NCBI GenBank assembly: GCA_023015935.1
Contig: JALKAY010000001.1
Location: 310,874-374,873 of the forward strand
Reading direction: 5' to 3'
DNA length: 64,000 bases
DNA from: Flavobacteriaceae bacterium F08102
Lineage (GTDB): Bacteria; Bacteroidota; Bacteroidia; Flavobacteriales; Flavobacteriaceae
Both the position numbers and the translations under genes were made by a program. Every line of letters begins with the position of its first letter. Position 1 is the first letter of the stretch. The notes under the pieces are model-generated. The model saw nothing but the letters and a program-made list of their open reading frames with translations, did not search any database and was not told where the DNA came from. Below, piece by piece: positions 1 to 64,000 of this stretch.

Positions 1-836
1 CAATACGCCTGCGAATCTTTTAAAGGTTGTGGCCAATCAAGCTTATCTAACCCTGACAACAAACGTTCTGCAAATGCAGAAATCCGCATACTCCACTGTT
101 TCATTTTTTTGCGAACAACGGGATAGCCACCACGCTCTGAAACTCCGTTAACAATTTCATCATTCGCCAAAACTGTTCCTAATTCAGGACACCAATTCAC
201 TTCAGTTTCAGATAAAAAAGTAAGGCGATATTTTAATAAAATTTCTTGTTGCTGCTTAGACGAAAACTGATTCCACTCTGCACTGGTAAATGACACAACA
301 TCATCATCACAAGCAGCTTTAACTTCTGTATTCCCTGACGATTCAAACTTAGAAATTAGGGTTTGAATATCTTCTGCCTTATTAGATGATAGGTCATACC
401 ACGAATTAAAAAGTTGAATGAAAATCCACTGGGTCCATCGATAATAGGAAGGGTCAGAAGTACGGACTTCACGACTCCAATCAAACGAAAAACCTAACTG
501 ATCTAATTGACGACGATAAGTTTTGATGTTTTCAGCTGTTGTTACAGCGGGATGTTGTCCTGTTTGAATTGCATATTGCTCTGCTGGTAAGCCAAATGAG
601 TCATAACCTTGAGGATGCAATACATTAAATCCCTTATGACGCTTGTAACGCGCGTAAATATCACTAGCTATATACCCTAAAGGATGTCCAACATGCAATC
701 CAGCACCGCTTGGGTATGGAAACATGTCCAATACATAAAACTTTGGTTTTTTGTCGAACTGGGTTGCTGCAAAAGTTTGGTTTTCTGTCCAATAAGCTTG
801 CCACTTGGCTTCAATCTCATTAAAATTGTAATTCAT
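1..836 (-). CDS. leuS: Leucyl-tRNA synthetase (N-terminal part, cut by window edge)
   Basis: Cytoplasmic class I aminoacyl-tRNA synthetase that charges tRNA-Leu. Only the first 278 codons are present; the gene runs off the left edge. The reverse-strand reading starts with an ATG at 836, followed by [16 protein letters not shown]. The class I signature is seen as [11 protein letters not shown] (HVGH near residues 48-51), followed by [11 protein letters not shown] and, near the window edge, [19 protein letters not shown], all typical of LeuRS. A -7-like TAACTTTG lies on the same strand at 868-861, 25 bases before the start codon. The upstream neighbour on the same strand, at 954, is separated by a terminator, so leuS is probably its own transcription unit. 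Confidence 0.97.
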
Positions 837-860
837 TCTGATCTCACTTTTTTCGATGCG

Positions 861-868
861 CAAAGTTA
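861..868 (-). promoter_or_regulatory. Putative -7 box of the leuS promoter
   Basis: On the minus strand this reads TAACTTTG, matching the Bacteroidota -7 consensus TAnnTTTG, about 25 bases upstream of the leuS ATG. No clear TTG lies at the usual -33 distance, so the call rests on the -7 box and its position. Confidence 0.45.
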
Positions 869-905
869 CGGTTTCTCGTCTAAATTAACCCTTGATTAAT
901 TTCAT

Positions 906-937
906 AAAAAAAAGCGAAGGTTCTCTTCGCTTTTTTT
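906..937 (-). terminator. Rho-independent terminator downstream of the DUF2911 gene
   Basis: Stem GCGAAG (914-919) / CTTCGC (925-930), flanked by an A-run on the left and a T-run on the right, so it could work in both directions. It lies just past the stop codon of the minus-strand gene at 954-1499 and before leuS. Confidence 0.8.
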
Positions 938-953
938 CATTCAATAGTTAGTT

Positions 954-1499
954 TTACGCCTTAATCGGTACGGTTACAATGGTATTTCCCCAACCGATAT
1001 ACATATTGAAATCTGTTCCTTCTCCTTCAAAAACAATAGAAAAAGCTTCAATCGATTTCTCACTTTTAGAAACTGTTCCTTCAACTCTTAACACATCGTC
1101 GCTTTCGTCATACGTATAAGCACCCCATACATTCAACGCTTTATTTAAAATTACAGTCCATTTCTTCTCACCAGGAATTGTAAAAAGCGAATAGGTTCCT
1201 GCGGCCACTTTTTTTCCACCAAAGGTTACATCTTTGTAAAAAGTGATTTCTGCAGCTTCATTGGCACCCGTTCGATAAACTTTACCAACTGGGGCTAACG
1301 TTGCAAGATCTCGATTCTTAAGCTGTGGTCTTCCATAAACTACTTTTACTACTTTATCCGAAATTTTATAAGAGGATGGAAAGGTCGATGCATCCATTGG
1401 ACTCTTGTCTAGTCCCTTAAAATTTTGGGCTTGACTTGTTGCACTTAAACTAAATGCTAATACGATCATTAGCACGGTTAGGTAATTGTTATTTTTCAT
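954..1499 (-). CDS. DUF2911 family secreted protein
   Basis: Probable periplasmic protein of unknown function, 181 aa. The N-terminus MKNNNYLTVLMIVLAFSL with a likely cut after SQAQ is a signal peptide. The mature part contains the landmarks of the DUF2911 family: VVYGRPQ, YRTGANEA, FYKDV, AGTYSLFTIP and NVWGAY near the middle, and a closing YIGWGNT. A second member of the family lies at 3272-3844 on the same strand, separated by an oppositely oriented amidohydrolase. Its biochemical role is not known to me. A hairpin terminator follows the stop codon. Confidence 0.9.
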   Translation of the reverse strand: MKNNNYLTVLMIVLAFSLSATSQAQNFKGLDKSPMDASTFPSSYKISDKVVKVVYGRPQLKNRDLATLAPVGKVYRTGANEAAEITFYKDVTFGGKKVAAGTYSLFTIPGEKKWTVILNKALNVWGAYTYDESDDVLRVEGTVSKSEKSIEAFSIVFEGEGTDFNMYIGWGNTIVTVPIKA

Positions 1500-1661
1500 G
1501 GTATTGTTTATTTAATTTAGAATTTCTCAGTCGTAAAAATACACTAAAAGTTACTAACGTAACTAAAAAATAAAGTAAAGATTCATAAAGCCATTTTTTA
1601 AAATTAATTGTAAATGAACGTTTTAATTCATATTTTTACTAAAATCAAAAGGTCAATTTCA

Positions 1662-3275
1662 ATGAAAACAATCTTTCAAACACTTGTGTTTTTATTAATT
1701 TTTTCATCAAATCAGACAAAAGACAATGTTGATTTACTAGTGCTCAACGCTACTATATATACCGTCGAAGATGGAGCTGAAAAAGTAGAAGCCATGGCAG
1801 TTAACGACGGTAAAATCGTTGATATTGGTCAAAGTGAGGCATTAAGAACACGCTATGAAGCAGACCAAACAATTGATGCTGAAGGAACATTTATATTTCC
1901 TGGATTCATCGATGCACATTGCCATTTTTACGGACTAGGTTTATCAATGCAAACGGCAGATTTAACTGGCACCCAAAGTTTTGAGGAGGTAATTGATCGG
2001 ATTGTCAACTTTCAAAAAAAGCACAATTACGCATATATTCTAGGCCGTGGTTGGGATCAAAACGATTGGGAGGTAAAAGAATTTCCGACCAAAGACAAAC
2101 TAGATTCCATTTTTCCAAATACACCCGTAGCTATACAGCGTATTGATGGACATGCCCTCTTAGCAAATCAAGCAGCCATTGATCTAGCTAATGTAACCGT
2201 AGAAACAGCGTATAGTGGCGGTGAGATTTTACAAAAAGACGGGAAATTAACTGGAATTTTTATCGATGCCCCTATGGCGTTCATTCAACCACCAGCGCCA
2301 AGTCGAGAAATGTCTATTAAAGCCTTAATAGATGCACAGAAAGTCTGTTTTGATTTAGGGTTAACAACCGTTGATGACGCAGGTCTAAGTATAGAAACCA
2401 TTGAACTAATTGACAGCTTACAACAAGCAGGTATTTTAAAAATGAAAATCTATGCAATGGTGTCTGGATCAAAACGCAATTTAAACTATTTTTTAAAAAA
2501 AGGAATCATTAAATCTGACCGATTAAATGTCCGCTCCTTTAAATATTATGGAGATGGCGCCCTCGGATCAAGAGGCGCTGCACTACGTAAATCTTATTCA
2601 GATCATCCTAATCATTTCGGAGCCATGGTTACACCATTAAAAGAATTAAAAGAAGCCGCTAAAAAAATTGCAAATTCTGACTTTCAAATGAATACCCATG
2701 CCATTGGGGATTCTGCAAATCACTTTATCCTCCAAACCTATAAAAAAGCTTTAAAAAATAAGAAAAATCGGCGATGGCGAATTGAGCATGCGCAGATTAT
2801 TTCACCTACAGATTTTGCATATTTTGAAAATATCATACCTTCGATACAACCTACGCATGCTACCTCAGATATGTATTGGGCACAAGATCGTCTAGGTTCC
2901 GAACGCATAAAAGGTGCGTATGCCTATAAAAAACTTTTGAATCAATATGGTAAAGTAGCCTTGGGAACTGATTTTCCCGTAGAAAAGGTAAATCCGATGC
3001 TCACTTTTTATGCAGCCGTAGCACGTAAAGATCTTAGCAATTATCCTGAAGGTGGATTTCAAATTGAAAACCGTTTAAGTCGTGAAGAAACCTTAAAAGG
3101 GATGACGCTCTGGGCTGCCTATGCTAATTTTGAAGAAGATGAAAAAGGCAGTATTAAAAAGGGAAAATACGCCGATTTCATCATTCTCGATCAAAATATT
3201 ATGGAAATTCCGATTGCGGACATTCCAAAGACAAAGGTTTTAGCCACCTTTGTTCAAGGTGAAAAAGTAAACTAG
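1662..3275 (+). CDS. Secreted metal-dependent amidohydrolase (amidohydrolase family 3, YtcJ-like)
   Basis: Predicted zinc hydrolase of the amidohydrolase superfamily, related to YtcJ and N-substituted formamide deformylases; substrate unknown. I chose the ATG at 1662, giving 537 aa with a hydrophobic leader (MKTIFQTLVFLLIFSS); an in-frame ATG at 1614 would add 16 residues ahead of the leader. Family landmarks in order: FIDAHCHFYG (metal-binding HxH), GRGWDQNDW, QRIDGHALLAN, TTVDDAG, YYGDGALGSRGA, NTHAIGDSAN, RIEHAQ and ALGTDFPVE (metal-binding Asp). There is no lipobox cysteine, so a soluble periplasmic enzyme is likely. Its TAG stop overlaps the stop of the convergent DUF2911 gene within one CTAG. 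Confidence 0.88.
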   Translation: MKTIFQTLVFLLIFSSNQTKDNVDLLVLNATIYTVEDGAEKVEAMAVNDGKIVDIGQSEALRTRYEADQTIDAEGTFIFPGFIDAHCHFYGLGLSMQTADLTGTQSFEEVIDRIVNFQKKHNYAYILGRGWDQNDWEVKEFPTKDKLDSIFPNTPVAIQRIDGHALLANQAAIDLANVTVETAYSGGEILQKDGKLTGIFIDAPMAFIQPPAPSREMSIKALIDAQKVCFDLGLTTVDDAGLSIETIELIDSLQQAGILKMKIYAMVSGSKRNLNYFLKKGIIKSDRLNVRSFKYYGDGALGSRGAALRKSYSDHPNHFGAMVTPLKELKEAAKKIANSDFQMNTHAIGDSANHFILQTYKKALKNKKNRRWRIEHAQIISPTDFAYFENIIPSIQPTHATSDMYWAQDRLGSERIKGAYAYKKLLNQYGKVALGTDFPVEKVNPMLTFYAAVARKDLSNYPEGGFQIENRLSREETLKGMTLWAAYANFEEDEKGSIKKGKYADFIILDQNIMEIPIADIPKTKVLATFVQGEKVN

Positions 3276-3844
3276 TGATTCGACACTACCGTTCCTTGTT
3301 TTTCAAATTGTAATGGTACATAAACACGGGTTTGACCCCATCCAAGTACCATTTGTATTTTATCCCTCTTTTCACTGAAATCAATAGAGAAAACGGCTAA
3401 CTCCTCCCCTCTACTTACAGGAACCGTCATTCTCGCAATGTCATAGTTTGGATTATACTGAAAAGCCCCCCAAACATCTAATTGTGAATTAAGGATTATT
3501 TCCCATTCATCTTTATAAGGTATTGTGAGCAACACATACGTGCCTGCTGGAACTTTTATTTCACCAAATTGAACATCTTTATAAAATTTCACTTCTGTCG
3601 CTTCATTTGCACCCGTTCGCCAAATCTTTCCATAAGGGACTTCTTTCCCAAAAACAACATCTTCCTGCTTCTTCGGTCTTCCGTATAATACTTTAACAAG
3701 GGGTGGAGCTATCTTACTCTCACGATAATACGCAATATCGTGAGGCGCTTCATCTAGCGCTACATATCCTTGTGCAAAACTTGAACTTGCGACGAATAGA
3801 AATAAAATAAGGGAGAATACAGTTGAAAAGTAACGTCTATTCAT
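3272..3844 (-). CDS. DUF2911 family secreted protein (second copy)
   Basis: 190 aa protein with signal peptide MNRRYFSTVFSLILFLFVA and a probable cut after FAQ. The mature part aligns along its length with the protein at 954-1499: LYGRPK, WRTGANEA, FYKDVQFG, AGTYVLLTIP, DVWGAFQY and LGWGQT are shared positions. The two are diverged paralogues rather than a recent duplication. The stop codon overlaps that of the convergent amidohydrolase (shared CTAG at 3272-3275), so no terminator can lie between the two genes. Function unknown. Confidence 0.9.
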   Translation of the reverse strand: MNRRYFSTVFSLILFLFVASSSFAQGYVALDEAPHDIAYYRESKIAPPLVKVLYGRPKKQEDVVFGKEVPYGKIWRTGANEATEVKFYKDVQFGEIKVPAGTYVLLTIPYKDEWEIILNSQLDVWGAFQYNPNYDIARMTVPVSRGEELAVFSIDFSEKRDKIQMVLGWGQTRVYVPLQFEKQGTVVSNH

Positions 3845-4059
3845 AAATTTATTTTAATTATCAAGCTATACAACGTGATGATTTCACCTTTTATTATTCC
3901 CATTATGTTAAAATATCAAATATCTTATGAACAATTAAGAATAATAAATTTCATACTTATGCTAAAATGCATATTTTAGTTTTAAATTATAAGCATTATG
4001 ACACCTTATGATTATAAATATAACTTATTTTAGATATTTGCAGTCTAAAAATAAATTTT

Positions 4060-5730
4060 ATGTGTGGAATCGTATGTGCTTTTGAGATAAAGCAACCAGC
4101 AGATCTTTTACGTCCTCAACTTTTGGACATGGCGCAAAAAATAAGACATCGTGGACCCGATTGGAGTGGTATATACAGTAATGAAAAAGCCATCATGGCA
4201 CATGAGCGTCTAGCCATTGTCGACCCTACTTCTGGAAAACAACCTTTGTACAACACTGATCATTCATTGATCTTAGCTGCAAACGGAGAAATTTATAACC
4301 ATAAGGAACTAAGAGCGCAATTAAAGAAAGATTATCTGTTTCAGACCGAATCAGATTGCGAAATCATCTTAGCCTTATACGAAGAAAAAGGAGTCAATTT
4401 CCTAGATGATTTAAATGGTATTTTTGGTTTTGCCCTTTATGATGCAACCAACGATCGCTATTTAATTGCGAGAGATCACATGGGAATTATTCCTCTTTAT
4501 ATTGGATGGGATCAATACGGAACCTTTTATGTAGCTTCTGAACTTAAAGCCTTAGAAGGATACTGTACTAAAATAGAATTATTTCCTCCAGGTCATTATT
4601 ACGCAAGTGACACAAAGAATTTTACCCCTTGGTACCAAAGAGAATGGACGACTTACGAAGAGGTCAAAGACAATACTGGGTCAATTTCAGATCTTAGAAC
4701 CGCACTTGAAGCGGCTGTACATAGACAATTGATGAGTGATGTACCCTATGGCGTTTTATTATCTGGTGGCTTAGATTCTTCTATCACCTCTGCAATTGCC
4801 AAAAAATATGCTCAAAAACGGATAGAATCTAATGATACCACTGACGCTTGGTGGCCTCAATTACATTCATTTTCTGTAGGGTTAAAAGGTTCACCAGACC
4901 TAATTGCAGCTAGAAAAGTAGCAAATCATATCGGAACAATCCATCACGAAATCGAATTTACAATTCAAGAAGGTTTAGACGCCATAAAAGATGTTATTTA
5001 TCACTTAGAAACCTATGACGTCACAACCATTAGAGCATCAACACCAATGTATCTAATGGCTAGAGTTATAAAATCAATGGGGATAAAAATGGTCCTATCA
5101 GGGGAGGGCGCTGACGAATTATTTGGAGGGTATTTGTATTTCCACAAAGCCCCAAATGCACAAGAATTTCACGAAGAAACCGTTCGAAAATTGAGTAAAC
5201 TGCACATGTATGATTGCCTTAGAGCAAACAAAAGTTTGGCCGCGTGGGGAATAGAAGGACGTGTTCCTTTTTTAGACAAAGAATTTATCGATGTAGCTAT
5301 GCGACTTAATCCTCAAGAAAAAATGATTCACAAAGGAAGAATGGAGAAGTGGATATTGAGAAAAGCATTTGAAGATCTTATCCCAGAAGAAGTTGCCTGG
5401 AGACAAAAAGAGCAATTTTCTGACGGAGTTGGATACAGTTGGATTGACTCCCTAAAAGAAATAGTACAAGAAGAGGTGTCTGATGAACAATTAGCACATG
5501 CTCAATATAAATTCCCTATTCAACCCCCAACGTCTAAAGAAGAATACTACTACCGCTCAATCTTTGCTGAACATTTCCCTAGTGATACTGCCGCCCGCTC
5601 AGTGCCACAAGAAGCTTCAGTCGCTTGTAGCACCCAAATAGCACTAGCATGGGACGAAGCATTTAAAAATATGAATGACCCTTCAGGGCGTGCCGTTGCC
5701 TATGTTCACGATGATGCATATCAAAAATAA
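4060..5730 (+). CDS. asnB: Asparagine synthetase B, glutamine-hydrolysing
   Basis: Makes asparagine from aspartate, glutamine and ATP in the cytoplasm. The 556 aa length matches E. coli AsnB. After the initiator Met, Cys2 (MCGIVCAFE) is the glutaminase nucleophile. The class II amidotransferase domain continues with RHRGPD, ANGEIYNH and SDCEIILALYEE. The synthetase domain has the ATP-pyrophosphatase loop LLSGGLDSS (about residues 233-241), followed by SGEGADELFGGY and EGRVPFLDKEF. It stands alone: the upstream 215 bases are very AT-rich and a weak hairpin follows the gene. No unusual features in the coding sequence. Confidence 0.97.
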   Translation: MCGIVCAFEIKQPADLLRPQLLDMAQKIRHRGPDWSGIYSNEKAIMAHERLAIVDPTSGKQPLYNTDHSLILAANGEIYNHKELRAQLKKDYLFQTESDCEIILALYEEKGVNFLDDLNGIFGFALYDATNDRYLIARDHMGIIPLYIGWDQYGTFYVASELKALEGYCTKIELFPPGHYYASDTKNFTPWYQREWTTYEEVKDNTGSISDLRTALEAAVHRQLMSDVPYGVLLSGGLDSSITSAIAKKYAQKRIESNDTTDAWWPQLHSFSVGLKGSPDLIAARKVANHIGTIHHEIEFTIQEGLDAIKDVIYHLETYDVTTIRASTPMYLMARVIKSMGIKMVLSGEGADELFGGYLYFHKAPNAQEFHEETVRKLSKLHMYDCLRANKSLAAWGIEGRVPFLDKEFIDVAMRLNPQEKMIHKGRMEKWILRKAFEDLIPEEVAWRQKEQFSDGVGYSWIDSLKEIVQEEVSDEQLAHAQYKFPIQPPTSKEEYYYRSIFAEHFPSDTAARSVPQEASVACSTQIALAWDEAFKNMNDPSGRAVAYVHDDAYQK

Positions 5731-5741
5731 CGCTTAAAAAA

Positions 5742-5767
5742 CCACATCCCTACACAAAGGGGTGTGG
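5742..5767 (+). terminator. Stem-loop after asnB, possible terminator
   Basis: CCACATCCC (5742-5750) pairs with GGGGTGTGG (5759-5767) with one T-G wobble and an 8-base loop. The T-rich tail is weak (ATTTCTC), so this may be an inefficient terminator. Confidence 0.4.
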
Positions 5768-5906
5768 GATTTCTCGACCACCCCATCCAACTCCTAAACG
5801 CCCCGCTACCACCCCAAACCAAAACGGATACTGCCAAAGTTTATGGCACAATTTCTATTTATATTTTTGTGATATTTTCAACGAAACATTGGTATGTGGC
5901 ATCCTT

Positions 5907-5940
5907 TTTGACTAATATAAATAATTTTGTAATATATTTG
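5907..5940 (+). promoter_or_regulatory. Promoter of the DUF2807 gene
   Basis: TTTG (5907-5910), 22 bases, then TATATTTG (5933-5940) matches the Bacteroidota -33/-7 pattern. The ATG chosen for the downstream gene lies 18 bases after the -7 box, which supports that start over an upstream in-frame ATG. Confidence 0.7.
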
Positions 5941-5958
5941 ATAATTGAAAAAGCATCC

Positions 5959-6789
5959 ATGAAAATTTACCACATAAAGATTGTTTTCCTTTTAATGACG
6001 CTAATTCCGCTTGGTATTTCTGCTCAAGAAAAGCTAAAAGGAAATAAAATCGTTGTAAGCGAAACTCGCGATGTAGATGATTTTACAAAAATTGATGTCA
6101 ACAACAAAATAGATGTAGTAATCACTCAAGGGACTGAACAAATAGTAACGGTTGAAGGAGATGAAAATTTACTCCCGGCTGTTTTGACGGAAGTAAGAAA
6201 CGGGGTACTTGTAATCAGTGTCACAAAAAAAATACTGCGAAAAAAGGTGTTAAAAGTACATATCACAATCGATCAATTTATCGAAGAAATCACGACAAAT
6301 GAACGTGCATATGTAAGCAGTTTTGGCGGATTAAAATTTGATAAAATAACGATTAATGCCGAAGGTGATTCTAAAGTTACCCTCGATATGAATTGTTCTG
6401 AATTCTTTTTAAACAACAATGCCAGTGCAGTGGTTAATCTCACCGTCCACACTACATCTTCTTATATCAATGCAAATAAAACGGGAAAAGCAAAAATTAA
6501 TTTAACAACCAATACCGCCGAAATTTTAACCCAAGGGAATTCTACCACTGAAATTTCAGGTATAGCAAATGAACTGTTGCTAAATGCTGAAAATAAAAGC
6601 AACTTTAAAGGGGAACATTTTGAAGTGAACACCCTTAAGGTTTATGGTTCAGATGGTGCCGACATTCATGTAAATGCGGCCTCCGACATTACAATTTCTG
6701 CCATTAACACTTCAGAAATTTATATTTACAACAACCCTACAATTACGATAGAGAATTTCACTGACAAAGCAGTTTTAAGAAAAAGATAA
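5959..6789 (+). CDS. DUF2807 (head GIN domain) secreted protein
   Basis: 276 aa from the ATG at 5959, which gives a clean signal peptide (MKIYHIKIVFLLMTLIPLG, cut near SAQ). The open frame continues upstream, but those residues precede the promoter and are not expected to be translated. The mature part reads as repeated short beta strands (FTKIDVNNKIDVVITQG, KITINAEGDSKVTLD, INLTTNTAEI, VYGSDGADIHVNA), as in the right-handed beta-helix fold of DUF2807 proteins. These are common in Bacteroidota and of unknown function, probably in the periplasm or at the cell surface. The two-component system genes begin about 100 bases downstream; whether the genes are linked is unclear. Confidence 0.85.
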   Translation: MKIYHIKIVFLLMTLIPLGISAQEKLKGNKIVVSETRDVDDFTKIDVNNKIDVVITQGTEQIVTVEGDENLLPAVLTEVRNGVLVISVTKKILRKKVLKVHITIDQFIEEITTNERAYVSSFGGLKFDKITINAEGDSKVTLDMNCSEFFLNNNASAVVNLTVHTTSSYINANKTGKAKINLTTNTAEILTQGNSTTEISGIANELLLNAENKSNFKGEHFEVNTLKVYGSDGADIHVNAASDITISAINTSEIYIYNNPTITIENFTDKAVLRKR

Positions 6790-6812
6790 CATTTTACTTT
6801 TACACATAACGA

Positions 6813-6848
6813 CTTTTCAATTTCTATCAAAAATTAATCCTATCTTTT
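6813..6848 (+). promoter_or_regulatory. Weak candidate operator/promoter of the two-component operon
   Basis: CTTTTCA, ATTT, CTATCAA (6813-6830) imitates the 7-bp direct repeat with 4-bp spacer seen in the three elements at 8824, 9372 and 9635. It is followed after 10 bases by TATCTTTT, one base off the -7 consensus. The match is much poorer than among the three downstream copies and may be chance. Confidence 0.25.
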
Positions 6849-6885
6849 CAGCTAAAGACTAGTTTTAAAATTAAACACATAACAA

Positions 6886-7563
6886 ATGAAAATATTAATT
6901 GTAGAGGACGAAGAAGAATTATTAAACTCTATTACGAGTTATTTAAAAAATGAAGATTTTATTTGCGAAAAGGCAACCACTTTCTTGGAAGCTGAAGATA
7001 AGATTGTCGGCTTTAATTACGACATCATTATTTTAGACATTGGTCTTCCCGATGGCAGTGGTCTTGATTTACTAACCTTAATAAAACAACAATCCGCACT
7101 TACCGGAGTATTAATTGTTTCCGCAAAAAACTCTTTAGATGACAAATTAGCCGGTCTCGATTTAGGTGCCGACGATTATATTACTAAACCCTTTCATTTA
7201 GCCGAATTAAACTCTCGAATCAATTCGCTCATTAGAAGACGTCAATTTAAAGGAGATGAAGTAATCAAATTTAATGAAATTCACGTCAACCCAAATTCTA
7301 AGACTGTAACTGTGAATAATCAACCCATGGAATTAACCAAAAAAGAGTATAACCTACTCTTGTATTTCATTACCAATAAAAACAAAGTACTTACTAAAGA
7401 GTCCATTGCAGAACACCTATGGGGCGATGATATTGAAATGGCAGATAGTTTTGATTTTATCTATACCCACATGGGGAATTTAAGAAAGAAAATTAAAAAG
7501 TTAGGTGCACCTAATTATTTACGCACCATGTATGGTTTAGGGTATAAATTTTCAGACAAATAA
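6886..7563 (+). CDS. OmpR/PhoB-family response regulator
   Basis: 225 aa DNA-binding response regulator. The receiver domain covers about residues 1-115, with acidic pocket VEDEEE, phosphoacceptor Asp51 (IILDIGLPDGSG), the conserved S in VSAK and the lysine in DDYITKPF. The C-terminal winged helix covers about residues 125-225 (ELTKKEYNLLLYF, VLTKESIAEHLW, YTHMGNLRKKIKK, TMYGLGYKF), the trans_reg_C fold whose members bind 7-bp direct repeats at about 11-bp period. The histidine kinase ATG follows its TAA directly, so the pair is one operon. Three matching direct-repeat elements lie just downstream of the kinase, which makes this protein their obvious candidate regulator. Signal unknown. Confidence 0.95.
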   Translation: MKILIVEDEEELLNSITSYLKNEDFICEKATTFLEAEDKIVGFNYDIIILDIGLPDGSGLDLLTLIKQQSALTGVLIVSAKNSLDDKLAGLDLGADDYITKPFHLAELNSRINSLIRRRQFKGDEVIKFNEIHVNPNSKTVTVNNQPMELTKKEYNLLLYFITNKNKVLTKESIAEHLWGDDIEMADSFDFIYTHMGNLRKKIKKLGAPNYLRTMYGLGYKFSDK

Positions 7564-8823
7564 ATGAAGTTAATCAATAAAACAGCAAGAACCTATTTAA
7601 TAATGTCAGTGATTATTTTTATCGCTGCAGGTATCATGTTGTTTTTTGTATTGACTGAAGTAATGAATAGGCAATTAGAAGAAAAATTGTACTACAACAA
7701 AGAAGTTGTTGAAAAGATAGTCAAATACGACTACCCCTTACCAACGCTAGAAGCCGAGCGAATGACTCCGATCGAGAAGATCAAATTTCCCAGAGACACC
7801 ATCATCATCAAAGACACGTTAATTTCACATGCCATTGAAGGCGTCGATATTGATCAATTTGAAAAATACAGACAACTGACAGCTTATGAAACCCTACAAG
7901 GTCAACGATGGAGAATTGTCACGCGTAATTCGCTAGTGCGAAACAAAGACTTTATTTGGGTGATTACATGGACTACTGTAGTTATATTGTTATTACTCTT
8001 AACGAGTCTTTGGATTTTAAACACACGTATTGCAAAAAAACTTTGGAAACCTTTCTACACCAATTTAAACCGGTTAAAGAATTTCTCTGTTCAAGATCAA
8101 AACCCTATAAACCTAGAAGAATCATCTATTGAAGAATTCTCCCAACTAAACGAATCTATTTTAAGCCTAACTCAAAAGCTACAATCAGATTATAACAGTT
8201 TAAAAGAATTCTCTGAAAATGCCTCTCACGAAATGCAGACCCCATTGGCCATTATGCAGTCAAAGATTGAATTACTGCTACAGTCGCCAATGATTAACCA
8301 AGAACAAACAGAACAATTGCGCTCCATCTATCAAGCAGGAAATCGTTTATCTAAACTCAATAAAACTTTATTGCTATTGGCAAAAGTTGAAAATCAACAA
8401 TTCAGCACCAAAGAACAAGTAGACATAAAAGCGTTAATCTTAAAGCACCTTGAAAATTATGAGGATTTCATCTTAAACAAAAACATCATCGTTCAAACAG
8501 AACTCTGTGACAAAAAAATTCAAGCCAATGCAATTTTAGCTGATACGTTATTATCTAACTTGTTGAGTAATGCAATAAAACACAACATCCAAAACGGAAC
8601 CATTACCATTACTTTAACCGATAAATTTTTAGAATTTTCTAATACAGGAAATGCACTAACACAAGACCCGGCAAATTTATTTAATCGGTTTAAAAAAGCA
8701 AGCAACTCAAAAGAATCTCTCGGACTGGGACTCGCCATCGTAAAACAAATTTGCGATGTCAACGGATGGCACCCAAATTACACCTATAAAAACAAATTAC
8801 ACAAAATTTCAATTCTTTTTTGA
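7564..8823 (+). CDS. Sensor histidine kinase, partner of the upstream response regulator
   Basis: 419 aa inner-membrane kinase. One membrane segment lies near residues 11-31 and another near 131-152, flanking a periplasmic sensor region of about 100 residues that resembles nothing I can name. After a short linker, the dimerisation/H-box has His222 in NASHEMQTPLAIM. The ATP-binding domain follows, with N-box NLLSNAIKHN (about 332-341) and G-box LGLGLAIV (about 386-393). The start codon follows the regulator's stop with no gap, indicating translational coupling. The C-terminus is short and ends right after the ATPase core. Confidence 0.95.
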   Translation: MKLINKTARTYLIMSVIIFIAAGIMLFFVLTEVMNRQLEEKLYYNKEVVEKIVKYDYPLPTLEAERMTPIEKIKFPRDTIIIKDTLISHAIEGVDIDQFEKYRQLTAYETLQGQRWRIVTRNSLVRNKDFIWVITWTTVVILLLLLTSLWILNTRIAKKLWKPFYTNLNRLKNFSVQDQNPINLEESSIEEFSQLNESILSLTQKLQSDYNSLKEFSENASHEMQTPLAIMQSKIELLLQSPMINQEQTEQLRSIYQAGNRLSKLNKTLLLLAKVENQQFSTKEQVDIKALILKHLENYEDFILNKNIIVQTELCDKKIQANAILADTLLSNLLSNAIKHNIQNGTITITLTDKFLEFSNTGNALTQDPANLFNRFKKASNSKESLGLGLAIVKQICDVNGWHPNYTYKNKLHKISILF

Positions 8824-8858
8824 CTTCAATATTTCTTTAGAATCGGGACATACTTTTG
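8824..8858 (+). promoter_or_regulatory. Operator/promoter unit, copy A (upstream of the broken PepSY-like gene)
   Basis: CTTCAAT (8824-8830), ATTT, CTTTAGA (8835-8841), ATC, six bases, then the -7 box TACTTTTG (8851-8858). The layout is a 7-bp direct repeat at 11-bp period, as bound by OmpR/PhoB-type regulators, placed where a -33 box would be. The CTTTAGA arm and its distance to the -7 box are identical in copies B and C. The leader after the -7 box (ACCTAACAAACAAA) closely resembles that of copy C. It starts one base after the kinase stop codon. Confidence 0.7.
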
Positions 8859-8897
8859 ACCTAACAAACAAAACTAAATAGTAATATTAAATTATAA

Positions 8898-9227
8898 AAA
8901 AAATTAAGTTACGCCTTTGTTATTACTGCTTTTAGCTTAGTGAGTACCCATTCGTTTGCACAAGAAATGAAAGACGTCGTAGAAGCGGTACAACAAGAAA
9001 AAGTAAAAATTGAACTTGGAGATTTACCAGAAGCTGTGACCAAATAACTCACCACAGATTTCGAGGAGTACAATGCACTCAAGGCATATACAACCATGAA
9101 AGACAATACAAAGATTTATTACGTAGTACTGAGCATAGCCGACCGTAAAGTTGAGGCATACTATAGTGAAGAAGGAAAATTAATTGGAAAAGAAGAAATT
9201 AAAAGTAAATGGATTCTATTGAATTAA
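8898..9227 (+). pseudogene. Broken PepSY-like secreted protein gene
   Basis: The frame reads KKLSYAFVITAFSLVSTHSF-AQ, a good signal peptide, then a mature part with IELGDLPEAVTK, TDFEEYNALKAY and IYYVVLS...KVEAYYSEEGKLIGKEE, and ends at TAA 9225-9227. The pattern resembles PepSY-like (PF11396-type) proteins that are abundant in Bacteroidota. Two lesions are visible. No start codon precedes the signal peptide: the codon before KKL is TAA within TTATAAAAAAAATT, where ATG followed by six A's would be expected. An in-frame TAA also lies at 9045-9047, after VTK. Either alone would silence it. Intact relatives often sit beside two-component systems, as here. A strong terminator follows. Confidence 0.7.
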
Positions 9228-9250
9228 AAAGTAAATTTCTTTGTAAAGCA

Positions 9251-9284
9251 GCCGAGCATACCTTGTTACGCTCGGCTTTTTTTT
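9251..9284 (+). terminator. Rho-independent terminator after the PepSY-like pseudogene
   Basis: GCCGAGC (9251-9257) pairs with GCTCGGC (9270-9276), followed by eight T's. It closes the transcript started at copy A, showing that the unit was once a single-gene transcription unit. Confidence 0.85.
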
Positions 9285-9371
9285 ATTCAAGAAACTCAGC
9301 CTATAATTACATTTAAGTAGATTTAGCTTCGAAATACTAAATATTTGTTAATTTAAACAACAAGCTCCCAT

Positions 9372-9406
9372 CTTGCAAATTTCTTTAGATTCTACTTGTA
9401 CATTTG
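9372..9406 (+). promoter_or_regulatory. Operator/promoter unit, copy B (upstream of the 37-codon gene)
   Basis: CTTGCAA (9372-9378), ATTT, CTTTAGA (9383-9389), TTC, six bases, then TACATTTG (9399-9406). It has the same spacing as copies A and C. A TTG at 9373-9375 also lies 23 bases before the -7 box, so this copy could double as an ordinary promoter. The ATG of the mini-gene lies 20 bases after the -7 box. Confidence 0.7.
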
Positions 9407-9426
9407 AGAAAATAAAAAAAAGAAAA

Positions 9427-9540
9427 ATGGAAAACGAAAACAAATTATACTACGTTACCTTGGCAAATGAAAATGCCAAAGTCGAGTTTCTTTTTAATGC
9501 AAACGGAGACATCTTAGCGAAACCGACATTCAAAAAATAA
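9427..9540 (+). CDS. 37-aa peptide resembling the C-terminal part of the PepSY-like protein
   Basis: ATG at 9427, stop TAA at 9538-9540. The peptide starts MENENKLYYVTLANENAKVE and continues FLFNANGDILAKPTFKK. It has no signal peptide. It aligns with the end of the neighbouring pseudogene: NKLYYVTL / TKIYYVVL, KVEFLFNANGDIL / KVEAYYSEEGKLI. It may be a remnant of a deleted PepSY-like gene or a real small protein. In favour of a real gene are a strong upstream promoter element, an A-rich AAGAAAA before the ATG, an intact frame and a hairpin terminator after it. Against it is the very small size. It sits alone in its transcription unit. Confidence 0.5.
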   Translation: MENENKLYYVTLANENAKVEFLFNANGDILAKPTFKK

Positions 9541-9599
9541 AAATTGGGTTGATTGCTGTTAGAAACAGCTTTTCTGTCTTGGATCTAGCTGTTTCTTTC
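9541..9599 (+). terminator. Conserved tail and hairpin, copy 1
   Basis: The 17-base segment AAATTGGGTTGATTGCT (9541-9557) is followed by a stem GAAACAGCT (9562-9570) / AGCTGTTTC (9587-9595) and a short T-rich tail. The same 17 bases and the same stem recur at 9720-9787. It probably terminates the 37-codon transcript; the unpaired 17-mer is conserved for reasons not evident. Confidence 0.6.
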
Positions 9600-9634
9600 A
9601 ATTTTAGTAAAAAATAAATGAACTCCACTCAAAA

Positions 9635-9669
9635 CTTCAGAATTCCTTTAGATTCTGTTTATATATTTG
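9635..9669 (+). promoter_or_regulatory. Operator/promoter unit, copy C (no coding region follows)
   Basis: CTTCAGA (9635-9641), ATTC, CTTTAGA (9646-9652), TTC, six bases, then TATATTTG (9662-9669). This is the most regular direct repeat of the three, with six of seven bases identical between arms. The following leader AACTATCAAACAAACAT matches copy A's leader. Confidence 0.7.
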
Positions 9670-9675
9670 AACTAT

Positions 9676-9787
9676 CAAACAAACATATTGAATTATGTAG
9701 GTTCATTAAAATACAGAGCAAATTGGGTTGATTGCTTTAATTGAAACAGCTTAATACATTTCTACAAACATTAGGCTGTTTCTTTTT
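9676..9787 (+). ncRNA. Candidate small RNA or gutted gene unit
   Basis: Between promoter copy C and a terminator hairpin there is no usable reading frame; the only ATG (9695) is followed directly by TAG. Transcription would give an RNA of roughly 110 bases ending in the repeated 17-mer AAATTGGGTTGATTGCT (9720-9736) and the stem GAAACAGC (9743-9750) / GCTGTTTC (9775-9782) plus a T-run. It could be a regulated small RNA, or a copy of the PepSY-like unit that lost its coding part. The exact 5' end is a guess from the -7 box. Confidence 0.35.
9743..9787 (+). terminator. Hairpin tail, copy 2
   Basis: GAAACAGC / GCTGTTTC stem (9743-9750 with 9775-9782) followed by TTTTT. It is equivalent to the hairpin at 9562-9595 with a different loop sequence, so the stem has been kept while the loop changed. 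Confidence 0.65.
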
Positions 9788-9890
9788 CTAATATCGAACT
9801 CACGAATATATACAAAAAAAGAACACTCTAAATTTAAATACCTCTCTTTTACAGAGAATTTGTTAATAACTTCCGTTATTAAACAGCATA

Positions 9891-9918
9891 GAAAACACGC
9901 TTGAAGAAGCGTGTTTTC
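9891..9918. terminator. Strong 12-bp stem-loop upstream of gyrB
   Basis: GAAAACACGCTT (9891-9902) and AAGCGTGTTTTC (9907-9918) pair perfectly around a 4-base loop. An extra 8-bp inverted repeat TTAATAAC / GTTATTAA (9863-9870, 9875-9882) lies just before it. It probably insulates gyrB from upstream transcription. The gyrB -7 box candidate begins two bases later. Confidence 0.6.
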
Positions 9919-9919
9919 T

Positions 9920-9927
9920 TATATTTG
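9920..9927 (+). promoter_or_regulatory. Putative -7 box of the gyrB promoter
   Basis: TATATTTG directly after the stem-loop at 9891-9918, 38 bases before the gyrB ATG. The only TTG at a comparable distance (9901-9903) leaves 16 bases between the boxes, slightly short, and lies inside the hairpin. Confidence 0.5.
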
Positions 9928-9938
9928 TATGTTTTTGA

Positions 9939-11903
<1,965 letters not shown>

Positions 11904-11923
11904 AAACCGAATTTAAATTAAAT

Positions 11924-12850
11924 ATGAAAGTAACTGTTGTAGGTGCAGGTGCTGTTGGTGCCAGTTGCGCCGAGTACATTGCCATTAAAAACTTCGCATC
12001 TGAAGTAGTCATTTTAGATATTAAAGAAGGTTTCGCAGAAGGAAAAGCTATGGACCTAATGCAAACTGCCTCCTTAAATGCCTTTGACACCAAAATCGTT
12101 GGAACTACAAACGATTATTCTAAAACCGCAAATAGTGATATTTGTGTTATTACCTCTGGAATTCCAAGAAAACCAGGAATGACTCGTGAGGAACTAATAG
12201 GTATTAATGCTGGAATTGTAAAAACTGTTTCGTCAAGTTTGATTGAGCATTCACCAAACACCATCATTATTGTCGTATCCAATCCTATGGATACAATGAC
12301 CTATTTAGTACACAAAACAACAAACCTCCCGAAAAATAGAATTATTGGAATGGGTGGCGCACTAGATTCTGCCCGATTTAAATATCGATTAGCGGAAGCT
12401 TTAGGCGCTCCTATATCAGACGTAGACGGGATGGTAATTGGAGGACATTCAGACAAAGGAATGGTACCACTTATAAATCACGCAACCAGAAACAGCGTAA
12501 AAGTAACCGAATTTTTAAGTCCAGAACGTTTGGATCAAGTAAAAGAAGACACCAAAGTTGGTGGAGCAACACTCACCAAACTTTTAGGCACCTCAGCATG
12601 GTATGCCCCAGGAGCTGCAGTTTCTGGATTGGTTCAAGCAATTGCCTGTGACCAACAAAAAATGTTTCCTTGCTCAGCCCTCTTAGATGGAGAATATGGT
12701 TTATCTGATTTATGTATTGGAGTTCCCGTAATTCTAGGAAAAAACGGAATTGAAAACATCGTAGAAATCAATTTATCTGACGCTGAAAAAGCGCATTTAA
12801 ACGAAAGTGCAGAAGGTGTTCAAAAAACAAATAGTTTATTAACACTTTAA
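11924..12850 (+). CDS. mdh: Malate dehydrogenase
   Basis: Oxidises malate to oxaloacetate with NAD in the TCA cycle; soluble. 308 aa, of the LDH-like bacterial MDH group. The Rossmann loop is GAGAVGASCAEY (residues 7-18). Substrate and catalytic motifs are IPRKPGMTREELIGINAGIV, VVSNPMDTMTYL and MVIGGHSDKGMVPL (catalytic His in GGHSD). The C-terminal VPVILGKNGIENIVEI is typical. It lies 20 bases after gyrB and ends before a long inverted repeat. Confidence 0.97.
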   Translation: MKVTVVGAGAVGASCAEYIAIKNFASEVVILDIKEGFAEGKAMDLMQTASLNAFDTKIVGTTNDYSKTANSDICVITSGIPRKPGMTREELIGINAGIVKTVSSSLIEHSPNTIIIVVSNPMDTMTYLVHKTTNLPKNRIIGMGGALDSARFKYRLAEALGAPISDVDGMVIGGHSDKGMVPLINHATRNSVKVTEFLSPERLDQVKEDTKVGGATLTKLLGTSAWYAPGAAVSGLVQAIACDQQKMFPCSALLDGEYGLSDLCIGVPVILGKNGIENIVEINLSDAEKAHLNESAEGVQKTNSLLTL

Positions 12851-12857
12851 AAAAATT

Positions 12858-12903
12858 GGCCTAATTCTTGGTATATATCTATTTGTAAACTAAGAATTAG
12901 GCC
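12858..12903 (+). terminator. Inverted repeat after mdh, likely terminator
   Basis: GGCCTAATTCTT (12858-12869) pairs exactly with AAGAATTAGGCC (12892-12903); the loop is 22 bases. It is followed by ATATTTTG rather than a clean T-run, so termination is likely but not certain. Confidence 0.55.
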
Positions 12904-12953
12904 ATATTTTGTATAAAAACAGTATATTGGACATCTTTTAAAAAACTCAACAT

Positions 12954-13634
12954 ATGAAAAACACAACCAAAAAATCAACTATCACCTATTTTTCCTTAAT
13001 TCTTATAGCGCTTTTTAGCATCCAAGGCTTTGCTCAAAAAGAAATTAAAGAAGGATATATTATACAAAAAATGCAATTGTCCACGGGCGATGCAACAATG
13101 GATGCCCAAATCCAATCTATGATGGGCGAATTAACCTCTAAGACTTTTTTCAAAAACCAATTATCTAGCACCACTATGAATAATCCGATGGCTGGAAACA
13201 CTAAAACCATTGTGGATCTTAACAAAAAGAAAATGATTATTTTCATGGATAATCCAATGCTGGGTAAAAAATACAAAGAGGATAACATCAACCTTTCTGA
13301 AGACGATTTAAAAAACGTTAAATTCACCTCTAATGGCAAAACTAAAACTATTTTAGGCTACACCTGTAACGGGTATGATGCCTCCGCTGAAGTTGATGGT
13401 AATGTTACGAACATGATTTTATACGTTACGGAACAAATAAAAGCACCAACACAATATGCAGCCTCTTTTGGTGAAAAATTAAAAGGTTTCCCAATGTTTA
13501 TGGAAATGTCAATGAATCAAGGCGGAATGGATATGACCATGCAAATGGAAGTTACAGAAATTAAAGCTGAAACAGTCGCTGACAAAGAATTTGATATGAC
13601 TATTCCAGAAGGATATTCTGAAATAAAAATGTAG
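12954..13634 (+). CDS. DUF4412-type secreted protein, methionine-rich
   Basis: 226 aa with signal peptide (TYFSLILIALFSIQGFAQ). The mature protein contains EGYIIQKMQLS near its start, repeated small strands, KTKTILGYTCNGYDA and a methionine-dense stretch near residues 180-205 (FMEMSMNQGGMDMTMQMEV). The YTC(N)GY/A motif and closing EFDMTIPEGY fit DUF4412 proteins, probably beta-barrel-like carriers in the periplasm, of unknown function. The methionine cluster could reflect surface oxidation scavenging or metal contact; that is speculation. The stop codon overlaps the first base of a 54-bp palindromic terminator. Confidence 0.75.
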   Translation: MKNTTKKSTITYFSLILIALFSIQGFAQKEIKEGYIIQKMQLSTGDATMDAQIQSMMGELTSKTFFKNQLSSTTMNNPMAGNTKTIVDLNKKKMIIFMDNPMLGKKYKEDNINLSEDDLKNVKFTSNGKTKTILGYTCNGYDASAEVDGNVTNMILYVTEQIKAPTQYAASFGEKLKGFPMFMEMSMNQGGMDMTMQMEVTEIKAETVADKEFDMTIPEGYSEIKM

Positions 13635-13687
13635 AACAAAGCATAAAAAAAGCCCGCTAATTAGCGGGCTTTTTTTATGCTTTGTTC
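13634..13687. terminator. 54-bp perfect palindrome, bidirectional terminator
   Basis: GAACAAAGCATAAAAAAAGC... at 13634-13660 is the exact reverse complement of 13661-13687, without a spacer. The inner part is the terminator stem AGCCCGCTAA/TTAGCGGGCT flanked by A7/T7. It lies between the convergent DUF4412 and M61 peptidase genes and can stop transcription from both. Confidence 0.85.
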
Positions 13688-13700
13688 TTTACCTAGCTAT

Positions 13701-15581
13701 CTATCCTTTTAACCACGAAGCTCTAAGCGTATTTTGAGTCGGTGTTGCATTCGGATCTACGGTTAATTTTTCACCTGGCATAAAACTTGGTGAAACTGTT
13801 TTTGTAAACTCCACTTTTTGGCCATTTCGATCTAAAACTATATTAACTTCTATTCCTTCTTTCCAATTTTCAATTTCACCAATAATTTGCTCCGCATTTT
13901 GTAATGTAACTTCTTGACCATTTATTCGCTTGAGTACATCATTTGGTTGAACACCAGCCTCATTCCAAAAACTATTATTTTTAACCAAATCATTAAAAAA
14001 GATTCCTTTCTCCAGGCTCCCTTGAAATATCCAATTCGCACCATTTCGAGCAAAACCAGTTTTTACTTGCCCCTCCACTACCTTGAGACCAACCTTTTTA
14101 AAATACTCCGCATAATCAATAGGCGTAGTTCCAATAACGTGCCTATCAAAAAAAGTACGTATGCTAGGATAAGTCATCGCAACAATAATATCAATTAATT
14201 TATCATCTTCAAAGGGCTTATTTTTTCCATATCTCAACGATAATTCTTTCATTAGGGATAAAATTCCCCGCTCTCCATGACTTTCTTCACGCATTAAAAT
14301 ATCAATACACATTCCAATAAGTGCTCCTTTCTGATACACGTTGTAATAATTATCTGCATAAGGTTTATCTAAAATGTTCTCACTCATTTCTGTAAAACTC
14401 ATCGTATCATCTAAACCCTTTGCCGTATTGATTTTCTCCAAGATTTTAGTATAAAATTGATCTTCTGTAAAAAGTCCTTGATCTACTTGAAATAAGGTTG
14501 CAAAATATTCTGTTACCCCTTCATACATCCAAAGGTGTTTTGAAAAGGTAGGTTGATTATAATCAAAATAATGTACATCTTCTGAATGTACACTAAGCGG
14601 TGTTACAATATGAAAAAATTCATGTGAAACTACATCAATTAGGTTTTCCTTTAAAACATCAAGCGGCAAATTTTCTGGTAGTACAACCACGGTTGATGTA
14701 TGATGCTCTAACGCCCCAAACCCGGTTGGAGCGATAGGTGTATTTTCAGCCAAATAAACATAAATATCATAGCGTGAAGTGGTATTAATATCACCTAAAT
14801 ACGCCTTTTGTGCCTGCATCATTCTCTCTATTGTTTCCTTCAAAACTTTGGCTGAATGCACCTTGTTTGGAGAATAAAGACTTAGTACAATATTCATATC
14901 ACCAACCGTAAACTCTTCTACATCAAGATTTCCGTACATCATAGGATTATCCGTAATGTCAAAATAACGAGGAGCAAAATAACTAACGGTTATTGACGCT
15001 CCATCCTCACTAATTTTTTCATTCGTTTTTTGCAGTGCTGACGTCCGTTTAAATGCCACAGGTGAAATTACATCCAATTGATATTGACTATTTTTTAAAT
15101 GGTCAAAATACCCAATGAATCCATGTAAATTTAAGACGTAATTTTCGGGTTCAATATTGGTCCCTGAAGGGGAAAAGGGTGTTTCCTGCCCTGGATTTTT
15201 CTCTATATCAAAGGTATCATTCACTAAATAACTAATTTTATCAAGTGATTTCGCCGGATATATTTTCCACGAATTCACATCACTTTTTTCAACAGTTAAC
15301 GTATTTCCTTCATAATCTAGCGCCTTAAACCCCTCAATAAAACTCCCAAAATTGCTTACAGCGTAGGTTCCTTGTACCACTCTAGGCATTCTATAAATCA
15401 CCGTATCAATCGAGAATCTTCCTGGATTTATCACCACAGGAACTTTATCCTTATTTACTTGCATCAAATTCAGTTCTGCATGGATAGGACTTGCGGTGGC
15501 CAAGGCCCCCAACGTTGCTTTTGAAGTCCCACAACTAGCTAATACCAAGCCCACACAAAAAATTAATACAATCTTTTTCAT
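13701..15581 (-). CDS. M61 family peptidase lipoprotein with PDZ domain
   Basis: 626 aa metallopeptidase related to glycyl aminopeptidase. The N-terminus MKKIVLIFCVGLVLASCGTS has a lipobox (LASC), so it is a membrane-anchored lipoprotein. The N-terminal beta domain (about 30-250) is followed by the zinc motif HEFFH with His320, Glu321 and His324, and the downstream EGVTEYF glutamate. A C-terminal PDZ-like segment (GLEKGIFF-type spacing, AGVQPNDVLKRINGQEV) lies near residues 515-590. M61 enzymes release N-terminal glycine or alanine; the physiological role is unknown. A 42-base gap separates it from fhs on the same strand, so they may share a transcript. Confidence 0.92.
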   Translation of the reverse strand: MKKIVLIFCVGLVLASCGTSKATLGALATASPIHAELNLMQVNKDKVPVVINPGRFSIDTVIYRMPRVVQGTYAVSNFGSFIEGFKALDYEGNTLTVEKSDVNSWKIYPAKSLDKISYLVNDTFDIEKNPGQETPFSPSGTNIEPENYVLNLHGFIGYFDHLKNSQYQLDVISPVAFKRTSALQKTNEKISEDGASITVSYFAPRYFDITDNPMMYGNLDVEEFTVGDMNIVLSLYSPNKVHSAKVLKETIERMMQAQKAYLGDINTTSRYDIYVYLAENTPIAPTGFGALEHHTSTVVVLPENLPLDVLKENLIDVVSHEFFHIVTPLSVHSEDVHYFDYNQPTFSKHLWMYEGVTEYFATLFQVDQGLFTEDQFYTKILEKINTAKGLDDTMSFTEMSENILDKPYADNYYNVYQKGALIGMCIDILMREESHGERGILSLMKELSLRYGKNKPFEDDKLIDIIVAMTYPSIRTFFDRHVIGTTPIDYAEYFKKVGLKVVEGQVKTGFARNGANWIFQGSLEKGIFFNDLVKNNSFWNEAGVQPNDVLKRINGQEVTLQNAEQIIGEIENWKEGIEVNIVLDRNGQKVEFTKTVSPSFMPGEKLTVDPNATPTQNTLRASWLKG

Positions 15582-15623
15582 GAATCGTTTTTTTAAGAAA
15601 AATTTATTTTAAACATTGTGGCT

Positions 15624-17300
15624 TTAAGACAAGCCATCAATAACCCCGTCATTATCAATGGTCATTGACGTTGAGGCTGGAACACTTGGTAATCCAGGCA
15701 TTCGCATCATTTTCCCTAAGATTGGAATTAAAAATTTTGCGCCCGCTGCAATTTCAATATCGCGAACCGTGATGGTAAATCCATTAGGACTTCCAATCAA
15801 ATTCGGGTTGTCTGAAAATGATTTTTGAGTTTTAGCCATACAAATAGCAAAATCATTAAATCCAAGACGTTCAATCCGTTTTAATCGCAATTTTGCAAGA
15901 TTTTCAAATTTTACACCATCGGCTCTGTAAATTTCTTTCGCTATGGTTTCAATTTTGTCTATCACTGGAGATTTCCAATCATACAATGGTTTAAATTTAG
16001 TTGCTTTATGCTCAACTACATCCACCACTGCTTTTGCCAAATCTTGCGTTCCATTACCCCCTTTTGCCCAGCCTTCAGACAAAACAGCTTGAACTCCTAA
16101 CGCAGCACAACTCTTTATAATAAAATCGATTTCTTCCCGACTGTCCGTACTAAATCCATTAATAGCAACCACGGGTTCAATATTAAATTTACGTATATTT
16201 TCAATATGTCTTTCAAGGTTTGCGAAACCAGCTTCAACACGTGAAATATTTGGTGAATTATATTCGTCTGGTGAAGCTCCGCCATGATGTCTCAGTGCGC
16301 GAATTGTCGCAACTAACACAACAGCTTCAGGATTTAACCCTGCATATGCCGCCTTGATATCAAGAAATTTTTCAGCTCCCAAATCAGCACCAAATCCAGC
16401 TTCAGTCACTACATATTCTGAAAGAGACAATCCCATTTTAGTAGCAATAATCGTATTGGTTCCTTGGGCAATATTGGCGAAAGGACCTCCATGGATAATT
16501 GCCGGATTTTTTTCTAATGTTTGGACTAAATTTGGTTTTATCGCATCCTTTAACAAGATAGTCATGGCATTTTCTGCCTTTAAATCTCTTGCAAATACAG
16601 GTTTTTTATCAAAGGTAAAACCAACAAAAATAGCTCCCAATCGCTCTTTTAAATCATTTCTATCTTTGGCCATACATAATATAGCCATCACTTCCGATGC
16701 TGGGGTGATATTAAACCCATCTTCTCTAGGTATTCCATTCGAAGTACCTCCTAAGCCGATCGTGATATTTCGCAACGCTCGGTCATTCATATCAATTACC
16801 CGTTTCCATGCAATGGTTCGCGGGTCTATATTTAAATTATTTACACTACTCTGTAAATTATTATCAATTAAAGCTGACAACAAATTATTTGCCTTTTCAA
16901 CCGCATTAAAATCCCCCGTAAAATGGAGATTTATATCTTCCATCGGAACAACTTGCGAAAATCCACCCCCTGCGGCTCCTCCTTTTATACCAAAAACAGG
17001 GCCTAAAGAAGGCTCACGTAATACCACTGTAGAGCGCTTACCAATCTTATTTAACCCTTCATTTAATCCGATTGACACCGTTGTTTTACCCTCACCTGCC
17101 GGTGTTGGTGTCAAAGCAGTAACCAAAACCAGATGATTTTTTTTGATTTCATTTTCATCAATTAAATGTAGCGGTAATTTGGCTTTGTATTTTCCATATA
17201 ATTCTAATTCGTCATGATCAACACCTAATTTTGACGCTATATTGTTAATATGAGTAAGCGTTGTATTTTGAGCTATCTCAATATCTGATTGTGGTTTCAT
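15624..17300 (-). CDS. fhs: Formate--tetrahydrofolate ligase
   Basis: Makes 10-formyl-THF from formate, THF and ATP; one-carbon metabolism in the cytoplasm. 558 aa, the normal length. The ATP loop is seen as TPTPAGEGKTTVSIG near residues 64-78, followed by REPSLGPVFGIKGGAAGGG, NLHFTGDFNAVEKANNLL, the ITPASEVMAILCMA segment, ATKMGLSLSEYVVTEAGFGADLG and EGWAKGGNGTQDLA. All are hallmark segments of the family. Upstream, about 165 bases separate it from the divergent secDF gene. No riboswitch fold is evident there. Confidence 0.97.
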   Translation of the reverse strand: MKPQSDIEIAQNTTLTHINNIASKLGVDHDELELYGKYKAKLPLHLIDENEIKKNHLVLVTALTPTPAGEGKTTVSIGLNEGLNKIGKRSTVVLREPSLGPVFGIKGGAAGGGFSQVVPMEDINLHFTGDFNAVEKANNLLSALIDNNLQSSVNNLNIDPRTIAWKRVIDMNDRALRNITIGLGGTSNGIPREDGFNITPASEVMAILCMAKDRNDLKERLGAIFVGFTFDKKPVFARDLKAENAMTILLKDAIKPNLVQTLEKNPAIIHGGPFANIAQGTNTIIATKMGLSLSEYVVTEAGFGADLGAEKFLDIKAAYAGLNPEAVVLVATIRALRHHGGASPDEYNSPNISRVEAGFANLERHIENIRKFNIEPVVAINGFSTDSREEIDFIIKSCAALGVQAVLSEGWAKGGNGTQDLAKAVVDVVEHKATKFKPLYDWKSPVIDKIETIAKEIYRADGVKFENLAKLRLKRIERLGFNDFAICMAKTQKSFSDNPNLIGSPNGFTITVRDIEIAAGAKFLIPILGKMMRMPGLPSVPASTSMTIDNDGVIDGLS

Positions 17301-17391
17301 AAAGACAAAAAATTTGAAGCGAATATAATAAAAAATAAAACCGTACCAAGTTTAAAATACGTACGTGCTATTTACAAAAAATAGAAAAGAA

Positions 17392-17422
17392 TTGTCTATT
17401 CACAATTGAAAGCCTATATTTG
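17392..17422 (+). promoter_or_regulatory. Promoter of secDF
   Basis: TTG (17392-17394), 20 bases, then TATATTTG (17415-17422). Both boxes and their spacing match the flavobacterial consensus. The leader to the ATG is about 40 bases. Confidence 0.75.
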
Positions 17423-17466
17423 CGCGTTAAATACAAATTCAAGACTATTATAAATAGAAAAGGAGC

Positions 17467-20439
17467 ATGCAAAACAAAGGAGTTATTAAAACATTTGCAA
17501 TTATTTTCGGCTTAATCTGCCTTTACTACCTATCGTTCACTTGGGTGCACAATCGTGTAGTAAATGACGCAAAAGAATTTGCCAATGGTGATCCAGTCAA
17601 AGAAGATCAATATTTGGATTCTGTTGCAAATAAGCCAGTTGCCAATTATTTGTTTCAAAATTTTACGGGGTCAGAAATAGAAGACAGAGCCTTAAACTTA
17701 GGTCTTGATTTGAAAGGTGGAATCAATGCCACCTTAGAACTTCAAGTTAGATCAATTCTTTCTGGTCTTGCACTTGATTCTAGAAATGCCGTTTTCAATA
17801 AGGCACTTGCAGACGCATCAGCCGCACAAACTAATAGTGATAAAGACTATCTTGATTTGTTTTTTGAAGCGTTTGAAAAAGAAAGTAAGGGTACAGTAAA
17901 ATTAAGTGACCCAAGCATTTTTGGCAATAAAAACTTAAAAGACAAAATTACCTTTAAGCTCACGGATGAAGAAGTAAAGCCAATTTTACGAGAAGAGATT
18001 AAAAGTGCAATCAATACGGCATTTACCGTATTGCGTAATAGAATTGACCGTTTTGGTGTAGCTTCTCCCAATATACAACAAGTAGGTGAATCGGGACGAA
18101 TAATCGTAGAATTACCCGGGGCAAAAGATATTGATCGCGTTAAAAAATTGTTAGAAAGCACGGCTGAATTACAGTTTTGGGAGTGTTACGAAAATACCGA
18201 AACAGCACAATTTTTCATCGCTGCGAACAATAAGCTAGCGGAAATACTGAAACCAATTAAGGATACTGTTTCTGAAGTTGCTGTAGATTCAACCAAGTCA
18301 AAAGAATCAGAAATTGAAGCTTTATTAGGTGAAGAAAAAGATTCTGTAGATACGGCAGCAGCAAACCCTCTATTTTCAATTTTTTATCCTAGCATCCCCC
18401 AATCAGCAGAACAACGAAGTTCGGTTGTTGGTTCTGCTTCTGTGAAAGATACGGCACAAGTTAATGCCTATTTACGTATGCCAGAAATCAGACGTCTTCT
18501 TTCAAATGACATGGTTTACACTAAATTTTTATGGGATGCTAAACCTGTAAAAAATACAGAGGTAATCAATTTATATGCCATCAAATCTAACAGTAGAGAC
18601 GAAGCTCCAATTGAAGGTGACGTTGTTTCAGATGCTTCTCAACAATATTCAGCGATAGGTTCTAGAGCAGAAGTTTCGATGACCATGAATAGTAAAGGAA
18701 CGAAACAATGGGCAAAAATGACCGAAGAAAATGTCGGCAAATTTGTGGCTGTTGTATTAGATAACCTCGTCTATTCTGCTCCTATTGTTAATGGAGCCAT
18801 TCCAAACGGCAGAACATCTATTGAAGGAAATTTTACGGTAGCTGAAGCACAAGATTTAGCAAATGCCCTTAAGTCGGGTCGTTTACCAGCAGCCGCGAAA
18901 ATTATAGAATCATCCGTAGTAGGTGCTTCCTTAGGACAAGAAGCAATACACAGCAGTACTATTGCTTTTATTTTAGCACTCTCATTGGTATTGGTTTGGA
19001 TGTTGTTTTATTACGGTAAAGCAGGGATTTATGCAAATATTGCGTTACTCCTAAATATTCTATTCATTTTTGGTGTTTTAAGTGCTTTTGGTGCGGTACT
19101 TACCTTACCTGGTGTTGCCGGGATTATTATTACCATAGGGATGTCTGTTGATGCCAACGTGATTATTTACGAGCGCGTAAAAGAAGCGCTTAATAAAGGA
19201 AAAAATCTCAAAGAATCAATCAATGAAGGGTTTAGTTTTAAAGGAGCATTATCTGCTATTATTGACGCAAATATCACAACCTTTTTAACAGGTATTATCT
19301 TATACATTTTTGGTTCTGGTCCAATAAAAGGTTTTGCAACCACCTTAATGATTGGAATTGCAACCTCATTAGTAACGGCGGTATTTATTACACGTTTATT
19401 AATTGAGTGGTCTGCCAATAGAGATCGTAAAATGACTTTTAATACTGTCATAACTAAAGGATGGTTTCAAAACATCAAGATTGATTTCTTGGCAAAACGA
19501 AAAATTGCATATGTCATTTCAGGAATAGTTATCATATCAGGGATCGTTTCACTCTACACCAATAGTTTAAATTACGGTGTTGATTTCACAGGAGGTAGAA
19601 CGTATACCGTTCGATTTGAAAAGGATATGAATCCATCTGAAGTGTCTAATACCTTAAAAGAAGTCTTTGGGGATAGTCCAGAGGTAAAAACCTATGGATC
19701 TTCAAATCAATTAAAAATAACCACTAAATATAAAGTAGAAGAAAATTCATTGGAAGTAAGTGATGAAATTCAAGAAATAATGTTCAAATCATTACAAAAT
19801 TTCTTACCTGATGGTACTACTTTAGAGGACTTTAAAATTGGGGCAAAAGAAGCAGATCACGAAAATAAAATCGGGATCATGCAATACCTTGAAGTCGGAC
19901 CAACAATAGCTGATGATATTAAGCAAGCTGCGATTTGGGCAATTTTAGGATCACTCCTCGTAGTATTCTTATATATTTTACTCCGATTCAGTAAATGGCA
20001 ATTTAGTCTAGGTGCTGTAATCGCCGTTTTTCACGATGTTTTAATCGTACTCGCTATCTTCTCATTATTCTATAAAGTATTGCCTTTTGATATGGAAATA
20101 GGTCAATCATTTATCGCCGCACTATTAACAGTTGTTGGATATTCATTGAATGATACCGTGGTAATCTTTGATAGAATTAGAGAATTTAGAGCAAGACACA
20201 GCTCATGGCCATTTAACCGAATTGTAAATGCTGGATTAAGTAGCACCTTAGGAAGAACTATTAATACTTCACTAACTACTTTAATCGTATTACTTGCCAT
20301 CTTCTTATTCGGAGGTGATTCAATCAAAGGATTTATGTTTGCCATGATTATTGGCGTTGTAGTGGGTACCTATTCATCGCTATTCATAGCTTCACCTATT
20401 ATGTATGACACCACGAAAAGATTAGAAAATAAGAATTAA
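17467..20439 (+). CDS. secDF: Protein translocase SecDF (fused SecD-SecF)
   Basis: Inner-membrane RND-type motor that uses the proton gradient to help Sec export. 990 aa. The SecD half has an N-terminal membrane helix (ITFAIIFGLICLYYL-like), LGLDLKGGINATLEL, a large periplasmic P1 region, and a membrane core with GMSVDANVIIYERVKE near residue 560. The SecF half starts near residue 665 (DFLAKRKIAYVISGIVII), with GVDFTGGRTYTVRF and VGYSLNDTVVIFDRIRE. The single-chain form and an insert of about 100 residues in P1 with no equivalent in E. coli are common in Bacteroidota. A terminator separates it from the hpt-adk gene. Confidence 0.97.
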   Translation: MQNKGVIKTFAIIFGLICLYYLSFTWVHNRVVNDAKEFANGDPVKEDQYLDSVANKPVANYLFQNFTGSEIEDRALNLGLDLKGGINATLELQVRSILSGLALDSRNAVFNKALADASAAQTNSDKDYLDLFFEAFEKESKGTVKLSDPSIFGNKNLKDKITFKLTDEEVKPILREEIKSAINTAFTVLRNRIDRFGVASPNIQQVGESGRIIVELPGAKDIDRVKKLLESTAELQFWECYENTETAQFFIAANNKLAEILKPIKDTVSEVAVDSTKSKESEIEALLGEEKDSVDTAAANPLFSIFYPSIPQSAEQRSSVVGSASVKDTAQVNAYLRMPEIRRLLSNDMVYTKFLWDAKPVKNTEVINLYAIKSNSRDEAPIEGDVVSDASQQYSAIGSRAEVSMTMNSKGTKQWAKMTEENVGKFVAVVLDNLVYSAPIVNGAIPNGRTSIEGNFTVAEAQDLANALKSGRLPAAAKIIESSVVGASLGQEAIHSSTIAFILALSLVLVWMLFYYGKAGIYANIALLLNILFIFGVLSAFGAVLTLPGVAGIIITIGMSVDANVIIYERVKEALNKGKNLKESINEGFSFKGALSAIIDANITTFLTGIILYIFGSGPIKGFATTLMIGIATSLVTAVFITRLLIEWSANRDRKMTFNTVITKGWFQNIKIDFLAKRKIAYVISGIVIISGIVSLYTNSLNYGVDFTGGRTYTVRFEKDMNPSEVSNTLKEVFGDSPEVKTYGSSNQLKITTKYKVEENSLEVSDEIQEIMFKSLQNFLPDGTTLEDFKIGAKEADHENKIGIMQYLEVGPTIADDIKQAAIWAILGSLLVVFLYILLRFSKWQFSLGAVIAVFHDVLIVLAIFSLFYKVLPFDMEIGQSFIAALLTVVGYSLNDTVVIFDRIREFRARHSSWPFNRIVNAGLSSTLGRTINTSLTTLIVLLAIFLFGGDSIKGFMFAMIIGVVVGTYSSLFIASPIMYDTTKRLENKN

Positions 20440-20461
20440 ATTATACCGATTAAACCATAGT

Positions 20462-20494
20462 AAAACCGTTCCATAAAGAGCGGTTTTTCTTTTT
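20462..20494 (+). terminator. Terminator after secDF
   Basis: AAAACCG (20462-20468) / CGGTTTT (20481-20487) stem with a 12-base loop, followed by TCTTTTT. It ends only five bases before the next ATG, so the hpt-adk gene must have its promoter within or before this hairpin, or depend on read-through. Confidence 0.7.
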
Positions 20495-20499
20495 AAAAT

Positions 20500-21606
20500 A
20501 TGATTAAACTTCGCGACAAATATTTTGAATCGTATATACGCGCCGAAAAGATCAAACAAACAATTGATCAAATGGCTAAAATTGTATATAAAGAATGTGC
20601 AGATGAAATTCCTTTATTTGTAGGCATATTAAACGGTTCATTTATGTTCGCTGCCGATTTTATTAGAGCCTATCCCGGTCAATGTGAAGTTTCCTTCGTT
20701 AAATTATCCTCATACCAAGGAGTTCAATCAAAAGGTAAGGTTAAACAATTAGTTGGTTTAACTGAAGATGTAACCAATCGGACAGTAATCATTCTCGAAG
20801 ACATTATCGACACAGGGACAACCCTTGAAGAAATCTATACAATCTTTAGAAATAAAAAACTAAAACAACTTAAAATAGCAACACTTTTATACAAACATGA
20901 CGTGTATAAAAAAGGACTTCATATTGACTATATTGGACTACATGTTCCCGATAAATTTGTGGTTGGATATGGACTCGACTATGTTGGTTTAGGAAGAAAT
21001 CTAAACGATATTTACACTTTAACAATACCCACCATGACAAACATTGTACTATTTGGCCCTCCAGGGGCAGGAAAAGGAACACAAGCGGAACTATTAAAAG
21101 ACAAATACACGTTGAAACACATATCCACCGGAGATGTATTTCGATATAATATTAAAAATGAAACTGAATTAGGTAAATTGGCAAAATCCTATATGGATAA
21201 AGGAGATTTAGTGCCTGATGAAGTTACAATTAATATGCTTAAACAAGAAGTTGAACGTAATGCAGATGCTAAAGGTTTTATTTTTGATGGATTCCCTAGA
21301 ACAGAAGAACAAGCAATCGCTTTAGACAATTTTCTTACCGAAAAAGGAGCCACTATAAATGGAATGGTAGCCTTAGAAGTACCTGAAGACCTCTTGGTAG
21401 AACGCCTTTTGAAACGCGGTGAAACCAGTGGTAGACCTGACGATCAAGATGAAGATAAAATTCGAAATCGATTTAATGAATACCAAAACAAAACGGCCAT
21501 TTTAAAAGATTACTACGCTAAACAAGGTAAATATTACGGTATTAATGGGGTGGGTACTATAGAAGAAATTACCGAAAGACTCACAAAGGTGTTTGATAAG
21601 TTGTAA
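20500..21606 (+). CDS. Fused hypoxanthine phosphoribosyltransferase / adenylate kinase
   Basis: One uninterrupted 368-codon frame carries two purine enzymes. Residues 1 to about 174 are an HPRT: ILNGSFMFAADF, the PRPP loop EDIIDTGTTL (100-109) and VVGYGLDY. This domain turns hypoxanthine or guanine plus PRPP into IMP or GMP. Residues 179-368 are an adenylate kinase: P-loop GPPGAGKGTQ (186-195), STGDVFR, FDGFPRT and RPDD...IRNRF, with the short lid of flavobacterial enzymes (about 190 aa). The linker is only four residues (TIPT), with no stop codon or shifted frame. An internal ATG at 21034 would give a free-standing Adk, but I see no clear ribosome site there. Both activities feed the nucleotide pool; whether they channel is unknown. 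Confidence 0.93.
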   Translation: MIKLRDKYFESYIRAEKIKQTIDQMAKIVYKECADEIPLFVGILNGSFMFAADFIRAYPGQCEVSFVKLSSYQGVQSKGKVKQLVGLTEDVTNRTVIILEDIIDTGTTLEEIYTIFRNKKLKQLKIATLLYKHDVYKKGLHIDYIGLHVPDKFVVGYGLDYVGLGRNLNDIYTLTIPTMTNIVLFGPPGAGKGTQAELLKDKYTLKHISTGDVFRYNIKNETELGKLAKSYMDKGDLVPDEVTINMLKQEVERNADAKGFIFDGFPRTEEQAIALDNFLTEKGATINGMVALEVPEDLLVERLLKRGETSGRPDDQDEDKIRNRFNEYQNKTAILKDYYAKQGKYYGINGVGTIEEITERLTKVFDKL

Positions 21607-21611
21607 CTTTG
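21604..21611 (+). promoter_or_regulatory. Possible -7 box before the four-helix-bundle gene
   Basis: TAACTTTG overlapping the hpt-adk stop codon (TAA at 21604-21606). There is no TTG at the right distance upstream. If real, it gives the inserted small gene its own promoter. Confidence 0.3.
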
Positions 21612-21669
21612 TAGTTCAACTTTAATGTACGAAGACGAACGTCATCGTAGCAGTTTAACATCGCTAAAA

Positions 21670-22017
21670 ATGGCAGTAATTGACGTAAAAAATCTTGCAG
21701 TTTGGAAAGCTTCAGTAATGCTCATCAAAGAGATCGAGACCTTGACCAAAGGATTTCCAGAAGAAGAAAAATTTGCACTAATAAGTCAAATGAATCGTGA
21801 AGCGAGAGCAATTTCAGTTAATTTAATCGAAGCAGCTAATCATGAAATTGCAAAAGATCGATTGCGCTATTTGAATAAATCAATCAATGCATCAACAGAA
21901 CTTTTAACATTAACGATCCTTTCTCAACGTCTTGGTTTTATATCACCTGCTGATTTAGAAACATACGAGAAAAAAATCGCAACTGTACTAACCATGCTAA
22001 AAGCATTTAACAACTAG
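21670..22017 (+). CDS. Four-helix-bundle protein (23S rRNA intervening-sequence protein family)
   Basis: 115 aa from the ATG at 21670 (MAVIDVKNLAVWKASVMLIK), the start that fits the family; an in-frame ATG at 21625 would add 15 unusual residues. The pattern LAVWKAS...LIKEIETLTKGFPEEEKFALISQMNREARAISVNLIEAA followed by LRYLNKSINASTELLTLTILSQRLGFI is that of TIGR02436 small helical proteins, first seen inside 23S rRNA intervening sequences and often found free-standing, as here. Function unknown. It sits between hpt-adk and obgE, 52 bases before obgE. Confidence 0.85.
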   Translation: MAVIDVKNLAVWKASVMLIKEIETLTKGFPEEEKFALISQMNREARAISVNLIEAANHEIAKDRLRYLNKSINASTELLTLTILSQRLGFISPADLETYEKKIATVLTMLKAFNN

Positions 22018-22069
22018 CACATTTATTCTGCGCTTTTAAACGTTTATAACTTTTAATTACCCTACAACT

Positions 22070-23062
22070 ATGACTGAAGGAAATTTTGTTGACTATATAA
22101 AAGTATATGCTTCTTCTGGAAAAGGTGGTAGAGGCTCTGTACATTTACACCGTGAAAAGTTTATTCAAAAGGGAGGTCCAGATGGTGGAGATGGTGGACG
22201 TGGAGGGCATATTATTCTCAAAGGGAATAAAAATTCTTGGACCTTATTTCACCTTAAATTCAAACGTCATTTCAAAGCTGAACACGGAGGTGATGGTAGC
22301 AAAAGCAGAAGTACTGGAAAAGATGGTCAAGACGTTTATATTCAAGTTCCTTTAGGCACTATCGTTAAAGATGCTGAAACCCAAGAAGTCTTGTTTGAAA
22401 TCACGGAAGATGGAGAAGAAAAAATTTTGCTCCAGGGTGGTAAAGGAGGACGAGGAAACTGGCATTTTAAAAGCTCAACCAACCAAACCCCTCGTTACGC
22501 ACAACCAGGTATTGACGGACAGGAAGGCTGGTTCCAGTTTGAATTAAAGCTATTAGCAGATGTTGGTTTAGTAGGATTTCCAAACGCTGGTAAATCAACA
22601 CTATTATCAGTAATTACCTCAGCAAAACCTAAAATTGCTGATTATGCTTTTACCACGTTAAAACCGAACTTAGGAATCGTTGAGTATCGAGATTTCCAAA
22701 GTTTTGTAGTTGCCGATATCCCCGGTATAATTGAAGGAGCAGCTGAAGGTAAAGGAATTGGTCATCGGTTTTTACGCCATATCGAACGAAATTCAACCTT
22801 GTTGTTTATGGTTGCTGCAGATTCCGATGACATCACAAAAGAATACGAAATTCTACTCAATGAATTAAAAAAACACAATCCTGAACTATTGGATAAAGAT
22901 CGCCTTTTAGCAATTTCTAAATCCGATTTACTCGATGATGAATTACGGGAAGAAATCACAAAATTGTTACCTAAATCTGTTCCTCATATCTTTATTTCAT
23001 CGCTTACACAAATGGGTCTCGTTGAATTAAAAGATAAATTATGGCGTATGCTAAATAAATAA
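22070..23062 (+). CDS. obgE: GTPase Obg
   Basis: Ribosome-associated GTPase needed for 50S subunit maturation and stress responses. 330 aa. The glycine-rich Obg fold covers about residues 1-158 ([33 protein letters not shown]). The G domain has G1 GFPNAGKST (169-177), G2 TT in YAFTTL, G3 [10 protein letters not shown]4 SKSD and G5 ISSLT. The C-terminal OCT domain of many Firmicutes homologues is absent, as usual in this phylum. Its normal neighbour upstream is adk; here a small four-helix-bundle gene intervenes. Confidence 0.96.
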
Positions 23063-23210
23063 TTCCCTTGAATTAAAACAGACACGCCTCTACGCATCCA
23101 TATTACTTTACTAAAAATGTCTAGTGAAATTCGTATTCGTCAATTGGTTTAACGTACTAAACACCTGAATCTCACGTTTTCTTAAATACCATAAATGCTT
23201 ACACACAAGT

Positions 23211-24332
23211 ATGCATTTAAAAAATTCGACCATGAACTTTTCTTCTAAAAACAGTACTATTCTCATCTACGGTAGTCATGTGATAAAAACTCACCGTAAA
23301 AATTTAAGATTATTACTTCTGGTGTTATTAATCACATTAAGCTCCTGTGCACCGACAAATGAATTGACAATTGGAGTCACTAAAGCGGCCCCACTTTATC
23401 TTCCTAAAACTGTTCAACGCGTTGGAATAATGGATCGTAGTGCACCTTCAGAAGAAAATAAAACCGTAGATAATCTCGACAAAATATTATCTGCAGAAGG
23501 ACTCCATTTAGACATTGAAGGGGCGCAAAAAGCTATTTCTGGACTCTCTGAAGCATTGTCAAACAGCCAAGCCTTTTCAAAAATCACTATCATTGAAAAT
23601 GCTGGTTTAAGAAGTCCAGGATTAGGTATATATCCCGCCGTACTATCTTGGGAAACCGTTAAGACAATTTGTGAAAAATATCAACTTGATGCCTTGTATG
23701 TGCTTTCCTATTACGACACTGATTCAACTGTTGATTACACCGCTTTTAACAAAAAAGTAAAAGGTCCTGCCGGGGTTGAAATTCCAGTCATAGAACATCA
23801 AGCCAAGGTTAACACCAACATTAAATTAGGCTGGAGAATATACAATTTAACCAATCGGCGTATTGAAGGTCAAATTCCTTACGCAAGAAATGTATCCGTG
23901 ATTGGCAAAGGGATAAATCCAGCCAAAGCGTTAAGTACACTTGCAGGAAGAAAAGAAGCTGTATTAGACGCTAGCAACACTTTAGCACATCAATACGGAA
24001 ATCTAATTTTACCCTATAAAACCCGTGTTAAACGAATTTATTTTGTCAAAGGGACCGATAATTTTAAAATTGGAAAAAGACGTGCACAAGCAGGACAATG
24101 GAATAGAGCGGCAGAATTATGGATTAAAGAAACAAAAAATACTGAATCAAAAATTGCGGGTAGAGCCTATTACAATATGGCCATTATTAACGAAATTAAT
24201 GGTAATTTAGAAGAAGCTATCGCAATGGCACAAACAGCCTATACCGATTACAATAATAAAGAGGCTTTAAAATATATCAACATTTTAAAACAACGGATCA
24301 TTAACAATCAAATTCTGGCAGAAGATCCTTAG
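23211..24332 (+). CDS. DUF6340 family lipoprotein
   Basis: 373 aa from the ATG at 23211, or 366 aa from the ATG at 23232. A hydrophobic stretch (LRLLLLVLLITLSSC) ends in a lipobox cysteine, unusually far from either start (residue 46 or 39), so the leader has a long basic n-region. The mature part has PKTVQRVGIMDRS, LDALYVLSYYDTDS, NIKLGWRIYNLTNR and a C-terminal pair of helices with TPR-like spacing (AGRAYYNMAIINEINGNLEEAIAMAQTAY). This fits the DUF6340 family of Bacteroidota, whose role is unknown. A ywbE gene follows after 24 bases. Confidence 0.75.
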   Translation: MHLKNSTMNFSSKNSTILIYGSHVIKTHRKNLRLLLLVLLITLSSCAPTNELTIGVTKAAPLYLPKTVQRVGIMDRSAPSEENKTVDNLDKILSAEGLHLDIEGAQKAISGLSEALSNSQAFSKITIIENAGLRSPGLGIYPAVLSWETVKTICEKYQLDALYVLSYYDTDSTVDYTAFNKKVKGPAGVEIPVIEHQAKVNTNIKLGWRIYNLTNRRIEGQIPYARNVSVIGKGINPAKALSTLAGRKEAVLDASNTLAHQYGNLILPYKTRVKRIYFVKGTDNFKIGKRRAQAGQWNRAAELWIKETKNTESKIAGRAYYNMAIINEINGNLEEAIAMAQTAYTDYNNKEALKYINILKQRIINNQILAEDP

Positions 24333-24356
24333 TCCGATGCTTGTAATATAAAATAA

Positions 24357-24560
24357 ATGCAAGGAAACATAAGAAAAAATATCACCCTGGGAACAGAAGT
24401 TGATATTGTTCTAAAAAAAAATCAACGTACTGGAATTTTGACCCGCGGAATAGTCAAAAAAATATTGACGAACTCATCAAATCATCCACATGGCATAAAA
24501 GTCATGTTAACTACGGGTGCGGTGGGCAGAGTAAAAAACATCATTACATCCAAAGATTAA
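24357..24560 (+). CDS. ywbE: YwbE family protein
   Basis: 67 aa, all of it matching the YwbE pattern: GTEVDIVLKKNQRTGILTRG, VKKILTNSSNHPHGIKVML and VGRVKNI. The fold is a small beta domain; the function is not established. The start follows the DUF6340 stop by 24 bases, so they are probably one transcript. Confidence 0.9.
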   Translation: MQGNIRKNITLGTEVDIVLKKNQRTGILTRGIVKKILTNSSNHPHGIKVMLTTGAVGRVKNIITSKD

Positions 24561-24685
24561 ACCGTTACTTAGAAAGTTACCGTATCTGTTACAAACCTTC
24601 ACGTAAAAGCACATTACTGGTGTTATCCAAGGAAAAAGAAAATGAATCACTTCTTACATCATAAATTCACCATTCACAAGCCAAA

Positions 24686-24835
24686 CTAACGCCCTCCAAA
24701 AAGACGCTCCATCAATGTATCAGCATTAAGCCAAATAATGACAACTAGTAAAAGAAGTACTAATAAAATAAGGGCTCGTTTATGATTGGGTTTTTTACGT
24801 GGTTTTATCCGTTTGAATTCCATATAGGTAGTCAT
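24686..24835 (-). CDS. Small single-pass membrane protein, 49 aa
   Basis: Reverse-strand frame from ATG 24835 to TAG 24686. It starts MTTYMEFKRIKPRKKPNHKR, a very basic head, then a strong membrane helix ALILLVLLLLVVIIWL, then ADTLMERLFGGR. The topology would be a cytoplasmic N-terminus with a short outer tail. A second ATG at 24823 (MEFKRIK) would give 45 aa. The basic head plus one clean helix is unlikely by chance in a random frame. No named family comes to mind. It is convergent with ywbE and divergent from lepA. Confidence 0.6.
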   Translation of the reverse strand: MTTYMEFKRIKPRKKPNHKRALILLVLLLLVVIIWLNADTLMERLFGGR

Positions 24836-24992
24836 TGTAAAATCAAAAATACAATTTATCAGTGAACTTTTTAAACGAATACCCTATTTTGAGATGTAAA
24901 TCCCTCCAATAGACATTCCTTGTGGTGCTTTTCTATGTACAAATCCCAATTCAAAACACCCCTTTTAAAAAAATCATCAACACCCAATTTTC

Positions 24993-25027
24993 TTTGTTTT
25001 CTACACGGACTAATTTCAGTATCTTTG
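24993..25027 (+). promoter_or_regulatory. Promoter of lepA
   Basis: TTTG (24993-24996), 23 bases, then TATCTTTG (25020-25027). The ATG of lepA lies 20 bases after the -7 box. Confidence 0.65.
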
Positions 25028-25047
25028 CGACTTATATCATAACTTGA

Positions 25048-26844
25048 ATGAAGAACATTCGTAATTTTTGTATCATTGCCCATATAGACCACGGTAAAAG
25101 TACCTTGGCAGATCGATTATTGGAGTTTACCAAAACCATAACTGATCGTGAAAAACAAGATCAGTTATTAGATAACATGGATCTTGAAAGAGAGCGAGGA
25201 ATTACTATAAAAAGTCATGCCATTCAAATGGATTATGAACTCAATGGCGAACAGTACGTACTCAATCTCATTGATACCCCTGGACATGTCGACTTTTCCT
25301 ACGAAGTATCCCGATCAATTGCCGCTTGTGAAGGAGCCTTATTGATTGTTGATGCCGCCCAAAGCATCCAAGCACAAACAATTTCCAATCTTTATTTGGC
25401 CTTAGAAAATGATCTTGAGATTATTCCTATTCTCAATAAAGTGGATTTACCTAGTGCAAATCCTGAAGAAGTAACTGACGATATTGTTGACTTATTAGGA
25501 TGCAAACGTGAAGAAGTAATCCCTGCAAGTGGGAAAACAGGTTTCGGAATTCCAGAAATTTTACAAGCCATTATTGAAAGAATTCCAGCGCCAAGTGGAC
25601 AATTAAATGAACCTTTACGGGCACTTATTTTTGATTCCGTATACAACCCTTTTCGAGGTGTTGAAACGTATTTTAGAGTCATCAATGGATCAATAAAAAA
25701 AGGGCAACAAATTAAATTTATTGCCACCGATAAATCCTATTTCGCAGATGAAGTTGGCACCTTGAAATTAAAACAACTCCCTAAAAAAGAAATCTTTGCA
25801 GGCGACGTAGGCTACCTAATTACCGGAATTAAAGATGCCCGGGAAGTAAAAGTGGGAGATACCATAACCGATACAAAAAACCCAACTACAGAGGCGATTG
25901 CCGGATTTGAGGATGTAAAACCAATGGTTTTTGCCGGAATTTATCCAGTGGATACCGAGGATTATGAGGAATTGAGAAATTCTATGGAAAAATTACAACT
26001 CAATGATGCATCCCTCGTGTTTCAACCTGAAAGTTCGGCAGCATTAGGTTTTGGATTTCGATGTGGATTCTTAGGCATGCTTCACATGGAAATTATTCAA
26101 GAACGTTTAGAGCGTGAATTTAATATGACTGTTATAACAACAGTTCCGAACGTATCTTATCATGCATTTACGCGAAAAAAACCATCAGAGATCTTAATTG
26201 TAAACAATCCATCGGATTTACCCGACCCATCTAGTTTAGACAGAGTTGAAGAACCTTATATTAAGGCTACAATTATTACAAAATCCGATTTTGTTGGCAA
26301 TGTAATGTCATTGTGTATTGAAAAAAGAGGGATAATTACAAATCAAACCTATTTAACCACAGAGCGGGTTGAATTGAGTTTTGACATGCCCTTAGCCGAA
26401 ATTGTCTTTGATTTCTACGATCGACTGAAAACAGTTTCTAAAGGTTATGCTTCGTTTGATTATACACCAATTGGCATGCGTACTTCTAAACTAGTTCGCG
26501 TTGATATTTTACTTAATTCACAACCCGTTGATGCACTTTCTGCACTGATTCATGCAGATAATGCACACAGTATTGGAAAACGGATGTGTGAAAAATTAAA
26601 GGAGTTAATTCCTAGACAGCAGTTTGACATTCCTATTCAAGCAGCAATTGGTGCAAAAATTATCTCTCGTGAAACAACCAAAGCTTTACGGAAAGATGTA
26701 ACAGCCAAATGTTATGGAGGTGACATTTCTAGAAAGCGTAAACTATTAGAAAAACAGAAAAAAGGTAAAAAACGAATGCGCCAAGTTGGAAACGTTGAAA
26801 TACCACAAGAAGCTTTTATGGCGGTATTAAAATTGAATGATTAA
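25048..26844 (+). CDS. lepA: Elongation factor 4 (LepA)
   Basis: Ribosome-binding GTPase implicated in back-translocation and 30S assembly under stress. 598 aa. G domain: [10 protein letters not shown] (10-19), [24 protein letters not shown] and NKVDLP. The LepA-specific C-terminal domain is seen at the end ([65 protein letters not shown]). It is a single gene with its own promoter. Confidence 0.98.
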
Positions 26845-27149
26845 TTTGTGAAATTGGGTATAAAAACATACGATTCTTGTTCAATTTACTGAACAACCAA
26901 TGAATGAATGCGTATACAGTAGTTACTTTACAAATAGAGAACGATTCATTCAAGCACAGTGCTATCTCTAATCCCAATAATACCAACCCTTGATTATTTA
27001 ACAACCGTGGTTGATGCGCCCTTTACCTCTCTATATCTCACGATTTAGAAAAATTTTAACGATTCCTTACAACAGGATACTTGAATTCAACTTACACGGT
27101 TAATTTCAGAATAAAACACCTTTAGCTATGCCATAGCAACTAAATTTAT
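26845..27149. other. Non-coding gap between lepA and the antiporter
   Basis: 305 bases between convergent genes. Only short accidental frames, no hairpin with a T-run and no promoter box with both elements were seen. Nothing could be assigned. Confidence 0.5.
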
Positions 27150-28982
27150 TCAACCTTCTTTACCTGCTATTTTTTTACCTAAATAAACAAGAAAACAACC
27201 GTCAACATTAGATAAAGCATCTCTGTGTGAAGATATAATTTCCAATTCTCCCGACTTTTTCTTTATAAAAATGGGTACTATTTCGCGATCTTCATTTGTC
27301 AGTTTTATCAAAGCATCAAAATGTGCTTTATCTCTGATTTTAACCTCGTGAATTTCTGGAAATTTTGTGGCTACATTATTCAAACTCGCAAAATCATCCG
27401 TATGCGAGAACAAGCCTTCAGCAGGATTACTGTCTGCATCTTTCATCTCTGCAGTACTAACCAACCTAAATGAGCCATTTTCACCAAATTGATCTTTAAA
27501 TTTATTAATTGCATAGGTATTGATCTCAGAATTGCCTGTTAAAGCCATTAAATAACCAATATCATTTAATTCAATATTATCCATAAGGGTATCTGAATAG
27601 ATATTTGTGTTAATGGCTTCCAACCCCAACTTTTGAGATTCACTAATATTATGTTGGTTACTATCGATCAAAACTACATGCCTTCCGTTCATCTCTAAAT
27701 AATGCCCAATAAGACGTGATAATTTAGAAGCTCCAACAATTAAGATTCCCTCCGATTTCGTTAAGAAAACACCCGCAATTTTAGCAAACATTCTTGCTGT
27801 AGTTGCATTAAGTAATACAGTACCTAATACAATAACAAATACTAACGGAGTTATATACTCCGCCCCAGGGACTCCATTTTTTGCCAATTTTAACCCAAAT
27901 AACGAAGCAATCCCCGCAGCAACAATTCCGCGTGGACCTACCCAGCTAATAAATAATTTTTCATTAAGCCTCAATCTAGAATGACTTGTACTTAGAAACA
28001 CCCCAATAGGTCGAATAACAAAAACAACAATAGCAAAAAGAACTGCGGTATTCCAATTAAAAATGAGAAGTAAATCACTCATATTAATATTTGCAGCTAA
28101 GAGAATAAATAATATTGAAATTAATAAAACACTTAATGACTCCTTAAAATAAAGTAACTCCTTAAGATAGGTTGAATTTGAATTCCCCAATACCATCCCC
28201 ATAATAACTACCGCTAATAATCCAGACTCATGCGCAAAAGTATCTGACAAAACAAAAACCCCGAGTACAGAAGCCAGGGCAAAAACATTAAGCAAATAAT
28301 GTGGAACCCACTTTTTATTAATAATAAAATTCAACGCATGCGCAAAAGTAAATCCAAAAGTCAATCCAAATAACACAATTTTCCCAAATTCTATAAAAGC
28401 CATTTTTGTAAACTCTCCCCCTGCTTCAACACTTATAAATTCAAAAACCAATACCGCAACCAAGGCACCAATAGGATCAATCAAAATCCCTTCCCATTTC
28501 AATACTGCTGAAACATCCTTTTTAAGAGGAATATTTCGCAAAATTGGGGTTATAACTGTGGGACCAGTAACTATAATTAATGCAGAAAATAAAAACGATA
28601 TTTGCCAAGATAAGTTAAATAGGTAATAGGCGGCAACACCTGCTCCAAAAAACGTTACTATGGATCCAACCGTGATAAGCTTGGTAATAACGGGACCCAC
28701 ATTTTTAACTTCACTCATTTTTAAAGTGAGCCCTCCTTCAAATAAAATGATACTAATCGCTAAGGAAACAAAATAGAATAAGCTTTCTCCTGGAAATAAC
28801 CCTTCATTCCCGTTCCAAATTGGTTCTATCCATTTAGATCCATCAAGGGTTATAAATTCTGCAGCAATGGGTCCTACTAATAAACCAATTAAAATTAAAG
28901 GTAATATAGCTGGTATTTTCAAACGCCATGCGACCCACTGCGCCAAAATTCCCAATATAATGATCCCCGCTAATTCTATCAT
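27150..28982 (-). CDS. CPA1-type cation/proton antiporter with regulatory NAD-binding domain
   Basis: 610 aa inner-membrane antiporter, exchanging Na+ or K+ for H+. About 12 membrane helices occupy residues 1-405, including IILFEGGLTLKMSEV, VTGPTVITPILRN, the ion-binding LKWEGILIDPIGALVAV (Asp169) and FISWVGPRGIVAAGIASL. From about residue 412 a Rossmann-type RCK/TrkA-N domain follows (GILIVGASKLSRLIGHYLE, VVLIDSN), then a C-terminal soluble part. The cytoplasmic domain suggests control by a nucleotide. The ion cannot be decided from sequence alone. It lies 68 bases after the next minus-strand gene and may be transcribed separately. Confidence 0.92.
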   Translation of the reverse strand: MIELAGIIILGILAQWVAWRLKIPAILPLILIGLLVGPIAAEFITLDGSKWIEPIWNGNEGLFPGESLFYFVSLAISIILFEGGLTLKMSEVKNVGPVITKLITVGSIVTFFGAGVAAYYLFNLSWQISFLFSALIIVTGPTVITPILRNIPLKKDVSAVLKWEGILIDPIGALVAVLVFEFISVEAGGEFTKMAFIEFGKIVLFGLTFGFTFAHALNFIINKKWVPHYLLNVFALASVLGVFVLSDTFAHESGLLAVVIMGMVLGNSNSTYLKELLYFKESLSVLLISILFILLAANINMSDLLLIFNWNTAVLFAIVVFVIRPIGVFLSTSHSRLRLNEKLFISWVGPRGIVAAGIASLFGLKLAKNGVPGAEYITPLVFVIVLGTVLLNATTARMFAKIAGVFLTKSEGILIVGASKLSRLIGHYLEMNGRHVVLIDSNQHNISESQKLGLEAINTNIYSDTLMDNIELNDIGYLMALTGNSEINTYAINKFKDQFGENGSFRLVSTAEMKDADSNPAEGLFSHTDDFASLNNVATKFPEIHEVKIRDKAHFDALIKLTNEDREIVPIFIKKKSGELEIISSHRDALSNVDGCFLVYLGKKIAGKEG

Positions 28983-29050
28983 AGTACAATAATTAAAAGG
29001 GTTTCAAGATATTACTTTTTTGCTAAAAATAAAGTCATATGTGTATTTAC

Positions 29051-30076
29051 TCAACTATTTTCAATAATTTGATTCGCAAGTTGGGTTGTTATGATATGAT
29101 TTGTAAGAATTTTATCTACGATATCCTGTGTTTTATCGGGGTAATTTATCTCTAATGATTCTCCTGTACTTATCCATCTTTGGATCTTAGAAACTTTTTT
29201 CTCAGATAGTTTCGAAAGTACAGTAACCCCCATTTGTTTTAGACTTTCAGCGTTGTATAGCTGCTCTAATTGCCCCCTAATAGGAATTACTAATAATTTT
29301 TTCTTCAAAAACAGGGCTTCTGCTGGCGTTTCAAATCCAGCTCCACAAATAACCCCTTTACCTGACGCTAAACTACGTTCAAATGTTCCGGTCTTAATTG
29401 GCTTTACAAAAACATTTTTACGCTGATATGCTTTTTTGCATGTCGCAGAAAAGACTTTAAATTTCACTGCATCCAATTTTGAAAGAACTTTTATTATCTC
29501 TTTTTCACTATACGACGGTAAATACACCGTATAAAAATTCTTTTCTTGAATTTTTTGTTGACGAATTTCCTTTCGGATAACAGGAGTAAAAATTTCTTTT
29601 TCATACGATTTAAAATGAAAACCAAACTTACGCGATGAGGGTGCATAATTGGCCAAAATAAAACTCCCTAACCTGCTTTTCGCATCAGGCTTAGGAACTT
29701 TTTGATAGGACAAAGCTGCCTGATGACTTAAGGAAACACAACGCACTCCTCTGATATAACTAGCCCATGCAGATATGGGCTCAAAGTCATTAATTACCAA
29801 ATCATACGACTTTACTTGACATTGTACTATTTCTCTTAGTACTCGAAATAATTTATTTTTCACTAAGGTTTTCCAATAATTTACTTTTCCATTACGTGTA
29901 TAAAAAAGATCAATTCCGCGAAACGTATAATTTACGTTAAACGGCAAATCTACACTGTACTGACTACCACTAATCAATACATCGACATTTGCTCTATTTC
30001 GCAACGCAGGAATCAATTCCTTCGCTCGACTTACATGACCATTTCCATTTCCTTGTATTGCATATAAAATTTTCAT
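29051..30076 (-). CDS. Glycosyltransferase (GT-B fold, MGT/MurG-like)
   Basis: 341 aa. The N-terminus MKILYAIQGNGNGHVSRAKEL is the glycine-rich opening of GT-B enzymes (GxGHxxR). The C-terminal half has GVICGAGFETPAEALFLKKKLLVIP with a Gx(G)xET-like donor-binding pattern, then GQLEQLYNAESL. No signal peptide or membrane helix is obvious, so it probably acts at the inner face of the membrane. Its start overlaps the metallophosphoesterase stop by four bases (ATGA), so the two are translationally coupled. An envelope lipid or glycolipid role is inferred from that pairing; the donor and acceptor are unknown. Confidence 0.8.
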   Translation of the reverse strand: MKILYAIQGNGNGHVSRAKELIPALRNRANVDVLISGSQYSVDLPFNVNYTFRGIDLFYTRNGKVNYWKTLVKNKLFRVLREIVQCQVKSYDLVINDFEPISAWASYIRGVRCVSLSHQAALSYQKVPKPDAKSRLGSFILANYAPSSRKFGFHFKSYEKEIFTPVIRKEIRQQKIQEKNFYTVYLPSYSEKEIIKVLSKLDAVKFKVFSATCKKAYQRKNVFVKPIKTGTFERSLASGKGVICGAGFETPAEALFLKKKLLVIPIRGQLEQLYNAESLKQMGVTVLSKLSEKKVSKIQRWISTGESLEINYPDKTQDIVDKILTNHIITTQLANQIIENS

Positions 30077-30933
30077 AATGTTGTGCCAATTTTAAAATCG
30101 TTCAGCAATTCACTAAACAGTTCTTTGGTAGATTTTTCCTTTGTCGTGCTTAAAAATTGTTCAGAAGACTTAAAATCTTTATCATTGTATTGATAAATAC
30201 TCCATTTGTTATCGTGAAATTCTAACGCAGTTAGGTTTTCAACCCAATCTCCTGAATTTAAATACATCACGTTTCCAGTTTGATTCATATACCTTTTGAT
30301 ACAAGGCTGATGAATATGCCCACAAATAACATAATCGTATTTATTTTCAATGGCAATTTCCTTAACCGTTTGTTCAAAATTATTAATGTATTTAACAGCC
30401 CCTTTCACACTGTCCTTTATTTTCTTTGACAGTGATAATTTCTCCTTTCCTAAAGCTTCACTTAATTTATTCATTCCTCTATTGAGTAAAATTAGCATGT
30501 CATACCCTACTGCACCAAGTTTAGTAAGCCATTTTGAATGTTGCATCGTCACATCAAAGACATCTCCATGAAAAAACCACGCCTTTTTACCGTTAAGTTC
30601 TACTACTAATTTGTTCTCTATACGAAATGAGTTCATTTCAAAAGGAACAAATTTTCGCAGCATTTCATCGTGATTACCTGTTATATAATGCACTTCAATA
30701 TCGTCGCTAATCCATTGAATAAATTGCTTGATAATACCCATGTGTGAATGAGGCCAGTACCGTTTTTTAAATTGCCAAATGTCAATAATATCCCCATTGA
30801 GTATGACTTTCTTAGGCTGTATACTACTTAAATACTGAGCCAATTCAACGGCATGACAACCATAAGTTCCTAAATGAATATCAGATAAAACCAATAAATC
30901 AACTTCACGTAATTTTGAACACGCTTTACTCAT
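30073..30933 (-). CDS. LpxH-like metallophosphoesterase (UDP-2,3-diacylglucosamine diphosphatase family)
   Basis: 286 aa calcineurin-like phosphoesterase. Metal-binding motifs in order: LSDIHLG (Asp18, His20), LNGDIIDIW (Asp48), TGNHDEM (Asn87-His88), FHGDVFD and CGHIHQP. The spacing resembles the LpxH family of lipid A synthesis, although this protein is longer than E. coli LpxH (240 aa) and may act on another nucleotide-sugar lipid. The downstream glycosyltransferase overlaps its stop codon. A second diphosphatase elsewhere in the genome could be the true LpxH. Confidence 0.85.
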   Translation of the reverse strand: MSKACSKLREVDLLVLSDIHLGTYGCHAVELAQYLSSIQPKKVILNGDIIDIWQFKKRYWPHSHMGIIKQFIQWISDDIEVHYITGNHDEMLRKFVPFEMNSFRIENKLVVELNGKKAWFFHGDVFDVTMQHSKWLTKLGAVGYDMLILLNRGMNKLSEALGKEKLSLSKKIKDSVKGAVKYINNFEQTVKEIAIENKYDYVICGHIHQPCIKRYMNQTGNVMYLNSGDWVENLTALEFHDNKWSIYQYNDKDFKSSEQFLSTTKEKSTKELFSELLNDFKIGTTL

Positions 30934-31170
30934 AATTTACATTCTTCAATACAACGTTCAATTTACTAGTCGAAATTCATAAGAATGTAAGTTTTAAATT
31001 ATCAATTTGTTAAGAAAAGATCTTGTAAAACTTAGTTTAATCACCACAATAATCTATCAATCTCAAAATTTAATATCTCCACTTTTCTACTGCAAAATTT
31101 AATTACCTACTTTTGAAGTATCGAATTTATATTAATCACACCTTATTTAACCCTTGATATTAATATACTT

Positions 31171-31980
31171 ATGCGAATTTATTCTTTACTCTGTGTCCTC
31201 TTTTCAACCCTATACAGCAGCCCTAGTGCACAAGCTCAAATTCAGTTAGAATTTACGCATAAGACAAATTTAAAAGCCGATAAATTTATTGGAGTAGACG
31301 AGTTTGATGCAACATATTATATTTTAAACAATACATTATTTAAAGAAACTGAAGATACGATTGTCTCTTTTCAACAAAATCACCTTGGAGAAATTAGCTC
31401 AGTAGACATACGAAATCCTTTAAAAATTCTCGTTTTTTATCGCGACTATAATACGGTGATTTTATTGGATAATAAACTCAATCCCTTGGGCGACCCTATC
31501 AATTTTTCAACCCTCGAAGTAAGTCAAAACATTGGACTTGTCAATTTGGCACTAGACCATCAACTCTGGTTGTATACCATCGATGACAATAGATTACATC
31601 TTTGGGATTATCAAACAAAAAAAATAACGTATAGCAGTAAACCATTATCTTTCCTTAAAAAATCTACCTTTCACCCAACTCAACAGCTAGCTACTTTTAC
31701 CGATACCTATTTAACCGACCAAAAAGGTTTCCTTAAATTCAACAAATATGCACAATTTGAATCGAGTATTAATTTTAATGAATTTAATAAAATCGTCAGA
31801 ATCGAAGATGATTTTATTTATTTAAAAAACAACCAACTCTACTTTCAAACCTTAACCAAACCAGCTTCTAACGTAACGTTGAAACCCCATGTAAAGGTTA
31901 AGGATTTGTTTTATCTGCACGACCATTTGCATATTTTTGACGGGGAATCAATTTTTACCTATAAAATCACCAAAATTTAA
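31171..31980 (+). CDS. Secreted conserved hypothetical protein
   Basis: 269 aa with signal peptide MRIYSLLCVLFSTLYSSPSAQAQ. The mature part consists of repeating beta strands (FIGVDEFDATYYILNNTLF, LWLYTIDDNRLHLWDYQ, FIYLKNNQLYFQ, FYLHDHLHIFDGESIFTY) that look like blades of a propeller. No catalytic motif. The dNK gene follows after 40 bases. A -7-like TACTTTTG lies at 31108-31115, without a -33 partner. Function not recognised. Confidence 0.75.
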   Translation: MRIYSLLCVLFSTLYSSPSAQAQIQLEFTHKTNLKADKFIGVDEFDATYYILNNTLFKETEDTIVSFQQNHLGEISSVDIRNPLKILVFYRDYNTVILLDNKLNPLGDPINFSTLEVSQNIGLVNLALDHQLWLYTIDDNRLHLWDYQTKKITYSSKPLSFLKKSTFHPTQQLATFTDTYLTDQKGFLKFNKYAQFESSINFNEFNKIVRIEDDFIYLKNNQLYFQTLTKPASNVTLKPHVKVKDLFYLHDHLHIFDGESIFTYKITKI

Positions 31981-32020
31981 GTAACTTTATTGGCTCTTAA
32001 ACTAAAACCAATCAAATATA

Positions 32021-32635
32021 ATGCACATTGCTATTGCAGGGAATATAGGCGCCGGAAAAACCACCCTAACAAAATTACTTGCTAAACATTACAAATGGAC
32101 GCCACATTTTGAAACCGTAGAAGATAATCCGTACTTAGACGATTTCTATTCGGAAATGGAGCGTTGGTCGTTTAATTTGCAAATTTTCTTTTTAAATAGT
32201 CGTTTTCGACAAATTTTAGAAATCAAAGAAAGTGGTAAAAATATTATTCAAGATAGAACCATTTATGAGGATGCTCATATCTTCGCTCCGAATTTACATG
32301 CGATGGGATTAATGACTAATCGTGATTTTCACAATTATTCTTCTTTATTTGAATTGATGGAAAACTTAATAAGTCCACCCGATTTACTGATCTATTTACG
32401 TGCAAATATTCAAACCTTAGTAGGGCAAATACACAAACGAGGAAGGGAATACGAAAACACTATTAGCATCGATTATTTAAGTCGGCTCAACGAACGATAT
32501 GAGGCTTGGATTTCTACCTATACAAAAGGAAAATTATTGATCATTGATATTGATAATTTAGACATTGTTGAGAAACCAGAAGATTTAGGCTCCATCATAG
32601 ACCGTATAGATGCTCAGGTTCACGGATTATTTTAA
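32021..32635 (+). CDS. Deoxynucleoside kinase
   Basis: 204 aa cytosolic kinase of the dNK/dGK-dCK family that phosphorylates salvaged deoxynucleosides. P-loop GNIGAGKTT (7-15), then ETVEDNPYLDDFY, IIQDRTIYEDAHIFA (the DR(T/S) motif) and YLRANIQTLVGQIHKRGREYE (LID arginines). Substrate choice (dA/dG or dC) is not predictable by eye. It probably shares a transcript with the preceding gene. Confidence 0.92.
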   Translation: MHIAIAGNIGAGKTTLTKLLAKHYKWTPHFETVEDNPYLDDFYSEMERWSFNLQIFFLNSRFRQILEIKESGKNIIQDRTIYEDAHIFAPNLHAMGLMTNRDFHNYSSLFELMENLISPPDLLIYLRANIQTLVGQIHKRGREYENTISIDYLSRLNERYEAWISTYTKGKLLIIDIDNLDIVEKPEDLGSIIDRIDAQVHGLF

Positions 32636-32936
32636 AGCGTATACACAGCTTTAAAAAAATCATCGATTGAGGTTTCCGTTGAATTCATTGAACAAGAAAT
32701 ACATAGTGAACTTCGTAACTTTGTAGACAAAATAAATTAAGCCTTTTCTTAGGGTTGACAATCCCAAGTCTTTAGAGACATCCCCTTTTCTTTTTGCAAA
32801 AGGTAAACTTCCTTTCGAATTTAGAAGATAAACTTATTTTTGAGTATCAAATTAGGGAAACTAAAACTTCTGTAATTCAATACGAGAATTAAAAAGGCGG
32901 ACTGAGGTCCGCCTTTTTAAATAATTGTGTGAAGTT
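32636..32936. other. Gap with possible coding remnants
   Basis: 301 bases between dNK and hppA. Directly after the dNK stop, in the same frame, come SVYTALKKSSIEVSVEFIEQ and EIHSELRNFVDKIN, then a stop. Further on, two overlapping frames read SPFLFAKGKLPFEF and DKLIFEYQIRETKTSVIQYE. Both have protein-like composition but no start codon. They could be fragments of a decayed gene. The rest holds only the terminator at 32891-32918. Confidence 0.3.
32891..32918. terminator. Bidirectional terminator between dNK and hppA
   Basis: AAAAAGGCGGAC (32891-32902) pairs perfectly with GTCCGCCTTTTT (32907-32918) around a 4-base loop. It serves the convergent dNK (+) and hppA (-) genes. Confidence 0.9.
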
Positions 32937-35294
32937 CTAATTTTCTTTACGTGCAATTAAGTTATCAACCGCATCTCCTTCAAGTGTTTCAACCGTAACA
33001 TCCGTTTTACCATTTATTTCTGTAGTCGTAATTACTGTTGCATTTTTTTGTCCATTTTCTTTTTTCACCAAAACTTTCATTTCTTCATGTTGAGGAAGTG
33101 TATTTTCAATGTTCATTTTTTGGATTGAAGCATGGTCTTCAGTATGGTGACCTCCTAAGATTGGAGCTATAACCAACCCAACCAAACAGGTAAGCTTAAT
33201 CAATATGTTCATAGATGGTCCTGAGGTGTCCTTAAATGGATCTCCAACAGTATCGCCAGTCACTGCAGCTTTGTGCGCGTCTGAACCCTTGTACGTCATC
33301 TCACCGTTAATTTCAACACCAGCTTCAAAAGATTTTTTAGCATTATCCCATGCTCCACCTGCATTGTTTTGGAATATTGCCCACATTACCCCACTTACAC
33401 AAACACCTGCCATATATCCACCTAATGGTTCAGCTCCAAATAATAATCCAATAATAATTGGCGTAATAATGGTTATTAACCCGGGTAAAATCATTTCCTT
33501 TAAGGCTGCTTTTGTAGATATATCTACACATTTGGCATATTCAGGTGTTCCTGTACCTTCCATAATCCCAGGGATTTCTCTAAATTGTCTTCTCACCTCT
33601 TGCACCATTTCCATCGCCGCTTTTCCCACAGATTGCATTGCTAAGGCCGAAAAGATAACAGGAATCATTCCTCCTACAAATAACATAGCAAGTACATCGG
33701 CTTTAAAAATATTAATCCCGTCAATTCCTGTAAAAGTTACATACGCTGCAAATAAAGCTAAGGCAGTTAGTGCTGCAGAAGCAATTGCAAATCCTTTTCC
33801 AACTGCTGCAGTAGTATTACCCACTGAATCTAAGATGTCGGTACGTTCACGTACATGATCTTCTAAATTACTCATCTCTGCAACTCCACCTGCATTATCT
33901 GCAATAGGTCCAAAAGCATCAATAGCTAGTTGCATTGCCGTTGTGGCCATCATGGCTGAAGCCGCCAAGGCAACTCCATAAAAACCAGCTAACTCATAAG
34001 AACCGTAAATCGCAGCGGCAAATAAAATCACCGATAAAAAAGTTGATTTCATTCCAACAGCGAGTCCAGCAATAATATTTGTAGCAGCCCCAGTAGAACT
34101 ATTTTTAACTATATCCATTACTGGTTTTTTTCCTAAACTCGTATAATAAGAAGTAACCATCGAAATTAATGCTCCTACCGCTAAACCTATACAGGCTGCC
34201 CAAAACACATTAATAGAAGGGATCTGCTTTGCTCCTTCACCAAAGAAATCCATGGTCATGATTTCTGGAAGCATCCAATTGATTAAAAACCATGAAGCAA
34301 TTAAGGTAATGAGGATCGCCACCCAGTTACCTGTATCTAATGCTCTTTGAACTTGAGATTCTTTAGCATCATTATTCGCTATTTTTACGAGCAAGGTTCC
34401 AATGATAGAAGCTAAAATTCCCACTCCAGCAATTACAACAGGCAACAAAATTGGCCCCATATTATTAAACACATCTGTAAATTGTGTTGTTATTGACATG
34501 TCTTTAATCAAGTAATTTCCTAAAACCATCGCCGCCAAAACAGTAGCAACATAAGACCCGAATAAATCAGCTCCCATTCCAGCCACATCTCCAACGTTAT
34601 CTCCAACGTTATCCGCAATTGTTGCAGGGTTTCTAGGATCATCTTCTGGTATACCAGCCTCAACTTTCCCTACTAAATCAGCTCCTACATCAGCCGCTTT
34701 GGTATAAATACCTCCACCAACACGCGCAAAAAGTGCAATTGACTCAGCCCCTAAAGAGAAACCTGCTAATGTCTCAAGAACCATCGTCATATTATCGTAA
34801 AAATCCCCCCCTTCTGTTATGAATTGACTTACAAAAAATAAAAACAATAAGGTAAGCCCTAAAACTGCTAAACTCGCAACTCCAAGCCCCATTACTGTAC
34901 CTCCGCCAAATGAAATCTTCAAAGCTTGTGGCAAACTTGTTTTAGCCGCTTCGGCCGTTCTTGCATTCGCCTCAGTAGCAATCCGCATTCCAATATTACC
35001 CGCAAAAGCTGAAAAGAAAGCTCCCAAGATAAAGGCAGGAACAATCATCCAACTCGTTGTTGCTACAAGCTGAGAAATACCAAAAAGCAAAATTGAAGCA
35101 ATAATAACAAAGACAAAAAGAAGACGATACTCAGCTTTTAAAAAGGCCAATGCACCTTCTTTAATGGCTTTTGAAATACCTTTCATTTTATCACTACCTG
35201 CACTCTGCTTTTTGACCCATGCCATTTTTACTAGCATAAATAACAGTCCTAAGACTGCTAAGGCTATTGGCAGATAAATTATGTTTTTTTCCAT
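32937..35294 (-). CDS. hppA: Membrane-bound ion-pumping pyrophosphatase
   Basis: 785 aa inner-membrane enzyme that couples hydrolysis of pyrophosphate to Na+ and/or H+ export. About 16 membrane helices. Active-site segments: GGGIYTKAADVGADLVGKVEAG, DDPRNPATIADNVGDNVGDVAGMGADLFGSY (Mg-PPi ligands), AFGPIADNAGGVAEM and GDTVGDPFKDTSGPS. In GNTTAAVGKG the residue after the second threonine is Ala, which in this family marks potassium-dependent enzymes; Na+ pumping is therefore likely but not proven. The extreme C-terminus (about 60 residues after GHHTEDH) is soluble and not part of the core. The soluble pyrophosphatase gene lies 93 bases upstream on the same strand. Confidence 0.96.
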   Translation of the reverse strand: MEKNIIYLPIALAVLGLLFMLVKMAWVKKQSAGSDKMKGISKAIKEGALAFLKAEYRLLFVFVIIASILLFGISQLVATTSWMIVPAFILGAFFSAFAGNIGMRIATEANARTAEAAKTSLPQALKISFGGGTVMGLGVASLAVLGLTLLFLFFVSQFITEGGDFYDNMTMVLETLAGFSLGAESIALFARVGGGIYTKAADVGADLVGKVEAGIPEDDPRNPATIADNVGDNVGDVAGMGADLFGSYVATVLAAMVLGNYLIKDMSITTQFTDVFNNMGPILLPVVIAGVGILASIIGTLLVKIANNDAKESQVQRALDTGNWVAILITLIASWFLINWMLPEIMTMDFFGEGAKQIPSINVFWAACIGLAVGALISMVTSYYTSLGKKPVMDIVKNSSTGAATNIIAGLAVGMKSTFLSVILFAAAIYGSYELAGFYGVALAASAMMATTAMQLAIDAFGPIADNAGGVAEMSNLEDHVRERTDILDSVGNTTAAVGKGFAIASAALTALALFAAYVTFTGIDGINIFKADVLAMLFVGGMIPVIFSALAMQSVGKAAMEMVQEVRRQFREIPGIMEGTGTPEYAKCVDISTKAALKEMILPGLITIITPIIIGLLFGAEPLGGYMAGVCVSGVMWAIFQNNAGGAWDNAKKSFEAGVEINGEMTYKGSDAHKAAVTGDTVGDPFKDTSGPSMNILIKLTCLVGLVIAPILGGHHTEDHASIQKMNIENTLPQHEEMKVLVKKENGQKNATVITTTEINGKTDVTVETLEGDAVDNLIARKEN

Positions 35295-35387
35295 GTCAAT
35301 TCTTTCTTATTTTTTAGACGTGAGCAAAAGTAGTAAAACTGAGGTGATTAAAAAAAATTACAATGAAAATAAGCCGTTTGTATTCAA

Positions 35388-35915
35388 TTAAATAGCAAAC
35401 GTTTTATTCTTTTTATGCTCACTTTCATCATACCGTTTTACACATTGATGATATATTTGAACCGCTTCTTGTGCATCACCCCATCCACCTACATCTACCT
35501 TTTTTTCTTCTAAGTCCTTATATACTTGAAAAAAATGTTCTATTTCTTTCAAACGATGAGGAGATAAATCGGCAATATCATTACTATTATTCCAGATAGG
35601 ATCTGATACAGGAACACAAATTATTTTTTCATCAGGACCTTTTTCATCGGTCATGTGAAAGACCCCAATAGGCCGAACCTCAACCACCGTCATAGGAAAA
35701 TTAGGCTCTGTGCCTAATACCAATACGTCTAATGGATCTTTATCTAAAGCCAATGTTTCGGGGATAAATCCATAGTCTCCTGGATACATCATAGAAGAAA
35801 ACAACATCCGATCAAATCTGATTTTATGTAGTTTAAAATCGTATTCATACTTATTTCTACTCCCTTTTGGGATTTCAATTAGAACGTCAAAAGTGATATT
35901 TGTGGGTAAATTCAT
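35388..35915 (-). CDS. ppa: Soluble inorganic pyrophosphatase (family I)
   Basis: 175 aa cytosolic enzyme that hydrolyses pyrophosphate. The family I signature is DKDPLDVLVLG after YPGDYGFIPETLAL; KGSRNKYEYD near the N-terminus holds the substrate-binding lysine and arginine. It lies directly upstream of hppA on the same strand, so the cell keeps a heat-wasting and an energy-conserving pyrophosphatase together. Confidence 0.95.
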   Translation of the reverse strand: MNLPTNITFDVLIEIPKGSRNKYEYDFKLHKIRFDRMLFSSMMYPGDYGFIPETLALDKDPLDVLVLGTEPNFPMTVVEVRPIGVFHMTDEKGPDEKIICVPVSDPIWNNSNDIADLSPHRLKEIEHFFQVYKDLEEKKVDVGGWGDAQEAVQIYHQCVKRYDESEHKKNKTFAI

Positions 35916-36165
35916 TCAATTATAAATTAAAATTTTCGGCGCGAAAATACGAAAATCCAACTGTTTAAATAGGAAAAATGAAAATTATACGAGCCTAAAA
36001 ATACCATGGGTGGTTCTTAGCATACGAAATAAAGCTTTACAGTAATGCCCATTAAAATTCCTAATTAACAAAGGATACAAGCATTCAAATTGAAAATCAA
36101 AGGCTTAACACCTCACACGACCCATACGTACACACAGATTAAGAATAAATTTGATTTCATCGCAT

Positions 36166-36194
36166 AAAAAAACCCTAGATATTCATCTAAGGTT
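36166..36194 (-). terminator. Terminator downstream of tRNA-Leu
   Basis: On the minus strand, AACCTTAGAT, loop, ATCTAGGGTT followed by a run of T's; one mismatch in the 10-bp stem. It lies six bases past the tRNA 3' end. Confidence 0.65.
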
Positions 36195-36199
36195 GAATG

Positions 36200-36281
36200 T
36201 ACTCGAGGTGGGAATCGAACCCACACTCCCGAAAGAACTGGATTTTGAATCCAGCGCGTCTACCAGTTCCGCCACTCGAGC
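36200..36281 (-). tRNA. tRNA-Leu (anticodon CAA)
   Basis: 82-base class II tRNA. Acceptor GCTCGAG pairs with CTCGAGT (G-U at position 1-72), discriminator A. Anticodon stem CTGGA/TCCAG with loop TTCAAAA; the anticodon lies at 36245-36247. A long variable arm is followed by the T-arm GTGGGTTCGATTCCCAC. CCA is not encoded. On the same strand a -7-like TAGATTTG lies at 36332-36325. Confidence 0.95.
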
Positions 36282-36456
36282 AATTTAAAAGCCACAGAAA
36301 TTTTATCGCTTTTATTTTGGTTTGCAAATCTAAAAAATATTTTTGTTGTAAACCATAATTTATTCAATAAGTATACGCCTCGGTTTTAAATTATTTCTAC
36401 TTTTGCACATCCTTTCTCTCGTAGAGGTTCATCCAAATAAAATTATTCTTTCAATC

Positions 36457-37398
36457 ATGAAACAAAAAATACCCAAACCAAAAATCTTTGCTTGCTCACA
36501 ATCGATTGAATTAGCAGAAAAAATCGCAACTTCCTTTGGAGCCAAACTTGGTAAATCAAAGAAAAGTGTTTTTAGTGACGGCGAATTTCAAGTATCATTT
36601 GAAGAATCAATCCGTGGAAGACGTATTTTCATCATCGGTTCAACATTTCCAAATTCAGACAACTTAATGGAAATGCTTCTAATGATTGATGCTGCGAAAA
36701 GAGCTTCTGCGAGACACATTACCGCAGTTATTCCTTATTTTGGTTGGGCAAGACAAGATAGAAAAGATAAACCTCGAGTTCCCATAGCAGCCAAGATGGT
36801 TGCTAACCTATTACAGGCTGCAGGAACTACGCGGGTAATTACCATGGATTTACACGCAGATCAAATTCAAGGGTTTTTCGAAAAACCAGTAGACCACCTT
36901 TATGCATCAACCATATTCTTACCGTCAATTAGAGCGTTAAACCTTGACAATATTACGATTGCGTCTCCAGATATGGGAGGTTCAAAACGCGCCTATGCTT
37001 ATTCAAAATTTTTAGAAAGTGAAGTGGTTATTTGTTATAAACAACGAAAAGTGGCCAATGTAATATCACATATGGAGCTTATAGGAAATGTAGAGGGACG
37101 TAATGTTATTCTTGTTGATGATATGGTTGACACTGCTGGAACACTTACTAAAGCTGCTGATATTATGATGGAAAAAGGAGCCAAAAGCGTACGTGCCATC
37201 TGTACACATGCAGTCCTTTCAGGAGATGCATATGATCGAATAGAAGCGTCAAAATTAGAAGCTTTAATTACCACAGATACAATTCCATTAAAAAAGAAGT
37301 CAGCTAAAATAAAAGTTGTATCTTGCGCCCCTTTATTTGCTGAAGTTATGCACAAGGTGCAGAACAATAAATCAATCAGCGATAATTTTTTAATGTAA
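36457..37398 (+). CDS. prs: Ribose-phosphate pyrophosphokinase
   Basis: Makes PRPP from ribose 5-phosphate and ATP for purine, pyrimidine, His and Trp synthesis. 313 aa from the ATG at 36457, the normal length; an earlier in-frame ATG at 36403 would overlap the promoter region. Motifs: FSDGEFQVSFEESIRGRRIFIIGST, AVIPYFGWARQDRKDKPRVPI, TMDLHADQIQGFF, and the PRPP loop VILVDDMVDTAGTL. It heads the prs-rplY-pth group common in this family. Confidence 0.95.
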   Translation: MKQKIPKPKIFACSQSIELAEKIATSFGAKLGKSKKSVFSDGEFQVSFEESIRGRRIFIIGSTFPNSDNLMEMLLMIDAAKRASARHITAVIPYFGWARQDRKDKPRVPIAAKMVANLLQAAGTTRVITMDLHADQIQGFFEKPVDHLYASTIFLPSIRALNLDNITIASPDMGGSKRAYAYSKFLESEVVICYKQRKVANVISHMELIGNVEGRNVILVDDMVDTAGTLTKAADIMMEKGAKSVRAICTHAVLSGDAYDRIEASKLEALITTDTIPLKKKSAKIKVVSCAPLFAEVMHKVQNNKSISDNFLM

Positions 37399-37418
37399 TC
37401 AATAATTAAATAAACAAA

Positions 37419-38033
37419 ATGAAATCTATTACAATCAAAGGATCTAAAAGAGAAAGCGTAGGCAAGGTAGCAACCAAAGCTTTACGTAATGCTGGAAAGG
37501 TACCTTGCGTATTATACGGAGGGGATAAACCAATTCATTTTTCAGCAGATGAAATAGCGTTTAAAGATTTGGTTTATACACCAAATGTATATACGGCAAC
37601 GATTGAATTAGAAAGTGGAGAAAAATTGAATGCAATTATGCAAGACATTCAATTTCACCCAGTTTCGGATCGTATTTTACACATCGACTTCTATCAATTA
37701 TTTGATGACAAAGAAGTAACCATGAGTATTCCTGTTAAATTATTAGGAAATTCTCCTGGAGTAATGAATGGTGGCGTTTTACGATTCCCAAATCGTCATT
37801 TACGAGTAAGAGCGATTCCGTCTAACCTACCTGACTTTATCAACGCTGATATCTCAAAACTAAAAATTGGGGATAAAATATTTGTTGGTGACATTACAAA
37901 TGAAGCATACAAGATACTTCACCCTGAAGACATGGTTATTTGTCAAGTTAGAATGGCACGTGCGGCTATTGTTACAGCTGATGACGATGATGAGGATGAA
38001 GAAACTACTGCAGAGGCAGAAACTCAAGCCTAA
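37419..38033 (+). CDS. rplY: 50S ribosomal protein L25/general stress protein Ctc
   Basis: 204 aa. Binds 5S rRNA in the large subunit. The N-terminal L25 domain is seen as [27 protein letters not shown] and [16 protein letters not shown]. The C-terminal TL5/Ctc beta domain ([28 protein letters not shown]) follows, then a very acidic tail ([14 protein letters not shown]). Lies 20 bases after prs. Confidence 0.96.
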
Positions 38034-38053
38034 TTTACTCCAATTTATATACC

Positions 38054-38086
38054 AAAAAAGCTTCGCATATTGCGAGGCTTTTTTTT
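38054..38086 (+). terminator. Terminator after rplY
   Basis: GCTTCGCA (38060-38067) / TGCGAGGC (38071-38078) with one T-G pair, A6 before and T8 after. It ends the prs-rplY transcript, so pth, 66 bases on, may have its own promoter or rely on read-through. Confidence 0.8.
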
Positions 38087-38151
38087 ATTTTAGCTCCAAT
38101 ATGTTTTTCAATTTTAAAACCATACTTTTTAGCAAATCCAACCCCGTAGAC

Positions 38152-38718
38152 ATGAAAAAATATTTAATTGTTGGCCTAGGAAATATTGGAGAAAAATACG
38201 CCAATACAAGACACAATATTGGATTCAAGCTATTGGATTATGTAGCCAATGAAGAAGAGGTTACTTTTTCTACGGTAAAGTTAGGAGCAATGGCACAATT
38301 TAAATACAAAGGACGCGCCCTATTCCTCCTTAAGCCATCTACCTATATGAACTTAAGTGGTAAAGCTGTACAGTATTGGTTAACCAAAGAAAAAATTCCT
38401 TTAGAAAATTGCTTAATTATCTGTGATGATTTGAACCTCGAATTTGGTACAATTCGGGTAAAACCCAAAGGAAGCGCAGGTGGTCATAATGGCCTAAAAG
38501 ACATCAATGAAAAATTACAAACTCAAGCGTATCCAAGATTTCGTTTTGGTGTTGGCGCGGCCTTTAAAAAAGGAAATCAAGTTGATTATGTCTTGGGTGA
38601 ATGGAATGAAGAAGAGGCTAACCAACTCAATGAAAGAATGCAGAAAGGTCATGCTTTAATCAAATCATTCGCTACGGCTGGAATTGCCCACACCATGAGT
38701 GATTTTAATGGCAAATGA
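38152..38718 (+). CDS. pth: Peptidyl-tRNA hydrolase
   Basis: Releases peptides from prematurely dropped peptidyl-tRNAs. 188 aa from the ATG at 38152 (MKKYLIVGLGNIGEKYANTR), the family's usual start; an in-frame ATG at 38101 would add 17 residues. Catalytic His is in NTRHNIGF. Other conserved parts are LKPSTYMNLSG, ICDDLNLEFGTIRVKPKGSAGGHNGLK and RFRFGVG. Confidence 0.95.
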   Translation: MKKYLIVGLGNIGEKYANTRHNIGFKLLDYVANEEEVTFSTVKLGAMAQFKYKGRALFLLKPSTYMNLSGKAVQYWLTKEKIPLENCLIICDDLNLEFGTIRVKPKGSAGGHNGLKDINEKLQTQAYPRFRFGVGAAFKKGNQVDYVLGEWNEEEANQLNERMQKGHALIKSFATAGIAHTMSDFNGK

Positions 38719-38753
38719 GACAACACATCATACAGCGTAAAACGCCTACGTTA

Positions 38754-39029
38754 TTAACGTGTCGGATCTGTCTCAATTTTATTAAAATAATTTAGCATTA
38801 AGATCACCCCTCCTATTATCATTTGCCCAGTATTTAGCAAGCTAAAACTTCCTTTTTCTAGTTGATTAACGAGGCCTAGCACCAAAAACATCATCCCATA
38901 CAAATACCAGAAAAGTTTTCTTAATTTCTTTTTTCGTTCAGAAGAAATCGACAAACTTTTCATCGCTACAATATGAAGAATAGCAACAACAACGAACACC
39001 ACAAGTAAAATCGCGATTCCTTTCCACAT
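38754..39029 (-). CDS. Small membrane protein of unknown function
   Basis: 91 aa. Three probable helices: an N-terminal one (GIAILLVVFVVVAILHIVAM), WYLYGMMFLVLGLVNQL and TGQMIIGGVILMLNYF, with a basic loop SSERKKKLRKL between the first two. No domain recognised. It lies 48 bases from glmS on the same strand and is convergent with pth. Confidence 0.7.
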   Translation of the reverse strand: MWKGIAILLVVFVVVAILHIVAMKSLSISSERKKKLRKLFWYLYGMMFLVLGLVNQLEKGSFSLLNTGQMIIGGVILMLNYFNKIETDPTR

Positions 39030-39077
39030 ATTTTACCGATTTGTTTCTCTAATTAACCAGTGGCGCGTACCTATTAC

Positions 39078-40931
39078 CTATTCAACGGTCACTGCCTTAG
39101 CAAGATTTCTTGGCTGATCTACGTTACAACCTCTCATTACCGCAATGTGATACGATAACAACTGTAACGGAATTGTCGTTAGTAAAGGAGTTAATGATTC
39201 TTCCGTTTCTGGAATTTCAATTGCGTAATCGGCAATATCCTTAACCGTTTCATCTCCTTCTGTAACGATGGCAATAATTTTTCCTTTACGGGATTTTATC
39301 TCTTGAATATTACTTACCACTTTGTCATAATGCCCCTTATTGGTTGCTATAACCACAATAGGCATATTCTCATCTATTAATGCGATAGGTCCGTGCTTCA
39401 TTTCTGCAGCAGGATATCCTTCAGCATGAATATATGAAATTTCCTTTAACTTTAATGCTCCTTCTAAAGCAACTGGGAAATTATATCCTCTACCTAAGTA
39501 CAAAAAGTTCGTCGCTCCTTTAAAAACAGCAGCCACTTTTTGAATGTGCTCATCCGATTTTAAAGCTTGCTCAACTTTTTTAGGAATCATTTCTAACTCC
39601 AACATATGCTGTCTAAAATCTGAACTGCTAATCGTTCCTTTAGCTCTTGCTAAACGCAGCGCTATTAACGTCAACAATGTGATTTGAGTGGTAAACGCCT
39701 TAGTTGAAGCTACGCCAATTTCTGGCCCAGCATGCGTATAAGCTCCAGCATGCGTTTCTCTCGCAATTGAAGAACCTACTACATTACAAATTCCAAAAAC
39801 AAACGCTCCTTTAGATTTAGCCAATTTTATTGCTGCAAGGGTGTCAGCAGTTTCACCAGATTGCGAAATTGCGATAACCACATCTTTTTCGGTAATAATT
39901 GGATTTCGATACCTAAATTCAGAGGCATATTCTACTTCAACAGGAATTCGCGCTAAATCTTCAAAAATATATTCAGCCACAAGCCCAGCATGCCAAGAGG
40001 TACCACAAGCTACAATGATAATCCGATCTGCATTTAAGAACCTCTTCATGTTATCTTCAACTCCTGCCATTTTAATAATGGCTTCTTCACGTAACAATCG
40101 TCCTCTATAAGTATCGGTAATAGCACTTGGTTGTTGATAGATCTCTTTTAACATAAAATGCTCATAGCCTCCTTTTTCAATTTGTTCTAAATTGAGTTTA
40201 AGCTCATGAACATTGGCATCGACTAAACTATCATCTTTAATTTTTCTAATTTTCACTTTTCGCCCTAAGCGAATAACCGCCATCTCTTCATCTTCCAAAT
40301 AAATAGCATCTTTTGTGTACTCAATAAAGGGGGAAGCATCTGAAGCAACAAAATACTCCAATTGATCTTTTCCGATCCCAATGGCTAAGGGACTTCCAAG
40401 TCGAGCAACTACAATTTCATCGGGTTTTCTTTGATCAAACACAGCAATCGCATAAGCACCAACAACTTCATTTAGCGCAATTTGAACTGCTTTTCCCAAT
40501 TTAACATCATTCTGTTTTTGAACTTCTTCTATGAGGTTAACGAGTACTTCGGTATCGGTGTCACTTTGAAATGTATATCCCCGATTGACCAATTCCTTTT
40601 TAAGTGTATCGTAATTTTCTATAATTCCGTTGTGAACCATTACAATGTTACCCGATTGGGAAACATGTGGGTGTGAATTAATATCATTTGGAATACCATG
40701 AGTTGCCCAGCGAGTATGTCCCATCCCTAACGTGCCACCAGTTTCTATCGAATTGGCCACTTTAGATTCTAAATCACTAACTTTGCCTTTAGTTTTAACT
40801 AAATTCAATTTGCCTTCATTATAGAGTACAATTCCTGCACTGTCGTACCCTCTATATTCTAATCTACGCAAACCATTAATGATGATTGGATAAGCATCTC
40901 TAAACCCAATATACCCTGTTATTCCACACAT
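39078..40931 (-). CDS. glmS: Glutamine--fructose-6-phosphate aminotransferase (isomerising)
   Basis: First enzyme of the UDP-GlcNAc pathway. 617 aa. Cys2 (MCGITGYIG) is the glutaminase nucleophile; RRLEYRGYDSAGI, GHTRWATHG and HNGIIENY follow. Two SIS domains bind the sugar phosphate: ACGTSWHAGLVAEY with ISQSGETADT, and LGRGYNFPVALEGALKLKEISYIHAEGY. The C-terminus NVDQPRNLAKAVTVE is diagnostic. It follows DUF4270 after 12 bases, so the GT5 protein, DUF4270 and glmS are likely one operon. Confidence 0.97.
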   Translation of the reverse strand: MCGITGYIGFRDAYPIIINGLRRLEYRGYDSAGIVLYNEGKLNLVKTKGKVSDLESKVANSIETGGTLGMGHTRWATHGIPNDINSHPHVSQSGNIVMVHNGIIENYDTLKKELVNRGYTFQSDTDTEVLVNLIEEVQKQNDVKLGKAVQIALNEVVGAYAIAVFDQRKPDEIVVARLGSPLAIGIGKDQLEYFVASDASPFIEYTKDAIYLEDEEMAVIRLGRKVKIRKIKDDSLVDANVHELKLNLEQIEKGGYEHFMLKEIYQQPSAITDTYRGRLLREEAIIKMAGVEDNMKRFLNADRIIIVACGTSWHAGLVAEYIFEDLARIPVEVEYASEFRYRNPIITEKDVVIAISQSGETADTLAAIKLAKSKGAFVFGICNVVGSSIARETHAGAYTHAGPEIGVASTKAFTTQITLLTLIALRLARAKGTISSSDFRQHMLELEMIPKKVEQALKSDEHIQKVAAVFKGATNFLYLGRGYNFPVALEGALKLKEISYIHAEGYPAAEMKHGPIALIDENMPIVVIATNKGHYDKVVSNIQEIKSRKGKIIAIVTEGDETVKDIADYAIEIPETEESLTPLLTTIPLQLLSYHIAVMRGCNVDQPRNLAKAVTVE

Positions 40932-40943
40932 AATAAAATTGTA

Positions 40944-42485
40944 TTAGTCCCTTTTAGTGTAATAAACTTTTAATTGCAATCTTTCAGTATCTGTTATTGC
41001 TCGATTATTTCCTTTTAATACCACAGGTTTTGGGGTCCAACTGTAATTTCGTACAATGGTATCTAACGCACTTACCGGGTCATCCGGTGAATGATAAACT
41101 TTCAGTCCAAATTTTTGTGGCGTCACTGTACTGTTTGAATTAACTAACTTAGAAAAATAATCTGTAATACTAAACTCATATTTTATCGGTTTATTGTCGT
41201 CCTCTGCATCTCTTACTAAAGTTCCTCCGATTCCATTAAACCCTGTGAAAACGTCAACAATTTGAGAATTGTACTCCTCATTATACAAATATAATTTTTC
41301 AGGAACATTCGTATTACTTGTCGGATCAACATACAGGGTAAGACTCGCTTCATTAATCAACCAACCCTCACTGCGAATTGCATCAAAATCAATACCTCCA
41401 AAAAGTTCTAAGACACCATTAGATCCAGCAGCACCTTGTATAAATAATCTATCCTCTCCATCGGTCGTATTTGGATTGGCAAATCGATCTGCTAAATTGA
41501 CCATTGACGTGCTATAATCACGCACATAAGTATTTGCTTTAATCCCGGTTAAAGGAAAAGACATCACTTGTTTCGTTCTAACAGGCACATCCAAATCGTC
41601 CATATCTCCATCTCCATTTAAATCAGTCGTACTTTCATCAACATAAACCGTATTGGTATAATAAATAGAAACTGTTGCTTCTGACATTGGCAAGCTCATA
41701 AGCGCCCCATCCGTACCATCAACCTCAATGGCAAGTCCTCTAAAGTACTCAATAAAATCATCGTTACTATCAAAAACACCAGCAGGAGCATTTACAAATT
41801 TATTTCTAAAAAAAGTTGTATCTAAAGAAAACTTTAGCGAAGGAGCCTTGGTTTCAACAGCGATCGTATCAATATCATCGATTGTATTTCGATCATCATC
41901 TATAAATCGTCGTTCAACATATAATACCGTATCATTTTTGTTTGGCTTAATCATATCACTGTACAAGAGTGCTCCTTTATTATACGTTTCATCAGAAAAA
42001 TATTGTTTTCGTTTGGATGGATCCGCCGGATCAAATAAATTGAGATATGTTGTCAGTTCATGAATAGAAACATTAAAGGTAACACTTTGATCCCCTATGA
42101 TTGAATCAAGCTTAAAATTAGGCGTCCCGTCTTCATTATCTTCCTGCAAAGTTGCATAATAAGGAATATTTAAAATTACTGCGTCAATAGAAACATCATT
42201 CCCAAAATTTGTCAAGGTTGCCTTGGACAATTGAGCATAGAATGACGCTTTTAGTAAACCAAAATTAGGATCATTATACACACCTAATAAATACTCTGGA
42301 ACTCCGTCTACTCTATTTCTTTCAATATTCTTATTGTATGAAATCACATTAAAACTTGTGTCTTTGGCTTTAAAGAGTTGATTGTCGAGTAACTCTACCC
42401 CAACATTATCAAAATCTTTTTCGCACGCTATGATTAGACCTAAACAACATACTAAGAATACAGTATATTTTAAACTGCTGATCAT
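40944..42485 (-). CDS. DUF4270 lipoprotein
   Basis: 513 aa from the ATG at 42485 (MISSLKYTVFLVCCLGLIIAC); an earlier in-frame ATG at 42503 adds six residues. The cysteine in LIIACEKDFDNVG is a lipobox. The mature protein begins with the family pattern (GVELLDNQLF, PEYLLGVYNDPNFG) and is beta-rich, with an acidic Asp-rich loop near NGDGDMDDLDVP. DUF4270 proteins are typical of Bacteroidota and of unknown function. The position between glmS and a GT5 protein is a frequent arrangement in flavobacteria. Confidence 0.88.
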   Translation of the reverse strand: MISSLKYTVFLVCCLGLIIACEKDFDNVGVELLDNQLFKAKDTSFNVISYNKNIERNRVDGVPEYLLGVYNDPNFGLLKASFYAQLSKATLTNFGNDVSIDAVILNIPYYATLQEDNEDGTPNFKLDSIIGDQSVTFNVSIHELTTYLNLFDPADPSKRKQYFSDETYNKGALLYSDMIKPNKNDTVLYVERRFIDDDRNTIDDIDTIAVETKAPSLKFSLDTTFFRNKFVNAPAGVFDSNDDFIEYFRGLAIEVDGTDGALMSLPMSEATVSIYYTNTVYVDESTTDLNGDGDMDDLDVPVRTKQVMSFPLTGIKANTYVRDYSTSMVNLADRFANPNTTDGEDRLFIQGAAGSNGVLELFGGIDFDAIRSEGWLINEASLTLYVDPTSNTNVPEKLYLYNEEYNSQIVDVFTGFNGIGGTLVRDAEDDNKPIKYEFSITDYFSKLVNSNSTVTPQKFGLKVYHSPDDPVSALDTIVRNYSWTPKPVVLKGNNRAITDTERLQLKVYYTKRD

Positions 42486-42521
42486 TTTTGTAAGCATAAA
42501 CAAAAAATTAAATAGGTTATT

Positions 42522-43328
42522 TTATAAAACTTCGGTGAGGTAAAAGTTGGAGTAAGCTTCAGCATAATCTTCGGGCGATTGATAATCGAGTGCAGCTACA
42601 TTACATGCAGCAATATGCGATTCAATTTCTTCGGGTAAACCTTCGCTTCCACGAATTACGGCATCCGAATTCTCAATCGCAATTTTTAAAAGATTCGCGT
42701 GATTAGGCTTGGGCAAAAGAGAAGTCAATTTATCTTCAGCGATATCATCAAATTTTATTTTATCAACTAAATGATCATTCAGCGTACCTTCGAAACCATT
42801 ATTATACAATGATGTAACGATTTTACTATCTTCAAATAACGGATCGTTCTTGTAGTATTCCCTTAAATACAAAGGCAGTAAAGAAGCCATCCACCCATGC
42901 ACATGAATAATATCTGGCGACCAATTTAATTTCTTAACAGTCTCAATAACTCCTTTCGCAAAGAAAATTGCGCGTTCATCATTATCGTCAAAAAGATCAC
43001 CATTTTCATCTTTATAGAGTGCTTTCCTTTTAAAATACTCATCATTATCGATAAAATAGACTTGCATTCTCTCTTTGGGTATGGAAGCCACCTTTATTAT
43101 TAACGGCATATCCATATCGTTAATGATAAGATTCATCCCAGATAATCGGATTACTTCATGGAGCTGATGTCTTCGCTCATTTATCACTCCAAAACGCGGC
43201 ATAAAAATTCGCGTTTGAGCTCCTTTATTGTGCATTTGCCTCGACACTTCAAATGAGGTACTTGCTGTATCTGTTTCAGGTAAGTAGGGCACTACTTCTG
43301 ACGACACAAACAATATTCTCTTATCTTT
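42522..43328 (-). CDS. Short starch/glycogen synthase-like protein (GT5 catalytic domain only)
   Basis: 268 aa from the ATG at 43328 (MKDKRILFVSSEVVPYLPE). The N-terminus matches the GT5 N-terminal domain (SSEVVPY, RIFMPRFGVINERRHQLHEV, DIIHVHGWMASLLPLYLREYY). The protein ends where full GlgA (about 480 aa) would continue into its second, nucleotide-binding domain, so it should not work as a normal glycogen synthase. This short form is common in flavobacteria, so it is not a truncation peculiar to this strain. A minus-strand TAATTTTG lies at 43363-43356, 27 bases upstream of the ATG. Confidence 0.85.
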   Translation of the reverse strand, partial: KDKRILFVSSEVVPYLPETDTASTSFEVSRQMHNKGAQTRIFMPRFGVINERRHQLHEVIRLSGMNLIINDMDMPLIIKVASIPKERMQVYFIDNDEYFKRKALYKDENGDLFDDNDERAIFFAKGVIETVKKLNWSPDIIHVHGWMASLLPLYLREYYKNDPLFEDSKIVTSLYNNGFEGTLNDHLVDKIKFDDIAEDKLTSLLPKPNHANLLKIAIENSDAVIRGSEGLPEEIESHIAACNVAALDYQSPEDYAEAYSNFYLTEVL

Positions 43329-43436
43329 CATAAATCCATCTAAATTAAGAATATGCAAAATTACGAATTTTTGCTTAGATTTAAGCTTTAAATGCTAAGT
43401 TTACCGCCTTTTAACACTTATTAACAAAAATGTACC

Positions 43437-44279
43437 ATGCAGGTCTATTCTAAATCTAATTTAATACAAAAGGACATACTTCGTTTAAAAAATGACCATT
43501 CAATTGGGTTTGTCCCCACAATGGGAGCCTTACATAAAGGCCATATTTCACTGATTAAAAAAGCTAAAGAAACAAACGATATAGTTGTTGTTAGCATTTT
43601 CGTAAATCCAACACAGTTTGATAAAAAAGAAGATTTAATTCACTATCCCCGAACCTTAAAAGGCGATCTAAAATTGCTTGAAGAATCGGGATGCGATATG
43701 GTTTTTACGCCAGAAGTTAGTGAATTGTATACCGATAAAATCGAAGCTGAACACTTTAACTTCAAAGGACTAGAAAATCAAATGGAAGGAAAGTTCCGCG
43801 AAGGTCATTTTGACGGTGTAGGAACTATTGTACGCAAGTTCTTTCAAATTATCCAACCTCATCATGCGTATTTTGGAGAAAAAGATTTTCAACAACTGCA
43901 AATCATTAGATCGATGGTCAAAAGCCTAAATCTTCCTATAAAAATTATTCCTTGCGAAATTTATCGAGAAAGTGATGGATTGGCCATGAGTTCAAGAAAC
44001 TCACGATTAACCTATGATCAACGAAAAGCGGCACCATTTATTTATAAAGTCCTAAAGGAAGTTCAAGCCAATTTTCAAACCAAATCAATTTCATTCCTTC
44101 AAAATTTTGTTGAAGAACGCTTTAAACAACATCCCATATTGCATTTAGAGTACTTCACAATCGCAGATGAAAAAACCTTAAAGACGGCCATAAGAAAAGG
44201 TTCTACAAAAAAGTACAGAGCATTTATTGCCGTTTATGCCGGAACCATTCGATTGATTGATAATATCTCTTTAAATTAA
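43437..44279 (+). CDS. panC: Pantothenate synthetase
   Basis: Joins pantoate and beta-alanine using ATP. 280 aa. [16 protein letters not shown] (HIGH-type site), [55 protein letters not shown] and AMSSRNSRL are the expected motifs in order. It begins a run panC-panD-flippase-GHMP kinase-BaiN with tight or overlapping joins. Confidence 0.96.
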
Positions 44280-44288
44280 TTATCTTTG
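44257..44288 (+). promoter_or_regulatory. Promoter inside the panC 3' end, for panD
   Basis: TTG (44257-44259), 21 bases, TATCTTTG (44281-44288). The panD ATG begins at 44293, four bases after the -7 box, so an RNA started here would have essentially no leader. Confidence 0.5.
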
Positions 44289-44292
44289 CCCG

Positions 44293-44646
44293 ATGAAAAT
44301 TGAAGTAATGAAATCTAAGATTCACCGCGTTCAAGTAACGGGTGCAGATCTTAACTATATTGGTAGCGTAACCATCGATGAAAATTTGATGGAAGCAGCG
44401 AATATTATACAAGGAGAAAAGGTTCAAATTGTTAATATAAACAACGGAGAACGCCTAGAAACATACGTGATTAAAGGTGAACGCGGAAAAGGAGACATTA
44501 TCCTCAATGGCCCTGCAGCCAGAAAGGTTGCCAAAGGAGATATCGTGATAATTATTTCGTATGGAATTATGGATTTTGAAGAAGCTAAGAACTTCCATCC
44601 AACGGTCATTTTCCCGAATATCGAAGACAATTCATTGATCGGATAA
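44293..44646 (+). CDS. panD: Aspartate 1-decarboxylase (pyruvoyl enzyme)
   Basis: Makes beta-alanine for pantothenate. 117 aa. The proenzyme cleaves itself at Gly24-Ser25 (NYIGSVTID), the same numbering as E. coli PanD, which supports the ATG at 44293 over the in-frame ATG at 44308. Other conserved stretches: [26 protein letters not shown] and IISYG. It lies 13 bases after panC. A promoter-like sequence abuts its start. Confidence 0.95.
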
Positions 44647-44647
44647 G

Positions 44648-45628
44648 TTGAATAAAAACGTAAAGAAAATACTACTTAATGCGATTCCAATAATTGTTGG
44701 ACTTTCTCTTGTTTGGTATTTTTTAGCTAAATTAAGCCCAGACGATAAAGTAGCTATTCTCAACTCCTTTAAATCTGCCAATTATTGGTGGGTCGGCTTG
44801 TCCCTAATTTTAGGCATTTTAAGTCATTTGTCAAGAGCCTATCGTTGGAAAATTATGCTAGCACCAATGGGCTATACACCGCGCTTTTTAAATACGATTA
44901 TGGCCGTAATGGTAAATTATTTGGTAAATTTAGGCATTCCTCGTGCTGGTGAAATTATACGCGCAACAGCTATTTCAAAATACGAAAATATTCCTGTTGA
45001 CAAAGCAATTGGAACTATTGTAGCCGAACGAATTGCCGATGTAATTATGCTGTTTTTAGTCCTTGGTACTGCCTTATTTTTACAAACAGAACTCATCGAA
45101 GGTTACCTTTTTAAAGAACAGTCAAACCCCTATTTTAAAATAGGGGTATTGGTGTTTGCCATTCTATTGAGCCTCATTGGATACCGAATTTTACAGCGAT
45201 CTAAACACCCACTTATTCATAAAATTAAAAATTTTATAGACGGCATCATTGAAGGATCAATCAGTATCTTTAAAATGAAAAATAAATGGACATTTATTTT
45301 TCATACCGTATTTATTTGGACCATGTATATTTTGATGTTTTGGGTCGTAACTTTCGCTATCCCTGAAACAGCGAATTTACCTTTTGAAGCAATAATCGTT
45401 GGATTCATTTTAGGCGCCTTTAGCATGGCATTGACAAATGGAGGTTTAGGTACATACCCCATCTTTGTAGCAAGCGCCTTTATTTTATATCACGTTGATA
45501 AAAACCCCGCCCAAGCATTTGGATGGATTATGTGGAGCTCACAAACCCTGATGGTTTTGATTTTTGGTGGCCTTTCTTTCTTATTTTTGCCTATTTACAA
45601 CAGAAAAAGGCCAAATGAAATTCTATAG
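44648..45628 (+). CDS. Flippase-like/lysylphosphatidylglycerol synthase TM-domain protein
   Basis: 326 aa with TTG as start codon: no ATG exists near the conserved N-terminus, and the TTG lies one base after the panD stop, so it is translationally coupled. Eight or so membrane helices. RAYRWKIML, VNYLVNLGIPRAGEIIRA, DKAIGTIVAERIADVIMLF and MALTNGGLGTYPIFVASAF are the family landmarks (UPF0104, TIGR00374). It probably moves or modifies membrane lipids; it lacks the catalytic domain of MprF. Confidence 0.88.
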   Translation: MNKNVKKILLNAIPIIVGLSLVWYFLAKLSPDDKVAILNSFKSANYWWVGLSLILGILSHLSRAYRWKIMLAPMGYTPRFLNTIMAVMVNYLVNLGIPRAGEIIRATAISKYENIPVDKAIGTIVAERIADVIMLFLVLGTALFLQTELIEGYLFKEQSNPYFKIGVLVFAILLSLIGYRILQRSKHPLIHKIKNFIDGIIEGSISIFKMKNKWTFIFHTVFIWTMYILMFWVVTFAIPETANLPFEAIIVGFILGAFSMALTNGGLGTYPIFVASAFILYHVDKNPAQAFGWIMWSSQTLMVLIFGGLSFLFLPIYNRKRPNEIL

Positions 45629-46547
45629 TCACGGTAAATTATTGCTCAGCGCTGAATACCTTGTCCTCGACGGTGCCACTTCCTTAGCCATTCCGACCCA
45701 GTACGGACAATCACTAGAAGTTAACCCCATACCACAAGCCGAATTAGTTTGGGAAAGTTTTGACCACAAACAACAACAATGGCTTCAAGTAATTTTTGAA
45801 TTACCAAAATTGCGAATTGTTAACGCAACCTTTAGCAGCACACAAGAAGGAGGGAATGACTTGTTAGCTGAAAATCTTCAAGATATATTATATGCCGTTA
45901 AAGAACTCAATCCAGATCTTTTTCAGGGTGAAACAGGATATCATTGCATCAGCCAAATGGATTTTCCAAGAAATTGGGGCTTAGGAAGCTCATCAACACT
46001 TTTGAATAATTTGGCACAATGGGCAAAAGTCAATCCATACCACCTGCTAAACAATACCTTTAAAGGTAGCGGGTACGATATTGCTTGCGCCCAAGCAAAC
46101 ACCCCTATACTATACACCAACACCAATAAACATCCACAGATAGAAGCCATCAATTTTAATCCAACGTTCTCCGATCAACTCTACTTTGTTCACTTAAATA
46201 AAAAACAGAACAGCCGTGAAGGAATTCAACATTACCGTCAAAACAAAAGCGAAAAATCGAGTTGGGTGAAACGCGTATCAGCAATGAGTAAAGAGATGAG
46301 CTCCTGTAATAACATCACTGCGTTTGAAACCTTACTTATAGAGCATGAAACCATCATCTCTCAATTACTTCAAATCAATCCAATTCAACAATCCCTTTTT
46401 CCAGATTATTTTGGTCAAACCAAAAGTTTAGGTGCGTGGGGTGGCGATTTTATTCTCGCAACTGGTAATGAAAAAAGTCCCGAATACTTTAAATCTAAAG
46501 GGTATACAACCATCCTTAATTATAAACAAATGGCTCTATGTCGTTAA
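45615..46547 (+). CDS. GYDIA-type GHMP kinase
   Basis: 310 aa from the ATG at 45615 (MKFYSHGKLLLSAEYLVLDG), 14 bases before the preceding stop. The ATP loop is NWGLGSSSTLLNNLA; the name-giving motif appears in GSGYDIACAQ. The fold is that of mevalonate, phosphomevalonate and homoserine kinases. A role as the phosphomevalonate kinase step is plausible, because the mevalonate kinase and decarboxylase genes lie within 8 kb, but this is inferred from location. Its stop overlaps the BaiN start by ten bases. Confidence 0.85.
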   Translation: MKFYSHGKLLLSAEYLVLDGATSLAIPTQYGQSLEVNPIPQAELVWESFDHKQQQWLQVIFELPKLRIVNATFSSTQEGGNDLLAENLQDILYAVKELNPDLFQGETGYHCISQMDFPRNWGLGSSSTLLNNLAQWAKVNPYHLLNNTFKGSGYDIACAQANTPILYTNTNKHPQIEAINFNPTFSDQLYFVHLNKKQNSREGIQHYRQNKSEKSSWVKRVSAMSKEMSSCNNITAFETLLIEHETIISQLLQINPIQQSLFPDYFGQTKSLGAWGGDFILATGNEKSPEYFKSKGYTTILNYKQMALCR

Positions 46548-47749
46548 ACATACTCATTATTGGTGGAGGAGCGGCAGGATTTTTTACAGCTATAAATGCC
46601 GCAGAAAATTATCCAGAAGCTCAAATTAGTATTGTTGAAAAAGGCAATGAAGTACTACAAAAGGTGAAAATTTCTGGGGGAGGAAGATGTAATGTTACCC
46701 ATGCTTGTTTTGACCCTAAAGAGTTAACAACCTATTATCCAAGAGGAGCAAAAGAATTGTTAGGGCCTTTTCATCAATTTATGACAGGTGACACCATGCA
46801 ATGGTTTGAAGAACGGGGAGTTCCATTAAAAATAGAAGCTGATAATCGGGTTTTTCCCGCCTCAAATAGTTCACAAACTATTGTGGATCTACTCACCGGA
46901 GAAGCCAAACGTTTAGGCGTTGAAATCCGTTTAGCTCACCGTGTTAACGCAATTACAAAAACCTCGAAGCAGTGGACCATTAGTACAAATCACGGCGATT
47001 TAACAGCTGACAAACTAGTGATTACAGCGGGTAGTAATACAAAAATATGGAATTTGCTAGCACAACTTGGTCACACCATCATCGATCCTGTTCCTTCGCT
47101 ATTTACTTTCAAAATTAACGACCCCCGAATTAAAGAAATTCCTGGTGTCTCGGTAACTAACGCTACAGTACAATTAGTTGGACATCCTGCTAAAACTACT
47201 GGACCAGTATTAATCACCCACTGGGGCTTAAGTGGTCCCGCTATATTAAAACTTTCTGCCATTGGTGCTCGTTATTTGGCCGAAAAAAATTATCAATACA
47301 ATGTCATTCTAAATTGGTTATCTAGAAGCACAGGAGACGTGCAACAAGCATTAGAGATAATAAGAAAAAAAGAAGCCAAAAATAAGGTGCTGTTCAAATC
47401 TCCTTTTCAAGAAATTCCCAAAAGACTTTGGAGCTATTTAGCGCAAGCAGCCCAACTAACCGAAACTCATCGCTGGGGAGATGTATCCAATATGCACTTA
47501 AAACAATTAAGTTCCCAATTGACCAACGCTATATTCAATGCCAACGGGAAAAGTACATTTAAAGAAGAATTTGTCACTGCCGGAGGAGTTGATTTAAAAG
47601 AAATCAATTTTAAACGCTTTGAGAGCAAAATCCTGCCCAATATTTTCTTGGCAGGAGAAGTGTTAAATATAGATGCAGTAACAGGCGGATTTAATTTTCA
47701 AAATGCTTGGACAGGAGGGTATATTATTGGTAAATCACTCAATTTATAG
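46538..47749 (+). CDS. BaiN/HI0933-type FAD-dependent oxidoreductase
   Basis: 403 aa flavoprotein. The FAD-binding loop IIGGGAAGFFTAINAAE opens the protein, followed by KVKISGGGRCNVTH. The C-terminal FAD segment is ITHWGLSGPAILKLS ... TAGGVDLKEINF ... FLAGEVLNIDAVTGGFNFQNAWTGGYIIG, as in the HI0933 family. The true substrate is unknown in most members. Confidence 0.92.
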   Translation: MSLNILIIGGGAAGFFTAINAAENYPEAQISIVEKGNEVLQKVKISGGGRCNVTHACFDPKELTTYYPRGAKELLGPFHQFMTGDTMQWFEERGVPLKIEADNRVFPASNSSQTIVDLLTGEAKRLGVEIRLAHRVNAITKTSKQWTISTNHGDLTADKLVITAGSNTKIWNLLAQLGHTIIDPVPSLFTFKINDPRIKEIPGVSVTNATVQLVGHPAKTTGPVLITHWGLSGPAILKLSAIGARYLAEKNYQYNVILNWLSRSTGDVQQALEIIRKKEAKNKVLFKSPFQEIPKRLWSYLAQAAQLTETHRWGDVSNMHLKQLSSQLTNAIFNANGKSTFKEEFVTAGGVDLKEINFKRFESKILPNIFLAGEVLNIDAVTGGFNFQNAWTGGYIIGKSLNL

Positions 47750-47811
47750 CACTAAAATCAAGTAATATAAGAAAACTTAACAAAATTCAATTAAATCTTG
47801 AGCCGAATTAA

Positions 47812-48291
47812 CTAAAAAGAATAACCAAAATTAAAGGTCGCCCCTGACCGATTATTTTCTAGCCCCATTAACAAACTATTTTTATCCATTGAAAAGTTTG
47901 TGTTCAATGCTGCGTTAAAAAACAGCTTTTCTGAAAATTCAACTTCAATACCTAAGAGAGAGCCAACCCCTAATTTGCTCATCGGTGCAATAGTATTAAA
48001 GCTGGGTGTATTTGCTACCCTGTACCCGTTAACACCTCCAAAAACCGATAATTGATTGGTTATTTTATATCTAAAAAATACAGGCAGTGAAAAGCGAGAA
48101 GCATCGTTATTATAGAACAAGGCTACATTTTGATGCAAAGTCCATCGCTCACTCAATTTTGTGGTTAAACCAAATTCCGCACTATGAACACCGTCTCTAA
48201 AGTTGAACTCACTTTTTGCATACCTCCCTTCTTGTCCAAAAACCGAACAAGCAACGAGCATAACACCAAAAAATATAACGTTTTTAAACAT
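47812..48291 (-). CDS. Small secreted beta-barrel protein
   Basis: 159 aa with signal peptide MFKNVIFFGVMLVACSVFGQ. The mature part alternates polar and hydrophobic residues in short strands (SAEFGLTTKLSERWTLHQNV, VFFRYKITNQLSVFGGVNGY, LLGIEVEFSEKLFFNAAL) and ends with FNFGYSF, an aromatic C-terminus typical of outer-membrane barrels. With about eight strands it would be a small barrel of the OmpA/OmpX size. Function not recognised. It lies just past the end of the arsenic operon. Confidence 0.7.
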   Translation of the reverse strand: MFKNVIFFGVMLVACSVFGQEGRYAKSEFNFRDGVHSAEFGLTTKLSERWTLHQNVALFYNNDASRFSLPVFFRYKITNQLSVFGGVNGYRVANTPSFNTIAPMSKLGVGSLLGIEVEFSEKLFFNAALNTNFSMDKNSLLMGLENNRSGATFNFGYSF

Positions 48292-48353
48292 GCCTTACGG
48301 GTAATATGAAATTACAATTACTAAATAATGACTATCAGCCTGTTAAATCGATG

Positions 48354-48788
48354 TTAAACCTCAATCTCAGGCAAAATATACGTCTTGTAAAATGCGGTGA
48401 AATCCTTTTGAATTTCGTCGCGAATTCTTCTAAATTCACGCATTATAAATTCTTCAGAACCTTCAACCTCTGCCGGATCATCGAATCCAATATGTAAACG
48501 ATGTACAACTTTTCCATTAAATGCAGGACAGCTTTCTTGCGCTCCACCACAAACAGTGATTACAAAATCAAAAGATTGATCTAAAAATGCATCCACTTTT
48601 TTAGGATAGTTTTTCGAAAGATCAATTCCAACTTCACCCATTACCTCTATGGCCTTAGGGTGTACGACAGCACTAGGATCAGTTCCTGCTGAATAAACCT
48701 GCAATTCGTTATTAAAAGATTTTAAAAATCCTTCTGCCATTTGGCTTCGACAAGAATTTCCAGTACAGAGAATTAGAATTTTTTTCAT
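48354..48788 (-). CDS. arsC: Arsenate reductase, low-molecular-weight phosphatase type
   Basis: 144 aa. Reduces arsenate to arsenite. The P-loop is CTGNSCRSQ (Cys8 to Arg14), followed by AEGFLKSF and DFVITVCGGAQESCPAF with further cysteines (in VCGG and ESC) that match the redox pair of thioredoxin-linked ArsC, then DDPAEVEGS. It lies 13 bases after the efflux pump on the same strand, the last gene of the arsenic operon. Confidence 0.92.
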   Translation of the reverse strand: MKKILILCTGNSCRSQMAEGFLKSFNNELQVYSAGTDPSAVVHPKAIEVMGEVGIDLSKNYPKKVDAFLDQSFDFVITVCGGAQESCPAFNGKVVHRLHIGFDDPAEVEGSEEFIMREFRRIRDEIQKDFTAFYKTYILPEIEV

Positions 48789-48801
48789 AATTATTACTTA
48801 C

Positions 48802-49830
48802 TTAATACCATTTCTTTTTGAGCCATAGAGAAACATTCACTAAGGCAATTAATACGGGAACTTCGACCAACGGCCCAATAACCCCCGTAAATGCCTCTGG
48901 AGAGTTTAATCCAAAAACAGCAATGGCTACCGCTATCGCCAATTCAAAATTATTCCCAGTCGCCGTAAAAGCAACAGAAGCATTGCGTTTGTAATCTATC
49001 CCCATTCGTTTTCCTGCCAAGAAACTGACAAAAAACATCAACATAAAATAAATAATCAAAGGAATCGCAATTCGCACCACATCCAAGGGTAATTGGGTAA
49101 TCATTTCACCCTTTAGCGAAAACATCAATACAATGGTGGCTAATAATGCGATGAGTGTTAAAGGAGAAACCGTTGGAATAAATTTACGGTTATACCATTC
49201 TATTCCTCTAGATTTTACTAAAAAATAACGACTTAAAAACCCTGCTACAAAAGGAATCCCCAAATAAATTAATACTGATTTAGACACTTCGTACATAGTA
49301 ATGTCTACTACATATCCTTCTAATCCAAAATACGGAGGCAATACAGTAATAAATAACCAGGCATATAAACTATAAGTAAAAACCTGAAACACACTATTTA
49401 GGGCTATCAGTGTTGCGCCATACTCGCGACTCCCCCCAGCGAGGTCGTTCCATACAATTACCATTGCAATGCAACGAGCTAAACCAATTAAAATAACGCC
49501 TGTCATATAACCAGGGTAATTTCTAAGAAAAACAATCGCTAAGAAAAACATTAACAATGGCCCAACCACCCAATTTAACAATAGTGACAAGGTCATTAAT
49601 TTTGTGTCTTTAAAAACGGTTGGAATTAATCGATAATTAACCTTAGCTAAAGGAGGGTACATCATCAATAATAACCCTATTGCTATTGGAATATTCGTTG
49701 ATCCTACCGATAATTTATCTAAAGTAGTTGCCATTGAAGGAACTAACTTCCCAAGACTTACCCCAACCACCATGGCTAAGAATATCCATAGGGTAAGGTA
49801 ACGATCCAAAAATTTTAAACGCGTTTTCAT
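48802..49830 (-). CDS. acr3: ACR3-type arsenite efflux permease
   Basis: 342 aa inner-membrane carrier that expels arsenite. About ten helices. [21 protein letters not shown] opens the protein. [22 protein letters not shown] contains the conserved cysteine of the transport path, and [18 protein letters not shown] is the family's glutamate helix. The start codon follows directly after the DUF6428 stop, so the genes are coupled. Confidence 0.93.
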
Positions 49831-50325
49831 TTAACAACAACCAGATCCAGGTGAACACGCTTCCTTTGCTTCATTGATGCCTCCTTTTTCTATGGGTGGA
49901 CAGCATACATCAAGCGCTTTACAACGCGTATCTTCTATTTGTAGTTTTACGATTACACGATGTTCATCAGTACGAAGGTCAACAACATGTAAGGTTGCTG
50001 TATGAAAATGTGCATTACTATATTCAAATTTCACCACATTCTCATAACGAAGAGCTTGTTTTTTATTCACTACTTCAAGTATAGATAAGGCTTTATCAAC
50101 CTTCATATAATCTGTTTTGTTTAGCTCGGTCGGACTTTCCCATAGTTGAATTACCGTTTCTTGCCATTGATCTTCTTTCCCCCCACAATCTACAGACCTG
50201 ATGTCAACTTGCTTAACTTCAGTAATATGATAATTTGCACCTACAAAACAGTTTGGACTATATTCAAAAATTAAATCTTTTTGTGGATTATCCTTTAAAT
50301 AATCTAAAAATTCTTTAAGTATCAT
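49831..50325 (-). CDS. DUF6428 protein with cysteine-rich tail, in arsenic operon
   Basis: 164 aa, cytoplasmic. The body (LIFEYSPNCFVGANYHITEV, VDCGGKEDQWQETVIQLWE, DYMKVDKALSILEVV) fits the DUF6428 family found in arsenic clusters of Bacteroidota. The last 30 residues hold Cys135, 141, 142, 157, 163 and 164, ending in GSGCC; Cys26 and Cys47 are in the body. The tail looks like a soft-metal or arsenite-binding site. A role as chaperone or storage protein for As(III) is my inference. It lies between arsR and acr3, adjoining acr3 with no gap. Confidence 0.8.
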   Translation of the reverse strand: MILKEFLDYLKDNPQKDLIFEYSPNCFVGANYHITEVKQVDIRSVDCGGKEDQWQETVIQLWESPTELNKTDYMKVDKALSILEVVNKKQALRYENVVKFEYSNAHFHTATLHVVDLRTDEHRVIVKLQIEDTRCKALDVCCPPIEKGGINEAKEACSPGSGCC

Positions 50326-50432
50326 AACTATATTCTATTTAATGTATTTTTTTCGTTTTATTTCGTAAACAGCACCTTTACACTCCTATCATTTTCCCAG
50401 TACCCTAACATAATTACCATCCGTTCTACAGA

Positions 50433-50765
50433 TCAACAACAACTTATTTTATTAAAATCCTCATCAAAAAAGGAATTGAGCAATTCTTTTGCCTTATTCC
50501 AATTCTCCTTATGAATACAATATTTTATTTTTGGCGGATTAACGGTTCCTTGAATCAAACCCGCCTCTTTCAATTCTTTTAAATGCTGAGAAACCGTCGA
50601 CTGTGCTAAGGGCAAAACCTCGACTAAATCTCCTGTAAAACAACAAGTTTGATTACTTAAATATTTTAAAATAATTAGCCGAACCGGATGAGATAAGGCT
50701 TTAGCAAATTTAGCTAACTCAATAGAAGTAGCTGAATAATCAATTGGATGTAATGTATTTCCCAT
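50433..50765 (-). CDS. arsR: ArsR-family arsenic-responsive repressor
   Basis: 110 aa from the ATG at 50765 (MGNTLHPIDYS), the start that matches the family; in-frame upstream residues would overlap the promoter. Winged helix: FAKALSHPVRLIILKYLSN, then AQSTVSQHLKELKEAGLI (recognition helix). Candidate metalloid ligands are Cys41-Cys42 (NQTCCFTGD), Cys83 and the terminal Cys109-Cys110. The arrangement differs from the classic CVCDLC site. It should dissociate from DNA when As(III) or Sb(III) binds. About 107 bases separate it from the DUF6428 start. Confidence 0.92.
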   Translation of the reverse strand: MGNTLHPIDYSATSIELAKFAKALSHPVRLIILKYLSNQTCCFTGDLVEVLPLAQSTVSQHLKELKEAGLIQGTVNPPKIKYCIHKENWNKAKELLNSFFDEDFNKISCC

Positions 50766-50769
50766 AGTT

Positions 50770-50787
50770 AATCGCAAATATACGATT
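50770..50787 (-). promoter_or_regulatory. arsR operator overlapping its -7 box
   Basis: On the minus strand AATCG-TATATTTG-CGATT: a 5-bp inverted repeat that embraces the -7 box TATATTTG (50782-50775). The sequence resembles ArsR-family operators of the type AATCGtaa...CGATT. A bound repressor would block the promoter, giving autoregulation of the whole operon. Confidence 0.6.
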
Positions 50788-50842
50788 GATATTTTACATA
50801 AGGTACATTTCTTCAAAAAAAATATAAAAAAAGTTGAAATTT

Positions 50843-51076
50843 CTATACGTACTGCCCTCTATGAGGTTTTAAAGCATCTCGATAGGTAGGCATCAATGCT
50901 TCGCTAACAACAATACTTGCAGCACTGTGATATTCACTATATGCTTCTACAGAAATCGTATCATATACAAGGTTTTCCATGATAGCAAATTCTTTGAGAT
51001 GTTTAGCGTGGTGTTCTGCTATTTGCTTTGCATCCGGACCTCTAAAATCCCAAATCAATTTTAACATTTTATTCAT
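50843..51076 (-). CDS. Conserved small protein of unknown function
   Basis: 77 aa from the ATG at 51076 (MNKMLKLIWDFRGPDAKQIA). A -7-like TATCTTTG lies on the same strand at 51097-51090, 13 bases upstream of that ATG, which argues against the longer TTG-started frame. His-rich middle (EHHAKHLKEF) and a C-terminus HSAASIVV...YRDALKPHRGQ. The pattern resembles a small dimeric alpha-beta barrel or stress-response family, but I cannot name it. Divergent from mvaD and just upstream of arsR. Confidence 0.7.
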   Translation of the reverse strand: MNKMLKLIWDFRGPDAKQIAEHHAKHLKEFAIMENLVYDTISVEAYSEYHSAASIVVSEALMPTYRDALKPHRGQYV

Positions 51077-51174
51077 AGATACTTTTTCACAAAGATATAT
51101 ATATTGGCAGAATAGCACACATAAGAATTCCAAAAAGGGAACCGATTTTCTTTAAAAATTTAAATTTGAACAAG

Positions 51175-51182
51175 TATATTTG
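51175..51182 (+). promoter_or_regulatory. -7-like box abutting the mvaD start
   Basis: TATATTTG ending three bases before the mvaD ATG (51186). If it is the promoter, the message is leaderless or starts inside the gene. There is no TTG at -33. Confidence 0.35.
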
Positions 51183-51185
51183 TCT

Positions 51186-52274
51186 ATGCAAAATGATCAA
51201 CAATTTATAGCCAATTCGACCATCAAGAATACAGCGTCGTTCCACTCGTTCACTTGGGAAGCTCCGAGCAATATCGCACTGATTAAATATTGGGGTAAAT
51301 CAACCCCTCAACTTCCAAAAAATGCCTCATTAAGTTTTACACTTTCTGAAAGCCGAACCATCACTACCGTCGAATTTACTAAACGAACCACCTCGCCACA
51401 AACGGTAGACTTTACGCTATTTTTTGACGGAATCAAGCACGATAGTTTTAAACCTAAAATTGCAAATTTTTTTCTTCGCATAGCTCCCTACACTCCATTT
51501 TTACAAGATTATCAATTATGCATAAAAACAAAAAATACCTTCCCACACAGTAGTGGTATTGCATCTTCAGCAAGTGGAATGGCCGCTTTGGCCCTCTGTA
51601 TCATGAGCTTAGAGAAAACCATAAACCCTAGCATTTCAGAAGCCTATTTTTACCGTAAAGCATCTTTTTTAGCCCGTCTTGGCTCTGGAAGTGCAAGTCG
51701 AAGCGTTGAAGGTCCACTTATTCTCTGGGGAAAACACAGCGAATTCACACAAAGTAGTGATCTTTACGCCATTCCAATTACAACCGACATTGACCCCATA
51801 TTTAATACCTATAAAGATACTATTTTGTTAGTCGATGAAGGAGAAAAACAGGTGTCTAGCACAGTAGGACATGAATTAATGCACCATCACCCATTTGCAG
51901 AGACCCGGTTTGAACAAGCAAATAAAAACCTTTCCGATTTGTTAAAAGCAATGAAAGCTGGTGATCTAAATCGTTTTATCCATATTGTAGAAAAAGAGGC
52001 TTTAAGTCTCCATGCTATGATGATGACTTCTTCACCATATTTTATACTCATGAAGCCCAATACGTTAAAAATTATTCATAAAATTTGGGAGTTTCGAGCT
52101 AGCTCAAAATTACACCTCTGCTTCACATTAGATGCTGGTGCCAATGTTCATCTTTTATTTCCAGAAAGCGAAGCCGAGGAGGTAAATGCCTTTATTCTAA
52201 ACGAACTCCTTTCATTATGTCAAAATAAACGCTATATTTGTGACAGTGTCGGACTAGGAGCAACGCAATTATAA
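51186..52274 (+). CDS. mvaD: Diphosphomevalonate decarboxylase
   Basis: Last step of the mevalonate route, giving isopentenyl diphosphate. 362 aa from the ATG at 51186; a TTG two codons earlier is less likely. Motifs: WEAPSNIALIKYWGK, HSSGIASSASGMAALALC (GHMP ATP loop), ARLGSGSASRSVEGP and FTLDAGANVHLLFP. The first 20 residues precede the conserved domain and are of low complexity. Confidence 0.94.
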   Translation: MQNDQQFIANSTIKNTASFHSFTWEAPSNIALIKYWGKSTPQLPKNASLSFTLSESRTITTVEFTKRTTSPQTVDFTLFFDGIKHDSFKPKIANFFLRIAPYTPFLQDYQLCIKTKNTFPHSSGIASSASGMAALALCIMSLEKTINPSISEAYFYRKASFLARLGSGSASRSVEGPLILWGKHSEFTQSSDLYAIPITTDIDPIFNTYKDTILLVDEGEKQVSSTVGHELMHHHPFAETRFEQANKNLSDLLKAMKAGDLNRFIHIVEKEALSLHAMMMTSSPYFILMKPNTLKIIHKIWEFRASSKLHLCFTLDAGANVHLLFPESEAEEVNAFILNELLSLCQNKRYICDSVGLGATQL

Positions 52275-52340
52275 GTAATTGAAAGCCTTTTTTATGAAAA
52301 TGATTTGACAAATAACGAAGTTCGAACTCCATCATCTAGG

Positions 52341-52432
52341 TAAGAAGAATTATACACAACGATATTTAAACCAATCTCCACAAAGATTTTATAAAATACG
52401 TTATGCATAGAATGCACATTAAATTCTTCTTA
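52341..52432 (+). repeat. Inverted repeat ending at the MORN-protein start
   Basis: TAAGAAGAATT (52341-52351) is the exact reverse complement of AATTCTTCTTA (52422-52432), which ends one base before the ATG at 52434. In the RNA this could sequester the ribosome binding region, or it may be chance. Confidence 0.3.
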
Positions 52433-52433
52433 T

Positions 52434-53003
52434 ATGAAAACAACACTTCTCTTACAAATTTTAGCCATCTGCTTGACTACACCCTGTTTTGCCCAACTAG
52501 ACACAATCTTCTACGATGCTAATTGGAGCATTTGTACCAAAAACCAAGCTTCTTACTTTAGACCCCCTCCAATAGAAAAAGATAAAGGGTATTGGGTTAT
52601 TGATCATTACATTTCTGGGGAAAAACAAATGGAAGCATTTTCATTAAAACCATCAGAAGATACTTTTGACGGTTTTGTAACCTACTATTATAAAAATGGT
52701 AATGTTCAGCAAACAGTAACTTTTAAAAACAACCTACTACAAGGGGCTCGTAAAGATTATTATTTAAATGGGCGTTTAAAAGATCACTCCATCTACGACA
52801 AAGGAAAGAGAAATGGCCTTTGGATCAGTTACTATGAAAATTCGAATATCTCTGAAACGGGTAATTATTCGAACGACGAAAGAGAAGGTTATTGGAAAGA
52901 ATTTCATCCCAACGGAAAATTAAAGGCCGAAGGGGTCTATATAAAAGGCAAAAAAATAGGCGATTGGAAAATGTACTTTTACGATGGTGAAAACAACAAC
53001 TGA
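52434..53003 (+). CDS. Secreted MORN-repeat (YwqK-like) protein
   Basis: 189 aa with signal peptide MKTTLLLQILAICLTTPCFAQ. Four or more MORN_2 units of about 22 residues follow: GFVTYYYKNGNVQQTVTF, GARKDYYLNGRLKDHSIYDK, GLWISYYENSNISETGNYSN, GYWKEFHPNGKLKAEGVYIK and GDWKMYFYDG. Such repeats form beta-hairpin stacks. YwqK-type proteins are sometimes labelled antitoxins, but the signal peptide argues for an exported protein here. Lies between mvaD and mevalonate kinase without an evident link to them. Confidence 0.85.
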   Translation: MKTTLLLQILAICLTTPCFAQLDTIFYDANWSICTKNQASYFRPPPIEKDKGYWVIDHYISGEKQMEAFSLKPSEDTFDGFVTYYYKNGNVQQTVTFKNNLLQGARKDYYLNGRLKDHSIYDKGKRNGLWISYYENSNISETGNYSNDEREGYWKEFHPNGKLKAEGVYIKGKKIGDWKMYFYDGENNN

Positions 53004-53068
53004 TAATTTTTTTTAGCTGAAACCGCGTTATTTAACTAGATCTACATTACTTATCTTAGATAAAAGTA

Positions 53069-53076
53069 TATCTTTG
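53069..53076 (+). promoter_or_regulatory. Putative -7 box of the mevalonate kinase operon
   Basis: TATCTTTG, 33 bases before the ATG at 53110. No clear -33 partner. Confidence 0.45.
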
Positions 53077-53109
53077 CGATAACCGTTTAGGTAATTAAAT
53101 TTTAATTCA

Positions 53110-54036
53110 ATGAGAGGACCACTCTTTTATGCTAAAATTTTACTTTTTGGTGAATATGGAATAATCAAAGATTCCAAGGGGCTTGCAATTCCTTATAATG
53201 TTTATCAAGGTGCACTTAAACTTGACGGTATAAAATCTGAACAGGCCGCACTTTCAAATAAATACCTGAAAGAATTCTATACCTATTTAATAGGTTTAGA
53301 TACGAAATTAGCAAACTTTAGATACGACGATCTTCGACGAGACTTAGAATTAGGCATGTATTTTGATTCTAGCATTCCACAAGGATATGGAGTTGGAAGT
53401 TCTGGGGCCTTGGTTGCTGCAATTTATGACAAATATGCTGACGATAAAATTACCGTCCTTGAAAATTTAACACGAGATAAACTTATAAAACTTAAAAATG
53501 TATTTGCCGAAATGGAATCATTCTTCCACGGTAAAAGTTCTGGTTTAGACCCATTAAACAGTTATTTGAGTCTTCCCATACTCATTAATTCTAAAGATCA
53601 TATCGAACCTACAGGAATCCCTTCACAAAAAGAAGGTAAAGGTGCTGTCTTTCTATTAGACTCCAAACAAATTGGTGAAACGGGCCCGATGGTGAATATT
53701 TTTATGAATAAAATGAAAAACGAAGGGTTCAGGAAAATGATTAGTGAAGATTTTGCGCGCTATACAGATGCTTGTATTGATGATTTCTTACATGGGAATG
53801 TTAAATCCTTATTTGGAAATGTAAAACAATTATCAAAGGTTGTCCTAAAAAACTTCAAACCAATGATTCCAAAACCTTTCCATACCTTATGGCAAAAGGG
53901 AATTGAAACAAATGCATACTACTTAAAGCTTTGTGGATCTGGTGGTGGAGGGTACTTCTTAGGTTTCACCGAAGACTATGAAAAAGCTCAAGAAATGCTA
54001 AAAAATTATTCGCTAGAGTTGGTTTATAGGTTTTAA
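53110..54036 (+). CDS. Mevalonate kinase-like GHMP kinase
   Basis: 308 aa. GHMP pattern: YAKILLFGEYGIIKDSKGLAIP (substrate end), SIPQGYGVGSSGALVAAIYDKY (ATP loop), MESFFHGKSSGLDPLNSYL and LCGSGGGGYFLGFTEDYE. It fits flavobacterial mevalonate kinases. It begins a tight group with the UbiA enzyme (10-base gap) and the nitrilase (4-base overlap). Confidence 0.88.
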   Translation: MRGPLFYAKILLFGEYGIIKDSKGLAIPYNVYQGALKLDGIKSEQAALSNKYLKEFYTYLIGLDTKLANFRYDDLRRDLELGMYFDSSIPQGYGVGSSGALVAAIYDKYADDKITVLENLTRDKLIKLKNVFAEMESFFHGKSSGLDPLNSYLSLPILINSKDHIEPTGIPSQKEGKGAVFLLDSKQIGETGPMVNIFMNKMKNEGFRKMISEDFARYTDACIDDFLHGNVKSLFGNVKQLSKVVLKNFKPMIPKPFHTLWQKGIETNAYYLKLCGSGGGGYFLGFTEDYEKAQEMLKNYSLELVYRF

Positions 54037-54046
54037 TTTCTAGCAT

Positions 54047-54961
54047 ATGGTTAGAGTAACAAACAATTCCACCCCTTCCTTGTTACGAAAAATCATAAGC
54101 TTGTTTTCTGTGGTTAGAGGATATAATATTGCGGTCATAGTAATGGCACAATACTTGGCTTCCGTCTTTATTTTCGCTCCACAACATACACTCAAAACTA
54201 CGGTATTCAATCCCTCTCTTTTTTTTATCGTGCTGGCTACTATTTGCACCGTTGCTGCCGGATACATCATCAATAATTTTTACGATGCTGAAAAAGATAG
54301 CATTAATAAACCCATTAAAACTCAAATAGACAATATAGTTGCCCAACAAACACAGTTGACAATCTATTTTGCCCTTAATTTTATTGGCGTCATTTTTGGT
54401 CTAATTGTCTCTTGGAAAGCTTCTCTGTTTTTTGCGGTATACATTTTCCTAATTTGGTTTTATTCCCATAAACTTAAAAGACAACCTTTGTTAAAATTAG
54501 TAGTTGCGACTGCCCTAAGTGCACTCCCCTTTTTTGTGATTTTTGTGTTTTATCAAAATTTTTCTACCCTTATTTTTATACACGGATGCTTCCTGTTTTT
54601 AATACTTTCTATTCGAGAATTAATTAAAGAATTAGAAAACATTAAAGGAGACCTAGCAAACAGATACATCACCGTACCTATCAAATACGGTGAACCTTTC
54701 ACTAAAAAAATTATTTCCCTAGGAGTTGTATTTACCTTTATCCCTATTGTTTTATTATTGAGTTTTTCAGAAATTGGCTATATGAAATACTACTTTTACT
54801 TAACCATGTTGATGCTGTTAGTTTTTGTAGGGTTACTGAGTCGCGCAAAAACCATAAAACAATACAATGTACTCCATAATTTTCTCAAATTTATCATTCT
54901 TTCAGGAGTGGTTAGCATGGCACTTATCGATACAGATGTCTTAATTAAAAAACTGATATGA
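54047..54961 (+). CDS. UbiA-family prenyltransferase
   Basis: 304 aa inner-membrane enzyme with about nine helices. The first Asp-rich site is NNFYDAEKDSINKP (Asp80, Asp84), the second RELIKELENIKGDLANRYITV. This two-motif pattern transfers a prenyl chain to an acceptor. The close link to mevalonate kinase and its resemblance to geranylgeranylglycerol-phosphate geranylgeranyltransferases suggest that the acceptor is a glycerol phosphate lipid; a quinone precursor is the alternative. It overlaps the nitrilase start by four bases. Confidence 0.85.
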   Translation: MVRVTNNSTPSLLRKIISLFSVVRGYNIAVIVMAQYLASVFIFAPQHTLKTTVFNPSLFFIVLATICTVAAGYIINNFYDAEKDSINKPIKTQIDNIVAQQTQLTIYFALNFIGVIFGLIVSWKASLFFAVYIFLIWFYSHKLKRQPLLKLVVATALSALPFFVIFVFYQNFSTLIFIHGCFLFLILSIRELIKELENIKGDLANRYITVPIKYGEPFTKKIISLGVVFTFIPIVLLLSFSEIGYMKYYFYLTMLMLLVFVGLLSRAKTIKQYNVLHNFLKFIILSGVVSMALIDTDVLIKKLI

Positions 54962-55920
54962 AAAAAGACTTACTTCTAGGAATGGCTCAAATTTCTCCGG
55001 TTTGGCTAAATAAAAAACAAACCTTGTTGAAAATTAAAGACACCCTATTGGATGCTGCCAATAAAAAATGTGAACTCGTTGTATTTGGAGAAGCGATTTT
55101 ACCTGGCTATCCTTTTTGGTTAACATTAACAAATGGCGCCGCTTGGAATGATCCAGTTAACAAAGAAATTCACGCCCATTATATGCGTAACGCCATCATA
55201 ATTGAAGCAAATGAACTTGATGAAATTTGTAAAATGGCCAAACAACACAATATGGCCATCTACATCGGTATAGTAGAACGTGCAAAAAATCGAGGGTCTC
55301 ATAGCCTGTACTGCTCATTAATTTATATTGACAATAAAGGAAACATAAAGTCTGTTCATCGAAAATTGCAACCCACCTATGAAGAAAGATTAACATGGTC
55401 TCCTGGAGATGGTAATGGATTACAAGTACACACGTTAAAAGAATTTACCCTAGGAGGTCTAAACTGTTGGGAAAACTGGATGCCCTTACCAAGAACAGCT
55501 CTATATGGTTTAGGTGAAAACTTACACGTGGCTGTTTGGCCGGGAAGTGATTACAACACGAGAGACATTAGTCGTTTTATTGCCCGCGAAGCGCGCTCTT
55601 TTGTAGTTTCAGTTTCAAGCTTAATGACACATAAAGATTTTCCGAAAGACACGCCACATCTAGATAAAATTTTACAAAATGCCCCAAAAATATTAGCTAA
55701 TGGAGGTTCGTGTATTGTTGGTCCTAATGGCGAGTGGATTGTTGAACCCATCCTAAATAAAGAAGGGATATTTACACAAACCATCGATTTCAATCGCGTA
55801 CTTGAAGAACGTCAAAATTTTGATCCTGTAGGGCATTATTCCCGACCCGATGTTACACAATTAACCGTTAATAGACATAGACAAAGTAGCGTGTATTTTC
55901 AAGACAGAGAAGAACAATAA
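54958..55920 (+). CDS. Carbon-nitrogen hydrolase (nitrilase superfamily)
   Basis: 320 aa. The catalytic triad Glu45 (VVFGEAILPGYPFW), Lys136 (VHRKLQPTYEERLTW) and Cys170 (GGLNCWENWMPL) is complete; the CWEN pattern marks the true nitrilase branch rather than amidases such as NIT2. It would hydrolyse an organic nitrile to an acid, although many members act on amides or cyano-amino acids. Coupled by an ATGA overlap to the UbiA gene; the link to lipid metabolism is unexplained. Confidence 0.9.
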   Translation: MKKDLLLGMAQISPVWLNKKQTLLKIKDTLLDAANKKCELVVFGEAILPGYPFWLTLTNGAAWNDPVNKEIHAHYMRNAIIIEANELDEICKMAKQHNMAIYIGIVERAKNRGSHSLYCSLIYIDNKGNIKSVHRKLQPTYEERLTWSPGDGNGLQVHTLKEFTLGGLNCWENWMPLPRTALYGLGENLHVAVWPGSDYNTRDISRFIAREARSFVVSVSSLMTHKDFPKDTPHLDKILQNAPKILANGGSCIVGPNGEWIVEPILNKEGIFTQTIDFNRVLEERQNFDPVGHYSRPDVTQLTVNRHRQSSVYFQDREEQ

Positions 55921-55981
55921 ATCCATTTCATTATTCTTTGCGAAGCTAACCCCCTCTTTGCGAAAAATTTAATGAAATCGT

Positions 55982-56015
55982 TTTGTTCAAACATTCCAAA
56001 TATGAAGTATCTTTG
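55982..56015 (+). promoter_or_regulatory. Promoter of the pseudouridine synthase gene
   Basis: TTTG (55982-55985), 22 bases, then TATCTTTG (56008-56015). The ATG is 14 bases on. Confidence 0.65.
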
Positions 56016-56029
56016 CAAAAAAATTCATC

Positions 56030-56911
56030 ATGTCATTAAAAAGCAACTCGTCGAGAGGACGACACACTGGTAATTCGAAAAAAAAATCGAAGCCAACAGA
56101 AGTAAAAAAGGGGTTTAAGAAAAAACCTCGAGGAACAGGCAAACCAAATCCCTATCGAAAAGATATTCGTAAAGATGCTAAATCTCAGCGTCTATCCGAA
56201 CCAACTGAAATTCGATTAAATAAATACATTGCAAATTCTGGTATTTGTTCAAGACGTGAGGCCGATACCTATATCGCTGCAGGTAGTGCAACGGTGAATG
56301 GTAAGGTAGTCACAGAAATGGGATACAAAGTAAAGCCTGACGATGAAGTCCGATTTGATTCGCAACTTATTAGTCCAGAAGCCAAACGGTATGTATTGCT
56401 CAACAAACCAAAAAACTTTATCACAACAATGGATGATGAAAAGGGTAGAAATACCGTAATGGAGTTGGTTGCTAATGCAACAAAAGAACGCATTTATCCA
56501 GTTGGTCGTTTAGATCGCAATACTACAGGACTTTTACTTTTCACGAATGATGGTGAAATGGCAAAGAAATTGACCCACCCTAAACACAACATTAAAAAAC
56601 TTTATCATGCAACGTTAGACAAAAAATTAGCCATGTCTGACTTGAAAAAAATAGAAGCGAACTTTGAATTAGAGGGTAGAATGGTTTTTGTAGATGCCAT
56701 TTCTTATATTGAGAATCGACCAAAAACTGAAGTAGGTATTGAAATACACTCGGGTCGAAATCGAATTGTTAGAAAAATATTTGAGCATTTTGGCTATAAA
56801 GTAATAAAGCTAGATCGCGTCTTGTTTTCAGGGCTTACTAAAAAGAATTTATCAAGAGGTCAATGGCGACACCTGACTCAACAAGAAGTCAATACCTTAA
56901 AAATGCTATAG
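56030..56911 (+). CDS. RluB/RsuA-type rRNA pseudouridine synthase
   Basis: 293 aa. A basic, low-complexity head of about 60 residues (GRHTGNSKKKSKPTEVKKG...) precedes an S4 RNA-binding domain (IRLNKYIANSGICSRREADTYIAAGSATVNG). The synthase domain has the catalytic Asp162 in YPVGRLDRNTTGLLLFTNDG and the closing GRNRIVRKIFEHFGYKVIKLDRV. It isomerises one uridine in 23S or 16S rRNA; the target cannot be read from sequence. The ATG lies 14 bases after a good -7 box. Confidence 0.92.
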   Translation: MSLKSNSSRGRHTGNSKKKSKPTEVKKGFKKKPRGTGKPNPYRKDIRKDAKSQRLSEPTEIRLNKYIANSGICSRREADTYIAAGSATVNGKVVTEMGYKVKPDDEVRFDSQLISPEAKRYVLLNKPKNFITTMDDEKGRNTVMELVANATKERIYPVGRLDRNTTGLLLFTNDGEMAKKLTHPKHNIKKLYHATLDKKLAMSDLKKIEANFELEGRMVFVDAISYIENRPKTEVGIEIHSGRNRIVRKIFEHFGYKVIKLDRVLFSGLTKKNLSRGQWRHLTQQEVNTLKML

Positions 56912-56937
56912 CTTATTTTATATTTTTATTAAATTCT

Positions 56938-56969
56938 TTTGAAAAGTCTAAAATTTAAATATATATTTG
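56938..56969 (+). promoter_or_regulatory. Promoter of tRNA-Phe
   Basis: TTTG (56938-56941), 20 bases, TATATTTG (56962-56969). The mature tRNA starts 20 bases later. Confidence 0.75.
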
Positions 56970-56989
56970 CCACCGCTTAAAAAGGCAAT

Positions 56990-57062
56990 GGTGCCTTAGC
57001 TCAGTTGGTAGAGCAAAGGACTGAAAATCCTTGTGTCCCTGGTTCGATTCCTGGAGGCACCA
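56990..57062 (+). tRNA. tRNA-Phe (anticodon GAA)
   Basis: 73 bases. Acceptor GGTGCCT/AGGCACC with discriminator A (CCA not encoded), D-arm GCTCAGTTGGTAGAGC, anticodon loop CTGAAAA (GAA at 57023-57025) and T-arm CCTGGTTCGATTCCTGG. Confidence 0.97.
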
Positions 57063-57066
57063 CGTT

Positions 57067-57096
57067 AAAACCCGAACTTGTTGTTCGGGTTTTTTT
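57067..57096 (+). terminator. Terminator after tRNA-Phe
   Basis: AAAACCCGAAC (57067-57077) / GTTCGGGTTTT (57083-57093) followed by more T's; loop of five bases. Confidence 0.9.
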
Positions 57097-57235
57097 GTAA
57101 ACAATTAGGTTAAAATCACCTTACTACCTAAGGTAATATCACTTATGTTGTTAAACAATAACTCCGATAATACACCCTATGAAAATAGCATTACTTAAAG
57201 GATTTTTCGTATTTTTAAACACCCTAATCTAGCCA

Positions 57236-57961
57236 ATGAACCTCATTCTTGATATCGGTAATACACACGCTAAAATTGCAGTTTTTCAAAACCGCAAACT
57301 AGTGAGCCATCAACAAACATTTCCAAAAAACCTCAATACAGCACTAAGGGCCACCTTGAACAATTACCCCATACAAGCAAGTATTGTTTCTACTGTAAGT
57401 GCCATTAACAAAGACTCATTAACTTCCTTACACAAACTCCCAAAACTAATTTCATTAGACGCAAATACGAAAGTACCCTTTATCAATCAATATGCAACAC
57501 CAACAACGCTTGGAGTTGATCGGATTGCATTAGTCAGTGCGGCAGTCGATCAATTTCCTGATCGCAACGTCTTAGTCATTGATGCTGGAACTTGTGTAAC
57601 CTATGATTTTGTTACCAATGAAAAAATCTATCTAGGAGGTGCCATTTCCCCAGGGATCCAAATTCGATACAAAGCGCTTCATGACTATACCGCCAATTTA
57701 CCATTATTACAAATCGATGAAGTCGAGCTTACAGGAAATTCAACAGAAAAATCAATTCACTCAGGAGTTTTAAATGGTATTGTTCAAGAAATAAATGGCG
57801 TAATTGAACAATATTCGCATAAATATCCAAATTTAACAGTAGTTTTAACAGGAGGGGATGCAATTTTCTTGGCAAAAATGCTAAAAAGTAGCATATTTGC
57901 GACTCCAAATTTTTTGTTGGAAGGACTAAACCGTATTTTGATACATAATTTAGACGAATGA
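57236..57961 (+). CDS. coaX: Type III pantothenate kinase
   Basis: First step of coenzyme A synthesis, using ATP. 241 aa. The acidic motifs are DIGNTHAKIAVF (residues 5-16), then LGVDRIALVSAA and IDAGTCVTYDFV, followed by GGAISPGIQIRYKALHDYTANLP and TGGDAIFL. Insensitive to CoA feedback in the family. Its stop overlaps the next ATG (ATGA). Confidence 0.95.
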   Translation: MNLILDIGNTHAKIAVFQNRKLVSHQQTFPKNLNTALRATLNNYPIQASIVSTVSAINKDSLTSLHKLPKLISLDANTKVPFINQYATPTTLGVDRIALVSAAVDQFPDRNVLVIDAGTCVTYDFVTNEKIYLGGAISPGIQIRYKALHDYTANLPLLQIDEVELTGNSTEKSIHSGVLNGIVQEINGVIEQYSHKYPNLTVVLTGGDAIFLAKMLKSSIFATPNFLLEGLNRILIHNLDE

Positions 57962-59226
57962 TAAAGAAACTTATAGGCTTATTTTTGATCTTTCTAACAG
58001 TTCAAGGCTTTGCACAAAAAAACAGTTCATCCCCATATTCTTTCTTCGGAATCGGCGATGAATCTACGCAAAAAACGGTTGAAGAAATGAGTATGGGCCA
58101 AATTGGTGTCGCTTTTAACAGCACCTTCCAGTTTACCATGTCTAACCCAGCCTCATACGCCTCTCTCCAATACACCGTTTATACTTTAGCAGGTGTAAAT
58201 CGTGGAATTCGTATAGATAACGGTATCACTAAAGCAAACTCTTCTTCTGCTGGTCTCTCTTATTTAGCCCTTGGTATCCCCATAGGATCGAGAGGTGGAA
58301 TCTCCTTTGGAATTCAACCCAATACTTCAGTGGGATACTCTATTTTACAATCTGTCTATGATACAGACGATAATTTAACCGCACTTAATACTTTTGAAGG
58401 TGACGGTGGAACCAACAAAGTTTATTTTGGATTCGGTTATACTGTAGCCAAAAATTTTAATATTGGACTACAAGGAAATTATATTTTCGGATCAACCGAA
58501 AACTCAATTTTAAATAGAAGAGACGGTGTACAACTAAGTACCAAGTACGAAACTTTTTCTAAAATTAACGGGCTACAATTAAAAGCTGGAGTTCAATACA
58601 ATACCCCCTTAAACGATAAAGTTACACTAAAAACAGGGGCAACTATTGATTTTAGTAAAGACCTCCGCAATGAAGGGAATGAATATTTATATTCTATAGT
58701 TAATATAGCCGATGCTGTAATACCTAAAGACACGCTTATCAATAGCCAGTTTAACGGAACGTTTACCAAACCAATGAGCACTGCCTTAAGTGTAGGACTA
58801 GGCGAATCTAACAAATGGTACCTTGGATTAGAATATGGATTTACAGAAGCCCTAAAATTTAGTGATGGCTTCTTAAATCAAAATGAAAGTATTTCTTATG
58901 GAAAAGGAAGTAGAATCTCTGTTGGAGGATATTATACACCAAAAATCGCCTCAATAACAAGCTACTGGGACAGAGTAACTTATAGAGCTGGTTTAAGTAT
59001 CAAAGAAACCGGTTTAGTGGTAGATAGTCAAAATGTTAATGACTTTGGCATATCTTTTGGAGTAGGTCTTCCGATTGGTCAACGTTACCCATCAAATATA
59101 AACATTGGATTTGAGCTTGGACAAAGAGGTAAAGTGCAAAATGATTTAATTAAAGAAAATTATTTTAACTTTCGCGTCAGTTTAACCTTAGCTGATTTAT
59201 GGTTTGTTAAGCGTGGACTTGAATAA
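57958..59226 (+). CDS. Outer-membrane beta-barrel protein
   Basis: 422 aa with signal peptide MIKKLIGLFLIFLTVQGFAQ. Early segment KNSSSPYSFFGIGDESTQKTVEEMSMGQIGVAF..., NPASYASLQYTVY resembles the start of FadL/OmpP1-type barrels. Many short amphipathic strands follow (ISFGIQPNTSVGYSI, VYFGFGYTVAKNFNIGLQGNY, WYLGLEYGFTEA, NINIGFELGQRG) and the chain ends LADLWFVKRGLE. The gene is coupled to coaX and followed after 15 bases by the TPR gene. Confidence 0.85.
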   Translation: MIKKLIGLFLIFLTVQGFAQKNSSSPYSFFGIGDESTQKTVEEMSMGQIGVAFNSTFQFTMSNPASYASLQYTVYTLAGVNRGIRIDNGITKANSSSAGLSYLALGIPIGSRGGISFGIQPNTSVGYSILQSVYDTDDNLTALNTFEGDGGTNKVYFGFGYTVAKNFNIGLQGNYIFGSTENSILNRRDGVQLSTKYETFSKINGLQLKAGVQYNTPLNDKVTLKTGATIDFSKDLRNEGNEYLYSIVNIADAVIPKDTLINSQFNGTFTKPMSTALSVGLGESNKWYLGLEYGFTEALKFSDGFLNQNESISYGKGSRISVGGYYTPKIASITSYWDRVTYRAGLSIKETGLVVDSQNVNDFGISFGVGLPIGQRYPSNINIGFELGQRGKVQNDLIKENYFNFRVSLTLADLWFVKRGLE

Positions 59227-59241
59227 CTAATAAAAACCAAG

Positions 59242-60603
59242 ATGATGATGAAAAAAATTACACGACTAGGAATAAGCCTGTTGCTTTTTATAGGCTTCAG
59301 TACCGTACAAGCACAGGATAAAAATTATGGAGCTGAACCACAAAAATGTAAAGAAAATCTTTCTTTATTCTTTTCATATGCTAAAGCAAAAAATTATGAT
59401 GCTGCCTATGAACCTTGGACTTGGTGTATAGAAAATTGTCCCGCATCTAGTCTAAACCTGTATTACTATGGATTAAAAATTGCTGAACATCGATATAACA
59501 ATGGAGACAAAGAAGCAGCAGATAAATTAATCGATAAATTATATGAAATGAGAATTAAATACTTTCCTCAAAATTTAGGGAAGGTATATAGTGATTGGGC
59601 CATTTCTTTGGATAAAAGAGGAAAATCAAAGGACCTTATTTTTGAAAAACTCGAAGCAGGTTTTAAAGAAAACCCCGCAGACTTGAGTGTTCGTAATATG
59701 GCAAAGTATTTTGATGCCGTAACAGAGAGAAATAAAGATACAGACGTACAAAAAATATTTGATACGTACGATGATGTAATGGAAGCGGTAAATATTAAAA
59801 TTGACGGATATACCCAAGAATTAGATAAAATAAATAAAAAGGAAGCTGAAGGAGCTGAGTTAACAGCAAAAGAAAAAAGAACACAGCACAATAATGGTAT
59901 TAACTTAAAAGCATTAGGACAAGTAGAATCTGTACTTGATCAAATACTTGGTGAGGTAGCCACTTGTGAACGTCTAATACCGCTATATCAAAAAGGGTTT
60001 GAAGAACACAAGACAGATGCAAAATGGTTGCGAAGAGCTGCTTCCCGTCTAAATGACAAAGAATGTACAGACGATGCTTTGTATCCAACCTTAGTAGAAG
60101 CCTTAGTTACTGCTGATCCTTCGTCAAATTCATATATATTTTACGCTGGAATCTTAGAAAAACGAGGTGAATCTGCCAAAGCCTTGGAGTACCAAAAAAA
60201 AGCAGTTGATATAGAAACAGATCCTTACAAAAAAGCAGGGCTTTTGTATAAAATAGCGTCTACCCTTCGCAATCCATCTGCAAAAAGAGCCTATTTACGC
60301 AAAGCAATTGAAGTAAGACCTAGTTTTGGTCGTGCATATTTAGCAATAGCCAACTTGTATTATCACAGTGCCGAAAATTGTGGTAACGATGAGTTTAGCA
60401 AGCGAATGGTATATGTTGCTGCATTAAACATGGCCCAAAAAGCGAAAAGCGTGGATCCAAGTATCTCGTCACTCGCTACGAAATACATAAAAAATTACAG
60501 TACTATTATTCCATCACAAAAATTAATTTTCCAATTAGGGAAAAAATCGGGAGAAACGTACAAAATTGGATGCTGGATTGGAGAAACAGTGAAGATCCCA
60601 TAA
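59242..60603 (+). CDS. Secreted TPR protein, first of a tandem pair
   Basis: 453 aa with signal peptide (TRLGISLLLFIGFSTVQAQ). Helical TPR-like repeats run through the whole length (AEHRYNNGDKEAADKLIDKLYEMRIKYFPQNL, YAGILEKRGESAKALEYQKKAVDI, RAYLRKAIEVRPSFGRAYLAIANLYYHS). Cysteines at matching places in both copies (QKCKENL, WCIENCP, ATCERL, KECTDDA, ENCGND, GCWIGE) suggest disulfides in the periplasm. Role unknown; probably an outer-membrane scaffold partner given the neighbouring barrel and lptC. Confidence 0.85.
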   Translation: MMMKKITRLGISLLLFIGFSTVQAQDKNYGAEPQKCKENLSLFFSYAKAKNYDAAYEPWTWCIENCPASSLNLYYYGLKIAEHRYNNGDKEAADKLIDKLYEMRIKYFPQNLGKVYSDWAISLDKRGKSKDLIFEKLEAGFKENPADLSVRNMAKYFDAVTERNKDTDVQKIFDTYDDVMEAVNIKIDGYTQELDKINKKEAEGAELTAKEKRTQHNNGINLKALGQVESVLDQILGEVATCERLIPLYQKGFEEHKTDAKWLRRAASRLNDKECTDDALYPTLVEALVTADPSSNSYIFYAGILEKRGESAKALEYQKKAVDIETDPYKKAGLLYKIASTLRNPSAKRAYLRKAIEVRPSFGRAYLAIANLYYHSAENCGNDEFSKRMVYVAALNMAQKAKSVDPSISSLATKYIKNYSTIIPSQKLIFQLGKKSGETYKIGCWIGETVKIP

Positions 60604-60634
60604 GCGTACAATAAAAACGATAACATTACACATC

Positions 60635-60682
60635 AAGCATTTCAACCTTTGGATTACCCTTAGAATTGAAATGCTTTTAATT
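60635..60682 (+). terminator. Stem-loop between the two TPR genes
   Basis: AAGCATTTCAA (60635-60645) pairs with TTGAAATGCTT (60666-60676), followed by TTAATTT. The weak T-tract suggests partial termination or RNA processing. Confidence 0.5.
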
Positions 60683-60690
60683 TAATATAG

Positions 60691-62052
60691 ATGAAAACAA
60701 ACAAACGCATATCACTGACGATAATAGCACTGCTTTGTCTACTACAAGTTTCTGCCCAATCAAAGTACGGCAACGAACCTGATAAGTGTAAACTCCTTTT
60801 ATCTCTTTTTCACGAAAGTGTAAAAATTGATGAATATGACGATATTTTTAACGACTGGAGATGGTGTTTTGACAATTGCCCACAAGCATCCTTGCTTATT
60901 TATACAGATGGTTTAAAAATTGCGAACCACATGTACGAAACTGGTGATAAAGAACGTGCTGCGGCCTTAATTGATGAAATTTATACCCAACGCATCAAAC
61001 TATTCCCTCAAAACTTAGGGAAAGTTTATAATGATTGGGCAATATCATTAGAAGAAAGAGGAGCGAGTGAAGAAGAGGTTTTTGAGAAATTAACAAAAGG
61101 ATACGAGAGTGACCCAACCGGATTAAGTGCCAAGAATTTAGCAATTTTTTTCAAATATGTTACTGAAAAAAATAAAACCACAGACGTTCAAAAAATATTC
61201 GACACCTATGATCAAATTGTCGAAGCAGTATCTGTGAAAATTGACGAATACAACAAAGAATTAGACGTAATAAATGCAAAAAAAGAAAGTGGTAAACCCT
61301 TACTATCTTCTGAAAAAAGAACGGAAAAAAACAACAGTATAAATCTACGTGCCTTAGGACAGGTTGAAATCGTCTTAGATCAAATTATCAATGAAATTGC
61401 TACTTGTGACCGACTTATTCCACTTTATAAAAAGAGTTTAGAACAATTTAAAAATGATAAAGTTTGGTTGCGAAGAGCTGTAAACAGAATGTTTAATAAA
61501 GGATGTAGTGATGATGCCTTTTATCCCGTAATCGTAGAGGCGTATGTAACGGCAGATCCAAGTTCTCAAGCCTATATTTTTTATGCTGATATACTCGATA
61601 AAAATGGTGAAACAGCAAAAGCATTAGACTACAGAAATAAAGCAGTAGATCTAGAAAAAGACACCTATAAAAAAGCCAATTTATTATACAGTATCGCAGG
61701 CACGATAAAATCACCCGTACAACGACGTGAATATTACAATAAAGCATTGGCGGTTAGGCCTAGTTATGGCAAAGCTTACTTAGGCATTGCAAGTCTTTAT
61801 GCAAATAGCGCGAACAGCTGTGGAAATGACGAGTTTAGTAAACGTATGGTCTATGTTGCTGCATTAAATAAAGCTCAAATGGCCAAAACGGTAGATCCTA
61901 GTTTAACCTCTTTAGCTAATAAATATATCAAAAGTTATTCGGCAAATATGCCTGACAAAAAAATGGTATTTAACAGTGAATACAAATCTGGCTCATCCTT
62001 TACTATTAAATGTTGGATTGGAGAAACAGTAAAAGTTCCCACCTATAATTAA
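60691..62052 (+). CDS. Secreted TPR protein, second of a tandem pair
   Basis: 453 aa, the same length as its upstream neighbour, and alignable without large gaps: IFDTYDQIVEAVSVKIDEYNKEL against IFDTYDDVMEAVNIKIDGYTQEL, CGNDEFSKRMVYVAALNKAQMAK against the same with NMAQKAK, and the shared end CWIGETVK(V/I)P. Signal peptide MKTNKRISLTIIALLCLLQVSAQ. A clear duplication that has diverged well beyond recent copies, so both are likely in use. Confidence 0.85.
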   Translation: MKTNKRISLTIIALLCLLQVSAQSKYGNEPDKCKLLLSLFHESVKIDEYDDIFNDWRWCFDNCPQASLLIYTDGLKIANHMYETGDKERAAALIDEIYTQRIKLFPQNLGKVYNDWAISLEERGASEEEVFEKLTKGYESDPTGLSAKNLAIFFKYVTEKNKTTDVQKIFDTYDQIVEAVSVKIDEYNKELDVINAKKESGKPLLSSEKRTEKNNSINLRALGQVEIVLDQIINEIATCDRLIPLYKKSLEQFKNDKVWLRRAVNRMFNKGCSDDAFYPVIVEAYVTADPSSQAYIFYADILDKNGETAKALDYRNKAVDLEKDTYKKANLLYSIAGTIKSPVQRREYYNKALAVRPSYGKAYLGIASLYANSANSCGNDEFSKRMVYVAALNKAQMAKTVDPSLTSLANKYIKSYSANMPDKKMVFNSEYKSGSSFTIKCWIGETVKVPTYN

Positions 62053-62077
62053 TTACCAATCAAGTCTAAAAATTCCA

Positions 62078-62085
62078 TACTTTTG
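62078..62085 (+). promoter_or_regulatory. -7-like box abutting the lptC start
   Basis: TACTTTTG ending three bases before the lptC ATG (62089). No TTG at -33. If used, the message would have no leader. Confidence 0.3.
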
Positions 62086-62088
62086 AAT

Positions 62089-62664
62089 ATGGAAAAATTT
62101 TTCATAAAATGCATGCTACCATGCCTCTTGCTATTTATTACTTCTTGTGAAAATGATCTTCAAGAGGTACAGGATTTTTTAGCTGAAAAAAACTTACCTA
62201 TCGGCGTAGCCGAGAATGTTTATTTAATTCATACAGATTCCGGACGAGTAAAAACTACACTTACTACAGCTATGCTAAAAGATTTTAGTAATCGAGAGAA
62301 TCATCCTTATCAAGAATTTCCGAGAGGAATAAAACTTGTTACTTTTGATGAGTTTGGTGATTCTATTACTTTAACCGCAAACCAGGCCATCACATATACT
62401 AAGACTGGCATATCCATAGTAAACGGAAATGTAATCGTACAAAATCACAAAGAACGATCAACCCTATTTACTGAACAATTGTTTTGGGATCAAAACACAC
62501 ACTATATGTTCACGGAAAAAAAGTTTAGATTAATCCGTGAAAATGGCCCTCACAAAGACACTATCAACGGTATTGGCTTTGAATCAAATGAGGATTTATC
62601 AAAAGCTACTTTTAAGGAAATAGATGGTCCTATTTATATTAACGAATCTAACAATAAACCTTAA
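62089..62664 (+). CDS. lptC: LPS export protein LptC (lipoprotein form)
   Basis: 191 aa from the ATG at 62089 (MEKFFIKCMLPCLLLFITSC); a TTG two codons earlier is less likely. The lipobox cysteine in FITSCEND marks a lipoprotein, unlike the single-helix anchor of E. coli LptC. The OstA-like beta-jellyroll pattern is visible in VYLIHTDSGRVKTTLTTAML, PRGIKLVTFDEFGDSITLTANQAITYTKTGISIVNGNVIVQN and KATFKEIDGPI. It bridges LptBFG and LptA in lipopolysaccharide transport. Confidence 0.85.
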   Translation: MEKFFIKCMLPCLLLFITSCENDLQEVQDFLAEKNLPIGVAENVYLIHTDSGRVKTTLTTAMLKDFSNRENHPYQEFPRGIKLVTFDEFGDSITLTANQAITYTKTGISIVNGNVIVQNHKERSTLFTEQLFWDQNTHYMFTEKKFRLIRENGPHKDTINGIGFESNEDLSKATFKEIDGPIYINESNNKP

Positions 62665-62666
62665 TT

Positions 62667-62882
62667 ATGACTAAACTATCAAAGTATATTGAAAAAGCTT
62701 GGATTATCATTGCTATCATCCTAGTTATTGACGGCATCCTGCAATTAACTAAAGCCACTGAATCTAACGACAAAGCCTATATGATGTTTGCGTTTGCCGC
62801 ACTAGCCTGTTTTATGTATTTTTTCAAACGTAATTTTCGTCGTCGTTTTGAGGCTAGGAAGAACGATTCATTAAAAAAATAA
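62667..62882 (+). CDS. Small two-helix membrane protein
   Basis: 71 aa. Two helices (AWIIIAIILVIDGILQL and AYMMFAFAALACFMYFF) and a basic tail (KRNFRRRFEARKND). It lies two bases after lptC and ten before the CNNM gene, so it is part of the same operon. No family recognised. Confidence 0.75.
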   Translation: MTKLSKYIEKAWIIIAIILVIDGILQLTKATESNDKAYMMFAFAALACFMYFFKRNFRRRFEARKNDSLKK

Positions 62883-62892
62883 TCTTTAGGTC

Positions 62893-64000
62893 TTGGATAT
62901 TCAACTGGTCATTATCTTTTTATCTATCCTCTTATCCGCATTTTTCTCCGGTATGGAGATTGCATTTGTTTCGGCGAACAAAATGCATATTGAATTAGAA
63001 AAGAAAAAAGGCACCATTTTAGCCAAAACCCTTTCGAGGCTTACTGGAAACCCATCCAAATTCATCACCACCATGCTCGTGGGCAACAATATAGCGCTTG
63101 TTGTGTATGGCTATTTTATGGGTGATTTATTAATGCCATTTATTAGTCCTTACTTAACAAATCCGTTTTTATCTTTGTTGATTCAAACGATCATTTCTAC
63201 CTTACTGATTTTAATTACTGCAGAATTCTTACCTAAAGCCCTTTTTAGAATCTATGCTAATGAAACATTAAAACTATTCGCAATACCCGCATACATATTC
63301 TACTTACTTTTTTACTTTATAACAGCTTTTATCATATTAATTTCCGATTTTATTTTAAAATTCTTCTTTAACACCAAAGAAGACAATGTTCAAATTGCTT
63401 TTACCAAAGCAGAACTAGGCCATTATATTACTGAACAATTAGAAACAAGTACAGAAGAGGAGGTAGACTCAGAAATTCAAATCTTTCAAAATGCATTAGA
63501 GTTTCACAATGTTAGAGCGCGCGAAGCAATGATTCCTAGAACGGATGTTGTTGCTGTTGAATTACATACCTCAATAAAACAACTCAAACTCTTATTTATT
63601 GAAACTGGTTTGTCTAAAATAATGGTTTATAGAGAATCCATCGATGAAATTATTGGATATGTACATGTTTTTGAACTTTTGAAAAACCCAAAAAATATCA
63701 AATCTATCCTCTTACCCATTGAAATAGTTCCTGAAACAATGATGATTAATGATATTTTAAATGGGCTCACCAAAAAACAAAAAAGTGTGGCTATCGTAAT
63801 TGATGAGTATGGGGGGACTTCTGGACTGATAACAATTGAAGATATTATAGAAGAACTTTTTGGAGATATAGAAGACGAACACGACACCATCGAACTATTA
63901 GAACAACAGCTTAGTGACACCGAATTTGAATTTTCGTCACGTTTAGAAGTTGATTACATCAACGAAACATATCATTTAGATTTACCTGAAAGTGATGCTT
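62893..64000 (+). CDS. CNNM/CorC-type hemolysin-family protein (partial)
   Basis: At least 369 residues; the gene leaves the window. The start is TTG: it is preceded in frame by a stop, and the nearest ATG (62953) would remove the first helix. N-terminal CNNM domain with about four helices (SILLSAFFSGMEIAFVSANK, TMLVGNNIALVVYGYFMG, EFLPKALFRIYANE). Paired CBS domains from near residue 215 (VRAREAMIPRTDVVAVEL, VAIVIDEYGGTSGLITIEDIIEELFGDIEDEHD). The start of the CorC_HlyC domain is visible at the edge. Proteins of this type handle Mg2+ or other cations; in flavobacteria a gliding-related member (GldE) has the same architecture and cannot be excluded. Confidence 0.93.
   Translation, partial: MDIQLVIIFLSILLSAFFSGMEIAFVSANKMHIELEKKKGTILAKTLSRLTGNPSKFITTMLVGNNIALVVYGYFMGDLLMPFISPYLTNPFLSLLIQTIISTLLILITAEFLPKALFRIYANETLKLFAIPAYIFYLLFYFITAFIILISDFILKFFFNTKEDNVQIAFTKAELGHYITEQLETSTEEEVDSEIQIFQNALEFHNVRAREAMIPRTDVVAVELHTSIKQLKLLFIETGLSKIMVYRESIDEIIGYVHVFELLKNPKNIKSILLPIEIVPETMMINDILNGLTKKQKSVAIVIDEYGGTSGLITIEDIIEELFGDIEDEHDTIELLEQQLSDTEFEFSSRLEVDYINETYHLDLPESDA

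Follow-up and report, generated by a model that had tools for sequence, protein, structure and literature searches.

Results

The window, that is, the whole 64-kb stretch of DNA analyzed here, carries a gene for an OmpR/PhoB-family response regulator of 225 aa (positions 6886–7563, + strand; Pfam Response_reg and Trans_reg_C) followed by one for a sensor histidine kinase of 419 aa (7564–8823, + strand; Pfam HisKA and HATPase_c). With a receiver and a winged-helix Trans_reg_C domain in the one protein and HisKA and HATPase_c in the other, the pair belongs to the OmpR/PhoB-family two-component systems. A DUF2807 protein is encoded upstream of the pair (5959–6789), and gyrB (9966–11903) and a malate-dehydrogenase-like gene, both named by eye, lie downstream. 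The best PDB matches of the regulator were BasR/PmrA (8jo2, 140.3 bits, and 4s04, 140.1 bits), with response regulator D (1kgs, 140.0 bits) level; judged by its sequence, PmrA/BasR is the closest solved relative of the regulator in a tie with 1kgs. Farther downstream, positions 17467–20439 hold a single 990-aa reading frame that by eye resembles a SecD-SecF fusion.

A pattern search found CTT-N8-CTTTAGA-(A/T)TC-N6-TAnnTTTG without mismatch at three sites, all on the + strand, each a predicted direct-repeat operator joined to a -7 box: site 1 at 8824–8858 with TACTTTTG, site 2 at 9372–9406 with TACATTTG, and site 3 at 9635–9669 with TATATTTG. The first base of site 1, 8824, is the base right behind the kinase stop codon, which ends at 8823. 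A sequence-only reading of this DNA had described three sites of one architecture with half-sites 11 bp apart and an OmpR-type regulator gene about 1.3 kb upstream, and on these points it was borne out: the sites at 8824, 9372 and 9635 match without mismatch, the starts of the CTT arms are separated by 11 bp at all three, and the regulator gene ends at 7563, 1.26 kb before site 1.

The core CTTTAGAWTC-N6-TAnnTTTG, with up to 2 mismatches allowed, matched three times in the 64-kb window; shuffled windows gave a mean of 0.27 matches, and none of 100 reached three. The exact core occurred three times in the whole genome (G000; 3,322,108 bases in 51 contigs), always at this locus, and its reversed control not at all; with 3 mismatches allowed the same search was uninformative (46 matches versus 38 for reversed controls). 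In the 17 genomes of the genus set (Aureibaculum, the window's own genome included; Aureibaculum luteum and A. marinum are two named members), a search for the direct repeat that allowed up to 2 mismatches gave 130 matches versus one reversed-control match. Chance clustering of the sites was ruled out by the window shuffles, the exact search of the own genome and the genus count against its reversed control.

We compared the same locus in relatives, where the sites proved to be conserved. A kinase ortholog (59–70% identity) was found in 15 of the 16 other genus genomes, the exception being G309, which is 79% complete, and all 15 relatives carrying the kinase have at least one site (up to 2 mismatches to the core) downstream of it, with 1 to 5 such sites per genus genome. 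In a sister clade, Lutimonas and kin, 11-bp direct-repeat sites lie just downstream of the kinase in 13 of 13 loci. Farther out, among more distant Bacteroidota, the motif becomes sparser: 35 of 80 loci were read, and of the 13 among them that lie beyond the sister clade, three (L218, L222 and L223) have a site when up to 3 mismatches are allowed and ten have none.

The full operator in relatives reads CTTwAGA-N4-CTTTAGA-N9-TAnnTTTG, a true 11-bp direct repeat. The first arm in the window is CTTCAAT at site 1, CTTGCAA at site 2 and CTTCAGA at site 3; set against the rule of the relatives, it is degenerate at sites 1 and 2 and full at site 3 only. This corrects the earlier description of a 7-bp first half-site starting with CTT. 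The PmrA box, in the excerpt of the source, is made of two half-sites arranged head to tail, CTTAAG and XTTAAT, with five bp between them (PMC3973317). The relatives show this layout, a direct repeat of CTTAAG-like half-sites at 11-bp spacing. The promoter consensus of Bacteroides fragilis has TTTG near -33 and TAnnTTTG at -7; for Flavobacterium johnsoniae, the excerpted source reports the -7 element as confirmed and a -33 motif as not identified (PMC7366714). On the basis of these published -33/-7 positions, the first arm would cover -33 and the second arm would fall within the spacer. The conservation in 15 of 15 genus relatives and 13 of 13 sister-clade loci, along with the almost identical box of PmrA/BasR, gives good comparative support to the reading that the three sites are operator/promoter units under the control of the OmpR-type pair next to them.

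We next describe what lies behind the sites. Sites in the genus often precede genes for secreted proteins, mostly of 97–116 aa. An AlphaFold model built from 17 relatives had a mean pLDDT of 73.6 overall and of about 90 in the domain; its first 11 Foldseek matches fell on 7 Bacteroides/Parabacteroides entries with probability 1.00 and E values of 6e-4 to 0.03 (one match with E < 0.001), entitled DUF2874 (three), calcium-binding or calcium-regulated, or putative periplasmic. The unit proteins have, by this prediction, a PepSY-like fold. In a Pfam search, one of five proteins matched PepSY_like (PF11396) with a best score of 18.4 bits (E 0.0027), below the gathering score of 28.3, and the other four gave no match to this family.

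Unit 1 of the window holds the remains of such a secreted PepSY-like protein gene (8898–9227, + strand), with no in-frame start codon and one in-frame stop (9045–9047); the remnant is 51% identical to an intact relative (L170:6396–6725). It is followed by a terminator-like hairpin and a T run (9245–9289, + strand; inverted repeat I9), and a copy of the conserved RNA element described below was not found in this unit. Unit 2 has a reading frame, shared with relatives, for a 37-aa microprotein without signal peptide (9427–9540, + strand). Pfam searches with the unit 1 read-through and with the microprotein returned chance-level matches only. A 47-aa form of the microprotein occurs in five other genus genomes (G299, G300, G301, G310 and G119), and dN was lower than dS in 15 of 15 pairs, the window sequence being compared over 30 codons; by this codon comparison the family is under purifying selection. 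As a separate observation, two units of G307 (L058:3742–4600) encode acidic secreted proteins of 79 and 71 aa that keep a signal-peptide-like start and by eye have no PepSY-like part.

At the 3' end of most genus units stands GCAAATTGGGTTGATTGC, separated by a short spacer from a terminator stem, GAAACAGCTTAA/TTAAGCTGTTTC; in three genomes GCTAATTCGGTTAATGGC is found instead, with another stem sequence. The element consists of a hairpin with a near-invariant loop (AUUGGGUUGAU) and a covarying terminator, and the 18 nt of the hairpin including the loop are nearly invariant and lie outside the terminator stem. RNAalifold on 32 of the 33 distinct copies gave 19 consensus pairs, of which 8 have changes on both sides; 4 of these 8 double changes all come from one set of four copies, contributed by three near-identical genomes. 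A covariance model, R1, which was built from most of the copies that it finds in the genus, gave 37 matches of at least 70 bits in 16 of the 17 genus genomes. Outside the genus nothing in 199 family genomes exceeded 44.3 bits, and weak matches of 30–44 bits, in 55 of the 199, were read as terminator-like chance.

The link between site and RNA element is tight: a site lies upstream of 35 of the 37 element copies found by pattern, and the two others are a copy at L026, whose site is poorer, and a copy 290 bases short of a contig end. Conversely, 15 sites in genus loci are followed by no exact-pattern copy of the element within 900 nt or ahead of the next site. Five of these 15 belong to microprotein units running into the next unit, two lie at contig ends, one (G307, L058:3295) does have an R1 match, and at L141 a weaker site lies in between; for the remaining ones, unit 1 of the window among them, no element was shown.

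In the window, unit 2 ends in a degenerate copy of the element (9531–9600, + strand; R1 46.6 bits). Unit 3 would be a small RNA of about 113 nt (9675–9787, + strand, predicted ends), with an R1 match of 84.1 bits at 9710–9787 (+ strand), a terminator stem and T run at 9743–9787 (+ strand; the stem covaries in the 32 aligned copies), and no frame of at least 30 aa between site and element. The predicted RNA folds at -23.9 kcal/mol (z -3.4), and none of 200 shuffles was as stable. Such ORF-less units, with no frame of 30 aa from site to element, occur in nine loci: the window, L055, L056, L057, L059 and L064–L067. Their element starts 31 nt behind the -7 box in five loci, 48 nt in the window and 55–57 nt in three, and on a tree of the regulator-kinase pair they fall on three branches, some nodes being weak. 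These units bear on what the element does. It could be a terminator or a 3'-UTR stabilizer instead of a regulatory RNA, and in many units it is indeed the 3' UTR of a protein mRNA; the stricter proposal that it acts in cis as a stabilizer or attenuator of PepSY-like transcripts, with no free small RNA, nevertheless seems unlikely to us, given that in nine loci the element has its own site and no reading frame in between.

The sister clade gave a second set of units. Its 13 loci (L174–L186; kinase 47–50% identical) contain 28 units with a site, and the order regulator-kinase-gyrB is found in the ten loci whose contig reaches gyrB. No ATG frame of 60–190 aa starts within 1.5 kb past the kinase in these loci, three of which are shortened by contig ends. 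As far as sequence and predicted folds tell, what follows the sister-clade sites is a set of structured RNAs sharing a conserved UGAGGGGA; a PepSY-like gene was not seen behind these sites. GAGGGG is present in 27 of the 28 units, and TGAGGGGA is invariant in all 21 of these 27 that were aligned; at least two further GAGGGG copies (L181 and L183) lack a recognized site. RNAalifold on the core alignment, which was aligned by sequence only, gave no consensus pairs, and the hairpins were therefore folded one by one. At least 6 pairs enclose GAGGGG in 25 of the 27 single-sequence folds, and none of its bases pairs elsewhere in 23 of the 27; the z score of the folds averaged -2.0 (range -4.8 to +0.8; 100 shuffles each), and the stem sequences differ.

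Model R2 matched strongly in only two of 199 family genomes, G025 and G146, twice in each, and each of these matches is preceded by a site at the same synteny. Three weak matches (G172, G197 and G112) had no site within their loci. L173, which stands in between, has one noncoding and one PepSY-like unit. In G146 (L343), two nearly identical adjoining RNA units suggest a recent tandem duplication.

The protein and RNA units together allow us to weigh whether the sites are leftover promoters from the tandem duplication of one PepSY-like gene, with units 2 and 3 as decaying relics and the RNA element as only their terminator. We consider this quite unlikely. Unit 1 is indeed broken, the element of unit 2 is degenerate, and the number of sites per array ranges from 1 to 5 among genomes; yet the microprotein family is under purifying selection, an 18-nt hairpin and loop outside the terminator stem is near-invariant, the ORF-less unit recurs in nine genomes on three tree branches (some nodes weak) with a constant 31-nt spacing in five, and the sister-clade loci show RNA units only.

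Neither RNA matched a known Rfam family. Rfam (4227 families, gathering scores) gave no match in eight loci (six of the sister clade and two of the genus), and in the window between 8600 and 10100 all matches were below threshold, with a sole Qrr match at 9180–9285. Among the matches listed by a literature search, none describes this locus or these RNAs. What is new here is the products of the units: PepSY-like proteins, a microprotein and predicted small RNAs, which the sequence-only reading had missed, and above all two RNA families absent from Rfam.

The near-invariant loop of the genus element may serve base pairing or protein binding. The 11-nt complement of the loop (ATCAACCCAAT) matched 129 times in the 17 genus genomes versus 49 times for reversed controls; 30 of the 129 are the element's own antisense, and with these copies excluded the loop complements (99 versus 49) are still about twice as common as the controls, an excess that perhaps reflects codon use. 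Sixty of the 99 non-self matches, in eight genomes, were read. Nine of the 60 lie between -80 and +30 of the start of a 60-aa frame; three of the nine concern a single gene of G299, G300 and G301, which are close relatives, the others occur once each, and none is in the own genome. With 60 matches read, this 11-nt antisense search revealed no mRNA target near a start codon that the genus has in common.

The motif also occurs beyond the locus. From the genus matches, 40 flanks holding 42 sites were chosen by hand; a frame of at least 90 aa starts within 400 nt of 37 of these sites, one site lies inside a frame, and for four none was listed. Judged by eye, the genes behind further genus sites encode an approximately 100-aa protein, an approximately 600-aa secreted protein, OmpA-like lipoproteins, a coiled-coil membrane protein and more PepSY-like proteins. 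The own genome has another clear site at C33:232490, where a gene for a secreted protein of 586 aa follows, and at C50:126145 a weaker one. Control of the sites by the adjacent pair is supported by comparison, and the term local regulon used in the sequence-only reading is too narrow, because in the genus the motif also precedes other genes.

Family-wide, the exact motif gave 22 matches in 20 of 299 genomes versus two for reversed controls. Seventeen of the matches lie outside the genus and outside G146, and the surroundings of six of these were inspected: two (in G013 and G129) precede a Sulfatase-fold gene, and no PepSY-like frame was seen among the frames listed around the other four. In both G013 (L340:602–5593) and G129 (L341:4090–7007), the site is followed by the Sulfatase-fold gene and then by a diacylglycerol kinase gene. 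In G013 a related kinase gene lies directly upstream, with another site ahead of the regulator gene; in G129 no kinase gene adjoins the site within the stretch fetched.

A further possibility is that a different regulator or an alternative sigma factor recognizes the motif and that the adjoining pair is a passenger. This would suit the presence of the motif ahead of unlinked genes, the sites of G309 (79% complete, no kinase ortholog found) and the G129 site with no kinase adjoining in the stretch fetched, and is nonetheless highly improbable, as mismatch-free sites cluster beside the pair in nearly every genus genome having it, the motif suits PmrA-type regulators, the -7 element is an ordinary TAnnTTTG, and in G013, a family member farther removed, a related pair is flanked by sites.

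Discussion

Our results suggest that the three switch sites of the window probably turn on small envelope proteins and newly recognized small RNAs. Comparison of genomes indicates that related marine bacteria have retained this layout, including those that have lost the protein genes. In the mechanism that we propose, the kinase would phosphorylate the PmrA-like regulator upon an envelope signal, and the regulator would then bind CTTwAGA-N4-CTTTAGA in head-to-tail fashion, the first arm lying over -33, and activate the TAnnTTTG promoters. This anatomy would suit a PmrA/PhoB-type activator acting on a promoter whose -33 contact is weak. Each promoter would drive one tandem unit, yielding a secreted PepSY-like protein, a conserved 3'-end small RNA as a stable product, or one of them alone; in the own genome, the protein of unit 1 would have been lost, unit 2 would give the microprotein, and unit 3 would give RNA only.

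That a PmrA-like pair drives tandem protein/3'-RNA units from direct-repeat promoters is, on balance, a probable reading of the locus, held with reasonable though not high confidence. Against it stand the degenerate first arm at sites 1 and 2, the tie with 1kgs and the pairless RNAalifold result of the sister clade, as well as the element-less genus sites, the site-less distant loci and the antisense search that gave no shared target.

A broader proposal, which we put forward tentatively, is that within one bacterial family a PmrA-like system alternates in its output: in some members PepSY-like envelope proteins encoded in tandem, in others structured small RNAs belonging to two new families. 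Such an RNA could have begun as a 3' UTR or could be ancestral, and several lineages, that of the window included, might have dropped the protein and kept promoter and RNA. The loops (AUUGGGUUGAU and UGAGGGGA) would then be the functional sites, perhaps as sponges for one protein. To our knowledge, few small RNAs of Flavobacteriaceae have been described. The locus provides a regulator, its predicted operator and two non-Rfam RNA families at one syntenic place beside gyrB, and its natural series from a protein with a 3' UTR to an RNA alone can be used to test the idea that 3'-UTR RNAs become independent small RNAs.

The closest known arrangement is CpxR-cpxP-CpxQ. CpxP is located in the periplasm. 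For enterobacteria, the excerpted source reports that conservation within the cpxP gene is highest in the 3' UTR and that this UTR is released by cleavage as a small RNA (PMC9438474). The present locus shares with this system of Enterobacteriales a two-component regulator, a gene for a small periplasmic protein, and a conserved 3' end giving a small RNA, here a predicted one. It differs in that the units are in tandem beside the regulator pair, the RNA has its own promoter-like site in nine genomes, and the sister clade shows no protein. With PmrA/BasR (PmrAB) it has in common the regulator, as tied closest solved relative, and the head-to-tail half-sites of the excerpted description (PMC3973317), whereas the promoter is of the Bacteroidota type (TAnnTTTG) and the outputs are PepSY-like proteins and RNA. 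The predicted fold of the unit proteins matches solved members of the DUF2874/PepSY_like (PF11396) periplasmic proteins of Bacteroidota; unlike those, the proteins here fall below the Pfam gathering score, have a single short domain and are encoded in tandem arrays. Qrr and OmrA/OmrB are examples of tandem redundant small RNAs, in which regulated RNAs that resemble one another and have conserved loops are encoded next to each other; the units described here likewise place similar predicted RNAs with conserved loops in a row, with no sequence relation to either shown.

PmrA controls lipid A modification genes, and the Sulfatase-fold and diacylglycerol kinase genes that follow a site in two distant family members recall this role. 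Two further groups of genus sites were observed. In six genus genomes, a motif whose -7 box ends in TTCG lies 218–243 nt ahead of a gene for a secreted protein of approximately 560–612 aa, leaving a long 5' leader (L125, which is the C33:232490 site of G000, and L127, L130, L132, L138 and L151). In seven genus genomes, a motif site is followed by a gene for a conserved protein of approximately 90–106 aa with GEIVVCVNA..RWYRLGGL or a similar sequence (L128, L131, L133, L136, L143, L146 and L156).
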